This document shows, piece by piece, positions 1 to 52,370 of a stretch of DNA of 52,370 nucleotides (its first letter is position 1; each line of letters begins with the position of its first letter). A program made the translations under genes and the position numbers. The stretch is from assembly GCA_025062155.1 (NCBI GenBank), contig JANXAM010000017.1, positions 1-52,370 on the forward strand, written 5' to 3'. The notes under the pieces are model-generated. The model was not told the DNA's origin and did no database searches. It worked only from the letters and a program-made list of their open reading frames with translations. The DNA comes from Gloeomargarita sp. SKYB120. Lineage in GTDB: Bacteria; Cyanobacteriota; Cyanobacteriia; Gloeomargaritales; Gloeomargaritaceae.

Positions 1-305
1 CCAGAGCCATTGGAGATGCTTTTTCGAGCCGCAAAACGACCCTATCTCGTCGCATTCCAGCTCTATCTTTTCATCGCCGTGGGGCTGAACATCCATCATT
101 TCTGATGTATTTATACAGCCAAGATTGTGAAATTCCAGTCACTCGTGAGATAGCGGCAATTGAGAGTCGCTCTAACAAGTTGCCTTTGGGCTTTAGAAAT
201 GTATTTTTTCCTAGCTTCAGGCGTAAATTGCCGATAGCTGTTCTCCATTATGGATACGACCGTACTTCACAATATTTTGAGACTGGCAACGAGAGTAAGT
301 GATTG
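1..305 (+). other. Unresolved left edge with a possible gene end
   Basis: Two frames are open from the first base. One runs 34 codons and stops at 103-105; its last half is hydrophobic (AFQLYLFIAVGLNIHHF). The other runs about 100 codons and stops at 300-302. I recognise neither product, and neither has a visible start in the window. One could be the tail of a gene entering from the left. The stretch is richer in A and T than the genes to its right, which fits decayed or intergenic DNA equally well. Confidence 0.2.
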
Positions 306-409
306 TATAGCTGAGCCGCTTCAGTTTGTCAGGGCGATAGTAGGAAAACCCAAGATGGGGCTGCGCTCTGCGACCCCAAGATATGACAAGCAGAGATGGC
401 TTAGCTGTA
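306..409. mobile_element. MITE-like element, copy 1 (104 bp)
   Basis: A non-coding 104-bp element that starts with TATAGCTGAGCC and ends with GGCTTAGCTGTA. The ends form an imperfect terminal inverted repeat and both carry TA, as expected of IS630/Tc1-type TA-target elements. A related 103-bp copy lies at 38601-38703 with roughly three quarters identity by eye. The last 12 bases equal the right end of the decayed IS630 element at 38877-38888, which suggests a non-autonomous derivative of that family. It carries no reading frame of note. Confidence 0.7.
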
Positions 410-495
410 CTCATGGCTTCGCCCAAATCCAACTACCCCTATTTTAACCATTACAAGAATAGGACTACCCATGCCGGCAACGGCAAGCAAAATGA

Positions 496-3400
496 TTACC
501 AAGGGCTACCCACGAGCGTAAACCCCGCCCAGTAGTAAGGATGATTGAGAAGCTGGTTCCCCAGTTGAGCAACCACTGGCGGTACCGACACAGCTCCTTG
601 CGGACCCTGCAACTCCCCACCCTTGAGTGTCACCTGTCCGCGCAACAGGGCAATCTGGCCCTGACGCAACGCTTCAGCTTTGATGGGGGCCTGTTGCAAG
701 TTTCGATAGAACTCGCTCATCAGAGCTAGTGTTCCTTCATCTGACACATACCATAGAGAAGCCAGCGCACTTTTGACACCCGCCTGCACTGCCAACCCTG
801 CAAAGCCCAGCTCGCTGTTAATATCGCCTACTGCCGTGCGGCAGGCACTCAGAGTAAATAACTCAACCGGTTCCGGCTGACGCAAAGGCAACTGTCGCAA
901 GCGAGGCAATGGTAGCCGTTGATTGTTGCCAAACTCAATGTAGGAATTCTCCGGACGACCAGGAACAAAATCCGCATGGGTTGCTAGGTGAACGATAGCG
1001 TATTGGCGCTGCAACCGCTCTTGAGTGAGCCGTTCCACGGTGAAGTCCTGATTCAGGAATGCCTGACCCGGCCACAGTTGGGTAATGAGCCGGAGTTCGA
1101 CTGGCACCGCTGGCAAGGGGGGCTGGGTCGCAAAGGTGTCCGCTCCCATGGCTAGCACCTGAGCGGCCCGCAGGTTGCGGTAGCGCAGATCCACCAAATT
1201 GACGCTGGGAATCAGGGAGAAACTGTATTTTTCCACCAGAAATTGCCGGCCATCGTGCAGGGCCGCTAGGGGTAACAGGCGCAGGCCACTGTCCAGCACA
1301 AATAGCAGGGTATTAATGCCACGGGCCTGGAGTTCGGATTCAATGGGTGCGATCAACCAGCGATATAAGCGCTGGGCATCTTGGAGGTAGGCATCACTGG
1401 TGCGCTGGCGTGGGTCGCGCAGGGTGTTGACAAAACGTTCGACAACTGGCATCAACTCCGAGCGCCTCGCTTCCGGAATGCCCCGAATAATCGGGAAGGT
1501 CGCAGAAGCTCCTTGTCCAGGCTGGCCAAGGCGAGTTGCTGAGGTGATGGCGGCAACGGTCAATTGCTGGTCATCGGCCATGACATACACAACAGCCGGT
1601 CGTTTGCCGGTTTCTTGGGCTAACCGGCTGAGGGTATCACCAATACTCTCAACCGAATTCAGGTTATTAATGGGTTGGACACCTAAGGCACGGCTGAATT
1701 CGTTGGTAAATAAATTGTCTAGACTCACAATAGCAGCATAATTTCCCGCTTTCAAATCTTCTAGAAACGTTCCAAGAATATTGAAAGCGACGTCGCTGGT
1801 TTGAGCAGTAGCCAGTTGATTTTCTACAGCAGGTATTGTCGGAACTCGAATGTCAATGTCGGAGAGACGAATTTGGCCCAAATTCCGTCGTCGAATTTCC
1901 AGCCTTTCCAGTACAGATGCCAATTCAATCAACCCCACAGCTATGTCAAAATCTCGTATATCGAAAACGGATATAGAACGGTTTGACGGTAATCGGTTCT
2001 CTTCACTGAATCGTCCAACTCTTAACGCACCACTCCCCCTCGCTTCAAATTGTCGAGAGCGAATTTGTTGAGTCGGCAGAATCGAAAGTTCTCCCGTAGT
2101 CACACCGCCAGCTGTTCTGTTGACACTGGCACTGCCAACTACAAACGAGTTAGCCCCTTCGTACAGAACCAGAACATTTCCACCATTGGTGTTGATACTG
2201 AACCCTGTTGGGCCTACATCCCTAACGCGTATAGGGCCTTTACTCACTAGCCAGACATCACCACCGCTTGCAGCCGGCACGCTGCTGTCAATGAATCCCG
2301 TCTTAATGGAGTTGGGTGCAAAAACATAGATAAGCCCATTACTCGTGAGATTACCCGTCTCGACCTTACCTCCGCCCGTCGCTACACGGATAGTGCCGTT
2401 TGCCGTTAAATTGCCAGTCTGAATATCACCGCCACGTCCAGAAAATTCCAGGAGACCAAAGTCCCTATCTTCAACTAAATATAAAACAAAGTCACCACTA
2501 AAGACAGTAATATTTCTATCAGTATTAATATCGCCGGTTGTAATTTTGTCCCTACCTCTAATATAACTTAACCCTGCTGCTTTAATGTTTTGAGTTTCAA
2601 TACTCCCCCGACTATACAAGATGGCGCTATCTGACTTGATGTTAATGTCATTAGCCTTAACTCCAGTATTAGCTAGAATGACAAGCTGACCTTCCTCTAC
2701 TCCAACATTTCCAGTTGTCACACTGCCCTGAGTACTAAAAAGCCCAATCTGAAGCTGAGCATTCAGGTCACCAGTCTTGATATCGCCACTAATAGTACTG
2801 ATGAAAATACTCTCGCCTATGATATTACCAGTCGCAATATCCCCCTGAGCACTGGATATGACAATGTCCGATAGAGCACTGATGTCACTAGTTGTAATAC
2901 GGGTTTCCCCGTTTAGAAATACCATTGATCCAGCATCTACTCTACCAGTTGTAATACTACCTCCAGCAGTGACTATACGAATATCTGAACTAGACTGGAT
3001 GTTGCCAATTTGAACGGAACTCTCGCTAAATAGGATAGCAGATAACCCCGCCTTGATGTCACGGGTTTTAATCTCGCTTTTCGCTTGAATGCCTAATTTA
3101 CCTCTGGCGTCAATGCTTCCAGTCGTAATACCAGCCTGAGAACTACGCAAAATTGCATCCAGATTCGTGTTAATGTTTCCAGCTACAATATCACTCTTAG
3201 CGACCAACGATGAGCTTCCTTCGGCGGTGATGTTCCCCGTCTTGATACTACCGTCACTGAATAAATTAGTGTCCAGGCCAGCCCTGATCTCGCCAGTTGT
3301 TATATCTCCCCCATCACTCGTCACGGAGACCTTTAATCCTGTTCTGATATCACCAGTTTGAATGCTGCCTTGAGCACTCACACGCGTATCTGCACCGGAG

Positions 3401-5601
3401 TTAATACTACCAGTCTGAACCCCCTTATTACTAAATAGGAAGGCACTGGAGTTTGATTGAATGTTGCCCACACTAATAACATCGGTTGCCACAATACTTA
3501 TATTTCCGCTGTTGACACTACCTTTAGTAGCAAAAAGGAGAACATCTGAGCCAGCTTTGATATTTCCAGTTGCAATATCGCCCTTGCCTAAGAAAACTTT
3601 CGAGCCCGCGTTGATATTGCCAGTGGTAATGCTACCTTCATTGCTGAACAAATTCACTTCTGAGCCAGCGGTGATATTTCCGATGTTGACACTACCTTTA
3701 GTAGCAAGAAGGAGAACGTCTGAGCCAGCTTTGATGTTGCCAGTGGTAATGCTACCTTCATTGCTGAACAAATTCACTTCTGAGCCAGCTTTGATATTTC
3801 CAGTTGCAATATCGCCCTCGCCTAAGAAAACTTTCGAGCCCGCGTTGATATTGCCAGTGGTAATGCTACCTTCATTGCTGAACAAATTCACTTCTGAGCC
3901 AGCGGTGATATTTCCAGTTACAACACTACCCTTCAAAGTTCCAATGAAAGCATTTGAGTCAGCCTGGATATCTCCTGTTTTAATACCACTAGCAGTCGCT
4001 AAAAAGACATCCCTGGCAGTAATATTGTTGATAGCAATCTGCTCTCCTGCAAGTGCAACGCCAACATTGGCAAGTACAATATTGCCCACGGCTTCAATGC
4101 TTCTCTCTGCTTGGGCAAAAAAGTTGGTAGGAAGTTGTGAAGAACCCACCAGATCAGTCTCAAACCGGATGTTACCGGCTGCTAACTTCACATCATTCAC
4201 ACGCAGTTGTTCTAGAAGTGTCGCCGCCCCGATAGTGAAGGTCGCGCCAGGGCCATCCTCAAACAGAATTTGGTTATCAGCCAGCTCAGCATCATCAGGT
4301 CCCCGGCCAGCCACTACTCGCAAGGTCTCGGGGTCGAGCAAAAGAGTGCCTGGGCGCCCCTGAGAAGCCATCGTCTCTACCCGCCCTGTAAAGCGCAACG
4401 TCTGTTTGCCTGAGACCTCCACCAACCCACCGTCGCCCCCTTGAGGTCCACCCTTTGCTGTAATCACGCCCCGAAAATCCGTCGCCTTGTCCGCCCAAAC
4501 AATGACCTGTCCCCCACGACCTTTGCCCGTCGCATCGGCCCTTAGGTGCGTATCCTGGCTGATAAACGTATATGCCGCCCTGGGAAATGGCCCTTTGCCC
4601 TGGAAGTCCCCTCCAACCCACACTTGGCCACCACCCGTGGCCCCAGAAGCGTCGATCTCACTCTTCACCAAAGCGATTTGCTGGCCCGTTATCCCAACTC
4701 GGCCTCCTGTCCCTTGGTTTGACGACACGTCCACTTGCCCGGCAACCACGGCTGTTGCTGACTTCACGGGGATGCGGGTCTCAGCACCACTGACCTGGAG
4801 CGTGTTATCGGGATGCACAGTAAAGGTCTGTACACCCGTGAGAAGTTCAGGCAGGCGCACCGAGGGCAACGCTCCTTCGGCATCAAGGGCCTTGGCCAGT
4901 TGCTGCGGAGGCAATTCCAGACTGAGTATTTGTCTGGGCAGGGAAAGCCGCACGAGGTTTTCGCCAGGCACAGCGGCGATGGTAATGGTTCCTCCTGGCG
5001 CTTGGATGGTTCCCGTTTGGATGACTTGCCCACCGACTAACCCAATGCTCTGACCCGGGTTGATGGTCAGTTTCCCTTCGTTGATAACTGCCGCCGGGTT
5101 TTTGCCATCAAAGGCCAACCCCAATGGGTCACCCGTGAGTTGGCTCAAATCAGCAGGGCCGTAGGCTGGAAAGCTGCCGCCTGGAAAGACAAGCCGGTTG
5201 GCGGTAGTGGCGATAAAAGCTGCAGGCACGTTCAAGGTCGCTTGGGGGCCGAACAGGATGCCGGCGGGGTTCATGAGGTATAAGTTTGGCTGTCCGCCCG
5301 TGATTTGGATGACGCCATGCACCTGGGACGGAAAGCCACCAGTGACGCGGGCTAGGATGTTGCGTAGGGCCGGCTGAGCCAGGAAATTGGCAATCTCACC
5401 AGAACCAACGTTGAACAGGTGGAAGCTGTGGAAGAGATTTCGACCGGCCTGGTGACCACCAGTGATGTCGTAACGGTTACCAAGCCGCTGCACCTGTGTG
5501 CCAATACCATCAGCCGCCGGGGTGATGGAATCGGCAGCCACTCGCCCGGTCAGCAGCATCCAAAAAACAAGCGAGACCCATAGCCACAACTGCCGGTTCA
5601 T
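496..5601 (-). CDS. Haemagglutinin-domain/CHAT protease fusion, repeat-rich secreted protein
   Basis: A protein of about 1701 residues, starting at the MNRQLWL methionine because a Sec signal peptide ending around GRVAA follows directly. Residues about 25-140 form a filamentous-haemagglutinin N-terminal (TPS) secretion domain with an NPAGILFG turn. Residues roughly 550-1150 are dozens of short repeats built on TGNI-AGS, expected to stack as a beta-helix. The last 350 or so residues are a CHAT caspase-like domain with its His in HLATHADF and its Cys in SACRTAVG. In the TPS family such domains are exported by a TpsB/Omp85 pore; no pore gene is visible here. CHAT domains in cyanobacteria often sit on large multidomain proteins, so a cell-surface or self/non-self role is possible but inferred. 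It is adjacent to and co-directional with coaE, with no sign of coupling. Confidence 0.9.
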   Translation of the reverse strand: MNRQLWLWVSLVFWMLLTGRVAADSITPAADGIGTQVQRLGNRYDITGGHQAGRNLFHSFHLFNVGSGEIANFLAQPALRNILARVTGGFPSQVHGVIQITGGQPNLYLMNPAGILFGPQATLNVPAAFIATTANRLVFPGGSFPAYGPADLSQLTGDPLGLAFDGKNPAAVINEGKLTINPGQSIGLVGGQVIQTGTIQAPGGTITIAAVPGENLVRLSLPRQILSLELPPQQLAKALDAEGALPSVRLPELLTGVQTFTVHPDNTLQVSGAETRIPVKSATAVVAGQVDVSSNQGTGGRVGITGQQIALVKSEIDASGATGGGQVWVGGDFQGKGPFPRAAYTFISQDTHLRADATGKGRGGQVIVWADKATDFRGVITAKGGPQGGDGGLVEVSGKQTLRFTGRVETMASQGRPGTLLLDPETLRVVAGRGPDDAELADNQILFEDGPGATFTIGAATLLEQLRVNDVKLAAGNIRFETDLVGSSQLPTNFFAQAERSIEAVGNIVLANVGVALAGEQIAINNITARDVFLATASGIKTGDIQADSNAFIGTLKGSVVTGNITAGSEVNLFSNEGSITTGNINAGSKVFLGEGDIATGNIKAGSEVNLFSNEGSITTGNIKAGSDVLLLATKGSVNIGNITAGSEVNLFSNEGSITTGNINAGSKVFLGKGDIATGNIKAGSDVLLFATKGSVNSGNISIVATDVISVGNIQSNSSAFLFSNKGVQTGSINSGADTRVSAQGSIQTGDIRTGLKVSVTSDGGDITTGEIRAGLDTNLFSDGSIKTGNITAEGSSSLVAKSDIVAGNINTNLDAILRSSQAGITTGSIDARGKLGIQAKSEIKTRDIKAGLSAILFSESSVQIGNIQSSSDIRIVTAGGSITTGRVDAGSMVFLNGETRITTSDISALSDIVISSAQGDIATGNIIGESIFISTISGDIKTGDLNAQLQIGLFSTQGSVTTGNVGVEEGQLVILANTGVKANDINIKSDSAILYSRGSIETQNIKAAGLSYIRGRDKITTGDINTDRNITVFSGDFVLYLVEDRDFGLLEFSGRGGDIQTGNLTANGTIRVATGGGKVETGNLTSNGLIYVFAPNSIKTGFIDSSVPAASGGDVWLVSKGPIRVRDVGPTGFSINTNGGNVLVLYEGANSFVVGSASVNRTAGGVTTGELSILPTQQIRSRQFEARGSGALRVGRFSEENRLPSNRSISVFDIRDFDIAVGLIELASVLERLEIRRRNLGQIRLSDIDIRVPTIPAVENQLATAQTSDVAFNILGTFLEDLKAGNYAAIVSLDNLFTNEFSRALGVQPINNLNSVESIGDTLSRLAQETGKRPAVVYVMADDQQLTVAAITSATRLGQPGQGASATFPIIRGIPEARRSELMPVVERFVNTLRDPRQRTSDAYLQDAQRLYRWLIAPIESELQARGINTLLFVLDSGLRLLPLAALHDGRQFLVEKYSFSLIPSVNLVDLRYRNLRAAQVLAMGADTFATQPPLPAVPVELRLITQLWPGQAFLNQDFTVERLTQERLQRQYAIVHLATHADFVPGRPENSYIEFGNNQRLPLPRLRQLPLRQPEPVELFTLSACRTAVGDINSELGFAGLAVQAGVKSALASLWYVSDEGTLALMSEFYRNLQQAPIKAEALRQGQIALLRGQVTLKGGELQGPQGAVSVPPVVAQLGNQLLNHPYYWAGFTLVGSPW
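3545..3916 (-). repeat. Near-identical 138-bp internal direct repeats
   Basis: Within the repeat region of the CHAT fusion gene, 3545-3682 and 3779-3916 are the same 138 bp with a single visible difference (cccttgcc versus ccctcgcc). They are offset by exactly 234 bp, or 78 codons. A shorter piece of about 55 bp, containing GGTAATGCTACCTTCATTGC, occurs a third time around 3732-3790. The frame is kept, so unequal recombination would change protein length in multiples of whole repeats. Confidence 0.9.
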
Positions 5602-5694
5602 CAGTCTTCGCCGCCCGCACGCTCTCACTTTGCAACGAGATGATACAGTCATCTTTTCGCAGCAGCTTCTGTTCCAGAAAGTCTTTTACACTAG

Positions 5695-6282
5695 TCATTC
5701 CCTCGGTGGCAACAGGGGTTGAATGCATCGGTCCACCTGTTGATACAGATGGTCGAGCGTCCCGGAATTGTCCAACAACTGGTCGGCCCAGAGCATCTTT
5801 AGGGGCAGGGGCAATTGGGCGCTAATCCGAGCATGGGCTTGCGCAGGGGTCAACCGATTGCGGCTGACTAAGCGTTGATACTGCTGCTGTGTCGTGCACC
5901 AGACCACCCACACCTGATGCACCAGGTCGGTCATCTGGGCTTCAAACAAAAGCGGGATGCTGAACACCACCGGCCCATCAGCAGGAGAAATTTGGGTGTA
6001 GCATTGTCGCACCCAAGGATGGACTAACGCTTCTAACCAGCGCCGTTCGGCGGGGTTCCCAAAGACCTGCTCCCCTAACCAAGACCGGTTGATGCGCCCA
6101 TCCGCTAACAGCACAGCGGCCCCATACCGTTGTACTAGGGCTTGCCAGACTGGTGTCCCTGGCTCCAACGCCCGGTGGGCATAGCTGTCAGCATCGTAGA
6201 CGGAAATGCGGTATCGGGTTTGCAAGTACTGAGTGACGGTGGATTTGCCGCTGGCGATCCCGCCGGTCAGGCCAATGACCAC
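5695..6282 (-). CDS. coaE: Dephospho-CoA kinase
   Basis: 195 residues, the normal size for CoaE, which phosphorylates the 3'-hydroxyl of dephospho-CoA in the last step of coenzyme A synthesis in the cytosol. The P-loop GGIASGKS sits at residues 7-14. It is followed by the acceptor-site DADSYAHRAL segment and the LVHPWVR motif typical of the family. The gene begins 4 bp after the stop of rbcR on the same strand, so the two are probably co-transcribed. The ATG at 6282 places the P-loop directly at the N terminus, as expected. Confidence 0.95.
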   Translation of the reverse strand: MVIGLTGGIASGKSTVTQYLQTRYRISVYDADSYAHRALEPGTPVWQALVQRYGAAVLLADGRINRSWLGEQVFGNPAERRWLEALVHPWVRQCYTQISPADGPVVFSIPLLFEAQMTDLVHQVWVVWCTTQQQYQRLVSRNRLTPAQAHARISAQLPLPLKMLWADQLLDNSGTLDHLYQQVDRCIQPLLPPRE

Positions 6283-6286
6283 CCCA

Positions 6287-7249
6287 TCAGGGTTGCACCC
6301 CCACCGGTGTTTTCAGGGCATCGGGAAGCAGGTTGGGAAATAGGGGGAGAATTTCCCGCACAAAGGTTTCAGCGGCGCGGGACTGGTAGCGATTGGGGTT
6401 GGAGACCAGCCAAAGGATCCGCCGCAGGGTGATGTTTTCAATCCGCACTCGCTGCAGGACACCCAATTCCAGTTCCTTGGTAATGGCCGAGCTAGAGACG
6501 AAGGCTGACCCCAGGCCCGACTGCACAGCATTTTTGATGGCTTCGATGGAGTTGAGTTCCATCTCGATGCGGAAGCGGCTGGTGTCAATGTCGTACTGGC
6601 TAAGAATTTTGTCAATGACTTTGCGGATGGTGGATTGGGCCTCCAGGGCGATAAAGCGCAGTTGGTAGAGTTCGTCGCGGGTGATGACGTCGCCCCGCCC
6701 GCCTAGGTGTTTGGGGGGCGAGATGAGGACCAGTTCGTCCTCGGCAAAGGCCCGCACGTCCAGCGAATCCTGCAACTCCGGCGGCACTTCTCCCCCGATA
6801 ATGGCCAGATCCAATTGGCCATTGGCGACACTCCAGCAGGTTCGCCGCGTGGAATGCACCTGCAACTTCACCGACACCTGGGGATAGCGCTGGCGAAACA
6901 GGCCAATCAAACGCGGCATCAGGTAGGTGCCGGTGGTTTGGGATGCCCCAACAGTCAAGGTACCCCCCTGCAGGTTCTGCAAGTCATCGAGCGCTCGGCA
7001 GGTCTCTTCGCACAGGGCCAGGATTTTGTCGCCGTAGTGCAGGAGTAGATGTCCCGCCTCCGTCAGTTGCGCCCGCCGTCCCCCCCGGTCAAATAGGGGC
7101 ACGTTCAACTGGCGCTCCAGGTTCTGCACCTGCAAGCTCACCGCCGGTTGCGAGACATAAAGGCTGTCGGCAGCCCGCTTGAAACTTCCCTCGACGGCAA
7201 TCGCCTTCAAGATGCGCAACTGATCTAGGGTAAAGGGTAGTTCGTTCAT
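6287..7249 (-). CDS. rbcR: LysR-type regulator RbcR (Ycf30)
   Basis: About 320 residues. The N terminus [18 protein letters not shown] leads into a winged helix-turn-helix ([20 protein letters not shown]), then a linker helix and an effector-binding domain from residue 90 on. The near-invariant segment [14 protein letters not shown] and [13 protein letters not shown] identify the RbcR/Ycf30 group, which in cyanobacteria and plastids controls RuBisCO and other carbon-fixation genes. The internal ATG at 7249 is preferred over 7261 because family members start just before LPFTLDQL. Its probable target operon rbcLXS lies 21 kb away in the same window, with an LTTR-like inverted repeat upstream of rbcL. 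Confidence 0.93.
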
Positions 7250-7320
7250 AGCAGGGGCCAAGCCAAACGAGCAGTTTAGTTATTAACTATTTTTATACGT
7301 ACCCGTCCCGTTCGTTCCAG

Positions 7321-8121
7321 TCACAGGCGGCCAAACCGGCGTTGGCGTTGTTGATAGGCCCGCAGCGCCTGGTGGAAACAGGCCCGGTCAAAGTCAGGCC
7401 AGAGGGTGTCGGTGACGTAGAGTTCGGCGTAGGCAACCTGCCACAGGAGAAAGTTGCTCAGCCGCATCTCTCCGCTGGTGCGGATCAGTAAATCGGGGTC
7501 GCGGCTAGTGGCGGTGTAGAGATGCTGGGCAAAGCGGGTTTCGTCAATGTCCTCAGGCGCCAGTTCCCCCCGCTGCACCTGACGCGCTAGGGTTTGACAG
7601 GCCTGCACAATTTCCTGCCGTCCCCCGTAGTTGGTGGCAACCGTCAGCCAGACCCGGTCGTGATGGCGGGTGAGTTCCACCGCTTCGGCGATTTGGGCTT
7701 GCAACCCTGGCGGAAGGGCCGCCAGATGGCCGACGAATTCCAAGCGCACCTGCTCGCGGACCAGTTCCTGGAGTTCCTGGCGCAACACCTGCTCAAACAG
7801 GGTCAGGAGAAATTCCACCTCCAGGCTGGGGCGGCCCCAGTTTTCCGTGGAAAAGGCGTAGCAAGTCAGGTGGGGAATCCCCCAGTCCCGGCAACAGCGC
7901 ACCAGTTCCTTGAGGGCGGCCACCCCCTGCTGATGCCCCACAAACCGCGGTAAGTGGCGCTTTTGGGCCCAACGACCATTACCGTCCATGATCACCGCCA
8001 CATGCTGGGGGAGCCGTTGGGGGTCTAAATCAGCAGGCAACGTCAACAGGGACGAATTCCCCTGGTGGTTGGTCATCATGCTGGTCACCGGCAGAGATGG
8101 AAACGCCTGTATGAGCATCAT
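7321..8121 (-). CDS. uppS: Undecaprenyl diphosphate synthase (isoprenyl transferase)
   Basis: A cis-prenyltransferase of about 266 residues that makes the C55 lipid carrier for peptidoglycan and glycan export. The pyrophosphate-binding [13 protein letters not shown] motif (Asp46), the [11 protein letters not shown] segment and the C-terminal [15 protein letters not shown] motif (from residue 214) are all present. The start is put at 8121 because its ATGA overlaps the stop of cdaA by four bases, a classic coupled arrangement; a farther-upstream start would run into cdaA. It is the last gene of a DUF1400-cdaA-uppS operon; cdaA-uppS adjacency is common in cyanobacteria. Confidence 0.95.
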
Positions 8122-8777
8122 AGGCGATTTTTTTTCTGTTCCAGATGGGCACGCAGTTGCGCCGGCGTCAAATCGGCCCACAGTTGTCCCCGCCAGGCCA
8201 AAGCGACTTGCCCCGTTTCCTCCGACACCACAACCGCCCAGCAGTTGGGTTGTTGTTCCGTGACTCCCAGCGCCGCCCGATGCCGCGTGCCCAGCCCAGA
8301 CGCCAGGGGTTCAGTGGAGATGGGCACAATCACGCCGGCGGCCACCACCAGGCCATTGCCCAGCACCACGGCGCCGTCGTGTAGAGGACTCAGGGGGGAC
8401 AGCAGACTCAGGAGCAACTCCACAGATAGACGGGCCTGGATCGACACGCCCGGTAAGGTGCTAGGGATGGTCGCTTGGGGATTCGATAGCACCAGTAGGG
8501 CACCCCAGCGGCGTTGGGTACACTCGGCGACTGTCTGCACCAGGATGTCAATATCGGTGGCTGGGGGATGCCAATCGGTGCGCCGCCACTGCCAGGTCGG
8601 CAACACTCCCACCAGCACCGCCATGAGTCCCAATCCCTGGGCCGTCCAGGGCAAGCGCTGCGCCTGGGCTAGGATGGCAAGAGCGGCAAGTACCGCCACC
8701 CACAGCCCTTGCCTTGGCAACACCACGGGCAACAGCGCCAAGATACCCGCCACCAGTAACCCATCCCAGCGTTCCAT
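8118..8777 (-). CDS. cdaA: Diadenylate cyclase (CdaA type)
   Basis: 219 residues. Hydrophobic helices fill residues 1-60, followed by a DAC catalytic domain with LHDGA (residues 132-136) and GTRHRAALG (RHR at 165-167), the two signature motifs for joining two ATP into c-di-AMP. In cyanobacteria this messenger affects osmotic balance and night survival. The stop overlaps the uppS start, so messenger and cell-wall lipid carrier synthesis are translationally coupled. The upstream neighbour is a DUF1400 protein, one base away, instead of the lysA gene often found there. Confidence 0.93.
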
Positions 8778-8778
8778 C

Positions 8779-9363
8779 CTAGCGAGGTGGGCAACCAGCG
8801 CTGAACCTAAACCCTGGCACGAACAATGGCAGCACCTCGTCCAGCGCCGCTAGCACCTGGGGTAGGTTTTGGGCGTCCGCCTGGATTTGCCGGTAGATGG
8901 TCATGCCGCGCTGGGCATCCAGGGTGATGTCGCCAGGGTAACTCTGGATGAGGTTAAGCAGGGTCAAAGAGTTGTTCTGCACCGCCTGGGTCAGGCCGGT
9001 TTTGAGGGCGGCGACCCCATCCCCCCCGTTGGCGGGTTGCACGAAGGTGGCCATCTGGCTGAGGATCACGTTACCCACAAAGCTGTTGAGCATCCGGTCT
9101 AGGTTGGCCCGCGTAATCGGCACGGCCTGGGAGAGAAACCGCTGGGCGTCGGACGCCTTTAACCCCATTAGCCCCAGCAGTGTGGCCAGTCGCTCTGACG
9201 CTTGCCCAGTGGCAGCCAGCGCCTGGAGTTCTTTGACCTCCACAGGGGTCGTCAGCGGCCCGAATCGAATCAGGATTCTTTCAGCCGCCCACGCCGGCGC
9301 GGCCCACAATCCCCAAACCAATCCCATGCCAGCCACTGTCCGCCGCAGGATGACGCCCACCAT
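8779..9363 (-). CDS. Secreted DUF1400-domain protein
   Basis: About 194 residues with an N-terminal signal peptide ending near PAWA-AERI. The rest matches the DUF1400 domain, which in cyanobacteria usually sits in front of an alpha/beta-hydrolase domain; here it stands alone. The ATG at 9363 is chosen because GGGAG lies about 11 bases upstream and the signal peptide follows at once. It ends one base before cdaA and so probably heads the operon. Its function is unknown; export to the periplasm is inferred from the signal peptide. Confidence 0.8.
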   Translation of the reverse strand: MVGVILRRTVAGMGLVWGLWAAPAWAAERILIRFGPLTTPVEVKELQALAATGQASERLATLLGLMGLKASDAQRFLSQAVPITRANLDRMLNSFVGNVILSQMATFVQPANGGDGVAALKTGLTQAVQNNSLTLLNLIQSYPGDITLDAQRGMTIYRQIQADAQNLPQVLAALDEVLPLFVPGFRFSAGCPPR

Positions 9364-9492
9364 TACTTTGCTCCCTGAAACCCTGTCCATTAGCACTTTA
9401 CCAAGACTTTTCCTTGGCAGTGGGGTTCCTCCCTTTGCGAAGTACCTGCATCAGGGGGTAAAGTGGAAGTATTTAGAATTCTTAACAATCCT

Positions 9493-9702
9493 ATGCAACC
9501 GACGATCAACTGTGCCGAAGCCTGTGTCAACGGCTGTGTGCTCGGGGAGGCCTGTCCCCACCGGGAATATCTGGCGGCGGCCTTGCGGTACGTGGCGGAA
9601 ACGTCGCTTGACCGCATGGTAGAGGTGGCCCAGGCCAGCGCCCCCCAACGGATGCTGCGCCAGTTGGAGAAGGGAAATTTGCCGGGCTATCCCCCTCGGT
9701 AG
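9493..9702 (+). CDS. Small conserved cyanobacterial protein with Cys cluster
   Basis: 69 residues starting MQPTINCAEACVNG. Four cysteines follow a C-x3-C-x3-C-x5-C-P-H pattern (Cys 7, 11, 15, 21), suitable for binding zinc or an iron-sulfur cluster. The remainder is helical. I recognise the layout as a conserved cyanobacterial hypothetical but not a named family. It is divergent from the DUF1400-cdaA-uppS operon and precedes the glycosyltransferase by about 65 bp. Confidence 0.65.
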   Translation: MQPTINCAEACVNGCVLGEACPHREYLAAALRYVAETSLDRMVEVAQASAPQRMLRQLEKGNLPGYPPR

Positions 9703-9766
9703 AAACCGTTGCCGATCAGTTTGCGTATCGGTGACAGGGGCGCAGGGAGTGGCCTCTGGTGGGGCA

Positions 9767-11941
9767 ATGTTCTCGGGACGACGGTTGGGCCGATGGCTCT
9801 GGCTTCTTGGTCTGGGCTGGATGGGCGCCCTCACGCCTTGGTTACGAGAATGGCTGGCGCCACCGGTGGGCGATCCGCTGCTTTTGTGGGTGAGCGTTGG
9901 GCTACCAGTGGCCCTGTGCTGGTGGCTTACCCGTGCCTCTCCGCGACCGAGCCGATGGTCCCGCTTTTGGGTACTGGCGATTTTTCTCGTGCTCGCAGGA
10001 CGGTATCTGCTCTGGCGGGTGCTGGCGACCCTGCGCTGGGAATCGCCAGGATTGGCCCTGTTTTCCCTGGCCGTCTTGGGCCTGGAGGTGCTGGGGTCGG
10101 CTGGGGGATGGATACAGTTGGTATTGATGGTGCAAACGCGCGACCGACGACCCGAAGCGGATCTCTACAGTCTCGCCGTGATGGAGGGTCGCTACCGGCC
10201 CTCGGTGGACATTCTCATCCCCACCTACAACGAACCCGCCTTTATCCTGAAGCGCACTATTCTAGGGTGCCAGGCTCTGGATTACGAACCCAAGACCATT
10301 TACCTGCTGGACGACACCCGTCGCCCAGAGATTCGGGCGTTAGCCCAGGCGTTGGGTTGCGAGTACATCACCCGTCCCGATAACCGCCACGCCAAGGCCG
10401 GGAATTTGAACCACGCCCTGGCGTTGACGCGGGGGGAATTGATTGCCGTGTTTGATGCAGACTTTGTCCCCACCCGCAATTTCCTGACCCGCACGGTGGG
10501 CTTTTTCCAGAACCCGCGGGTCGCCCTGGTACAGACGCCCCAAACCTTCTACAACCCGGACCCGATTGCCTACAACCTGGGCCTGACGGCGGTGCTGACG
10601 CCGGAGGAGGAGGTCTTCTACCGCCAGGTCGAGCCGATGCGGGACGGCGTGCAGGGGGTGACCTGCTCCGGCACCTCGTTTGTTGTGCGGCGCGCGCCCT
10701 TGGAGGCCATCGGCGGGTTTGTCACCGACTCCCTGTGCGAAGACTATTTCACGGGCATCCGGCTCTCGGCCCTGGGCTATGAGGTGGTCTATCTGGCGGA
10801 AAAGCTGAGTGCTGGACTGGCGGCGGAAACGATAGCAGCCCATATCCAGCAGCGGTTGCGCTGGGCGCGGGGGACGGTGCAGGGGCTATTTCTGGATTGC
10901 AATCCCTTGACGATTCCAGGGTTGAACTGGCAGCAACGGCTGGCCCACCTGGAGGGGTTGCTGCACTGGTTCAGTTGCTGGGCGCGCCTGGGGTTTCTGC
11001 TGCTGCCACTGCCGGTGATGCTGGGGAATGTACTGCCCCTGCAAGCAACGGCGGTGGAGGTGGTCTATTACTTCCTGCCCTATTACCTAGCCCAATTCAT
11101 CGTCTGGCCCTGGCTGAACGGTCGGAGCCGGGCTGCAGTGGTGTCCGACCTGTACGCCCTGGTGACCTGCTGGCCTGTGAGCCGAACGGTGCTGGCGACG
11201 CTATTGCGCCCTTTTGGTCCGGGCTTCCGCGTGACCCCCAAGGGTCTGAGTTATGACCGGCCTGTAGTGCATTGGCCCCTGCTTGCGCCGCTGCTGCTGT
11301 GCTGGGGCTTGAATGTCGCCGGTTTGGTCTGGGTGATAACCACTCAGGGCTGGCGGTGGCTTTGGCTGTGGAGTGGGTACAACCTGCTGATGTTGAGCTT
11401 GGCCTGTCTGGCCCTGGTGGACGCGCCCCGACCTTCCCCCTACCCCTGGTTTGCCCTGCGGCAACTAGTGCGATTCCAGCAAGGAACGACCACCGCCTGG
11501 GGCGTCAGCGAGTACCTGTCCGAGACGGGCGCCTGCGTGGGACTAACCCAAGGCCGCCTCCTGGCTGGCCCGACCACCGTTGACTTGCCGGAGGTGGGTC
11601 TCACCCTCACCGCCCACTTGGAACCCCTGGATAACGGACGCGTCCACTTGACCTGGACCGACCTGACCCTAGACCAGGAACGTCAGCTCATTCCCCTGCT
11701 TTTTTGCCGACCAGGTCAATGGCTCGAAATGCAAGTGCCGGGCGAATGGCAGTCGCTGGGTTGGTTGCTGCGGGCTTTGGTTAGGGGTATAGGCCGGGGG
11801 CATAGGCCTCAATCACTTGGCCGCTATGGGGATGTTGCACCAGCAGGTAATCACAGTGGGGACATTGGGTTTCCAGCCAGCCCGACTCCCTTTGAAAAAA
11901 ACGCTGGGCGTATTGCCCACAATTCGGACAACGAATCATAG
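9767..11941 (+). CDS. BcsA-like family 2 glycosyltransferase with PilZ-like tail
   Basis: About 724 residues; start at ATG 9767 with GGTGGGG just upstream. Four hydrophobic segments precede a processive GT2 domain with PTYNEPA, LLDDTRRPE, FDADFVPT and QQRLRWARG (the D,D,D,QxxRW signature). More membrane helices follow, then a PilZ-like region with RQLVR (RxxxR) and LSETG, so c-di-GMP control is likely. Cellulose synthase or a related beta-glucan synthase is the best guess, as motility and aggregation polysaccharides in cyanobacteria use such enzymes. The last 55 or so residues read antisense through a conserved zinc-ribbon gene and look unnatural, so a frameshift or late stop loss near 11780 is possible. 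Confidence 0.88.
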   Translation: MFSGRRLGRWLWLLGLGWMGALTPWLREWLAPPVGDPLLLWVSVGLPVALCWWLTRASPRPSRWSRFWVLAIFLVLAGRYLLWRVLATLRWESPGLALFSLAVLGLEVLGSAGGWIQLVLMVQTRDRRPEADLYSLAVMEGRYRPSVDILIPTYNEPAFILKRTILGCQALDYEPKTIYLLDDTRRPEIRALAQALGCEYITRPDNRHAKAGNLNHALALTRGELIAVFDADFVPTRNFLTRTVGFFQNPRVALVQTPQTFYNPDPIAYNLGLTAVLTPEEEVFYRQVEPMRDGVQGVTCSGTSFVVRRAPLEAIGGFVTDSLCEDYFTGIRLSALGYEVVYLAEKLSAGLAAETIAAHIQQRLRWARGTVQGLFLDCNPLTIPGLNWQQRLAHLEGLLHWFSCWARLGFLLLPLPVMLGNVLPLQATAVEVVYYFLPYYLAQFIVWPWLNGRSRAAVVSDLYALVTCWPVSRTVLATLLRPFGPGFRVTPKGLSYDRPVVHWPLLAPLLLCWGLNVAGLVWVITTQGWRWLWLWSGYNLLMLSLACLALVDAPRPSPYPWFALRQLVRFQQGTTTAWGVSEYLSETGACVGLTQGRLLAGPTTVDLPEVGLTLTAHLEPLDNGRVHLTWTDLTLDQERQLIPLLFCRPGQWLEMQVPGEWQSLGWLLRALVRGIGRGHRPQSLGRYGDVAPAGNHSGDIGFPASPTPFEKNAGRIAHNSDNES

Positions 11942-11951
11942 TTGATTGCAT
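11781..11951 (-). CDS. Small zinc-ribbon protein
   Basis: 56 residues, MQSTMIRCPNCGQYA at the start. Two CxxC knuckles (CPNC and CPHC) form a zinc ribbon, and the protein ends in VIEAYAPGLYP, a tail I know from short cyanobacterial proteins often mislabelled as replication-restart helicase. Role unknown. It overlaps the 3' end of the glycosyltransferase gene on the opposite strand for about 160 bp; of the two, this frame has the natural composition in the overlap. Confidence 0.8.
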   Translation of the reverse strand: MQSTMIRCPNCGQYAQRFFQRESGWLETQCPHCDYLLVQHPHSGQVIEAYAPGLYP

Positions 11952-12185
11952 TTTTTGTAATCCTCTCAAAACCAATTTATTAACGTTTGGCCTTGATCCC
12001 CATCATAAATCAACCCATTCGTTTTGTGTTTGACCTGGAGCAAATCTTGACATCTTGTACCACAAAATCGTACCCACTTCACTCTAAACAATCCCCCCAG
12101 CCCCAAGGGCTTTTAGAGTTCCTGAAGACGTGGATAGCGGGGCGAAGTGGGCATAATGGACAAAGAGAGTGCGTAGGGATGAGAG

Positions 12186-12662
12186 ATGTCGCTAGAGCAG
12201 TTGACGCGGGGGCAACAGTGGTTACAGGCCATTTTTGCCATGGCCCGGATCAACGCGTCGGTTCGCATTGACCCGCAGCGGCAGTGGTTGGTGATTGAGC
12301 CCCAAGACCCAGCCCATGTGCCCATACTGCTGGGACCGCAAGGGGCAGTGCTGGATGCGCTGCAGTACCTGGCTAACGTGAACCTGAACCTGCATTTGCC
12401 CCCGGAGGAACAATTTCCCTTCACCTTCGAGCTGGCGGGCTACCGAGCCAAGCGGGAAAAGGAGCTGGCGGCTCTGGTGGCGCGTACCGCCGAACAGGTG
12501 CGGGCAACGGGCAAGGAGGTGGCCATTCCCCATCTCTCGGCAGCGGAACGGCGGCAGGTTCACACTCTGTTTCAGCAGTACAAGGACCTGGAAACCGTCA
12601 GCCGAGGCCAAGAACCCGACCGTTACCTGGTGGTCTTACCCAAGCGAAACGCGCTAAGCTAA
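12186..12662 (+). CDS. khpB: KhpB/Jag-like RNA-binding protein (KH + R3H)
   Basis: 158 residues. The first half resembles the KH-II domain of Jag/KhpB (ILLGPQGAVLDALQYLANV). The second half is an R3H domain with YRAKREKEL and IPHLSAAERRQVHTLF. Such proteins bind RNA and in other bacteria act with KhpA on cell division and envelope genes. In many cyanobacteria the gene follows rnpA-yidC; here those genes are absent and psb28 follows 27 bp downstream. The start is the ATG before SLEQLTRG with a purine-rich GGGATGAGAG upstream. Confidence 0.88.
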   Translation: MSLEQLTRGQQWLQAIFAMARINASVRIDPQRQWLVIEPQDPAHVPILLGPQGAVLDALQYLANVNLNLHLPPEEQFPFTFELAGYRAKREKELAALVARTAEQVRATGKEVAIPHLSAAERRQVHTLFQQYKDLETVSRGQEPDRYLVVLPKRNALS

Positions 12663-12689
12663 ACCAAATTGTTGGTAGTTAGGTTGTGT

Positions 12690-13031
12690 ATGGCGGCGAT
12701 TCAATTTATCCGGGGTTTGGATGAGGAAACTGTACCCGAGGTCTATCTCACCCGCTCGCGGGATGGCACCAATGGAACGGCCCGCTTTCGCTTTGAACAA
12801 CCCAGGGTTTTGGAGCGCTCGGAGGCCAATCTCGGGGAAATCACCGGCATGTACCTGGTGGATGAGGAGGGGGAACTGGTCACCCGCGAGGTGAGCGCCA
12901 AGTTCCGCAATGGCAAACCCCATGCCATCGAGGCGCGGTACATCATGCGCTCGCCCGAAGAGTGGGACCGGTTTATGCGGTTTATGGAACGCTACGCCCG
13001 ACAAATGGGGCTGGAATTTAGCCCAGCCTAG
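12690..13031 (+). CDS. psb28: Photosystem II assembly factor Psb28
   Basis: 113 residues from [13 protein letters not shown]. The family landmarks [30 protein letters not shown] and [13 protein letters not shown] are all present. Psb28 binds the cytoplasmic face of assembling photosystem II near CP47 and protects intermediates during assembly and repair. It probably shares a transcript with khpB. The ATG at 12690 is preferred over 12669 by comparison with the family N terminus. The convergent protease gene overlaps its last 4 bases. Confidence 0.95.
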
Positions 13032-14338
13032 CTGCTAGGGCGCGGCACCGTGGAGGTCCGGCTCTGATAGCTGGTGGGTCGCGTCCGCTGGCCGGCCAAG
13101 GTTTTCGTGAGCCATTCCACTGCTCGGGCATAAACGGGGTCGCGGCGCGGCGTGGTGTCGGCGAGACGTTCGGGGAGCGATTGCCGCTCAGCACGGCTCA
13201 TCGCCACGACTAGATTGGGATGGATGCCCTTGCGAGCAATGTCCCGTCCTGAAGGGGTGTAGTAGTGGGCCACGGTCACGGTCAGCCCGGAGCCGTCGCT
13301 CAAGCGGTGAACGGCCTGCACCACAGCCTTGCCAAAGGTCGGGGTGCCGATGACAACAGCGCGCTTGTGGTCCTGGAGAGCACCGGCTAGAATCTCACTG
13401 GCGCTGGCGGAGCGGTGGTCCACCAGGACGGCAAGGGGTTCCTGGACGAAGGCGGTGCCGTTGGCCTGGAACACTTCCCGTTCCCCCTGGCGCCCGACGG
13501 TGCTAACGATGCGCCCTTGAGACAGCCACATGCGGGTGATTTCGATGCTGGCGCTGAGCAACCCGCCCGGATTACCGCGTAGGTCTAGGATGTAGGCTTG
13601 CGCCCCCTGCTGTTGCAGCGCCTGGAGCGCCTTGCGCATCTGCTCAGCGGCATGGGCGTTGAACCCTTGCAACCGGATAAGACCGATGGCGCGTCCCTGT
13701 TCCCGCTTCAGGGTGTAGTCCACCACTGGGGTTTCGATCCAGGCGCGGGTGATTTGCAGGGAGCGGGTTTCAGTGTCCCCCGGACGGCGAATTTCCAGGC
13801 GCAGCACCGTTCCCGCAGGTCCGCGGAGAAGGCGGCTGGCGTCCTCCAGAGTCATGCCGCGGGTACTCCGACCGGCGATGGAAATCAGTTCATCCCCCGC
13901 CTGAAGGCCAGCCTGGGCCGCCGGCGAGTTTTCTAGCACATCGGCAATCTGCAGGCGCGGCGGTTCCTGCGCGTCGTCAAGCCGCAAGCGCACCCCCACC
14001 CCGGAAAATTCGCCGGCGGTTTGGTTGGTCAACGCCTGCAACTCCTGGGGGTCGAGAAAGCGGGTGTAAGGGTCCCCCAGCCGTTGCAGAGCCGCCCGCA
14101 GGGCTGCATAGGCCTGGGCTTTGCTGGTGTACTCGCGGCTGAGCAGGTCCTGGCGCACCTTTTGCCAGTTGACCCGGTTGAACTGGGGGTCTACATAGTG
14201 GGTATTAACGATTTGCCAGGCCTCGTCCAGGATGGCCTTGGGGTTGTTTTCGAGGGGGGCTGGTGCCGCTGATGCAATGGTGCCAACTATCAGCCCTGCT
14301 AGCCCAAGATACGGCCCGAGGTGGTGTCGTTCGGTCAT
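13028..14338 (-). CDS. C-terminal processing protease (S41, Ctp family)
   Basis: 436 residues with a short N-terminal signal or membrane segment. A PDZ domain (FSGVGVRL to LRLEIRRPG, about residues 105-205) precedes the S41 protease core, with catalytic Ser in [12 protein letters not shown] and Lys in FGKAVVQA. In cyanobacteria CtpA trims the C terminus of the D1 protein of photosystem II, while CtpB and CtpC have other roles. The N-terminal [13 protein letters not shown] segment looks closer to the CtpB/C groups, so I leave the paralogue open. It lies convergent to psb28. Confidence 0.9.
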
Positions 14339-14442
14339 CTTTCTACCTGTGTGCGAGGGTGGGATTCCTTCTAATTTAACCGATGGGCGCGGTGGCGGCG
14401 GGCGGTTTGAGTTACAATAGCGTTACGCGTGTGGGCGCATCT

Positions 14443-14874
14443 ATGAGTGGGACGTCTCGACCCTTGGCGGTAACGCCGGAAAATCTTGGCCGCATTTTGG
14501 ACATTGTGGAGCGCCTGGCCCACGAAAACCAGGTGCTGGCCCGTCAGGTGGAAGCCTTGATCCAGCAGGTGGAGGACGCCCACCAATGCATTCGGGAGTT
14601 GTCTAAGCTCATCCGAGAAATCTGGGATAATCTGGAGGGGCGTTGGGACCGGCTGGAGCAGGGGCTGAAACACATTGACTCCCAGCAGGACGGGTTACAG
14701 GGCCGCTGCGATTATTTGATCCAACTAATGAGTCGCCCGTTTTGGCAACAACTGCGGGATGCCAGCGCGCCGGAATGGCTGGTCAAGCAGGCATTCGACG
14801 AGTACGTTCGCCGGTTGAACCAAACCCTAGAGCGCGAACCCGACTCGCCCCCTCCCGAGAGTGAACAGACCTAG
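14443..14874 (+). CDS. Coiled-coil protein of unknown function
   Basis: 143 residues starting MSGTSRPLAVTPENL. Residues 15-85 are heptad-rich and predicted coiled coil (VERLAHENQVLARQVEALI and following). The tail is acidic and proline-rich. I recognise no family. Its 3' end overlaps the GTG start of the CobN-like gene by 14 bases, so the two are probably co-translated, which may hint at a shared complex. Confidence 0.6.
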   Translation: MSGTSRPLAVTPENLGRILDIVERLAHENQVLARQVEALIQQVEDAHQCIRELSKLIREIWDNLEGRWDRLEQGLKHIDSQQDGLQGRCDYLIQLMSRPFWQQLRDASAPEWLVKQAFDEYVRRLNQTLEREPDSPPPESEQT

Positions 14875-16375
14875 GCGGGACCTGATTGCCGCCCTAGAGA
14901 CGCAGGCGGCGGTATGGGTGGACCAGCTCCTGCAGGGTCAACCCTACGACCCCCCACCGGGGCCGGAAGCAGCAAAGGTTTTGGACTGGCTGGCGACTAC
15001 GCTCCTGCCGCGGTTGCGGCAAACGCCCCAGGAAATAACGCATCTGCTGCGGGGATTGGCGGGGGAGTATGTCCCGAGTGGACCAGCAGGAGCGCCAAGC
15101 CGAGGTCGTCCTGAAGTGCTGCCCACCGGGCGCAATTTCTATGGAGTGGACAGCCGGGCGATCCCGACGGAAACGGCTTGGCACCTGGGTCAACAGGCGG
15201 CTCAGGCGGTGATCGAGCGCTACACGCAGGACCAGGGGGAATACCCCCGCACGCTGGCCCTGTCCATCTGGGGCACAGCAACTATCCGCAATGGGGGCGA
15301 AGATTTCGCCGAAGCGCTGGCCCTGTTGGGGGTACGTCCGGTGTGGTCAGGCGTGAGTCGTCGGGTCGTGGGGTTTGAAATTCTTCCCCTGAGTTACCTG
15401 GGTCGCCCGCGGGTGGATGTGACGCTGCGGGTGTCGGGCTTTTTCCGCGACAGTTTTCCTCACCTGCTGGATTTGTTCAGCCAGGCGGTGCGGGCGGTGG
15501 CAGCTCTGCCGGAATCGCCTGCAGACAATCCCCTGGCGGCCCACGTCGCTCAAGACCTGCAAGCCCAGGGATGGCCCTCCGACCACGCCTATATTCGGGT
15601 GTTTGGCCCCAAACCGGGCAGTTACGGCGCTGGACTCCAGGGGCTAATCGCTGCGGGTAACTGGGAGACACCCGCCGATTTGGCAACGGCCTTCCTGAAC
15701 TGGAGTGCCTATGCCTACACCGACCAGGCGTGGGGCACACCGGCGCTAGCGGCGCTTCGGCAACGCCTGCAAAACACCCAAATCGTGCTCCACAACCAGG
15801 ACAACCGGGAGCACGACATTCTTGATTCAGATGACTACTACCAGTTCCAAGGGGGCTTGACGGTGGCCATCCGCGCCCTGACCGGACAAACGCCAGCGGT
15901 TTATCACGGCGACCACAGCCGCCCGCCCTATCTCCGCATTCGCACCCTTGCTGAGGAGTTGCGACGGGTGTACCGCACGCGGGTGGTCAACCCCAAGTGG
16001 ATCACGGCGATGCGGCGCCACGGCTACAAGGGCGCATTTGAACTGGCGGCGACGGTGGACTATCTCTTCGCCTACGACGCCACTACCGGCCTGGTGGACG
16101 ACGCTCTGTACGCGGGCATTGCCCAGGCCTACCTGCTGGACCCCGACGTGCGGACATTCCTTACCCAGACCAACCCTTGGGCGTTGCGCCGCTTGGCCGA
16201 ACGGTTGTGGGAAGCTCACCAGCGGGGTCTCTGGGCGCAGGCCGAACCGGCGCTTCTGGAACACCTGCGGTCCGTTATCCACGCCGCCGAGGCCCTCATT
16301 GAGGCAGGGGGACCCACCGCCCAATCGTCGTCAACAGCTCCCGGGGATTGCAGGGTTTCCCCAGATAGCCATTGA
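14861..16375 (+). CDS. C-terminal fragment of CobN-type chelatase subunit
   Basis: 504 residues with a GTG start. The sequence matches the C-terminal third of CobN, the large subunit of aerobic cobaltochelatase, related to the magnesium chelatase subunit ChlH. Landmarks are EYVPSGPAGAPSRGRPEVLP, TGRNFYGVDSRAIPTETAW and SGFFRDSFPHLLDLF. Full CobN proteins run about 1200 residues or more, so some 700 N-terminal residues are missing, and nothing like them lies upstream. The frame is intact, which argues for a retained shortened protein over recent decay. The last 27 codons overlap the opposite-strand pilL gene. Either a split subunit or a chelatase-derived protein with another role is possible. 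Confidence 0.85.
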   Translation: MNRPRRDLIAALETQAAVWVDQLLQGQPYDPPPGPEAAKVLDWLATTLLPRLRQTPQEITHLLRGLAGEYVPSGPAGAPSRGRPEVLPTGRNFYGVDSRAIPTETAWHLGQQAAQAVIERYTQDQGEYPRTLALSIWGTATIRNGGEDFAEALALLGVRPVWSGVSRRVVGFEILPLSYLGRPRVDVTLRVSGFFRDSFPHLLDLFSQAVRAVAALPESPADNPLAAHVAQDLQAQGWPSDHAYIRVFGPKPGSYGAGLQGLIAAGNWETPADLATAFLNWSAYAYTDQAWGTPALAALRQRLQNTQIVLHNQDNREHDILDSDDYYQFQGGLTVAIRALTGQTPAVYHGDHSRPPYLRIRTLAEELRRVYRTRVVNPKWITAMRRHGYKGAFELAATVDYLFAYDATTGLVDDALYAGIAQAYLLDPDVRTFLTQTNPWALRRLAERLWEAHQRGLWAQAEPALLEHLRSVIHAAEALIEAGGPTAQSSSTAPGDCRVSPDSH

Positions 16376-18809
16376 CCCCCAGTTGGGCCGCCTTTTGCCG
16401 GTGCCGGTCGCCAGTGCGCGACGTCAGCATCACTACCGGCAATCCCTGCGTAGCAGGATGTTCCCGAATGCTCTGCACCAGCTCCCAGCCGTTGAGCCGG
16501 GGCATCTCCAGGTCCGTCAGCACCAGCCGTACCTTGTCCGTGTTTTGCAGCAGGGTTTCCCAGGCCTCTTGCCCATCGCGACAGGCCAGGATATCGTAGC
16601 CGGCTTGGCCCAATACGCTGCTAATGATCCGGCGCGTATAGACCGAATCTTCCGCCACCAGGATGGTCGGCTTAGTGACTGGGGATTCAGCCACCAGCGA
16701 GGGCAAGGACGGAGGATGGGCACCAGGACGCCGCAGTTGACTCGGCAAAAGCACGGGAATGGACTCGCCTGAGGGCAACACCGCCGCACCCACCAAGTAG
16801 GTAGGCAGGGGAAACACCTCCTCGATCCGCTTCACCATCCGCTGGCGCACCTCGCTCAGTTCGTCCACCACCAGCCCCAAGGGCTGGTCCTGGGGGCCGG
16901 CCAGCACCAGAATCGCCTGGGCCAAGGGGGGGTCGAGGGATTGGTTGTAGGCCAATAGGTGCTCGGGCAGATAAACGGGTATTTCCTGGTCGCGCCAGGG
17001 CAAAGTCAGCGGCTGGGTCCAGTCCCACCCGCGGGGCACTTCCCGCAGGATGTCTAGCACGCTGTCGGCCAGGAAACCCAAGAGCTGCCCCTGCGCTCGT
17101 ACAATCAACAGCGGCAGCAAGCTCACCGCCAGCGGCAATCGCAGGGTGAATTCGGTCCCCTGGCCCGGCTCAGAGGTAATCTCCACCGTGCCCCCTAACT
17201 GGCGGATCTCTGTGCGCACGGCATCCAGGCCCACCCCCCGACCCGAGAGTTCCGACACCTGCTCGCTGGTGGAAAAGCCGGGGATAAACAGGAAGTTCAG
17301 CAGCTCCTCCCGGCTGAGTTCCTCGTAGGGGGCCTGGGTCAATCCCCGCTCCCGCGCCTTCTGGTACACCCGCGCCAGGTTCACGCCCCGCCCGTCGTCT
17401 CGGATGCTAATCAGCGCCTGGTTGCCCTGGATGCGCGCCTTGAGGGTGATCTGGGCGGTCGCCGGTTTGCCCTGCTGGAGACGTTCGGCGGGCGTTTCGA
17501 TCCCGTGGTCAAAGGCATTGTTTACCAAATGGGTCAGGGGGCCTTTGAGTCGCTCCAGCAACACCCGGTCCAACAACACCTCCGCCCCCTCCACATGACA
17601 CCGCACCTGTTTGCCGTAGCGCTGGGCCAGACGCTGGATCTTTTGGGTAAAGGGGCCGGTCAAGGTGTGAAAAGGATTGAGAAGGGCCTTGGTGGATTCG
17701 CTGTAGATTTGGTTGAGGTTGCGGCGTAAGCTCACGAGTTCCCGGGCGGTGCTGCGGGTGACCAGGTCCAAGTCCTCGGCGCTTTCACTCACCTGGGCCA
17801 CAAACTCCTGGCACGCCTGGAGCGTTTCATGCAGGGCGCTAAAGCGGTCCATCTCCAAGGGGTCAAACTCGCTGCCTTCGGTGGCCCGGTGCGGCATCGC
17901 CAACTGTTCATACACCTCGTCCATTCGGTCCCGCACTGGTTCAAACCCGGCCACTAGTTCCTTGAGGTGGCGGATCGTGGCCTCCAACTGCTCTTGTTGG
18001 CCGCTCAGTTTTTCTAGGTACAGCAGGAGGTCGCCGCCGGTGTTGGCCAGAAATTCCACCGTCTGCAGGGGCAAACGCACCTGGGTCGGCCCAGCAGTCA
18101 AGACTTCCGGTTCAGCGGGCAGGTCAGTGGGCGCTGCGGGCACCGCCGGCGTCAATCCCAGATACTGGTCCCGTTCCTGGCGAATCTGGGCAATCACCTG
18201 CTGGGCCAAGGCCATCTCCGGTTGGTCGCGCAGGGGGGCAACTGCTGCCGCCAGCCAGGGCAGTTTCAGTTCCTCCGCCAGGAAAACACAATTCTCCCAG
18301 AGCTCTTGACAGGCGGACAGGTCTCCCTGCTGCAACCGCCCCTCAGCCACCTGGAGACAGTCCTCCAAGGCCCCGGTTAAGGCCGCGCGCAATTCCTCCT
18401 CAGGGCTGGGAGCCGCTGGCTGGGCCTGGGCCACGAGAGCGGCAATGGCCGCGAGCAGTTCCGGGTCAGCGCTCACCTGGGGGTCATCGACATTGTCCAA
18501 CAGCCAGGCCAGTTCCTCCACCCCTCGCCGCACCAGGGGTTCCCCTTCCGGCAAGCTGCGCTGACCCATCAACTCCAGCAAGTCCTCCAGGTGGTGGGCC
18601 AAGGTCTGGACCGCTCGCATCTGGAACGTCCCAGCGCCGCCTTTGAGGGTGTGAGCGGCCCGCATCAGCTTGTCGTAATCCCACTGGGGAGCCGCAATGC
18701 CCTGGCGCAGGGTTTCCAAGTACTGGGGCGCCTCCTCCTCCAGAAACCCCTGCCGGGCTTCGGCCATCAGGTTGGTCAACAGGTCGTTGTCCAAAGGTAC
18801 GGGATTCAT
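16296..18809 (-). CDS. pilL: CheA-type hybrid histidine kinase (PilL)
   Basis: About 837 residues. In order: an Hpt domain with phospho-accepting His in RAAHTLKGGAGTF; a linker; a HATPase domain with NNAFDHGIE, IRDDGRGVN and SGRGVGLDA; a CheW-like domain; and a receiver domain with DLEMP and TSRTGD. This is the signalling kinase of a type IV pilus chemosensory array at the membrane. It starts 4 bp after the stop of pilJ and is the last gene of pilG-H-I-J-L. The start at 18809 (MNPVPLDN) avoids overlap with pilJ. Its 3' end overlaps the convergent CobN-like gene by 80 bp. Confidence 0.93.
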   Translation of the reverse strand: MNPVPLDNDLLTNLMAEARQGFLEEEAPQYLETLRQGIAAPQWDYDKLMRAAHTLKGGAGTFQMRAVQTLAHHLEDLLELMGQRSLPEGEPLVRRGVEELAWLLDNVDDPQVSADPELLAAIAALVAQAQPAAPSPEEELRAALTGALEDCLQVAEGRLQQGDLSACQELWENCVFLAEELKLPWLAAAVAPLRDQPEMALAQQVIAQIRQERDQYLGLTPAVPAAPTDLPAEPEVLTAGPTQVRLPLQTVEFLANTGGDLLLYLEKLSGQQEQLEATIRHLKELVAGFEPVRDRMDEVYEQLAMPHRATEGSEFDPLEMDRFSALHETLQACQEFVAQVSESAEDLDLVTRSTARELVSLRRNLNQIYSESTKALLNPFHTLTGPFTQKIQRLAQRYGKQVRCHVEGAEVLLDRVLLERLKGPLTHLVNNAFDHGIETPAERLQQGKPATAQITLKARIQGNQALISIRDDGRGVNLARVYQKARERGLTQAPYEELSREELLNFLFIPGFSTSEQVSELSGRGVGLDAVRTEIRQLGGTVEITSEPGQGTEFTLRLPLAVSLLPLLIVRAQGQLLGFLADSVLDILREVPRGWDWTQPLTLPWRDQEIPVYLPEHLLAYNQSLDPPLAQAILVLAGPQDQPLGLVVDELSEVRQRMVKRIEEVFPLPTYLVGAAVLPSGESIPVLLPSQLRRPGAHPPSLPSLVAESPVTKPTILVAEDSVYTRRIISSVLGQAGYDILACRDGQEAWETLLQNTDKVRLVLTDLEMPRLNGWELVQSIREHPATQGLPVVMLTSRTGDRHRQKAAQLGVNGYLGKPCNPRELLTTIGRWVPLPQ

Positions 18810-18813
18810 AGCG

Positions 18814-21396
18814 CTACAGGCGGAATTGTTGCACAAACCGTTGTAATTGTTGGACTTCTTCCCCTAGTTCTTGAAGCGCCGCTGCCACCTCTTGCGCTGC
18901 GCCAGAAGTGGTCGCTGCAATGGCTGCGACGTTTTCCATGGCCGTCTGCACCTGGCTGGACACGTGGGAGTGGTTACGGGTCTGCTGGGCAATCGCGTCC
19001 TGGTAGGCGGCTATTTGGGCTGAGAGAGCCGCCAGCCGCTGCAATACCTGTTGCGTTTTCTGCACTAGCAACGCCCCCTGCACCACTGCACCCGTGCTGC
19101 TTTCCATGGCGTGGGACACGTCGGCGGTGTCCCGTTGGATGTTGCGCACCAGCGCCTCGATGCGGGCGGTTTCCTTGCGCACCAGGTTGGCCAGTTGGCC
19201 AATCTCGTCGGCAATCAACCGGAAGCCCTGGCCGTGTTCCCCCGCTCGGTCCGCCTCCAGGGAGGCGTTGAACGACAGCAGGTTGGTCTGGACGCTGATT
19301 TCTTGAATGATGGCCAAGACCTGGCTGATTTCCTGGCTGGATCCCACCAAGTGTTTCACCTTTTTCGAGGTCTTCCCCACCGCCTCCCGAATCTGGTCGT
19401 ACAGTTGGGCGGTGGCATCCATCGCCTGTTGTCCCTCCTGGGCCGCCTCCAGCGAGGACTGGGCCGTAACCGCTGCTTCGGCAGCGCTTTGGGCAATAGC
19501 CTGAATCGCCTGGGCGTTTTCCGCCGCCAGCGCCAGGGCTTGGGTGAGTTCCAGTTCCTGAGATTGGGCCGCCTGGGCCAGGTCCACCACCGCCGCTTCG
19601 GAACGACCTGCTAAGGTTGCCACGCGGTCTGCCGTCGCCCGCACATTCCCCACCAGGGTCCGCAGGCTGGCCAGGGTGACGTTAAAAGCATCGGCAATCG
19701 CCGCAACTGGTCCGCTTTGGGCCTGCGCCCGCACCGTTAAATCCCCCTGCTGGGCACCCTCGATGTCCGTCAGCAGTTGAATCACATCGGTCTCGAGCTG
19801 GGTACGGGCCGCTTGGGCCTCCTGCTGTTGCCGTTGCAGGGTTGCCACTTGGGTCTCAATGGCCGCCGCCATCTGGCTCATCTCCCGCGCCAGCAGAGCA
19901 AATTCATCCTGACTGGGCAAACTCAGCCGCTCCTGGTACTGCCCTTGCGCCAGCACCTTGGCATAGCGACTCAGCCGACGAACCGGTTCGGCCAGCACCG
20001 TGGCCGCCCACCAGCCCAACCCCCAGGCCAACAGCAGGGTCAACAACCCCAACCCGTAGGCTGCGCTGGTGCGGTCCCACAGCAGTCGCTCGAGTTCCTG
20101 CAGTGGCCGTCCCACCGCCAGTAACCCCACCGGTTGGTCGTTGAAGTCCCGCAACGCCGCAAACAGCAACAGGTATTCTTTTTGCCGTCCTCCTGGACCG
20201 GCCAGCTTCAAGGTGGTAAATTGCTGGTCCTGCCCCCGCTGCAACAGGGCTTCGGCCACCGCAGCCGGCGCCAACTTCCCTAGCGCCCGCCGCGTAGGGT
20301 CTCCAGGATTGGGAAAATTGGTTGTCACCTGAATATCGCGGGCGTAGACCCCAATCAGGGGCCAACCATATACACGCTGGGCATGGTCCACCAGCCAGTG
20401 GTTACGGTTGAGCAGGCCGCCCACCACCACCGCCCCCAGCACCTTCCCCTGGCGCGTGACCGGCTGCACCGCCACCGCTAGCAATCCAACGCCTCGCGCT
20501 TGGACGTCAATCCCCAGCTTCCTCCGCTCCGCCTGGGAAGCCAGTAGCGTCAAACCCGCCACCAGCTCGCCCGTTGTCAGCGCCTGCTGGACCCAAGGGA
20601 GTGTTCCCAGGTTAGTGTCAGCTGGCAAGGTGACCCGCTGGGTGCGATAGGGCGGCAGGGCCGCGTCCGGTTCCAACAATCCCATCTCCTGCTGGTCCGG
20701 CTGGGCCACCACCACGTGCTGCTGGCGCACTTGCCCCTGAGCGTCTAGGATCAACCGCAGGTTCTTCGTCATCTCCGGATAAGCTGGCTCGTTGGTTGCC
20801 AGTCCCTCCGTCAACAGCGTCTGCACCAGGGGATTGGGCTGCGTGATCAACTGGGGATTGCGCTGCAGCAGTTGGGCCACCGTTTGCGCCTGGGCCTGGC
20901 ACTCCGACACCAGCCACTGTACATACTCCTCATTCAGGGTGGTCACCCCTTGCCGCAGGCCAGCTTCGAACTTGTCCCGCACGGTCTGCCGCACCGACTG
21001 CACCTGGATTTGCGTCAAAACCACCACCGGCACTGTCGTCCAGACCAGGAGTATCGCCGCCAATTTCCGGCGAAACGGTAGGCGTTGCCACCAGCGTTGG
21101 AGCGAAAAACTCGGTGCGGGAACCGGCAGAGGTTCCGCCACCAGGGGCGGAGGCAACGCCTGGAGCGCCGCCTGGGCCGCTGCGCCATAACTTCCCTGGG
21201 GGTCCTGCGCAACGACCTGCTGCCAGAGCCGCCGCGCCTCCTCCACCTCGCCCCGTTCCCAGGCCTCCTGCCCCTGCAAGTAGAGCTGCAGGAGAGGGTC
21301 CGGCGTTGTTTCCGCCTGCTCAAGGGTTGCGGGCACCTCATCCGGTGGGTTATCCGTGGGCCATTCGGGCGTCGTCGGCACGTGGGATGAATCCAT
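18814..21396 (-). CDS. pilJ: Methyl-accepting chemotaxis protein (PilJ)
   Basis: About 860 residues from MDSSHVPTTPEW. An acidic, TPR-like cytoplasmic N terminus (residues 1-95) is followed by a first membrane helix (LAAILLVWTTVPVVVL), a periplasmic Cache-like sensor of about 300 residues, a second helix region (LGLLTLLLAWGLGWW), HAMP segments and a long signalling coiled coil with hairpin tip LSFNASLEADRAGEHGQGF. There is no GAF domain, so it cannot bind a bilin as PixJ does; that favours the pil (motility) over the pix (phototaxis) version of the cluster. The frame extends about 90 codons further upstream, but only through pilI, so 21396 is chosen, 2 bp after the pilI stop. Confidence 0.9.
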   Translation of the reverse strand: MDSSHVPTTPEWPTDNPPDEVPATLEQAETTPDPLLQLYLQGQEAWERGEVEEARRLWQQVVAQDPQGSYGAAAQAALQALPPPLVAEPLPVPAPSFSLQRWWQRLPFRRKLAAILLVWTTVPVVVLTQIQVQSVRQTVRDKFEAGLRQGVTTLNEEYVQWLVSECQAQAQTVAQLLQRNPQLITQPNPLVQTLLTEGLATNEPAYPEMTKNLRLILDAQGQVRQQHVVVAQPDQQEMGLLEPDAALPPYRTQRVTLPADTNLGTLPWVQQALTTGELVAGLTLLASQAERRKLGIDVQARGVGLLAVAVQPVTRQGKVLGAVVVGGLLNRNHWLVDHAQRVYGWPLIGVYARDIQVTTNFPNPGDPTRRALGKLAPAAVAEALLQRGQDQQFTTLKLAGPGGRQKEYLLLFAALRDFNDQPVGLLAVGRPLQELERLLWDRTSAAYGLGLLTLLLAWGLGWWAATVLAEPVRRLSRYAKVLAQGQYQERLSLPSQDEFALLAREMSQMAAAIETQVATLQRQQQEAQAARTQLETDVIQLLTDIEGAQQGDLTVRAQAQSGPVAAIADAFNVTLASLRTLVGNVRATADRVATLAGRSEAAVVDLAQAAQSQELELTQALALAAENAQAIQAIAQSAAEAAVTAQSSLEAAQEGQQAMDATAQLYDQIREAVGKTSKKVKHLVGSSQEISQVLAIIQEISVQTNLLSFNASLEADRAGEHGQGFRLIADEIGQLANLVRKETARIEALVRNIQRDTADVSHAMESSTGAVVQGALLVQKTQQVLQRLAALSAQIAAYQDAIAQQTRNHSHVSSQVQTAMENVAAIAATTSGAAQEVAAALQELGEEVQQLQRFVQQFRL

Positions 21397-21398
21397 GG

Positions 21399-21866
21399 CT
21401 ACCTCGCAGCGAACTGGTGCAACATCTGAAACCAGGCGGTGGGGTCTACTAGGGCCACTGGGTGTCCCTCCCAGCGGGTCATGCCGGGAAACAAATGCTT
21501 GTGGCGCAAGCGGGGCAACGGCTGAATCTGCGCCGGTGTCACCGGCAAAAACCCGTCCCGGCCTTGGATGGTCATCACCAGGGTCCGCTGGCCAACCGTT
21601 ACCACCAAGCCCTCCCGGCCCGGCGTCTGGGGCAAGGGCAAGGCCGGCTCTAACTGGCGCAACCAAGCCGCCGTGTCCAACACCCAGAGAAAACTCCCCC
21701 GCAGATTGGTCACACCGCGAAATACCGGCGGCGCCCCCGGCATGGGCGACACTACCACACCGGTCATGTCCAGCGCCTCCCGCACCACCAGTTGCGGCAG
21801 TCCCAAACGCACAGTGTCACTCAACCGCACGACGACGTACTTTTCCGGCGGCGCTTCAACGGACAT
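21399..21866 (-). CDS. pilI: CheW-like coupling protein (PilI)
   Basis: 155 residues forming a single CheW domain. Recognisable parts are VVREALDM, PVFRGVTNLRGSFLWVLD and HKHLFPGMTRWEGHPVALVD. It links the chemoreceptor to the kinase in the signalling array. The start overlaps the end of pilH by 11 bases, and pilJ follows 2 bases after its stop, so translation is tightly coupled through the operon. Confidence 0.9.
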   Translation of the reverse strand: MSVEAPPEKYVVVRLSDTVRLGLPQLVVREALDMTGVVVSPMPGAPPVFRGVTNLRGSFLWVLDTAAWLRQLEPALPLPQTPGREGLVVTVGQRTLVMTIQGRDGFLPVTPAQIQPLPRLRHKHLFPGMTRWEGHPVALVDPTAWFQMLHQFAAR

Positions 21867-22233
21867 ACCTTTGCACCAGCGTCAACAACTGCTGTGGCGT
21901 GTAGGGCTTGGTCAGGTAATCCGTCGCCCCCTGGCGCTTGGCCCAGAACCGGTCTGCCTCGCGGTCTCGGCAACTGCAAATCACCACCGGCAGGTCCCGC
22001 CAATCGGGATGCGCCCGAATCCAGCGGCACAACTCCAGCCCGTTTTCCCCTGGCAGGCCAATATCCACAATCGCCAGCGCCGGCGCGCCATGACTTTCCA
22101 ACCAGGCCCAGGCTGCTTCCGCCGATGGTTGTCCCACCGTCTTATACCCCGCCCGCTGCAAGAGGGCCATCATCAATCGCTGCTCAGCCACCACATCTTC
22201 CACCACCAACACCAAGCGGGGCCACGGTTCCAT
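21856..22233 (-). CDS. pilH: CheY-like response regulator (PilH)
   Basis: 125 residues, a stand-alone receiver domain. The acidic pocket is in VLVVEDVVAEQR, the phospho-acceptor in AIVDIGLPGENG, and the conserved Lys in YLTKPYTPQQLL. The usual Thr/Ser switch residue region reads VVICSCRD, with Ser/Cys instead of the common Thr. In the Synechocystis arrangement PilH is the second response regulator of the type IV pilus chemosensory operon. It lies 9 bp after pilG. Confidence 0.9.
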   Translation of the reverse strand: MEPWPRLVLVVEDVVAEQRLMMALLQRAGYKTVGQPSAEAAWAWLESHGAPALAIVDIGLPGENGLELCRWIRAHPDWRDLPVVICSCRDREADRFWAKRQGATDYLTKPYTPQQLLTLVQRYVR

Positions 22234-22242
22234 GGGTCACCA

Positions 22243-23367
22243 TTACATCTGGTGCAAGACCTGTTGAACGCAGCGGCGCAACTGTTCCGCATCCACTGGC
22301 TTGGTCAAATACTCCCGCACCCCCAGCAATTTCGCCCGCACCTTATCCACCAAGCCATCCTTGCCGGTCAGAAACACGACGGGAATCTGGCGCAACTCCG
22401 GATGCTGCCGAATGAGCTTGCACAGTTCATAACCGTTGAGTTCCGGCATCAACACATCCAGCAACACCAGCGCCGGTTTTTCCTGCTCCAAGGTTGTTAT
22501 CGCCTGGCGTGGGTCCGTAATCGGGATCACCTCATAGCCGCTGCGGTGCAAAATCTGGGTCACGCTGGACAAAATCGCTGGGCTGTCGTCGACACAGGCC
22601 ACCTTTGGCCCCAGCTTCTTGGGCGGTTCCGGCGTTTGAAACGGGCGCACCAGCACAATCCCCGCCTGCACCAGTGGCATGACGCACTGCACCGCCTGGG
22701 CTGGACTCACCTGCAACGCTCGCGCCAATTCGTACCCACAGGCGTCGCGGCTGAACAGCTCCACACAGCGTTGCACCTGCGGCGGCGACAACTTCGCCAG
22801 GTGACTTTCCCGAGGGCAGACCGACCAAAACTCGTACAACTGGCTGACCTTACCCGGCGGCAGATGCAAACGCGCCAGCGGCGACGGCACCCGGTAACGC
22901 AACCCCGCCCAAGTCTTGACCTCCTTTTCCACCGACTTGACCACATCCGCCCAGTTGACCGCCAGCAGGATGGGATTTAGGGAAATGCGAGGCCGGTCCT
23001 CCCGTTTCACCTGCTGGGACTTGTGGTGCCACAGCACCAAAAAATGCACCAGCGCCTCCTGGGTCAGCCGCAGCAGGATCTGACGCACCTCCGCTAGCGT
23101 CATCCCCCCCTGGTGAGCCTGCTGGTAGAGAAAACTGTACTCATCCTGGTCCGGCGGCAACACCCAATCCCGCAGCTGGGGGAACAACAGTGAAATCAGA
23201 CAGTGAAACCGCTCAGCGCGACCCACGCCACTAGTGGCATAGTGCAAGCGCGTCCCTGTAGGTCCCAGATACACATCCCAACACACTGACGGGTCAGCTG
23301 GGTCATACAAGGTCACATGTCCCGCCAGAGGACGATGCAAATCAGGCGTTTCTACCCCTTGGGTCAT
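22243..23367 (-). CDS. pilG: PatA-type response regulator (PilG)
   Basis: 374 residues. The N-terminal two thirds resemble the PATAN/DUF4388-type region of cyanobacterial PatA-like regulators. The C-terminal receiver domain (from about 250) carries VACVDDSPAIL, VLLDVLMPELNG and VVFLTGKDG with YLTKPVD. PatA-like proteins connect chemosensory signalling to the type IV pilus motors and decide pole choice. It is the first gene of the operon; the roughly 300 bp upstream (23368-23673) hold an AT-rich stretch likely to contain its promoter. Confidence 0.9.
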   Translation of the reverse strand: MTQGVETPDLHRPLAGHVTLYDPADPSVCWDVYLGPTGTRLHYATSGVGRAERFHCLISLLFPQLRDWVLPPDQDEYSFLYQQAHQGGMTLAEVRQILLRLTQEALVHFLVLWHHKSQQVKREDRPRISLNPILLAVNWADVVKSVEKEVKTWAGLRYRVPSPLARLHLPPGKVSQLYEFWSVCPRESHLAKLSPPQVQRCVELFSRDACGYELARALQVSPAQAVQCVMPLVQAGIVLVRPFQTPEPPKKLGPKVACVDDSPAILSSVTQILHRSGYEVIPITDPRQAITTLEQEKPALVLLDVLMPELNGYELCKLIRQHPELRQIPVVFLTGKDGLVDKVRAKLLGVREYLTKPVDAEQLRRCVQQVLHQM

Positions 23368-23673
23368 GAGTCCTAGGACCTGAATCTATGCCGGTCGCTA
23401 GACCCATTCTAGCGAGAGAATGGCCGACGGTAAACCCAACAATCAAAAAAATTAAACTCGGATTTGGCGCCCTCTATCCAAGGCCAAAAAAGCCTGTTAA
23501 CCCGCATCAGTCAAGGCTTTGGATAACGCCACTCAGATAATTTTGAACGAGCTTTATGGTACCCTGATTTTGTGTCAATTTTTCCAGCATAATTCCTTTG
23601 AGTTAAGGATATATTAAGTTGTGGTAAACGGGACGTTAATTTCTGGGGAAAGACGGCCCGAGAGCCGCTGAGA

Positions 23674-24369
23674 TTACCCCTCTGGAGCGACCAGCGCGCG
23701 CCAGACCTGCTCTGGGTGTTCGGCTTGCAGGAGGGGGCGACCGAGCACCACATAGTCTGCACCAGCCGCCAACGTGGCTTGGGGAGTCCAGGTACGGCGC
23801 TGGTCATCAGCCACCATCCCTTGCCAGCGGATGCCTGGGCAAACGCACAAAAAATCCGGCCCCACCGTCTGTTTAATGCGGCGCACATCCCAGGGGGAGC
23901 AGACCACGCCAGCCAATCCCGCCCGTTGTGCCACCTGCGCCCAGTGCAACACGTAATCCTCCAGGGCCAAGGGAGTGACAAACTCCTGGCTGAATTGCTC
24001 TGGACCGATGCTGGTAAGCAGGGTCACCGCCACCAGTTTCAGGGGATAACCAGCGACAGCGGCTTGGGCCTGGGCCAGGGCCTCGGAACCAGCAGCAGCG
24101 TGCAGGGTTAGCAAATCCACGCCATAGCGGGCGGCCACTTGACAGGCGCGAGCGACCGTGCGGGGAATGTCGTGGTATTTCAGGTCCAGGAAAACCGATT
24201 TGCGGCGGGCTTTGAGGTCCGTGAGGATAACAGGACCGGCCGCGGTGAACAGTTCCAGGCCGACTTTCCACCACTGCACCTGCGGCAAGCGTTCGACCCA
24301 GCCCAGCGCCGTTTCCCGGTCGGGAACATCCAACGCTACAATGAGCCGCTCAGCCAGAGCGCTAGCCAT
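23674..24369 (-). CDS. pyrF: Orotidine 5'-phosphate decarboxylase
   Basis: 231 residues. It converts OMP to UMP, the final step of de novo pyrimidine synthesis. The N terminus has the LIVALDVPDRE strand, the catalytic KVGLELF and DLKYHDIPRT motifs, and a late phosphate-binding VLGRPLLQA. The ATG at 24369 overlaps the stop of the preceding DUF4189 gene in an ATGA, so the two are coupled. Confidence 0.96.
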   Translation of the reverse strand: MASALAERLIVALDVPDRETALGWVERLPQVQWWKVGLELFTAAGPVILTDLKARRKSVFLDLKYHDIPRTVARACQVAARYGVDLLTLHAAAGSEALAQAQAAVAGYPLKLVAVTLLTSIGPEQFSQEFVTPLALEDYVLHWAQVAQRAGLAGVVCSPWDVRRIKQTVGPDFLCVCPGIRWQGMVADDQRRTWTPQATLAAGADYVVLGRPLLQAEHPEQVWRALVAPEG

Positions 24370-24719
24370 CAGCGGGGGGAATTGCAGGCCCAGACGGTGA
24401 CCTGGCAGGTGGGGTCGTTGCAGACCTTAATCGCTGCTTGCTCAGCCAACTGCCGCGTCTTGCCTGTGCCGATACCGATTCGACCTTGCCCCTCGGCAAC
24501 AGCGCCACACCCGCCGCTAAACGTCAATACTACCTTGCAATCGGGGCTACCGCATTCCTGGAGAGCGCGTTGCTGGGCCTGGCTTGGGGTGCTCCAGTCG
24601 TAGCTGTAACCAAAACGGCCTTTGCCAATCGCAATCGCCCCTACTTGGTCCCTGGCATAGACCGGTCCCGCCCCGACCAGCAGCAGTATTCCGACCCCGA
24701 ACCACACCTGTCGTTTCAT
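24369..24719 (-). CDS. Secreted DUF4189-type protein
   Basis: 116 residues from MKRQVWFGVG. A signal peptide ends near GPVYA. The mature part has six cysteines and the WSTPSQAQQRALQECG and GGCGAVAEGQGRIGIG segments of the DUF4189 domain, which is found in small exported proteins of unknown role. The frame extends upstream but without similarity, so the ATG before the signal peptide is chosen. It is translationally coupled to pyrF, with no obvious functional link. Confidence 0.82.
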   Translation of the reverse strand: MKRQVWFGVGILLLVGAGPVYARDQVGAIAIGKGRFGYSYDWSTPSQAQQRALQECGSPDCKVVLTFSGGCGAVAEGQGRIGIGTGKTRQLAEQAAIKVCNDPTCQVTVWACNSPR

Positions 24720-25394
24720 AGGTTTCTGCGCGTTGCATCCCACTACAAAAGACGACAGCAAGGGCGGTGAGGTTCCATCCGTCAGTACACCTTGCCTATC
24801 TCTCAAAAACCATGGACTGGTTCCCATTGCATCATAGGTCAAGCGTTGCGCCAACAGGAGCGTGTTGAACCTGTATCTGTGGCGAGACAGCCAGGCTCTT
24901 TGCAGGAGAGACCATAGAAAAACCAAGAATGGGGCTTCGCCCAGCGACCTGCTGGATGACAAGTAGGACTAGGCCGACCAGCAGGGGTAGACAACTGTTG
25001 AACCCTTTATGCACTCTTATAGCCAGAAATGAACATCTGTCCTAGGCCACTGGGCAGACAATAGCGGCTTTGGCCATAATGGTATTCTGCCCAGGTGAGA
25101 AGCCAGCCTGCCAATTCCACGGCACCTTCTTTCTACCTGTAAGGAATCGAGAGAAGCATGGGTGGAGGTTGTGGCTGCTTCTTACCCAGGTACTAGCGGC
25201 AGTTGTACTGCAGTCACTGTGTCGGGACTGTCTCTAGCTACCGCCAGCTACCACCCCGAGCGCGTGGTCTGAGTGCAACAGTGACTTGCCAGTGGGAGTC
25301 CGGCACGCTCCGCCTCCGTTAGCGGCGGAGGAAGTTGTTGGGAGAGCCGTTTGCCCAGCAGCCTGTGGAGAAATGTCCATAGTTTTAGGAACGG
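24720..25394. other. 675-bp gap with hairpins but no clear gene
   Basis: The first 240 bp should hold the promoter for the DUF4189-pyrF pair. Further on are several inverted repeats: CCTGCTGG at 24948-24955 with CCAGCAGG at 24978-24985, a GGG-CTTCG-CCC hairpin at 24932-24942, and CTCCGCC/GGCGGAG around 25308-25331. The last one, with flanking GGAGTCCGGCACGCTCCG, resembles the hairpin end of IS200/IS605 elements as I remember them, but no transposase is left. A 12-codon frame (MGGGCGCFLPRY) with AAGGAA upstream begins at about 25158; I would not call it a gene without conservation. Confidence 0.35.
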
Positions 25395-26489
25395 TCAGGT
25401 TCTCAAACTAGGACGGTCAAACCCCAGGATGATAGGCAGGGCGTCCATTTCCGCCCAGCGGTGACTGTTGCGGCGAAAGGCTTGCCAGGAGGTGTAGAGC
25501 TTTTGAAACGTGGCATCTTGGCGGCTCTGGTCAGCCAGCAACTCCTGGGTGATCCGCCAGGCGGTTCGGAGGATGTCGTCGCTGTAGCGTCGCAGTTGCA
25601 CCCCTTCGGCGGTCAGTTGCTGGAGCGCTGCCTGGTTGCGGGCTTCGTACTGGGAAAGCATATACAGGTTGGTGGCCTGGGCGGCCATTTCTAAGGCTTT
25701 TTGGTAGGCGCTCGGGAGTTGTTCCCAGGCTTTCAAGTTCACGAGCAGTTCCAACGACGGACCAGGCTCCCACCAGCCGGGGTAGTAGTAAAAGCGGGCG
25801 GCGCGCGGCAATCCCAAGCGCCTATCGTCGTAGGGACCCACCCACTCGGCGGCATCCAAGGCACCCCGCTCTAGGGCCAAAAACAGTTCGCTTCCAGGCA
25901 AAACCTGCACGTTGACCCCCATCTGGGCCATGACTTTGCCCCCGAGACCGGGCAACCGCATTTTCAAACCCTTCAGGTCCTGGAGCGTCTTCACTTCACG
26001 CCGAAACCAGCCCCCCATCTGGGCGCCCGTGTTTCCCGCTGGAAAGGTGATCACCCCAAAATCCCGATAGAGATTTTGCATGGCTGTCAACCCGCCACCG
26101 GCGTACCACCAGGCGTTTTGCTGCTGGGCCGTCAACCCGAAGGGCAAACCCGTACCAAAAACCAAGGCCGGGTTTTTGCCCAAGTAGTAGTAACTGGCGG
26201 TATGGCCAGCTTCCACCGTTCCCGAGCGCACCGCATCGAGCACCTGCAGCCCCGGCACGATTTCTCCAGCGGCAAAAGGGGTCAGGGTAAAACGCCCGTC
26301 GGTCAGTTGTTTCACCTGTTCGGCCAAGTAACGCACCCCGCCAAACAGGGTATCCAGCGAAGTGGGCCAACTGGTAACCACACGCCAGCGCACGCGGGGT
26401 TGAGTGATGACCGTCGGTGCCTTATCCCGCTGGCACGCCGTTGCGGCTAAAGTCCCCAGCGCCGCTAAACCCACCACTCGCCTACGCAT
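25395..26489 (-). CDS. TRAP transporter substrate-binding protein (DctP family)
   Basis: About 364 residues from MRRRVVGLAALGTLAATACQ, a lipoprotein-type signal with lipobox ATAC. The DctP fold is recognisable from VTSWPTSLDTLFGGVRYLAE, the VGPYDDRRLGLPRAA segment and the LPGLGGKVMAQMG strand. In tripartite TRAP systems it delivers carboxylates or related acids to DctQ/DctM membrane subunits, neither of which is in the window. It is divergent from another solute-binding lipoprotein gene with only 91 bp between the starts. Confidence 0.88.
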   Translation of the reverse strand: MRRRVVGLAALGTLAATACQRDKAPTVITQPRVRWRVVTSWPTSLDTLFGGVRYLAEQVKQLTDGRFTLTPFAAGEIVPGLQVLDAVRSGTVEAGHTASYYYLGKNPALVFGTGLPFGLTAQQQNAWWYAGGGLTAMQNLYRDFGVITFPAGNTGAQMGGWFRREVKTLQDLKGLKMRLPGLGGKVMAQMGVNVQVLPGSELFLALERGALDAAEWVGPYDDRRLGLPRAARFYYYPGWWEPGPSLELLVNLKAWEQLPSAYQKALEMAAQATNLYMLSQYEARNQAALQQLTAEGVQLRRYSDDILRTAWRITQELLADQSRQDATFQKLYTSWQAFRRNSHRWAEMDALPIILGFDRPSLRT

Positions 26490-26580
26490 CGCACTCGCCT
26501 GACTCCCAACCCACCGTTTAGTCGCCCCTGATACAGTCCGTATCTGTCCATAATAGGAGAAGTTCCAAACGAGCGGTCCC

Positions 26581-27588
26581 ATGACGCTTACCCGACGCGG
26601 GCTACTCCTAGGTGGCCTAAGCTGGCTAGCGGGTTGTACGGTCGGGGGTCTGCGCGTCCATCTGTTGAAAAACAGCCTGCCTCCCCTGTGGCTGCGCCGT
26701 TTCCGTCGGCGCTATGGATTGCAGCCGCACTACCACAGGGACCTAGGCGACCTGTACCGGCAATTGACGCGCCCCTCCCCGCCGGAGGTGGTGAGCCTGG
26801 GCCTGGCCTGGTTAACACAAGCGCGGGTCCATCGCTATTTAGCGCCCTTGCCGACTCCCACGCGCGAGTCTGCATTACCGGTAGCCTGGCAAAAAATCGG
26901 GCAATTTCAAGGGCAATGGGATTGGTTGCCCTATCGCTGGGGAACGACCGTGCTGGCCTACCGGCGAGATCTCCTCCCTTGGCAACCCCAGGATTGGCCG
27001 GACCTGTGGCGACCAGAGCTGCGCCAGCGGGTGAGCATGGTGGCCCACTTTCGAGAAGCCCTGGGCATCGCCTGCAAAAGCCTGGGGTTATCTCTGAATC
27101 CACCGCTTCCCTGGCCCACGACCGACCTGCAGGAACGCCTGGCAACTCTGCATCAACAGGTGCGTTTCTACAGCGACCGGTATTACATCCAGCCCCTGAT
27201 TCTGGGCGATGTCTGGGTAGCGGTGGGGTGGTCGAGCGACCTGGTGCCCATCAGTCGCCGGTATCCCCAGATTGCGGTGGTGACGCCGACCAGCGGGAGT
27301 GGGATTTGGGCGGATGGTTGGGTGGTGCCCGCCGGGCAACCGATTTCCGAAGCGGCACGCGCCTGGTTGAACTTTGCCTGGGAACCGGCGCAAGTGGAGG
27401 CCCTCACCGCCCAAGGTCTGGCCTTTTCTCCCATCGCTCAACCCCTGGGTCCCCACGAGTTCTGGTTGCCGATGGATGCCCCCACCCAACAGGCGTATCA
27501 GTCCCTGCGGCGATGGTGGCTGACCTTACCCCTGGCGGCCCGTGGCCACGACCAAAATGCCCACCACCGACCAACCCGCCTGCTGTAG
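26581..27588 (+). CDS. ABC-type extracellular solute-binding lipoprotein
   Basis: 335 residues. The N terminus TRRGLLLGGLSWLAGC combines a twin-arginine motif with a lipobox, so export by Tat and lipid anchoring are likely. The body resembles family 1/PotD-like binding proteins (WLPYRWGTTVLAYRRD, SGSGIWADGWVVPAG). Ligand could be a polyamine or similar, but the binding residues are not diagnostic by eye. No permease or ATPase gene lies beside it. The last 60 bp overlap the convergent comF gene. Confidence 0.82.
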   Translation: MTLTRRGLLLGGLSWLAGCTVGGLRVHLLKNSLPPLWLRRFRRRYGLQPHYHRDLGDLYRQLTRPSPPEVVSLGLAWLTQARVHRYLAPLPTPTRESALPVAWQKIGQFQGQWDWLPYRWGTTVLAYRRDLLPWQPQDWPDLWRPELRQRVSMVAHFREALGIACKSLGLSLNPPLPWPTTDLQERLATLHQQVRFYSDRYYIQPLILGDVWVAVGWSSDLVPISRRYPQIAVVTPTSGSGIWADGWVVPAGQPISEAARAWLNFAWEPAQVEALTAQGLAFSPIAQPLGPHEFWLPMDAPTQQAYQSLRRWWLTLPLAARGHDQNAHHRPTRLL

Positions 27589-28176
27589 GGTGCGCTGCAC
27601 CGCTCGCGCCGTGGCCCCCGTCGTGTAGATATCGTCTAGGAGCAAAAGGGGACGCCGGGGATAACGGGCCTGCGGGTTCAGGGCAAAGGCTGTCGCCAGG
27701 TTGGCTTCCCGTGCGCGGGCAGACAGCCAGTGTTGCGCTTGAGTTTCCGTCTGGCGCAGGAGCAAATCCGGGTACAGCGGCAAGCCCACGTAGCGGCAAA
27801 AATGCCGGGCCAGCAATTCCGCCTGGTTGTAGCCGCGCTGTTTTAACTTCTGGGCGTGCAGGGGAATCGGCGCTACCGCCGGTTCTGACGTCAAACGATG
27901 GCCTTGCGTCAGCCACACATCCCCCAGGTAATGACCCAGCGGTCGCGCCAGCTCCGGTTGCCCGTGATATTTCAACGCCCCCAGCACTCGTTTCAGGGCA
28001 TCCTGGTAGCGTCCCCACGCCGCCAGCGGTAGCTCGCCGTGCCAAAACTGCCAAGGTTGAGATAGGCGGGTCGCTTCGATTTGCCGCTGACAATCCCAAC
28101 AGAACTCCCCCGCCGCCGGTCGCCCACACACTGGACAGGCGCGGCAAAATACCGTTGTGACCAGAGCGCGCCACAT
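27526..28176 (-). CDS. comF: ComF family phosphoribosyltransferase-like protein
   Basis: 216 residues. An N-terminal zinc finger (CRACPVCGRPAAGEFCWDC) is followed by the amidophosphoribosyltransferase-like fold with KQRGYNQAELLAR and the PRPP loop LLLDDIYTTGATA. ComF takes part in uptake of single-stranded DNA during natural transformation, which in cyanobacteria depends on type IV pili such as those controlled by the pil operon nearby. It is read away from rbcL. Confidence 0.92.
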   Translation of the reverse strand: MWRALVTTVFCRACPVCGRPAAGEFCWDCQRQIEATRLSQPWQFWHGELPLAAWGRYQDALKRVLGALKYHGQPELARPLGHYLGDVWLTQGHRLTSEPAVAPIPLHAQKLKQRGYNQAELLARHFCRYVGLPLYPDLLLRQTETQAQHWLSARAREANLATAFALNPQARYPRRPLLLLDDIYTTGATARAVQRTLQQAGWSVVGILVVATGRQG

Positions 28177-28506
28177 AGCTCCAACCTAACCGATTCATCA
28201 CCCGTAAAAAAGTTGCGATTAAAAATCAATGACCTTAACAAATTATTAAAAATTATGATGACTTTAATAATTTATATCAATTGGTGGGACGGAAAACGGT
28301 CAAACTCCCCTGGCAAGCCCCCAAAGCCCTACAAATTTCTTCACAGAGAGCAACAAATAACTTTTTGTTATCGGGGCCATAAAACCTTTGAAAGCTGCAC
28401 AGAGCAAGCGTCATGATAACGTGGAATTAAATCCGTCTTTATCCCAACTTATCCAGTGGTGATTACGGGAAAAGGCGGTCTGATGTGATGGAAAGGAGTT
28501 AGGGAT
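28177..28506 (+). promoter_or_regulatory. rbcL upstream region with perfect 11-bp inverted repeat
   Basis: AAATTATTAAA at 28240-28250 is exactly mirrored by TTTAATAATTT at 28263-28273, with a 12-bp spacer. ATTA/TAAT half-sites spaced like this suit a LysR-type regulator, and RbcR is encoded in the window. A weak sigma70-like pair, TTGAAA at 28388 and CATGAT/TCATGA about 28411, may be the rbcL promoter. AAAGGAG at 28493-28499 is the ribosome-binding site. The region also carries the comF promoter on the other strand. No small gene is visible. Confidence 0.55.
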
Positions 28507-29928
28507 ATGGCCCCACGCACGCAAACTAAAGCCGGTTTTGAAGCCGGGGTAAAGGAGTATCGTCTCAAGTATTACACACCGGATTACACGCCGAAGGATA
28601 CGGATTTGCTGGCTTGTTTTCGGGTGACGCCACAGCCGGGGGTGCCGCCGGAAGAAGCGGGAGCAGCCGTAGCGGCGGAGTCTTCCACTGGGACCTGGAC
28701 AACGGTCTGGACGGACAATCTGACGGATTTAGAGCGCTACAAGGGCCGGTGCTATGACATCGAGCCGGTGCCGGGGGAAGAAAACCAGTACTTCTGCTTT
28801 GTGGCCTATCCGCTGGACCTGTTTGAAGAGGGGTCGGTCACCAACATGCTCACTTCCATCGTGGGGAACGTGTTTGGCTTCAAGGCGCTCAAGGCCCTGC
28901 GGTTGGAGGACATCCGGGTGCCGGTGGCCTACCTCAAAACCTTCCAGGGTCCGCCGCACGGGATTGTGGTGGAACGGGACAAATTGAACAAGTACGGTCG
29001 CCCGCTGCTGGGATGCACGATTAAGCCCAAGCTGGGGTTATCGGCGAAAAACTACGGGCGGGCGGTCTATGAGGCGCTGCGGGGCGGCTTGGACTTCACC
29101 AAGGATGATGAAAACGTCAATTCCCAGCCCTTTATGCGCTGGCGCGACCGGTTCCTGTTCGTGCAGGAAGCCATTGCCAAGGCCCAGGCAGAAACCGGGG
29201 AGATCAAAGGGCACTACATGAACGTGACCGCCCCCACCTGCGAAGAGATGCTCAAGCGGGCGCAGTTTGCCGCCGAGTTGAAGACCCCGATCATCATGCA
29301 CGACTACCTAACGGCGGGCTTTACGGCCAATACCACGCTGGCGAAGTTCTGCCGGGACAACGGCCTATTGTTGCACATTCACCGGGCGATGCATGCGGTC
29401 ATTGACCGGCAGAAAAACCACGGGATTCACTTCCGGGTGTTGGCCAAGTGCCTGCGGATGTCCGGTGGCGACCACCTGCACGCGGGAACCGTGGTGGGCA
29501 AACTAGAGGGCGACCGCAACATCACCATGGGGTTTGTGGACCTGATGCGGGAAGACTACGTAGAGGAAGACCGGTCGCGGGGGATCTTCTTCACCCAGGA
29601 CTGGGCTTCGATGCCGGGGGTGATGCCGGTGGCGTCCGGTGGGATTCACGTGTGGCACATGCCGACGCTGCTGGAAATCTTCGGCGATGATGCGGTCTTT
29701 CAATTTGGCGGTGGGACACTCGGTCACCCCTGGGGGAACGCGCCGGGGGCAACCGCCAACCGGGTGGCGCTGGAGGCCTGTGTGCAAGCCCGCAACGAGG
29801 GTCGAGACCTGGCCCGCGAGGGCAATCAAATCATCCGCGAAGCCGCCAAGTGGTCGCCCGAGTTAGCTGCTGCCTGCGAACTCTGGAAGGAAATCAAGTT
29901 CGAGTTCCAGGCAGTGGACACGCTGTAG
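28507..29928 (+). CDS. rbcL: RuBisCO large subunit, form IB
   Basis: 473 residues, full length. The catalytic and carbamylated lysines are in [13 protein letters not shown] and [13 protein letters not shown], the mobile loop 6 in [12 protein letters not shown]. The N-terminal [20 protein letters not shown] is typical of the green/cyanobacterial IB form. It fixes CO2 onto ribulose bisphosphate inside carboxysomes as an L8S8 complex with RbcS, assembled with RbcX. It is the first gene of rbcL-rbcX-rbcS. Confidence 0.98.
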
Positions 29929-29934
29929 GTTACA

Positions 29935-29988
29935 GGGGAACCGGCAGACTTCAGGCCTCTGTGGCAGCATAGAGTTTACCGGTTTCCC
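29935..29988 (+). other. Stem-loop between rbcL and rbcX
   Basis: GGGGAACCGG at 29935-29944 pairs with CCGGTTTCCC at 29979-29988 apart from one bulged T. The loop is about 34 nt. It starts just after the rbcL stop codon and ends just before the rbcX start. Lacking a T-run, it is more likely an RNA-processing or 3'-end-stabilising structure than a terminator, and could keep rbcL message more abundant than rbcX message. Confidence 0.55.
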
Positions 29989-29998
29989 ATTGACGGCG

Positions 29999-30376
29999 AT
30001 GGATTACCCTCACATTGCCCGCCAGACCAGTCAAGTCCTGAGTAGCTATCTCACCTATCAGGCGGTACGGGTGGTGATGGCGCAACTGTCCCAAACGGAC
30101 CCCCCACTGGCTATTTGGCTCAGCCAGTTCTCCTCGACTGAGAAAATCCAGGACGGGGAGCGGTACTTGCAAGACCTGTTGCGGGAACGGCAAGAGCTGG
30201 CATTTCGGGTGATGACGGTGCGGGAGCATCTGGCGGATACCATCCTGGATAGCTTGCCGGAAATGGTACGCACCAGTATTCGCCAGGCCAATATCCAGCA
30301 GCGCAAGCAGCACCTGGAACGCCTCACGCAAATCACGCCCGACTCTGCTGCCAACTGGCCCGAACTGGAATCTTGA
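29999..30376 (+). CDS. rbcX: RuBisCO assembly chaperone RbcX
   Basis: 125 residues from MDYPHIARQTSQVLSSYL. The helical family segment SYLTYQAVRVVMAQLSQT and the ERYLQDLLRERQELAFRVMTVREHLA helix are clear. RbcX dimers bind the C terminus of RbcL and stabilise the L8 core until RbcS joins. An in-frame TTG lies three codons earlier, but the ATG is preferred. It sits between rbcL and rbcS as in many cyanobacteria. Confidence 0.93.
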   Translation: MDYPHIARQTSQVLSSYLTYQAVRVVMAQLSQTDPPLAIWLSQFSSTEKIQDGERYLQDLLRERQELAFRVMTVREHLADTILDSLPEMVRTSIRQANIQQRKQHLERLTQITPDSAANWPELES

Positions 30377-30408
30377 ATGGATGTTGTTGATTCAAGGAGA
30401 CCACAACT

Positions 30409-30738
30409 ATGAAAACCCTACCCAAACAACGGCGCTATGAAACCCTCTCTTATCTACCGCCGTTGACAGATGCCCAAATCGCCAAGCAAATCCAGTACAT
30501 TTTAGACAAGGGCTATATTCCGGCGGTGGAATTCAACGAAACTTCTTCACCAGAGGACCACTTCTGGACGTTGTGGAAACTACCCTTGTTTAATGCCACG
30601 ACAGCCCAGGAGGTGCTCAACGAGGTACAAGCTTGCCGCTATGAGTACCCCGATGCCTACATCCGGGTAGTGGCCTTTGACAACATCAAACAATGCCAGA
30701 TGATCAGTTTCATCGTACACAAGCCCGCCAAAATCTAA
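30409..30738 (+). CDS. rbcS: RuBisCO small subunit
   Basis: 109 residues, the usual length for a cyanobacterial RbcS without a transit peptide. Landmarks are [29 protein letters not shown] and [12 protein letters not shown]. It caps the L8 core to form the active holoenzyme. AAGGAG lies 10 bases before the ATG. It is the last gene of the operon and is followed by a strong terminator. Confidence 0.97.
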
Positions 30739-30757
30739 CCCTGTTTTGCTCAAAGGT

Positions 30758-30791
30758 AACCACTGGGGTTAGTCAACTCCAGTGGTTTTTT
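30758..30791 (+). terminator. Rho-independent terminator of rbcLXS
   Basis: A perfect 9-bp stem, AACCACTGG with CCAGTGGTT, encloses a 12-nt loop and is followed by a run of six T. It lies 20 bp after the rbcS stop and also separates the operon from the convergent hemerythrin gene. Confidence 0.92.
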
Positions 30792-30911
30792 GTGTCCAAA
30801 AGGCAAGCTCTCTACTATCGCTAAGCACAGAATATTTGACACGGGTGGCAACTGAAACCCTTGATGCTTCCAGGTTGACCGCTGCCCGCCTGTGACAACT
30901 TAAAGCCTGCC

Positions 30912-31346
30912 CTACGATTGAAAGGATTGAGCTTGGCGAATCTCTTGGGCTAACCCGGTGTCAATTTTGTAGATGTGATCGACCAACCAATCACCCAGCG
31001 CCGCGTGAATCCGGCGAGCTTGTTCTTCACTGCCGCCGCTTTCAGTATATTCCCGATGCCATTCGTTGAGCATTGCCAGGAAACGGGCATGGGCTTTTTG
31101 GTTGGTTTCTGCCAAGGGGCATTGGTGCCGGAAGGCGCAGCTTTCCTCTTGACCAAAGTGCCATTCTGCGTAGCCTTTGAGAAATGCGATGAGTTTTTTC
31201 ACCGCAACTGCACCCTGATTGCCTTCAATCGCATCTGCCAAATCATTGATTGCCTCAATCAATTCCCGATGTTGACTATCAATGAGTGGCAGGCCCACTT
31301 TAATCCGGTCATCCCACACATAACGTGCTAGTTTTGGTGTCGTCAT
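30912..31346 (-). CDS. Bacteriohemerythrin
   Basis: 144 residues. The di-iron ligands are all visible: VWDDRIKVG, DSQHREL, HFGQEE, HARFL and DHIYKID. The protein binds O2 reversibly at a non-haem di-iron site and can act as oxygen store, sensor or detoxifier. It starts 28 bp after the Roadblock/LC7 gene on the same strand, so it belongs to that transcription unit; an oxygen- or redox-sensing input to the GTPase module is a plausible inference. Confidence 0.93.
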   Translation of the reverse strand: MTTPKLARYVWDDRIKVGLPLIDSQHRELIEAINDLADAIEGNQGAVAVKKLIAFLKGYAEWHFGQEESCAFRHQCPLAETNQKAHARFLAMLNEWHREYTESGGSEEQARRIHAALGDWLVDHIYKIDTGLAQEIRQAQSFQS

Positions 31347-31374
31347 AAGTTATTCTCCTCAAATATCAGTAAGC

Positions 31375-31776
31375 CTACGAGGACATCGCTAAAGTGTTGC
31401 TACTGGCAGTGAGAAATTCCTGCAGCTGACTGACTACGTTTTTAATTTCCAAATTGACAACCCCTAGCTTGGCTTGCCGGTCTGCTAGCACTAACAGCAC
31501 TGCCTCTTCCGTGCAATTGGTGATAATGCTATAGCCCTGGGACCCCTCGACCCAAACCCGCTCAATACTCCCCCGGTTCAATTCGCGGCCAATCCGTTCA
31601 CTCAGCGACAGGAGCGCCGCTGCCATCGCCGACACCCGTTCTTCGTCCATCCCTGGCATCAAACAAGAGGCCAAGGCCAATCCATCAGGAGATACGACTG
31701 CTGCTGCTTGTACATTGGCCACTGAACCAACGAACTGCTGTAACGCTGCCGTCAATTTCGCTACATTGATAGACAT
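31375..31776 (-). CDS. Roadblock/LC7-domain protein
   Basis: 133 residues. The Roadblock/LC7 fold shows in VQAAAVVSPDGLALASCL, then VSAMAAALLSLSERIGRELN and the strand YSIITNCTEEAVLLVLAD. Members such as MglB and streptomycete CvnB bind small Ras-like GTPases and often act as their activating partner. The gene lies 231 bp downstream of a COG2229-type GTPase gene and 28 bp upstream of a hemerythrin gene, all on one strand. Confidence 0.9.
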   Translation of the reverse strand: MSINVAKLTAALQQFVGSVANVQAAAVVSPDGLALASCLMPGMDEERVSAMAAALLSLSERIGRELNRGSIERVWVEGSQGYSIITNCTEEAVLLVLADRQAKLGVVNLEIKNVVSQLQEFLTASSNTLAMSS

Positions 31777-32007
31777 AGCTTCTGCACTCCAAAACCTACA
31801 TTTTGCTGGTACTTTTTATTATGGATACTCCATGATTAAATGGTGCCGTTTCTTTAGGATTTATTTATTTTAAATTGGGCAATCTATTATACAGAAATAC
31901 CCACTTCTTCCCCAGCTAATTATGGGAATATTAGAGGACTTATCCACCAAATGTAGAAATTGGGTCGAGAGATTCTGAACAGTTATCCTCGCATAGGATA
32001 CAACCTC

Positions 32008-32544
32008 CTAAACAGTTGATGCTGCTTGTTGGGTATAACAACGCTGTACTAATGCTGCTAACGCTGCAACAACTGATTCTTTTCGGGTGGCATTCACCTC
32101 TAGGGTTAATGCGGGATGAACACCTGCTGCCAAAGCCACATAGCTTAAGGGCCAGGCTTCGGGAAGATCCAGATGAGTCACACCTACGAGATAGGGCAAT
32201 TTTACCCGCTGTTCCATAAAGGTCAAAATTCGCCGTGCTTTGCGAAAAGCGCTCGGCTGGTGACCAGGTATGAGCAAAATATAGGCATGAGCATAACGAA
32301 TCAAAATGTCCCACATAAAATCAAATCGTTCTTGACCAGGTGTTCCATACACATGCAAGCTCATTTGCTGACCAAATGTGATGCGACCGAAATCCAATGC
32401 CACTGTAGTTTTGGGCTTGATCAAAGCTGTTTCATCGGTTGCATACTGATCCGTATCCACTGGCTGAATTTCACTCACTGTGCGTACAAATGTACTTTTC
32501 CCTGACCCGACGGGACCCGTTACCACTATCCGCATAACCGCCAT
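32008..32544 (-). CDS. Small Ras-like GTPase (COG2229/CvnD type)
   Basis: 178 residues. The P-loop reads VVTGPVGSGKSTF, switch I KPKTTVALDFGRI, and switch II VYGTPGQERFDFMWDIL. The specificity loop is THLD, not the canonical NKxD. These features fit the bacterial COG2229 group, which includes the conservon protein CvnD and is distantly related to MglA. It follows a DUF4388 gene by 159 bp. A role as molecular switch in polarity, motility or taxis is inferred from partners and family, not shown. Confidence 0.9.
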   Translation of the reverse strand: MAVMRIVVTGPVGSGKSTFVRTVSEIQPVDTDQYATDETALIKPKTTVALDFGRITFGQQMSLHVYGTPGQERFDFMWDILIRYAHAYILLIPGHQPSAFRKARRILTFMEQRVKLPYLVGVTHLDLPEAWPLSYVALAAGVHPALTLEVNATRKESVVAALAALVQRCYTQQAASTV

Positions 32545-32703
32545 ATGTGTTTGGCCTCCTTGCTGGGATATTTTTTTATAGTCTCACCCGCATAACCCGT
32601 CGCAGGTAGCCAACTCAAAAAATCGCATCATACCAATAAGTCCAATCGGTGTCTTTAGCTAGAGATTACGCGAAACTTTTTGCCAATTCTTGTGACAATA
32701 ATT

Positions 32704-33483
32704 TCAAGACAAATTTCGTTGTAGAAAGGTCAATAACTTTTGGAAAAATCCTTCATTTGGAGTAGACACTGACGCTGCTAACGGTGTTAAGTGGGCATGG
32801 GGCAACTCTGCAACAATACCTACTGTTAGTAAACGAAAAGCCAATTTTTGTACTGTCAATACAGGTACCCCCCATTTCTGAGCGATTTCTGCCAGACTCA
32901 TCTGGCCATTGCTATATTCCCACAGTTGCCATTCTTGTCGATTTAGATGATAGCGAGGACGTCCACTAGTACTGATGAGACCAGAGGTGGGATCGGGCAG
33001 TTTATCAAGGAGATGTCGCCAATCCCGCAGTGCCCGTAGACCGGCCAAGACAACTGCTAGGGGTTCGGCTTGCAGGCCAGTGAGAACTAGACGGGGTAGG
33101 TGCTTCTGAGGCTGAAAACTAAAAGACGCATCGGGCAACGCAAACAGGCGGCAGATAGGACGTACTACTTGCTGTGCAAACAACCAGCGCCTCTGTTGGT
33201 CATTCAGCACCCCTTGGGCGACTAACCATTGGCCGAAAGGCTGCTGGATGGCTTTTTGGCAGTACAAATAACGCAACCGCTCCAGAGTTTCTGGCCGCAA
33301 CCACCCCTGAACCACTAAACTCTGGTGCCAGTCCCAAACGCGCAGGGAAGCACCGACAATTTGCCCTTTAATAAACCCCAACTGTATATCGCCCAACTGT
33401 AATAGACCTGTTTGCTGTCCTTCTCCCAAAAGACGCAGTAACTCAGCCAGAGAAAAATCGGCTAATCGTCCTTGAATACTCAT
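32704..33483 (-). CDS. DUF4388 (PATAN-like) domain protein
   Basis: About 259 residues from MSIQGRLADFSLAELLRLL. The DUF4388 pattern (TGLLQLGDIQLGFIKGQIVGAS) occupies the first 100 residues; a helical middle and a winged-helix-like region near residue 200 (ISLAEIAQKWGVPVLTVQKLAF, starting MSLAEIAQ) follow. DUF4388 is the domain of PatA-like regulators such as PilG in this window, but here there is no receiver domain. It heads the run DUF4388, GTPase, Roadblock, hemerythrin. The ATG at 33483 is chosen because the DUF4388 domain begins there. Confidence 0.85.
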   Translation of the reverse strand: MSIQGRLADFSLAELLRLLGEGQQTGLLQLGDIQLGFIKGQIVGASLRVWDWHQSLVVQGWLRPETLERLRYLYCQKAIQQPFGQWLVAQGVLNDQQRRWLFAQQVVRPICRLFALPDASFSFQPQKHLPRLVLTGLQAEPLAVVLAGLRALRDWRHLLDKLPDPTSGLISTSGRPRYHLNRQEWQLWEYSNGQMSLAEIAQKWGVPVLTVQKLAFRLLTVGIVAELPHAHLTPLAASVSTPNEGFFQKLLTFLQRNLS

Positions 33484-33713
33484 TATAGCCTCCACTGTAG
33501 GAAAGCTTGGAAAAACTAGTAGTAAACCCCTCATGTAGGAGCTATTTCACTCTAAAATGTGGTTCCTTTATCCTCCACCGTAATCCTACGGAAAGGCCCC
33601 AAAATTTTGTAAAAATTTGGCTTCCGTAAAGATGACTTTACAAACCGAAACACATATCATGAGTAAATTGAGTAAATCTTTTGGCGGCTGTCCAGATTGC
33701 GGACCTGATGTCC

Positions 33714-34659
33714 TATAGCTAAAAACTTTAAGCTTGGCGTAGAATAGGGCTAGTGAGTTCATAGAAGTCTTTCATGTCTAAGCCTTACAGCACAAACCTG
33801 CGTCAGCAAGCTATTGAAGCGGTCTTGAGGGGCGCAACACTCGTTGAAGTGAGCCAGATGTTCAACGTCGGGTATCGCACGTTACAACGCTGGCTCAAGC
33901 AATGGTCTGAAACCAGCGATTGCGCACCGAAGACAGGTTACCAAAAGGGGCATAGTCATAAAATTTCGCAAGTTTGTCGAGGCAAATTCTGGTCTGACCC
34001 AGAAGGAAATGGCGACTAGTATGACGAGCCGTAGGGCGCTTAATCAAGAGCGACAGGTATATCTAGAGAGAATGAAGGATGTAAAGCCGGAAGAAGTCGT
34101 TTACATAGACCAACTCGGCATTGACTAGCGAGCAGTTTATGAGTATGGCTGGGGTTTGAAAGGGGAAAAGATGGGTAGGAAATGTGAAAGAGTGAGTATT
34201 ACCTAGGGAGATTAATTGAGCCATTAACCTGGATAGGGAGCTGCAACTTACAGGTGGTTTTGACCTGGTTAACGGCGTGGTTGCTACCAGCGATTGGGAC
34301 TGGTAAAAGATGGTGTTGGACGATGCTAGTTTCCATCGGTCTAAGGTTATCAAGCAAGTGGTGGAGTCGACCGGGTGTGAACTGATATATTTGCCCAGAT
34401 ATTCGCTAGATAAAAGGTGCGTAAGTTATAGGTAAATGTAACAGAAAACCTGTAGTCTATGGTCAATGAAACCATTCGCAACTTATGTCAAGTTTTATGA
34501 TTTTAGCGATATTCACCAGATTTGAATCCGATTGAGCAGGTCTGGTCTCGGCTAGAACGGTAGGAAAACCCACGTTCTCTCGTGGATGAAACTGTCCGTC
34601 TTGGACGTCTTAGCTATGGGTCGATGGTATGAAATACTCTGCGACCCCAATTAGCTACA
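33714..34659 (+). pseudogene. Decayed IS630-family element 1
   Basis: The helix-turn-helix N terminus of the transposase is still open from 33774 (MSKPYSTNLRQQAIEAVLRG, then NVGYRTLQRWLKQW) for some 60 codons. After that the frame is broken many times, though VYIDQLGID and EYGWGLKGEKMG of the DDE domain and the late LNPIEQVWSRLER segment (near 34520) can be traced. Element ends around TATAGCTAAA (33714) and TTAGCTACA (34651) form a short imperfect inverted repeat. The length of about 0.95 kb matches the family. No functional transposase remains. Confidence 0.8.
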
Positions 34660-34759
34660 GCACCAGTTTTGGCGAGAGCACAACAGCAAGACTGAGACCA
34701 TGCGAGCGTGGCCTTGTTTCAGCGTTTGCCACCTACTTCGGGTTTCGGCAGCGGAATTT

Positions 34760-36268
34760 CTAGCTCCATGCTGTGGCTGTCTTCCACTGGGCGACGGTTG
34801 CCCCGATTTGGTTGACCACCTGCACCGCACTATAACTGACGCCAGCAGTTCCTTCCCCCGGATGCACCGAATCCCCGACCAACCACAGGTGAGCAATCGG
34901 GGTGCGGGTCGCCAGCGCTAACAGGCCAAACGTGCTCACCCGCTGACCGACACCCCCCACCATCCCAAGATGTCGAGCGGTGTAGCGTGCAAACGTGCGG
35001 GGCGTCGCTGCTTCGACGTGGATCAGATGCTCCGGCGACAGGTCGAAAAACGTCCCCAAGCGGGCCAGCGCCTGTTCCGTGTAGTACGCCTTCAAGGCTT
35101 GGTAATCCCCCTGTTGCCACAGCCCCACATCTGTAAACGAGGACGCCACAATGGTAGCCATTCCCGCCGGCGCTCGTCCATCCCCTGGTTGACTCACTGA
35201 TACAAACAGGGAATTGTTCTCACCGATGGGGCCTTGCGCATCGTACAGGAATTGCAAATGCAACGGGCAATGGGATGGAATGGCCGCCTGTTTCACGCCC
35301 AGGTACACCACGAAGGCACCGGATGCCGGCGGCAAATGCTCAACCCGCCAACGGTACAACCTGGGAGCCGCCTGGCCCAACAACCGCACCAAATCCATGG
35401 CGGTGACGTTCGCCACCAGATGGTCCACCGGTTCGTACTGGCGTTGCCCCCGCGCATTCTCTAGCCAAACTCCTTGCACACGATCTCCTTGCACCACAAT
35501 TTCCGTCACCCGATGCCGGCGTTTGACCCGCCCGCCCCAGCGCTGTAACCCCTGCAGGAGCCGCTGGCTGAGCACCTGCATACTTCCGTGGAGATGCCAG
35601 AGTCCGTGGGGCGCGTGGGGAATGCCTAACGCCGTCGCCCCGTACAGCAGCGCCGTTTCATCAGCATCACACTGGGAGTACAGCTTCAACTGCATATCTA
35701 GAAACGTCTTCAGCCGGTGGTGGTTCCCCAACCCGAACAGTCGCAACACCTGCCCCACGGTCAACAGGGATAACGGCGCAATCAACAGGGTCTCCCCATT
35801 CAATGCTCCCAGCAGTCGCAGCCAATCCCACAGGACGCGCGGGGGCATCACCGGCTGTCGTTGCTGGAACCGCCACGCCACCGCAAACAACCAGTCCATG
35901 AATTGCCAGAACTGTTCACTCCCTGGAAAGTGCCGTTGTCGTTCCGCTTGCCATCGCTGCGGGTCACGCCAGACCTGAATAGGCGTTGTTTCACCTGGCA
36001 AATACACCGCGCAAGCAGGGTCGCACCACTCGCCTGTGGGCATCTCAACCTCCAATTCGGTAAATATCTGGTGGTGAATGCCCCCTGGTTCCAGACCCGC
36101 CACCTGCGTGGCTCCCACATCAAACACAAACGGCCCGCGCCGGAACGTAGACGCGCAACCACCTACCTGGGCCGCCTGTTCCCACACCACCACCTCAAAA
36201 CCCCGTTTTGCCAGCAAAGCCGCCGCTGTTAACCCGCCAATCCCCGCACCAATAACCCCTACCCGCAT
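34760..36268 (-). CDS. crtD: C-3',4' desaturase CrtD-like carotenoid enzyme
   Basis: 502 residues. The N-terminal FAD-binding fold has GVIGAGIGGLTAA and GGCASTFRRGPFVFDVGATQ, and the C terminus has the family end WLVGDSVHPGEGTAGVSYSA. The phrase VAGLEPGGIHHQIF fits the cyanobacterial CrtD group, which desaturates the 3',4' position in myxoxanthophyll synthesis. CrtH (carotene isomerase) is the closest alternative but starts differently. It stands alone between two mobile-element relics, read leftwards. Confidence 0.85.
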   Translation of the reverse strand: MRVGVIGAGIGGLTAAALLAKRGFEVVVWEQAAQVGGCASTFRRGPFVFDVGATQVAGLEPGGIHHQIFTELEVEMPTGEWCDPACAVYLPGETTPIQVWRDPQRWQAERQRHFPGSEQFWQFMDWLFAVAWRFQQRQPVMPPRVLWDWLRLLGALNGETLLIAPLSLLTVGQVLRLFGLGNHHRLKTFLDMQLKLYSQCDADETALLYGATALGIPHAPHGLWHLHGSMQVLSQRLLQGLQRWGGRVKRRHRVTEIVVQGDRVQGVWLENARGQRQYEPVDHLVANVTAMDLVRLLGQAAPRLYRWRVEHLPPASGAFVVYLGVKQAAIPSHCPLHLQFLYDAQGPIGENNSLFVSVSQPGDGRAPAGMATIVASSFTDVGLWQQGDYQALKAYYTEQALARLGTFFDLSPEHLIHVEAATPRTFARYTARHLGMVGGVGQRVSTFGLLALATRTPIAHLWLVGDSVHPGEGTAGVSYSAVQVVNQIGATVAQWKTATAWS

Positions 36269-36386
36269 TTCAGGTTCTTCACAAAACTTTACTTTACATA
36301 TCTTAACGTATCGTCAATCAGGGGGGAACCAATTACAGAGCTTTGCCCTGCGACCCAAGGAAGCATCAACGGTGCCATCATCTGGT

Positions 36387-36545
36387 ATGGTGCGAGATCG
36401 CTGCGACACGGACTTTTATTTGTGGACACAGCGGCAGTCGGAATATCTCAAATCGGGTAAATTTGAGTTACTGGACTTAGAGAACTTGAGTGAGGAAATC
36501 GCATCTTTGGGCCGGCAACAACGCCAAACTAGAAGTGGTCTATAG
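36387..36545 (+). pseudogene. Truncated DUF29 gene
   Basis: 52 codons starting MVRDRCDTDFYLWTQRQSEY and including LDLENLSEEIASLGRQQRQ, the recognisable N terminus of DUF29 proteins, which are normally about 140 residues. The frame then stops at 36543-36545 and the following bases do not continue the family. DUF29 genes are multi-copy and mobile in cyanobacteria; this is a remnant. Confidence 0.7.
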
Positions 36546-36625
36546 GAGTTGATGCTCAGCAAGAGACAACATTGGCTTGGCAAATGGCCTAGTAGTATGA
36601 TAACGACCGACTAGAATTTCGCTCT

Positions 36626-37240
36626 ATGGGAAATACGTCACCGCGGGAAGGGGTCATTAAATACCAGGTGCTCCACCGAGAAGGCTCGCCCCTTGTCTGG
36701 GAGATGGTGGCTGATTTGGAGCAATGGCGGCAAAAGCTCCGAGCGCAGGGGTGGTTGGGACAGTATCCCGATGGCACGAGCTACGGCAACGTCAGTCAGC
36801 GCCATCCTCAAGGGGGCTTGGTGATTACGGCGACTCAAGTGGCCCATCGCCCACAACTCACCGCTAGGGATTACGTCCATGTCACAGACTACAACCCAGC
36901 AACCCACACCCTGACGGTTGTTGGCCCCGTACCCGCTAGCAGTGAAGCGCCGACTCACTGGGCCATTTACGCCCTGCACCCAGACATCCAAGTAGTGTTT
37001 CACATCCATGCGCCAGAACTCTGGCGACGGCTACTCCAGCGTCCTGACGTTCCCTGCACCGCTGCCGATGTCCCCTACGGCACCCAGGCGATGGTCCAAG
37101 AAATCCGGCGGTTATATCCCCCCGACAGCGATCCGTTTGCCCATTCGTGTTTTGTTATGGCCGGTCACCAGGACGGGATTTTCAGCTTTGGCCGCACCGC
37201 TGGGGAAGCCGGTCAAGCCCTCTGGGCCATGTTAGACTAG
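36626..37240 (+). CDS. Class II aldolase/adducin protein, MtnB-like
   Basis: 204 residues. A class II aldolase fold with the metal-binding HIHAPELW pair, a GNVSQRHPQGGLVITATQV start loop, and a late SCFVMAGHQDGIFSFG. Methylthioribulose-1-phosphate dehydratase (MtnB) of methionine salvage is the nearest named function; sugar-phosphate aldolase is an alternative. No other salvage gene is next to it. It ends 10 bp before tRNA-Leu. Confidence 0.75.
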   Translation: MGNTSPREGVIKYQVLHREGSPLVWEMVADLEQWRQKLRAQGWLGQYPDGTSYGNVSQRHPQGGLVITATQVAHRPQLTARDYVHVTDYNPATHTLTVVGPVPASSEAPTHWAIYALHPDIQVVFHIHAPELWRRLLQRPDVPCTAADVPYGTQAMVQEIRRLYPPDSDPFAHSCFVMAGHQDGIFSFGRTAGEAGQALWAMLD

Positions 37241-37250
37241 AAACTTGAAC

Positions 37251-37331
37251 GCGGATGTGGCGGAACTGGTATACGCGCACGTTTGAGGGGCGTGTGGCTT
37301 TGCCATGCGAGTTCGAGTCTCGCCATCCGCA
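37251..37331 (+). tRNA. tRNA-Leu(GAG)
   Basis: 81 nt, without encoded CCA. Acceptor stem GCGGATG/CATCCGC, D stem GCG/CGC, anticodon loop TTGAGGG with anticodon GAG, a long variable arm (TGGC-TTT-GCCA) typical of class II tRNAs, and T arm GCGAG-TTCGAGT-CTCGC all pair. Confidence 0.97.
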
Positions 37332-37650
37332 TGAGGGAAAAAAGCAACGCCGAGAGTTACCATCATTCAGCCAGACCAGCCTGATACCTTGGCCGATTAC
37401 TTGCGACTCATCCTGGCCCATTTGCAGATAACTCAGATGACTCTACGTTGCCCCGTCTCCCTAGCCTACTGGGGCGCTTGGACAATTTGAAAAACCTAGT
37501 GACCTGTGCTCTATAGCGCAATTTCCACCGACACCATCTGGCAATTTGGGCCATTCGACCGGCAAGCGCGGGAAAGTCCCTGCTGATTTGGAATCTCGTG
37601 GGCCTTCTTTTGCGCTATCATAACCAGCAGTAACCAGCGGGGTAGCGACA
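37332..37650. other. 319-bp gap with nothing clear
   Basis: Between tRNA-Leu and ndhE I see short frames only, none with a convincing start or family. The last part must contain the ndhE promoter. An open stretch of some 40 codons after 37350 has ordinary-looking composition but no recognisable product. Confidence 0.5.
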
Positions 37651-37962
37651 ATGGTTTTACAACTGCAATACTTTCTGTTGATGGCAGCGGCTTTGTTTTG
37701 CATTGGCATCTATGGACTCGTGACTAGCCGCAATGCCGTGCGGGTGTTGATGTCTGTCGAACTGATGCTGAACGCTGTGAATTTGAATTTCATTGCCTTT
37801 GCCAACTATCTGGATCCTGCGGATATTAAAGGACAGGTTTTTTCGATATTTGTGATTACGGTGGCGGCGGCGGAAGCAGCAGTAGGTTTAGCGATTGTTC
37901 TGGCTATTTACCGCAACCGTGAGACAGTGGATATGGAACGCTTTAACTTGCTGAAGTGGTAA
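37651..37962 (+). CDS. ndhE: NDH-1 subunit NdhE (NuoK-like, subunit 4L)
   Basis: 103 residues with three membrane helices. The core [18 protein letters not shown] and [19 protein letters not shown] are diagnostic of NdhE/NuoK. It is a membrane-arm subunit of the thylakoid NDH-1 complex for respiration and cyclic electron flow. In most cyanobacteria it ends an ndhA-I-G-E operon, but here the other three genes are missing from both sides and IS relics lie downstream. Confidence 0.95.
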
Positions 37963-38036
37963 ATCTTGATCACCAATGCAGATAGCAACCCACCGCCGTC
38001 AACATTCCAACTTTGATAGTTCGTAGGGCAACTTAC

Positions 38037-38888
38037 TGTCAGCTAGATTGCAATGCCTTACAGTCAAGCTGTTTAAGGATTGTCATATAAAGGGTGTGCT
38101 GTTAGGAAGTGGGGAAAGGCCCAGACCATATAACTATGATTTGCTCGAGAAGGCAATGGAAGCTATCTTGAATGGTGCTACTACCATGGAAGTCAGTCAG
38201 TTTCTAAACGTCACCTATCGAACGGTACAAAGATGGTTGAGACATCCCAGGGAAATAAGCCATAAACTAGAAGTATTTCAGCAGTTTGTGGATTAACGGG
38301 AGATGGCTGCTCACTTTGGCGTGAGTTAAGGCCCTACAAAAAATAGGCTATACTCACAAGAACGGCAAGCTTATGGTGAGTTAATGGCGCAAACAGACAC
38401 AGCTAGAGTCATACCTTGGACACCGAAAGGAGAGAGAGTTTACAGGAAAAAACCATCGCGGGGAACAGCTTATCCATCAGGGCGTGTGATTGAACCGTTA
38501 ACTTAGATAGGCTATTGCGATACTCAGGTCGTTATCGGGTGGTTAGGTGAGAGACTTTTGCCAACTGGTGTTGGATAATCTGCGGCGGTGAGACAGGTGG
38601 TATAGCTAAGCTGCTTTAGTTTGTCAGAGCGAGAAGAGGAAACCCAGAGGCGGGGCCGTGCTCTGGGACCCAAGAGCTGACAACCATAGATGGCTTGGCT
38701 ATAGAAGCGGCTGGATTTTGACTGGTTTATTTACAAAGATATTCGCCTGATTTGAATCCAATTAAGCAGGTATGCTCTCGGCTGAAACGGTGGGTCAGTT
38801 ACGCGTGGAGTTTAACCAAGCAAAACCTACGTTTCTTCGTAGATGAAGCTGTCCGTCTTATATGTTAACCTTTGTCGGCTTAGCTGTA
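38037..38888 (+). pseudogene. Decayed IS630-family element 2, split by a MITE
   Basis: A transposase N terminus remains open at about 38100-38296 (YDLLEKAMEAILNGATTMEV and NVTYRTVQRWLRH). Beyond it the frame is broken; pieces such as RVIPWTPKGERVYRKKPSRG are readable. The MITE at 38601-38703 interrupts the DDE part: the sequence just before and after it can be joined to match element 1 (33714-34659). The right end GGCTTAGCTGTA is identical to the end of MITE copy 1. Confidence 0.75.
38601..38703. mobile_element. MITE-like element, copy 2 (103 bp)
   Basis: Begins TATAGCTAAGCTGC and ends GGCTTGGCTATA; the two ends pair over about 11 bases with one mismatch, and TA is at both borders. It is the counterpart of 306-409, with the same internal landmarks AGTTTGTCAG, GTGCTCTGGGACC and AGATGGCTT. 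It sits inside the IS630 relic, so it inserted after that element did. Confidence 0.75.
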
Positions 38889-38898
38889 GAAGCATAGA

Positions 38899-39156
38899 GA
38901 CAACGAAAAAGCCCTGGCAGAGAGTGCCGATATTATTTTGCGAAAACGGGCCAAATTTTATGCTGATTTTTGGTCAGTCTATAGGAAGGTCGTTCTGAAA
39001 GCCCAGCATGAAGCTAGCGTTAGAAGTAGTAGTAGAATGTCCCTGATTGAACACTTTAATAACACTCTTGGCTAGGGAGTTGGTCGTTTAGTTAAGAAGA
39101 CTTTATCCTTCTCTAAGAACCTACGAATATATCCTAAAGTCATTCTCGGTCATTAA
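38899..39156 (+). pseudogene. Decayed IS1-family transposase (C-terminal part)
   Basis: One frame of 85 codons reads DNEKALAESADIILRKRA, FYADFWSVYRKVV and, near the end, IEHFNNTLG, an internal TAG at 39073, GVGRLVKKTLSFSKNL. The last block matches the ERFNNTLRQRxxRLVRKTLSFSK region of cyanobacterial IS1-type transposases as I remember it. The N-terminal part is missing, and the element abuts the right end of IS630 element 2. Confidence 0.75.
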
Positions 39157-39297
39157 ACGGGTATTCCTTGTTGTCTTAAGCCATCAAAAGTCAACTCTTT
39201 TCTATCGCTGGTCTAATGGATGATTGCTATAGTCCCTATAATTCGATTACCATGGTAAGAGAGCGGTCTTTACTGCAGGGATGCAAGGGGGTAAAGT

Positions 39298-40173
39298 GTG
39301 TTTAAGAAATTATTAATTGCTACCGACTTACGGGACGGATTACACCGATTGTTGCGATTTTTGCCAGCGTTGGGAGCGGGTGGCATTGAAGCGGTAACGT
39401 TTGTGCATGCAGTGCCCTATCGAGATACAGGGGTGCGGGTGAAGGAGGACACGGAAGCACTAATGGCAGCGCGGGCGAAATTAACCCTACCGTCGGATAC
39501 CGGAGGAGTCCAAGCCCAAAGTCTCGTGCGGTCTGGCAAACCGGCAGATGTGGTTGTCCAGGTCGCGCAGGAGGTTGGGGCGGAATTGATCATTTTGGGG
39601 ACGCAACAGCGCAATCTCCTAGCAGAAAAAATCCTAGGAAGCGATGCTCTGAGCATCATGCGCAAGTGTGACACTCCATTGATGATTATTCGCCCCCAGT
39701 TGGTACAGGTGTTAACGGCTGAGGAACTGCAATTGCGTTGCCAGCACTTGTTCCATCACTTGATGTTGCCCTACCGAGGTCGCCCGGAATCCAAGCATTT
39801 GCTGGCCCAGGTGCTCGACCGCCTACAAAAGGTCGCCCAACCCAAAGTTGAAACGTGCCATCTAGTATGGGTGGTAGAAGACCCGATTCGCCGAGATTTT
39901 GAGCCTGACCCGCAGGAAATCGCTCGCGCCGAACAGGAGTTAGCTCAGGTGGTGACCCAGTTGACTCCCTACATTGCCCACGTCCATACCCATGTGCGCA
40001 CTGGTAACCCGGTCGAAGCCTGTTTAGAACTGGCCCAACTGCTAGACATTAGCGCTGTTACCTTAACGGAAGACCACATGACCAACTTGTGGAACTTGTC
40101 CCTGTCGCTAGGCAGTGAGTTGTTGCGGCGGATTCCTTACCCATTGATCCTCTTTCCTTCGCCAGAAAAATAA
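39298..40173 (+). CDS. Tandem universal stress protein
   Basis: 291 residues, GTG start with AAGGGGG 9 bases upstream. Two UspA-type domains in tandem: the first starts FKKLLIATDLRDG and carries IILGTQQRNLLAEKILGSD with CDTPLMIIRP, the second (from about 150) is more diverged and ends YPLILFPSPEK. Such proteins bind nucleotides and respond to stress or energy state. It ends 4 bp before an Rpn-like gene, suggesting a common transcript. Confidence 0.88.
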   Translation: MFKKLLIATDLRDGLHRLLRFLPALGAGGIEAVTFVHAVPYRDTGVRVKEDTEALMAARAKLTLPSDTGGVQAQSLVRSGKPADVVVQVAQEVGAELIILGTQQRNLLAEKILGSDALSIMRKCDTPLMIIRPQLVQVLTAEELQLRCQHLFHHLMLPYRGRPESKHLLAQVLDRLQKVAQPKVETCHLVWVVEDPIRRDFEPDPQEIARAEQELAQVVTQLTPYIAHVHTHVRTGNPVEACLELAQLLDISAVTLTEDHMTNLWNLSLSLGSELLRRIPYPLILFPSPEK

Positions 40174-40177
40174 CTTG

Positions 40178-40996
40178 GTGCGCACGGACAACCTGTTTTA
40201 CCGGCTGTTTCAACGGGCGCCTGAACTGGCGTTTGAATTGTTAGGTTTGTCCCCGCCTGCAGCCCCTTATCAATTTCAGTCGGTAGAACTCAAGGAATTC
40301 GGATTTCGCCTGGACGGTTTGCTGCTGCCGACCACGCCAGACCCTGCTTTGCCCTTTATCCTGATTGAAGCGCAAATGCAGCCCGATGCCCGTTTCTACT
40401 ACCGTTTGCAAAACGAACTGGCCACTTACTTGCTGCAGTATCAACCTGTTCATCCCTGGCGCGTATTGGTGCTGTACCCTAACCGGCGCACCGAGCGCGT
40501 CATCCCCAACTTGCCTGCGTATCTAACCTACTGGCAAGTGCAGCGGGTTTACTTGGATGAACTACCGGCCAACCAGTCACTGGCAATGGAATTGTTGCGT
40601 TTGATTGCCGCGCCGGTGGCAGAAGCAGTGGCGATAGGGCGAGCGATTCTTCAGCAGGAGCCAGAACCCTGGTTAGAATGGGTAGTGGAAGCACTGGTGC
40701 GCAAAAGGCGCAGGCTTATGGAAATGCTCGGTCTGGTGCCGCTACAGCAAACTCAGTTCTATCGGGAAGTGTATCAGGAAGGGGAAACGGCCCTAGTCCT
40801 ACGTCAATTGCAGCGCAAGGTAGGTTTTTTGTCTCTTGAGCAAGTCCAGCAGATTGAGGCTCTATCGCTGGAACAATTAGAGAATTTAGGAGAAGCGCTG
40901 CTGGATTTTCAGAGTGTGTCCGACCTGGAAAACTGGCTGGCGCAGAACCCGGCGATAGCGCCAACAGAAGACGACCTAGCTACCAATTCGGGCTGA
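40178..40996 (+). CDS. Rpn-family (DUF2887/DUF4351) putative nuclease
   Basis: About 272 residues with a GTG start. The first part, TDNLFYRLFQRAPELAFELL and EFGFRLDGLL followed by ILIEAQMQPD, matches the PD-(D/E)xK Rpn/DUF2887 nuclease group with active residues in RLDG and IEAQ. The tail VLRQLQRKVGFLSLEQVQQI is a DUF4351 helix bundle. Such genes are abundant in cyanobacteria and linked to recombination. Its end overlaps the convergent aldo/keto reductase by 17 bp. Confidence 0.85.
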   Translation: MRTDNLFYRLFQRAPELAFELLGLSPPAAPYQFQSVELKEFGFRLDGLLLPTTPDPALPFILIEAQMQPDARFYYRLQNELATYLLQYQPVHPWRVLVLYPNRRTERVIPNLPAYLTYWQVQRVYLDELPANQSLAMELLRLIAAPVAEAVAIGRAILQQEPEPWLEWVVEALVRKRRRLMEMLGLVPLQQTQFYREVYQEGETALVLRQLQRKVGFLSLEQVQQIEALSLEQLENLGEALLDFQSVSDLENWLAQNPAIAPTEDDLATNSG

Positions 40997-41924
40997 CTTG
41001 TTCCAGCGCCCGCACTTCATCATCGGTCAATCGCCACCCCAAGGCCCCGGCATTTTCCTGGGCTTGTCGCGCATTCTTGGCCCCTGGAATTGGCAATGCC
41101 CCTTTGCAGATCACCCAGTTCAAGGCCACTTGCGCCGGCGTTTTGCCATACTGCTGGCCAATTTCTCGCAATAAGCCCTGCAATGGCTGCACCTGACGCA
41201 ACCGTTCCCGGTGAAACCGCCATCCCCGCGCCTTGGGTGGTGGGTTATCAAGGGTGTATTTCCCGGTAAGCAATCCCATGCCCAAGGGGCTGTAAGCAAT
41301 CAACGTGACGCCCAGCTCTTGACAACGTTGCAACAACCCCGTTCGTTCCGGCGCCCGGCACACCAAACTGTACTCCACCTGGTTGCTCGCTAGGGGTACC
41401 CCCCGGTCAGCTAGCACCCGCCAGGCTTCTTCCATCTGCGCCAGCGAATAGTTGGAAACCCCCACCGCCCGCGTCAATCCCAGGGCTACGGCATCCGCCA
41501 GCGCCTGCATCCAGCTTGCCAAAGACACCGGAAAATGGGCCGGCCAGTGAATCTGATACAAATCCACACGGTCCACACCCAACCGCTGAATGCTCGCCCG
41601 CAGGGCATCCAGTAGGGTCTGGGGCCAAAAGCGCCAGGGGAAGGGCATAAATTTCGTGGCAATGACTGCTTCGCGACCTGTTTCCCGCACAAATTGACCC
41701 AACAACTGCTCTGACCGCCCCAACCCGTACACTTCTGCCGTGTCAAAAAACGTGATTCCAGCCTCAATACTAGCGCGATAGGCCGCCGCTAAGTCCTGGT
41801 CGTTGTACTGCTTGCCGTAATCCCAAAACAGCGTGTCGCCCCACGCCCAGGTCCCCACCCCCAGCGGACTTACTCGTACATCCGTTCGCCCTAGCCGGCA
41901 AGCCGTCTGCGTTTCTCCAGACAT
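40980..41924 (-). CDS. Aldo/keto reductase
   Basis: 314 residues. NADPH-dependent oxidoreductase fold with active Asp and Tyr in FFDTAEVYGLGRSE, Lys in IATKFMPF, His in YQIHWPAHF, and cofactor loop IPGAKNARQAQENAG. The substrate is unknown; related cyanobacterial and plant enzymes reduce small aldehydes or methylglyoxal. It is divergent from the metE leader. Confidence 0.92.
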   Translation of the reverse strand: MSGETQTACRLGRTDVRVSPLGVGTWAWGDTLFWDYGKQYNDQDLAAAYRASIEAGITFFDTAEVYGLGRSEQLLGQFVRETGREAVIATKFMPFPWRFWPQTLLDALRASIQRLGVDRVDLYQIHWPAHFPVSLASWMQALADAVALGLTRAVGVSNYSLAQMEEAWRVLADRGVPLASNQVEYSLVCRAPERTGLLQRCQELGVTLIAYSPLGMGLLTGKYTLDNPPPKARGWRFHRERLRQVQPLQGLLREIGQQYGKTPAQVALNWVICKGALPIPGAKNARQAQENAGALGWRLTDDEVRALEQVSPNW

Positions 41925-42048
41925 GGGTCACACCGCCAGTCGTTTGCACGTTCAGTATAACAAAACCTAAAAATTTGTAACGTAAGATTTCGAACGCAAC
42001 AACTAGAAGAAGCCGGAGGTGAAGGGGTGGAGTGTGCTATAGTCATGC
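41925..42048. promoter_or_regulatory. Divergent promoter region, aldo/keto reductase and metE
   Basis: AT-rich spacer between the two divergent starts. On the plus strand a TATAGT at 42038-42043 lies about 10 bases before the riboswitch and could be the -10 box of the metE transcript; no clear -35 box is seen. Confidence 0.4.
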
Positions 42049-42172
42049 GTAATCGGTTCTGGTGGGGGCCAGCCATCAGACGCAAGGGGGAAAGTCCGGT
42101 GCGAATCCGGCGCTGTCCCGCAACTGTGATGAAAGCGTGTTTGCTTTCTCAGTCAGGATGCCCGCCGAGGAG
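42049..42172 (+). promoter_or_regulatory. Cobalamin (B12) riboswitch
   Basis: The conserved core is plain: GCAAGGGGGAAAGTCCGGTG, then GCGAATCCGGCGCTG, the B12 box region GTCCCGCAACTGTGATG and the closing GTCAGGATGCCCGCC. This class binds adenosyl- or other cobalamins and shuts off downstream genes when B12 is plentiful. It lies about 250 bp before metE on the same strand. A hairpin CCTAGCCAGG-TGGCTGGTCTAG around 42303-42325 in between may be part of the expression platform. Confidence 0.95.
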
Positions 42173-42422
42173 TCTCGTTTCGAGGCTATTTACTTGTTCA
42201 CCTTAGTCTGCGAGGTACAGATGATGGTTTATTTGCTTCAGCATTGCGTGCAACTGAACCGATGTTGGGCTGTTGGGATAAACTGATAGAATTGTCCGAC
42301 GCCTAGCCAGGTGGCTGGTCTAGACATGCCGACGGTCTAAGTTCGTGAGCTGTTGGCGGATTTGGTTTCTACTCTGCTACTGGCAGCAGGAAGTTTTCCT
42401 TCAGAGAAAGGATGGGAGGGTT

Positions 42423-44684
42423 ATGACGCAGGCAACATCTGGGTTAACGGCAACGTTGGGTTATCCCCGCATCGGGAAACATCGGGAACTCAAAAAAGCC
42501 CTGGAAGCCTTTTGGCAAGGGCAATTGGATGAGACGAGTTTGTATCAAACCGCTCAAGCCATTGAACTGCAAAACTGGCAAGTCCAGTTGGCTGCTGGGA
42601 TTGACCGCATTGGCGTTGGCGATTTCAGCTTGTACGACGGGGTTTTGGACTGGAGTTTGCGCCTGGGAATCGTGCCGGAACGTTTCCAGCATTTGACGGG
42701 TTTAGTGCGTTATTTCACCATGGCGCGTGGGCAAACGGGCATCCCCGCTCTGGAAATGACCAAGTGGTTTGATACCAACTATCACTATCTCGTTCCAGAA
42801 ATAACGATGCCCCTACAACCAGCGGATTTCAGTGATTTTCTAGCAACGGTGCAACGGGCGCAGGCGGTCTTGGGTGAACGCGCGGTGCCCATCGTGCTGG
42901 GGCCGTTAACACTGGTGCGTCTGAGTCGCTGGACGGGGGATTTGGCATCGCTCTTGACGGAGTTCCACAACCGTTATGTGTCGCTTTTGACGGCCCTGAA
43001 ACGACTCAACGTTGTGGAGGTGCAAATCCACGAACCGGCGCTGGTGTTGGGGGACGCGCACCAGTACCAATCCTTCTACCAATCCACTTATCAAACCCTG
43101 GCGCAAGTCGGTTTGCCCATTCAACTAGTAACTTATTTCGATGATTTGGGGTCGGCCTATCCGTGGGTAGTACAACTGCCGGTCGCGGGAATTAGTTTGG
43201 ATTTCACCAGGGGCCGCAATCTCGAGTTGGTGCAGACGTATGGGTTCCCCAGTGACAAGCAATTGGGGGTGGGAATCGTGGATGCGCGCAATGTCTGGAA
43301 AATTCGCCCCGACGAGGTGTTAGCAACTTTGAAAACACTCCAGACCATTACTCCCCATTTGCGGGTACAACCGTCGGCTTCTTTGCAGTTTGTGCCCTAC
43401 GATGTGCGGTTGGAAACCAAACTCCCAGAACCCCTGTATCACGTGCTGAGTTTTGCTGAACAAAAGTTGGAAGAGGTGCGACTGTTAGCGCAGGCCCTGC
43501 AAGGGCTATCCGAGGTAGCGGCGGAACTGGAGACCCTGCGCCAGCAGTGGCAAGCCTTTTACGCCTTTAGCCCCGTCAATCCGGCGGTGCAAGCGCGCTT
43601 ACAAAACCTGCAACCCAGTGATTTTTCCCGGCCTTTGCCCTATGAACAGCGCAAGTTGCAGCAACCGGTGTTACCGCCTTTACCCACTACAACCATTGGC
43701 TCCTTTCCCCAGACGCCAGAGGTGCGCCAGTTGCGGGTGAAATTGAAACGGGGCGAAATTACCAAAGCCGAATACGAGGCGGCCATTGATGCGGAAATAG
43801 CCAAGTGCATTCGTTACCAGGAGGAAATTGGCTTGGATGTACTGGTGCATGGGGAGTTTGAGCGCACCGATATGGTGGAGTTTTTTGCCCAGCAGTTGGC
43901 TGGCTTTGCTTTTACCGAGCACGGCTGGGTGCAGAGTTACGGGAGCCGCTGTGTCCGTCCCCCCATCATCTACGGCGACATTGCCCGAACCCAACCGATG
44001 ACGGTGCGGGAGTTCCGGGTGGCCCAGTCGTTGACGAGCAAGCCGGTGAAAGGTATGCTTACAGGGCCGGTGACGATGTTGAACTGGTCATTCCCCCGCA
44101 CGGATATTTCTCGGAAAGAACAGGCGTTCCAAATTGCCCTGGCATTGCGGGACGAGGTGGCGGATTTGGAAGCGGCGGGTGCGCGGATGATTCAAATTGA
44201 TGAACCAGCGCTGCGGGAGGGATTGCCCCTGAAACCGGAACGTTGGGAGGAATACCTAACCTGGGCAGTGGATGCGTTTCGCTTGGCCGCAGGAGTGGCG
44301 CGACCGGAAACCCAAATCCATACCCACATGTGCTACTCGGAGTTTGGGGACATCATTGCCCACATCCAACGGTTGGACGCCGATGTGCTGTCTATCGAAA
44401 ATAGCCGCAGCAACAACCAAACGCTGATGCAGATTGTGGAGGGGGGCTACAGGCACCAGGTGGGCAACGGGGTGTATGACGTGCATAGCCCGGCAGTTCC
44501 GGCCACGGAACAGATGGTGCAATTGCTACAAGCGGGATTGGCACATCTTCCGGCGGAACAGATTTGGGTGAACCCGGATTGCGGCCTGAAAACCCGGCGG
44601 TGGGAAGAGGTGATTCCAGCCCTAAAAAACATGGTGGCAGCGGCTCAACAGTTGCGGGCGCAGCTGCAGGGGGCTAGCCATTGA
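42423..44684 (+). CDS. metE: Cobalamin-independent methionine synthase
   Basis: About 753 residues from MTQATSGLTATLGYPRIG; GGGAGG lies 5 bases upstream of this ATG, while the longer frame from 42345 lies in the leader. Both barrels of MetE are present. Zinc ligands are in HTHMCYSEF and NPDCGLKTR, and the second half starts LPTTTIGSFPQTPEVRQL. It methylates homocysteine from methyltetrahydrofolate without B12. Its leader carries a cobalamin riboswitch, so it should be repressed when B12 is available; this implies that a B12-dependent enzyme (MetH) exists elsewhere. Confidence 0.96.
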   Translation: MTQATSGLTATLGYPRIGKHRELKKALEAFWQGQLDETSLYQTAQAIELQNWQVQLAAGIDRIGVGDFSLYDGVLDWSLRLGIVPERFQHLTGLVRYFTMARGQTGIPALEMTKWFDTNYHYLVPEITMPLQPADFSDFLATVQRAQAVLGERAVPIVLGPLTLVRLSRWTGDLASLLTEFHNRYVSLLTALKRLNVVEVQIHEPALVLGDAHQYQSFYQSTYQTLAQVGLPIQLVTYFDDLGSAYPWVVQLPVAGISLDFTRGRNLELVQTYGFPSDKQLGVGIVDARNVWKIRPDEVLATLKTLQTITPHLRVQPSASLQFVPYDVRLETKLPEPLYHVLSFAEQKLEEVRLLAQALQGLSEVAAELETLRQQWQAFYAFSPVNPAVQARLQNLQPSDFSRPLPYEQRKLQQPVLPPLPTTTIGSFPQTPEVRQLRVKLKRGEITKAEYEAAIDAEIAKCIRYQEEIGLDVLVHGEFERTDMVEFFAQQLAGFAFTEHGWVQSYGSRCVRPPIIYGDIARTQPMTVREFRVAQSLTSKPVKGMLTGPVTMLNWSFPRTDISRKEQAFQIALALRDEVADLEAAGARMIQIDEPALREGLPLKPERWEEYLTWAVDAFRLAAGVARPETQIHTHMCYSEFGDIIAHIQRLDADVLSIENSRSNNQTLMQIVEGGYRHQVGNGVYDVHSPAVPATEQMVQLLQAGLAHLPAEQIWVNPDCGLKTRRWEEVIPALKNMVAAAQQLRAQLQGASH

Positions 44685-44983
44685 TGTCTGGCGGGAACCC
44701 CCCGACGACCAGCTCTGGATGTATCTGGAGACGCTAGGGGATTGTGCTCGGACAAGGGCTGGTCTGGTGGGTTCTGGATGAGGGTCGCGCTCCGGTGAGG
44801 GACTTTCTGCCAGGGAACCGGCTCTTAACCTAGTTGGAAACCCTGGCGCTGGATGACACCGGCTGGTCGTTGATTGCCGAAGCGGTGGGCACGTATCATC
44901 CCCAGCGGGAAATGGTGGCGCTGCAACGGCGCATCTATCGCCTGCCGATGCCCCGGCGTTCCCAACAGCCCAGGAGCAGCTAG
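44680..44983 (+). pseudogene. Frameshifted hypothetical gene
   Basis: Reading LAIDVWREPPDDQLWMYLET, a shift at the GGGG near 44735 is needed to continue as VLGQGLVWWVLDEGRAPVRD and LPGNRLLT, then an in-frame TAG at 44831 interrupts before LETLALDDTGWSLIAEA. The protein ends in RIYRLPMPRRSQQPRSS. The flow across both lesions is natural, so this is a broken gene of about 100 codons. I do not recognise the family. It begins within the last codons of metE. Confidence 0.5.
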
Positions 44984-44985
44984 TT

Positions 44986-45410
44986 ATGGACCCAGCAGAT
45001 TGGCAGCGCGGTTTATCGCCACAAATGTGCTAGCGCTGGGTTACAATGCCTGGGCGGGCTTTCTCCACCACGGGCGGGGGGCGGTAATTTGCACCTTGAA
45101 TCATGCTCAGAATGGCGATTACCCCACCTATTTCCTTCCCCGCTTCCGCTTGGCGCCGTTTCTACGCGCATGGCTGGCGACCCCGGCAACGCCGCTGTTG
45201 TCCCACCACTTTTTCGTGACGCACATCCTGGACGTGGTGGACCATTACGACCCTAGCACGGAAGTGGTGTTTTTCCTGGAATCGGGCGCCCAGGCCACCT
45301 TTTTCTACCTGAAAAACCTACCGGTGCCGCCCCCCCAAAGCTATCGCCACATCTGTCGCCAGGGGGAGGAATTTCATCTGACGCGCTGTCGTTTACCGCA
45401 ATCCGATTAA
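44986..45410 (+). pseudogene. Hypothetical gene with one N-terminal frameshift
   Basis: ATG at 44986 with GGAGCAG upstream gives MDPADWQR; a shift near 45008 then restores FIATNVLALGYNAWAGFLHH and continues open to 45410, including CTLNHAQNGDYPTYFLPRF and VVDHYDPSTEVVFFLESGA. The two parts join well, so I call one gene of about 140 codons with an indel. An alternative is a live gene from the in-frame GTG at 45027. I know no function; it resembles conserved cyanobacterial hypotheticals. Confidence 0.5.
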
Positions 45411-45536
45411 ATGCGCCTGTGGGGACGTTACGCGCTGCTGTGGTTATGTAAGTACGGGAACGCCGACCGCTGGTGCCTGGGGTGCGCGCTGCTGTTAGGC
45501 GTAGTTCTGTACTACATTGCCCGAATCGCCTGGTAA
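45411..45536 (+). CDS. Possible 41-residue membrane protein
   Basis: The ATG follows the preceding stop codon directly. The product starts MRLWGRYALLWLCKYGNA and has one hydrophobic helix ([20 protein letters not shown]). No family is recognised. The last 25 bases overlap the convergent ABC transporter gene. The tight junction to 44986-45410 argues for a real small gene, but decay around it lowers confidence. Confidence 0.4.
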   Translation: MRLWGRYALLWLCKYGNADRWCLGCALLLGVVLYYIARIAW

Positions 45537-46231
45537 ACGTCGTCGGGACGCAAGTGGTCGTGCAGGACCTGGCCATCCCGGAACCAGATAATCCGTTCAG
45601 CGCGGCGGGCAATATCGGCTTCGTGAGTGACCATGACAATCGTGACTCCTTGCTGGTGCAACTCGGCAAACAAATCCATGACTTCCTGGCTGGTGCGAGA
45701 ATCGAGGGCACCCGTGGGTTCGTCCGCTAGGAGCAATGCCGGTTGGTTCACCATCGCCCGGGCAATCGCCACCCGCTGTTGTTGTCCCCCAGAGAGTTGG
45801 TTGGGTTTGTTGTGGAGACGATGACCTAAGCCCACCTGCTCCAGCGCCAGCCGCGCCCGTTGTTGTCGTTCCCGGGGTGGCACGCCGGCATACACCAGAG
45901 GCAACATCACATTTTCCAAGGCGGTCAACTGGGGCAACAGATGAAATTGTTGAAACACAAACCCAATTTGTTGATTGCGGATATGAGCCAGTTGGGCGGA
46001 CGAACAGCGGGCGACGTTTTCCCCTTGCAAATAATAATCCCCAGTGGTGGGCCGGTCCAGGCAACCAATGATATTCATCGCGGTAGATTTGCCCGAACCA
46101 GATGCCCCCATAATGGCGCAGTATTCTCCCGGTTGAATTTCTAACGACACATTCTGGAGCGCCTGCACCTGATTTTCCCCCAGGCCATAGACCTTGCTGA
46201 CATTCACCAGTCGAATCAACGGTGCTTTCAT
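45512..46231 (-). CDS. MacB/LolD-type ABC transporter ATP-binding protein
   Basis: 239 residues with Walker [11 protein letters not shown]-loop [12 protein letters not shown], signature LSGGQQQR, Walker [13 protein letters not shown] and H-loop VTHE. It powers the MacB-type mechanotransmission permease encoded 3 bp upstream. No HlyD/MacA-type periplasmic partner is next to them, so the pair could export a peptide or lipid with an adaptor encoded elsewhere, as with DevBCA-like systems. Confidence 0.92.
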
Positions 46232-46234
46232 GGT

Positions 46235-47452
46235 TCAGGTACTCCGTAACGCGACGATGGGGTCCAACTGGGCGGCCCGCTGCGCCGGTGCGACGCCAAA
46301 GACCAGGCCAATCGTTCCCGATACCCCCACCGCCAGGATGACAGCTTCCCAGGACACCTGCGCCTGCAACGGGGTCACCCAGCCAATGCCGATGAGCCCC
46401 AGCGTTCCCACGGCGGTACCCAAGATACCCCCCGCCACGGCGAGCACGATGGCTTCCAGTAAGAATTGCTGGAGAATATCTCCTTCTGTAGCCCCCACCG
46501 CCTTACGTAAACCAATTTCCTGGGTACGTTCTGTCACCGAAACCAGCATGATATTCATGATCCCAATCCCGCCCACCAACAGCGAAATCCCTGCCGTTGC
46601 CGCAAGTAAGATGGTCAACACCCCCGTGATATTGCCCGCAATCGCCACGGCTTCTTTTTGGGTGCGAATGTAGAAATCGTCTTCGTCCACAATCTTGTGC
46701 CGGCGGCGGAGCAGGTTGGTGATTTGGAATTGGGCGGCGCTCACACTAGCTTCATCCCGCGCCGAGACGGAAATGAACGCCACCGTTAACCCGTAGGGCG
46801 ACCGGCGGCCCGTGAGTTGATAGGCCATCGTCGTTAGGGGAATGTAAGCCGCGTCGTCCCGGTTCGTTCCGAGAAAGGCCCCTTTAGGCGCTAGGACCCC
46901 AATCACTTCAAAGCTCAGGTTGCGCAGCCGGATACGTTCACCGAGAGGAGAGCGGTTGCCAAACAGTTTAGTTGCCAAGTCGCTCCCTAACACCACAACC
47001 CGCCCTTGCCGCTGGACATCCAGTTCATGGAACAACCGGCCCTGTTGCAAGTCAAAACTTTGCACCCGGAAAAAGTCGGGCACGGTGCCAGTGACAGCAG
47101 TGGGCGTCGTGCGGTTGCCATAGCTCGCTAGGGCGCTCTCGTTGATTTGGGCGGCAACCCAGCGGACGGTAGGAACTTGGGCGGCGATGGCTTGGGCATC
47201 TTCCCAGGTGAGGGTCGCAGGTGGTTCAATGCCCCGGCGGCGCGCATCCTCCCGTCCCGGCACAACAAACAACACGTGGGTCCCCAACGATGCCAGTTGT
47301 TCGGCGGTATAGCGCTGGGCGGCCTGTCCCACCCCCACCATGGCGATCACGGCAGCATTGCCGATGACAATCCCCAACACGGTGAGAAAACTCCGCAAGC
47401 GGTGGGCGGCCAACGCCCGGAGCGCCATGCTTAAAGATTCGCGAATCTCCAT
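46235..47452 (-). CDS. MacB/FtsX-type ABC transporter permease
   Basis: 405 residues. The first membrane helix (LRSFLTVLGIVIGNAAVIAM) is followed by a MacB periplasmic core domain of about 200 residues and three C-terminal helices with the GIGIMNIMLVSVTERTQEIG signature of FtsX-like permeases. It works with the ATPase just downstream. Its start is 142 bp from the divergent ftsZ start, so the two share a control region. Confidence 0.92.
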   Translation of the reverse strand: MEIRESLSMALRALAAHRLRSFLTVLGIVIGNAAVIAMVGVGQAAQRYTAEQLASLGTHVLFVVPGREDARRRGIEPPATLTWEDAQAIAAQVPTVRWVAAQINESALASYGNRTTPTAVTGTVPDFFRVQSFDLQQGRLFHELDVQRQGRVVVLGSDLATKLFGNRSPLGERIRLRNLSFEVIGVLAPKGAFLGTNRDDAAYIPLTTMAYQLTGRRSPYGLTVAFISVSARDEASVSAAQFQITNLLRRRHKIVDEDDFYIRTQKEAVAIAGNITGVLTILLAATAGISLLVGGIGIMNIMLVSVTERTQEIGLRKAVGATEGDILQQFLLEAIVLAVAGGILGTAVGTLGLIGIGWVTPLQAQVSWEAVILAVGVSGTIGLVFGVAPAQRAAQLDPIVALRST

Positions 47453-47594
47453 CGGACTGGGGCCGTAAAGTCGTTACAACGCAGGAGAAAGAGTTGGTGG
47501 GGAGAGTTTCTTTTTTCCGAAAGACCCTCTAATATGTTAGGGATAATAAAACGGCTCTGGGCGACTGGAGCAACTGCACACCTTTGGGGAGATA
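47453..47594. promoter_or_regulatory. Intergenic control region, ftsZ and ABC exporter
   Basis: A 142-bp divergent spacer. CTAATATGTTAG is a small dyad at 47528-47539, followed by GGGATAATAAAA, a good match to a -10 box (GATAAT) for ftsZ. Ribosome-binding GGGGAGA lies just before the ATG at 47595. Confidence 0.4.
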
Positions 47595-48836
47595 ATGTCC
47601 ATTCAAGAGGACAACAGGCCGGCGGGTGAGCCGGGGACTCTGGCCTCCACCCCAGCAAATGAAACCCTATTGGCGCACGGGGACGTGAAGGCTATGTCTA
47701 TTCATCAGGCTGAGGCGGTGACCTACGGGAATGACATCGTACCCGGCCATCTAGCGCGGATTAAAGTCATTGGGGTTGGTGGTGGGGGCGGCAATGCCGT
47801 CAACCGCATGATCCAGAGCAATCTAACGGGGGTGGAATTTTGGATTATCAACACAGATGCCCAGGCCCTACACCACTGTTCGCCGAACGCCAAACGACTG
47901 CAAATCGGTCAAAAACTCACCCGCGGTCTCGGGGCTGGCGGTAACCCCGCCATAGGGCAAAAAGCGGCGGAGGAATCTCGCGACGAAATTATGGCCGCCC
48001 TGGACCAGTCGGATTTGGTGTTCATTACAGCGGGGATGGGCGGCGGCACTGGAACTGGCGCTGCGCCTATTGTGGCGGAAGTTGCCAAGGAACTGGGAGC
48101 TTTGACCGTTGCGATTGTCACCCGGCCGTTTACCTTTGAAGGCAAGCGGCGAGCGGCTCAGGCGGAAGAGGGCATCGCCATGCTCCAGAGCCGGGTGGAT
48201 ACCCTGATCGTCATTCCCAACGACCGCCTACTGACCACGATTGGGGAATCTACCCCGGTGCAGGAAGCCTTTCGGGTGGCGGATGACATCCTGCGCCAGG
48301 GGGTCCAGGGCATTTCCGACATCATCACGATTCCGGGCCTAGTCAACGTGGACTTTGCCGATGTGAAGGCAATCATGGCCGATGCCGGGTCGGCGCTCAT
48401 GGGGATTGGTACGGGCACGGGCAAAGGCCGGGCGGCGGAAGCAGCTAATATGGCGATTGCGTCACCCTTGCTGGAGTCGTCGATTCACGGGGCCAAGGGC
48501 GTGCTGTTCAATATCACGGGGGGCAGCGACTTGAGTTTACACGAGGTCAATACGGCGGCGGAGATCATTTACAACGTAGTGGACCCTGAGGCGAATATCA
48601 TTTTTGGCGCGGTGTTGGACGACCGGTTGCAGGGGGAAGTGCGGATCACGGTGATCGCCACTGGCTTTCAACCAACCACCAGTACAGGGCCCATGCCCCG
48701 GCCCCAGCCAGCAGTCCGCCCAGTGACTCCGGCGCCCGCTACGCCCCCCAGCGTGGAGATGCCGCCCAAAGTCGAGGAGCCACCGCCGGAAATTGACATT
48801 CCCGATTTCCTGAAACGGCGGCGGCCACGGCGCTAG
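47595..48836 (+). CDS. ftsZ: Cell division protein FtsZ
   Basis: 413 residues. The first 50 form a variable, probably disordered extension. Then the tubulin-like GTPase: [15 protein letters not shown], signature [12 protein letters not shown], and T7 loop [12 protein letters not shown] proline-rich linker leads to the C-terminal peptide [11 protein letters not shown], which recruits SepF/ZipN-like anchors. FtsZ polymerises as the division ring. An internal ATG at 47694 could be a second start. Confidence 0.97.
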
Positions 48837-48905
48837 GGCTAGCCATTTTGGGGGAATGGCCCCGCCAGAGTGCTACGATGGCAGGTAGAGCGTTGCCAGG
48901 GTGAG

Positions 48906-49898
48906 ATGGTGTTGCCAGCATCCCGTCCTTTGCCGTTAGCGGCGCCGGTTGCGACGGACCACGGTCGCTTGCGTCTCTTTGCAGGTTCGGCCAATGTTCC
49001 CCTTGCCGAAGAAATTGCTCGCTATCTCGGTGTGGACTTGGGGCCGATTGTGCGCAAACGCTTTTCCGACGGCGAGCTATACGTCCAAATTCAGGAATCG
49101 GTGCGAGGATGCGATGTTTACCTGCTGCAACCGACCTGTCATCCGGTCAACGACCACTTGATGGAACTGCTGATCATGATTGATGCCTGCCGGCGGGCGT
49201 CGGCGCGCCAGATTACGGCGGTGATCCCCTACTACGGTTACGCGCGGGCGGACCGGAAAACGGCGGGTCGCGAGGCGATTACCGCCAAGCTCGTGGCCAA
49301 TCTCATCACCGAAGCAGGGGCCAGCCGGATCCTGGCAATGGATTTGCATGTGGCCCAAATTCAAGCCTACTTTGACATCCCCTTTGACCACGTCTATGCC
49401 AGCAATGTCCTACAGCAGTACATCCTCAGCAAGGGGCTTACAGATTTTGTAGTTGTGTCGCCGGACGTGGGCGGCGTAGCGCGGGCGAGAGCTTTTGCCA
49501 AAAAGCTTAACGATGCCCCCTTGGCCATCATCGACAAGCGCCGGCAAGGCCATAATGTGGCGGAGGTGCTCAACGTCATCGGCGATGTGCGGGGCAAAAC
49601 CGCAATCATTGTGGATGACATGATTGACACCGGCGGCACGATGACCGAGGGCGCGCGGCTGTTGATGGAACACGGAGCCCAAGCGGTGTACGCCTGTGCA
49701 ACCCATGCCGTGTTTTCGGGGCAGGCGCCGCAGGTGTTGGCCAACAGCCTATTTACGGAAGTCATCGTCACCAACACCATCCCGATACCGCCGGAAAAGT
49801 GGTTTCCCCAGCTCAAAGTCCTGTCAGTGGCGAATGTGCTTGGGGAAGCTATCTGGCGGGTGCACGAGGACAGCTCGGTGAGTAGTATGTTTCGTTAA
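48906..49898 (+). CDS. prs: Ribose-phosphate pyrophosphokinase
   Basis: About 330 residues from MVLPASRPLPL. Family motifs are RLFAGSANVPLAEEIARYLG, FSDGELYVQI, MDLHVAQIQAYFD, SPDVGGVARARAFAK and the PRPP loop IIVDDMIDTGGTM. It makes PRPP from ribose 5-phosphate and ATP for nucleotides, His and Trp. It follows ftsZ on the same strand by about 70 bp; a GCCATT/AATGGC stem at 48842-48860 lies between them without a T-run. Confidence 0.95.
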   Translation: MVLPASRPLPLAAPVATDHGRLRLFAGSANVPLAEEIARYLGVDLGPIVRKRFSDGELYVQIQESVRGCDVYLLQPTCHPVNDHLMELLIMIDACRRASARQITAVIPYYGYARADRKTAGREAITAKLVANLITEAGASRILAMDLHVAQIQAYFDIPFDHVYASNVLQQYILSKGLTDFVVVSPDVGGVARARAFAKKLNDAPLAIIDKRRQGHNVAEVLNVIGDVRGKTAIIVDDMIDTGGTMTEGARLLMEHGAQAVYACATHAVFSGQAPQVLANSLFTEVIVTNTIPIPPEKWFPQLKVLSVANVLGEAIWRVHEDSSVSSMFR

Positions 49899-49966
49899 AA
49901 AGGGTTGCCGGAGGGGTTCCCACAGGGGTAAAGTCGCATCAAGCAGTGTTTGCCGAGGTCGGTGCT

Positions 49967-50401
49967 ATGGAACCGGAAACCCATCCGCTCGAAAATCAGG
50001 AAAACCAGGAAACGCCGCCGGTAGAAAGCACGCCGGCTCCCGAGGCAGCAACCCATGTCTCGCCGCCCAAGAGCAGAGCCAGCGCGGTGGTGGACTCTTT
50101 GCGCCATACGCTGACAGATTCCCTGAGTGTTTTGGGGCCGACCTGGCAAAAGGTGCAGGCCTTTTTTGGGGAACAGCGGCGCACCATCAGCGCCGTCGTG
50201 GTTGTGGCTTTGGCGGTGCTGCTCCTGGCGCTGGTGTCAGGGGTCCTGGGCATCATCAATGCCATCCCGCTCCTGCCGGCGGTGTTGGAACTGTTGGGCC
50301 TGTGGTACGTCTTGCGGTACCTGCTGATGGCAGACTCCCGCCGGGCGGTGCTCCAGGAACTGAACGAGTTTATCGGCAAGGTCACCGGTCAACAGTCGTA
50401 A
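49967..50401 (+). CDS. CAAD-domain membrane protein
   Basis: 144 residues. An acidic, proline-rich N terminus is followed by two adjacent membrane helices (TISAVVVVALAVLLLALVSG and PLLPAVLELLGLWYVLRYLL) and a short amphipathic tail. This is the CAAD module, found either alone or fused to aminoacyl-tRNA synthetases in cyanobacteria, where it anchors them in thylakoid membranes; the stand-alone form curves membranes like plant CURT1. The GTG of the next gene follows the stop directly. Confidence 0.85.
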   Translation: MEPETHPLENQENQETPPVESTPAPEAATHVSPPKSRASAVVDSLRHTLTDSLSVLGPTWQKVQAFFGEQRRTISAVVVVALAVLLLALVSGVLGIINAIPLLPAVLELLGLWYVLRYLLMADSRRAVLQELNEFIGKVTGQQS

Positions 50402-50899
50402 GTGCTGGAAACGTTTCGCCAGAAATACCCACTGGGGTGCCTGACCAGTGAGTTGCTGCAAATTCACCAGGGGCAATACCTGGTGCGAGTGACGGTGCAG
50501 GTGGGCGGTGTGACCTTGGCCACGGGGTTGGGTAGTGGGGGCAGCATCGAAGCGGCCGAGGACCGAGCTAGGGAGCGGGCGTTGATGGCCCTAGGTCTCA
50601 GCCCTAAGGAAACACCGCGTCCAGCCCCGCCGACCACTGAACCTGAACCCGTGGCGGTTCCCACGACTCCGGCTGCACCCGAGGAGACGCCGTCCAAGCT
50701 CGATATGCTAGATATTCTGGCCCAGACTACCGCTGAGATGAAGCGACTCGGCTGGACCAACGCTCAAGGACGGGAGTACCTACGACGCACCTATGGTCGG
50801 AACAGTCGCCAAGAATTGAGCGACCAGGAGCTGCTGGACTTTTTGAATTACCTGCGCAGTCAACCCAGTGGGAACGGCCCCTTGCCGTCAATCAGTTAG
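50402..50899 (+). CDS. Conserved cyanobacterial protein, dsRBD-like N terminus
   Basis: 165 residues, GTG start immediately after the CAAD stop. The first 65 residues (YPLGCLTSELLQIHQGQYLV, TLATGLGSGGSIEAAEDRAR) resemble a double-stranded RNA-binding or Rad52-like fold. A proline-rich linker leads to a helical C domain with EMKRLGWTNAQGREYLRRTY. Families of this layout are known in cyanobacteria without a firm function. Its end overlaps the next, convergent gene by 8 bp. Confidence 0.7.
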   Translation: MLETFRQKYPLGCLTSELLQIHQGQYLVRVTVQVGGVTLATGLGSGGSIEAAEDRARERALMALGLSPKETPRPAPPTTEPEPVAVPTTPAAPEETPSKLDMLDILAQTTAEMKRLGWTNAQGREYLRRTYGRNSRQELSDQELLDFLNYLRSQPSGNGPLPSIS

Positions 50900-51533
50900 A
50901 CGTTGGGCTAGGGGTTGGCGTGGATGGCACCGGCTCCAGGGCAATATCCCGCAGCTCGATAAAGGGAATGGTTTGACCCACCTCCGTCAGTCCCACCCGC
51001 ACTTTCCCTAGCCGGACAGGAACTTTCACCCGCACAGCGGTCGCTTGGTTCCCTGGTGCCAGTTGCACGGGTAATCCCTCCACTTCCACCTCCAGGATTT
51101 CACCCTGGGCATTGCGCACAATGAATTGCCGCTGGACTTGCACCGCCGTCGCCCGCTCATTCTGGATGCGCAATCGCAGGATGGCCTGGTCCCCTTGCCG
51201 GTCAATCGCCTCCAACGCCATGTAAATGCCACCCTCCTGGAGTGCCAGCAGCGGCAGGCGAACAGCAGGGTCCGCAGGGGCTGGCGAGTTTGGGCGTACA
51301 GTACTGGTCCCCATTAACGCCTGCACCTGTTGGATGATAGTGTCTTCGGTCAATAGGACAAAAGGCTGAGGGTCCTTATCTGGCGTAACCGGGTTCAACG
51401 TCGGTTGCCGGACTTTACTCAGGGCCTCCTGCCCCAGTCGATACCCCAGCCAGACAGCGATTCCCCCTACGACCAGAGCCGCTATTGTAAAACCCAGGGT
51501 CACCACGCCGACCCACCGCTGCGTTCGCGCCAT
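50892..51533 (-). CDS. Membrane-anchored protein of unknown function
   Basis: About 213 residues from MARTQRWVGVVTLGFTIAAL. One membrane helix near the N terminus, then an extracytoplasmic domain rich in beta strands (LQEGGIYMALEAIDRQGDQA and VGQTIPFIELRDIALEPV). The frame continues 14 codons upstream to 51575, but that start would lie inside tRNA-Met, so the ATG at 51533 is chosen. No family recognised. Confidence 0.7.
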   Translation of the reverse strand: MARTQRWVGVVTLGFTIAALVVGGIAVWLGYRLGQEALSKVRQPTLNPVTPDKDPQPFVLLTEDTIIQQVQALMGTSTVRPNSPAPADPAVRLPLLALQEGGIYMALEAIDRQGDQAILRLRIQNERATAVQVQRQFIVRNAQGEILEVEVEGLPVQLAPGNQATAVRVKVPVRLGKVRVGLTEVGQTIPFIELRDIALEPVPSTPTPSPTSN

Positions 51534-51570
51534 GAGTTTGTTAAGATAGCCTTTGCCATTGTAATCATTT

Positions 51571-51643
51571 TGCACGAGTGGCCGACTGGTAGGGCAAGCG
51601 ACTCATAATCGCCGGTATGTGGGTTCAAATCCCACCTCGTGCA
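51571..51643 (+). tRNA. tRNA-Met(CAU)
   Basis: 73 nt. Acceptor TGCACGA/TCGTGCA, D stem GCC/GGC, anticodon loop CTCATAA with anticodon CAT, and T arm GTGGG-TTCAAAT-CCCAC pair well; the top pair of the anticodon stem is an A-C mismatch. Acceptor starts with a T-A pair, so it is an elongator Met or, less likely, the lysidine-modified Ile tRNA, not initiator. CCA is not encoded. A Tn7-like element end begins 13 bp downstream. Confidence 0.93.
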
Positions 51644-51656
51644 TCGGTTGTTGTAC

Positions 51657-51721
51657 TGTACAATCCAGAATTATCTGACACCAATCCAAAATTGATGTCC
51701 GTTTTCCAGAATTGATGTCCG
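51657..51721. repeat. Transposon terminus with three TnsB-type binding repeats
   Basis: The end starts TGTACA. Three related repeats follow: CCAGAATTATCTGACACC (51665-51682), CCAAAATTGATGTCCG (51686-51701) and CCAGAATTGATGTCCG (51706-51721), with a period of 20-21 bp. TGTACA ends and AATTA-type repeats with this spacing are the layout of V-K CAST ends in memory, and the AATTATCTG string also occurs in the ShCAST end. Confidence 0.88.
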
Positions 51722-51740
51722 CATGACGGCTGGACAAGAT

Positions 51741-51757
51741 TTACCAAGTGCGTGCTC
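51741..51757 (-). other. Putative homing spacer directed at tRNA-Thr(GGU)
   Basis: The 17 nt after the last repeat read GAGCACGCACTTGGTAA on the minus strand. In tRNA-Thr(GGU) genes the D loop ends in GTA, followed by GAGC, the D-stem end, the anticodon stem and the loop TTGGTAA with anticodon GGT. The similarity stops just where the 3' anticodon stem should follow (ATCTT instead of GTGCG). Known V-K elements keep such a short, separately placed guide against a tRNA gene, with a GTN PAM in front. No tRNA-Thr lies in this window. Confidence 0.75.
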
Positions 51758-51928
51758 CTTTCACCCATCCTGCAGCATACTGCTCTTACCCGTCTAACCA
51801 CCGGCACTCTGCGAAGGCAGCCCCCCACTCTCCAAGCGGGAAGATAGCTGCACCAAGTGGCCGTATTCAGCAGCGACATGAGCGACTGTCCCTTTCACCC
51901 GTCCTTGGAGTGGGAAGGTGTCTGCACC
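51758..51928 (-). CRISPR. Degenerate V-K CRISPR array
   Basis: Three 37-nt repeat-like units on the minus strand. 51892-51928 (starts GGTGCAGACACCTTCCCACT, ends GGACGGGTGAAAG) looks canonical and resembles the ShCAST repeat in its CACC, TCCC and GGGTGAAAG positions. 51818-51854 (starts GGTGCAGCTATCTTCCCGCT) keeps the 5' half but ends in GGGGGGCTG. 51758-51794 keeps only the 3' half, GGATGGGTGAAAG. The spacer between the first two is exactly 37 nt (51855-51891); between the second and third lie 23 nt. A further repeat-like stretch, more decayed, occurs at about 51944-51993. Confidence 0.8.
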
Positions 51929-52004
51929 CCTTCAGCCTAGGACGCTCACCCTACCGGTGTTGTCGCCCCAGGTTTCGTGAAGGTGTGCTTACCTTCCTAC
52001 ATTA

Positions 52005-52054
52005 ACAGTATTTTGTCTTACAGACCCATCAGTATCTGCGTCCCAAAATACTGT
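52005..52054. repeat. Perfect 11-bp inverted repeat between array and tracrRNA
   Basis: ACAGTATTTTG at 52005-52015 is matched exactly by CAAAATACTGT at 52044-52054, with 28 bp between, which themselves contain CAGTATCTG, an echo of the half-site. Position and AT content suit an operator or promoter region for the array, possibly bound by a small MerR-type regulator such as the CvkR proteins of V-K elements. It could also act as a hairpin ending the tracrRNA transcript. Confidence 0.6.
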
Positions 52055-52074
52055 CCCGCTTGTGTAGGTGGATT

Positions 52075-52118
52075 TTCGTGAACCCCCTGGCCCACGCAGG
52101 GTCGCAACGGTTCACGAA
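52075..52118. repeat. Two-step hairpin after the tracrRNA anti-repeat
   Basis: TTCGTGAACC at 52075-52084 pairs with GGTTCACGAA at 52109-52118; inside it CCCTG (52085-52089) pairs with CAGGG (52097-52101) around a 7-nt loop. It immediately follows the anti-repeat in the minus-strand direction. It may fold as the 3' end of the tracrRNA precursor or be a first, strongly altered repeat of the array (TTCACGAAA also occurs near 51977). Confidence 0.65.
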
Positions 52119-52352
52119 CTAGCCAGGATGGGTCCCCCTTGAGCGGGGGTGATTCGGCGACCGCCGCTCCGGTTAGCCCGTTCCCTCTTGCTGGGTGCGC
52201 ACCTGGTCTCAGTCCCGCAAACAAGGACTGACAGCTTCGGGGTGGACAGTCGCCAGGGGCAGAAAGCACGACCGCTTACCGGCGGCCAAACAACCCCACA
52301 CTTATCACAGACCAGTGGCTTTGGGGAGCTTGGTCTGCGGCGCTGTTGATGT
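52119..52352 (-). ncRNA. Cas12k tracrRNA
   Basis: On the minus strand the blocks AACAGCGCCGCAG, GCTTTCTGCCCCTGG (52253-52267), GGTGCGCACCCAGCAA (52188-52203) and GAATCACCCCCG-TCAAGGGGG (52134-52155) appear in the same order and spacing as in the ShCAST tracrRNA as I remember it. Variable parts keep pairing: GCAGACCA with TGGTCTG, and CCGCC-GGTAA-GCGG. The anti-repeat ACCCATCCTG (52124-52133) is perfectly complementary to the 3' part of the repeat at 51763-51772. The 5' end is approximate. About 230 nt, typical for this RNA. Confidence 0.9.
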
Positions 52353-52370
52353 TCTGATTCGGTTGTCCAG

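Follow-up and report, generated by a model that had tools for sequence, protein, structure and literature searches.

The window (the whole stretch of DNA analysed, 52,370 nt) constitutes one entire contig (C17, ending at 52370) of an assembly (G000) of 2.48 Mb in 91 contigs, which is 96.4% complete. Judging from the genus it shares with other genomes, the host would be a Gloeomargarita-type cyanobacterium; the genomes used for comparison were Gloeomargaritales cyanobacterium VI4D9 (G001; OV696605.1), of the same genus, together with G002, G003 (same genus), the sister genome G006 and G019. A tRNA-Met gene lies near the end of the contig and, as judged from sequence comparison, the segment that follows it (51657-52370) is confirmed as the tRNA-proximal (left) end of a type V-K CRISPR-associated transposon (CAST), with the following features.

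51571-51645, plus strand: tRNA-Met(CAT), the attachment gene (ARAGORN; Rfam tRNA)
51589-51608, plus strand: PAM GTA (51589-51591) and 17-nt protospacer GGGCAAGCGACTCATAA (51592-51608), at the position of the anchor targets of other copies
51657-51720, plus strand: transposon left end, with TGTACA and three putative TnsB-type sites; 98% identical over 64 bp to the copy on G006:C187
51741-51757, minus strand: anchor spacer GAGCACGCACTTGGTAA, 17 nt, which fits the tRNA-Thr on C44 (2 mismatches) and not the adjacent tRNA-Met (7)
51758-51769, minus strand: truncated repeat R* (GATGGGTGAAAG), complementing the anti-repeat
51818-51928, minus strand: decayed array, with a repeat at 51928-51892 (37 nt), a spacer at 51891-51855 (37 nt) and a decayed repeat at about 51854-51818, delimited by eye against the G001 repeats
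52125-52133, minus strand: anti-repeat ACCCATCCT, exact complement of AGGATGGGT in R*
52126-52347, minus strand: Cas12k-type tracrRNA (covariance model; six covarying helices; 75% identity to the sequence that directly follows G001 cas12k)

Terminus, array and tracrRNA

The terminal TGTACA occupies 51657-51662, downstream of the tRNA-Met that ends at 51645, and is followed by three TnsB-like sites predicted by sequence at about 51664, 51685 and 51705 (spacing of 21 and 20 bp), so that the TGTACA and the three repeats of 20-21-bp period reported in a preliminary description of this DNA are indeed present at 51657-51720. The GTA PAM within the tRNA-Met gene lies 65 nt from TGTACA, inside the range of 46-82 nt given for the GTN PAM of these transposons (PMC9938897). 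The adjoining protospacer is the target that an anchor crRNA for this tRNA-Met would use, and an identical 17-mer serves as the anchor of the copy on G006:C187. The first 45-46 bp of the left end recur without change at the tRNA-Thr gene on C44.

Read on the minus strand, toward the tRNA, the remainder of the segment consists of a structured RNA, a 37-nt repeat, a 37-nt spacer, a repeat deprived of its 3' end, R* and a 17-nt spacer. The array is thus in reverse orientation and reduced to one full repeat, which aligns by eye with the 37-nt repeat of the G001 arrays, one spacer and one decayed repeat; the region is 98% identical, over 175 bp, in G006:C215, and its spacer yielded no exact 20-nt match in viral contigs. 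The common repeat ending of the preliminary description, GGGTGAAAG, is found on the minus strand at 51892-51900 and 51758-51766, where it closes the full repeat and R*, respectively. It is this repeat context that makes the motif significant, since as a bare 9-mer it is weak (3 copies in the window against 0.67 expected, a number reached in 5 of 100 shuffles); a third copy, at 51023, was attributed to chance. The pairing of anti-repeat and repeat that had also been described holds exactly.

The identity of the structured RNA, for which the preliminary description had named four ordered blocks shared with the ShCAST tracrRNA and had proposed a covariance model as a check, is backed by an independent model of this kind. 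Built from five sequences, none of them from the window, and trained only on RNAs located downstream of cas12k in other genomes, the model matches the window at 52347-52233 on the minus strand with 103 bits (E=1.4e-25), and the RNA hence passes that check; in 137 kb, the same model recovers the copies on C45 (1.7e-11) and G006:C187 (1.2e-4). Six helices, named from the fold of the window RNA, were also checked by eye on an alignment of eight sequences comprising the window RNA, sequences directly downstream of cas12k elsewhere and a second G000 copy (C45). In this alignment 97.5% of cells are paired and 13 pairs have changed on both sides, a degree of pairing equalled in none of 500 shuffles, while slid controls pair at 29-46%. 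The fold energy of the window RNA taken alone is unremarkable (z = -0.55), no Rfam family matches it, and a search of plasmids with the tracrRNA gave no match. Its orientation is that seen in G001. Unlike C45, it keeps all six helices, and no other RNA of the G000 set is as well preserved. These data support the view that the window RNA is homologous to the Cas12k tracrRNA, and it appears to be intact. A host CRISPR spacer in G006 (C222, 1271-1308) matches the tracrRNA gene of the window at 52184-52215 in 31 of 32 bases. This apparent immunity suggests that the host may fight the transposon.

Related elements in the Gloeomargaritales

The genome of VI4D9 contains two Cas12k genes, whose nearest solved relatives are the ShCas12k structures, and one of them belongs to a complete element. 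From a TGTACA end at about 155,988, this element runs through tnsB, tnsC (TniB/AAA), tniQ, cargo, a MerR gene, cas12k, tracrRNA, array and R* with its anchor to a second TGTACA end, and its anchor matches the flank after a GGTA PAM. Its Cas12k is 601 aa long and the element represents a candidate new orthologue. Both VI4D9 proteins are missing some 30 positions of the family profile (141-172) and are hence shorter forms of Cas12k. A direct repeat of 10 bases, ATTTCAGTTA (L101 5977-5989; L042 19880-19895), borders the complete element on both sides. The target duplication of V-K CASTs is 5 bp, and the VI4D9 direct repeat is longer.

The second VI4D9 CAST resides at the same tRNA-Met gene as that of the window, a site that is empty in G002 and G006; its tnsB is split over two frames and no TniQ match was obtained for it. 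A further locus, in G003 (C1, about 2669133-2687372), encodes TnsB and TniQ together with only the N-terminal third of a Cas12k (93% identical over 197 aa), and can be regarded as a further decaying V-K element.

The assignment of the window to the V-K family thus draws on the covariance model, the compensatory changes, the homologous RNA next to G001 cas12k and the complete G001 element, as well as on the occupied tRNA-Met site in G001, a Cas12k remnant on C45 and the location of anchor targets on fixed tRNA positions after GGTA. The central claim of the preliminary description, an end of a type V-K CAST beside tRNA-Met, is in this way borne out by terminus, TnsB-type sites, RNA and attachment geometry. 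The V-K family is present in this lineage, but a new working orthologue is not supported for G000, where a relic is more likely. V-K CASTs have been listed in seven orders, Gloeomargaritales not being among them (PMC9938897), and our literature search found no paper naming both Gloeomargarita and Cas12k. As far as could be checked, we are therefore dealing with a known kind of system in a new host order, and type V-K CASTs can now be placed in the Gloeomargaritales, outside that published list.

Element decay, anchor exchange and alternative readings

Going by its sequence, an intact element of this type would work through TnsB binding to the repeated end sites and through Cas12k which, with the tracrRNA and a short crRNA (the 17-nt anchor after R*), would recognise GTA and the part of the tRNA between D-arm and anticodon, so that the element would insert beside the tRNA, about 65 bp further downstream. 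G000 itself has no fewer than four left ends, each next to a different tRNA gene, and neither cas12k, tnsB or tniQ nor a right end was found in its assembly. The four lie at tRNA-Met (C17, the window), a second tRNA-Met (C51), tRNA-Thr (C44) and tRNA-Val (C45). The preliminary description had placed cas12k, tniQ, tnsC and tnsB to the right of the window, but the contig ends at 52370 and the assembly gave no match to Cas12k, TnsB or TniQ, and as far as intact genes are meant the placement is probably wrong. For Cas12k, profile searches and same-genus tblastn were negative in G000 and G006, while the same searches match other genomes; the transposition-gene searches of G000, which covered the TnsB C-domain and TniQ, were likewise negative there and in G006, and match G001, G003 and (with profiles) G019, TniQ being repeated with TniQ-carrying genomes as control. 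As for the right end, G000 holds no further cluster of the TnsB-site motif, by which a diverged right end could be missed. TnsB-like sites on C14 and C8, lying within two long reading frames that resemble each other, were dismissed as coincidence.

All copies that can be traced inward (C45, C51, G006:C187 and G006:C215) have lost cas12k or more. On C45, a C-terminal Cas12k remnant of about 25 codons next to the RNA gives way to a reading frame that is disrupted and unrelated; on C51 the RNA is gone and small genes are present; G006:C187 preserves no more than a trace of cas12k, beside another gene; and in G006:C215 the array runs straight into the gene found after the empty tRNA-Met site. On the other side of the array, C215 (200-610) bears a different left end and a different tRNA-Met, which its anchor matches exactly. 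The gene following the empty site in relatives is TPR-like by eye and is located in G000 on C13, next to another gene. No CAST sequence was found at that C13 junction, and the right flank may hence be rearranged.

Given that Cas12k, TnsB and TniQ are missing from both G000 and G006, that no right end was found, that the other copies are truncated and that the second repeat of the window is decayed, the copy in the window is probably, though by no means certainly, a defective V-K CAST relic of the Gloeomargarita lineage. Other copies, in G000 and its closest relative, keep the last cas12k codons at most. That the window copy is dead, and not just assembled in part, is our inference.

A difficulty for the relic reading concerns the anchor, whose misfit with the adjacent tRNA means that the junction may be a misjoin. 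The 17 nt after every R* match tRNA positions 21-37 (22-38 in the tRNA-Met of the window), after GGTA. Anchors fit their own neighbour on C45 (tRNA-Val, 1 mismatch), C51 (tRNA-Met, 2) and G006:C215 (tRNA-Met, none), but not in the window or on G006:C187, whose anchor matches the tRNA-Met of the window exactly and its own neighbour with 3 mismatches. A wobble pair would be kept at four of the five mismatches of the G000 anchors (with the window counted against tRNA-Thr), a number too small to support a conclusion. Such anchor swaps point to recombination between copies or to misjoined contigs, and either process is the likely source, on the sequences compared, of the tRNA-Thr anchor in the window.

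It is therefore a serious possibility, if one falling somewhat short of even, that the junction of tRNA-Met and transposon is an assembly chimera, and that the left end carrying the tRNA-Thr anchor has its true place at the tRNA-Thr gene on C44 or in a co-occurring relative. Besides the anchor itself, this is favoured by C44, which has the same first 46 bp next to tRNA-Thr before it stops, and by the 4.3 kb preceding the tRNA: identity to G006, about 97% as far as about 47.3 kb, drops sharply there to 70-84% and remains at that level until the tRNA and the transposon are reached (47300-51650), marking a recombination boundary or an assembly join. It is further favoured by C62, a 3.6-kb contig binned with G000 that ends in the same tRNA sequence; its identity to G006 is 99.55% over 2.2 kb, compared with 75% to the corresponding part of the window, and C62 is likely to be contamination or a second allele. 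On the other hand, the PAM-to-end distance of 65 nt at tRNA-Met is what a real insertion should show, the same tRNA-Met gene is occupied by a CAST in G001, and G006:C187 exhibits the same kind of swap in another assembly, as real recombination between copies would also produce. A chimeric junction is in any case compatible with a defective relic, and both can be true.

It seems to us rather unlikely that the contig would continue, on its right, into an intact and active V-K CAST whose body did not assemble or was left out of the bin because the sampled population contains several near-identical copies, even if several observations speak for it. The window RNA is well preserved and its six helices argue against long decay; the contig breaks where copies diverge, about 2 nt before the cas12k stop codon expected from C45, so that an intact gene may lie beyond; and the left ends hardly differ between copies, which would be expected if they had moved recently. 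Moreover, elements present in several copies are often lost from metagenome bins, and G000 is an assembly of 91 contigs. Against this, neither of two assemblies that are 96% (G000) and 98% (G006) complete contains Cas12k, TnsB or TniQ, no right-end sites occur beside unique flanks, and every copy traceable inward is truncated.

We attach little probability to the idea that solo left ends, which comprise TnsB sites, an anchor crRNA and, in some copies, a tracrRNA, persist at several tRNA genes in the absence of transposition machinery because they are functional, for instance by blocking new CAST insertions at these tRNAs or by moving only in the presence of a helper element. A chance structured region, with coincidental repeats and RNA resemblance, could appeal to the unremarkable fold energy and to the lack of an Rfam match, but is so improbable as to be negligible, being refuted by the covariance model, the compensatory changes, the synteny with G001 cas12k, the Cas12k remnant on C45 and the geometry of anchor and PAM. 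The tRNA-specific left ends, with different anchors but related arrays and RNAs, constitute a natural record of tRNA-target change and element decay.

Relationship to known transposons

The window shares with the VI4D9 CASTs a homologous tracrRNA (75%), the repeat 3' end GGGTGAAAG, an anchor after R*, a GGTA PAM and the TGTACA end. The VI4D9 elements differ in having cas12k and, in one copy, tnsB, tnsC, tniQ and a MerR gene, as well as a long array and both ends, and their left-end site motif is AATTTGGCAC, as opposed to TCCARAATTGATGTCC in the window. In the general plan of V-K CASTs, the left end lies downstream of a tRNA pointing at it, with a GTN PAM 46-82 nt away, R* precedes a 17-nt anchor, and array and tracrRNA are in reverse orientation (PMC9938897). 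The arrangement in the window and in G001 agrees with that of ShCAST and other V-K CASTs (PMC9938897), from which G000 departs in the lack of a detected cas12k, tnsB, tniQ or right end, in the decayed array and mismatched anchor of the window, and in a host order outside the published list. Type I CASTs (I-F3, I-B, I-D) also possess Tn7-like ends, and some of them use tRNA attachment sites as well (PMC11406308). Unlike the window, however, they are Cascade-based and have no tracrRNA, and types I-D and I-B2 target the tRNA by means of a TniQ/TnsD protein instead of an anchor crRNA.
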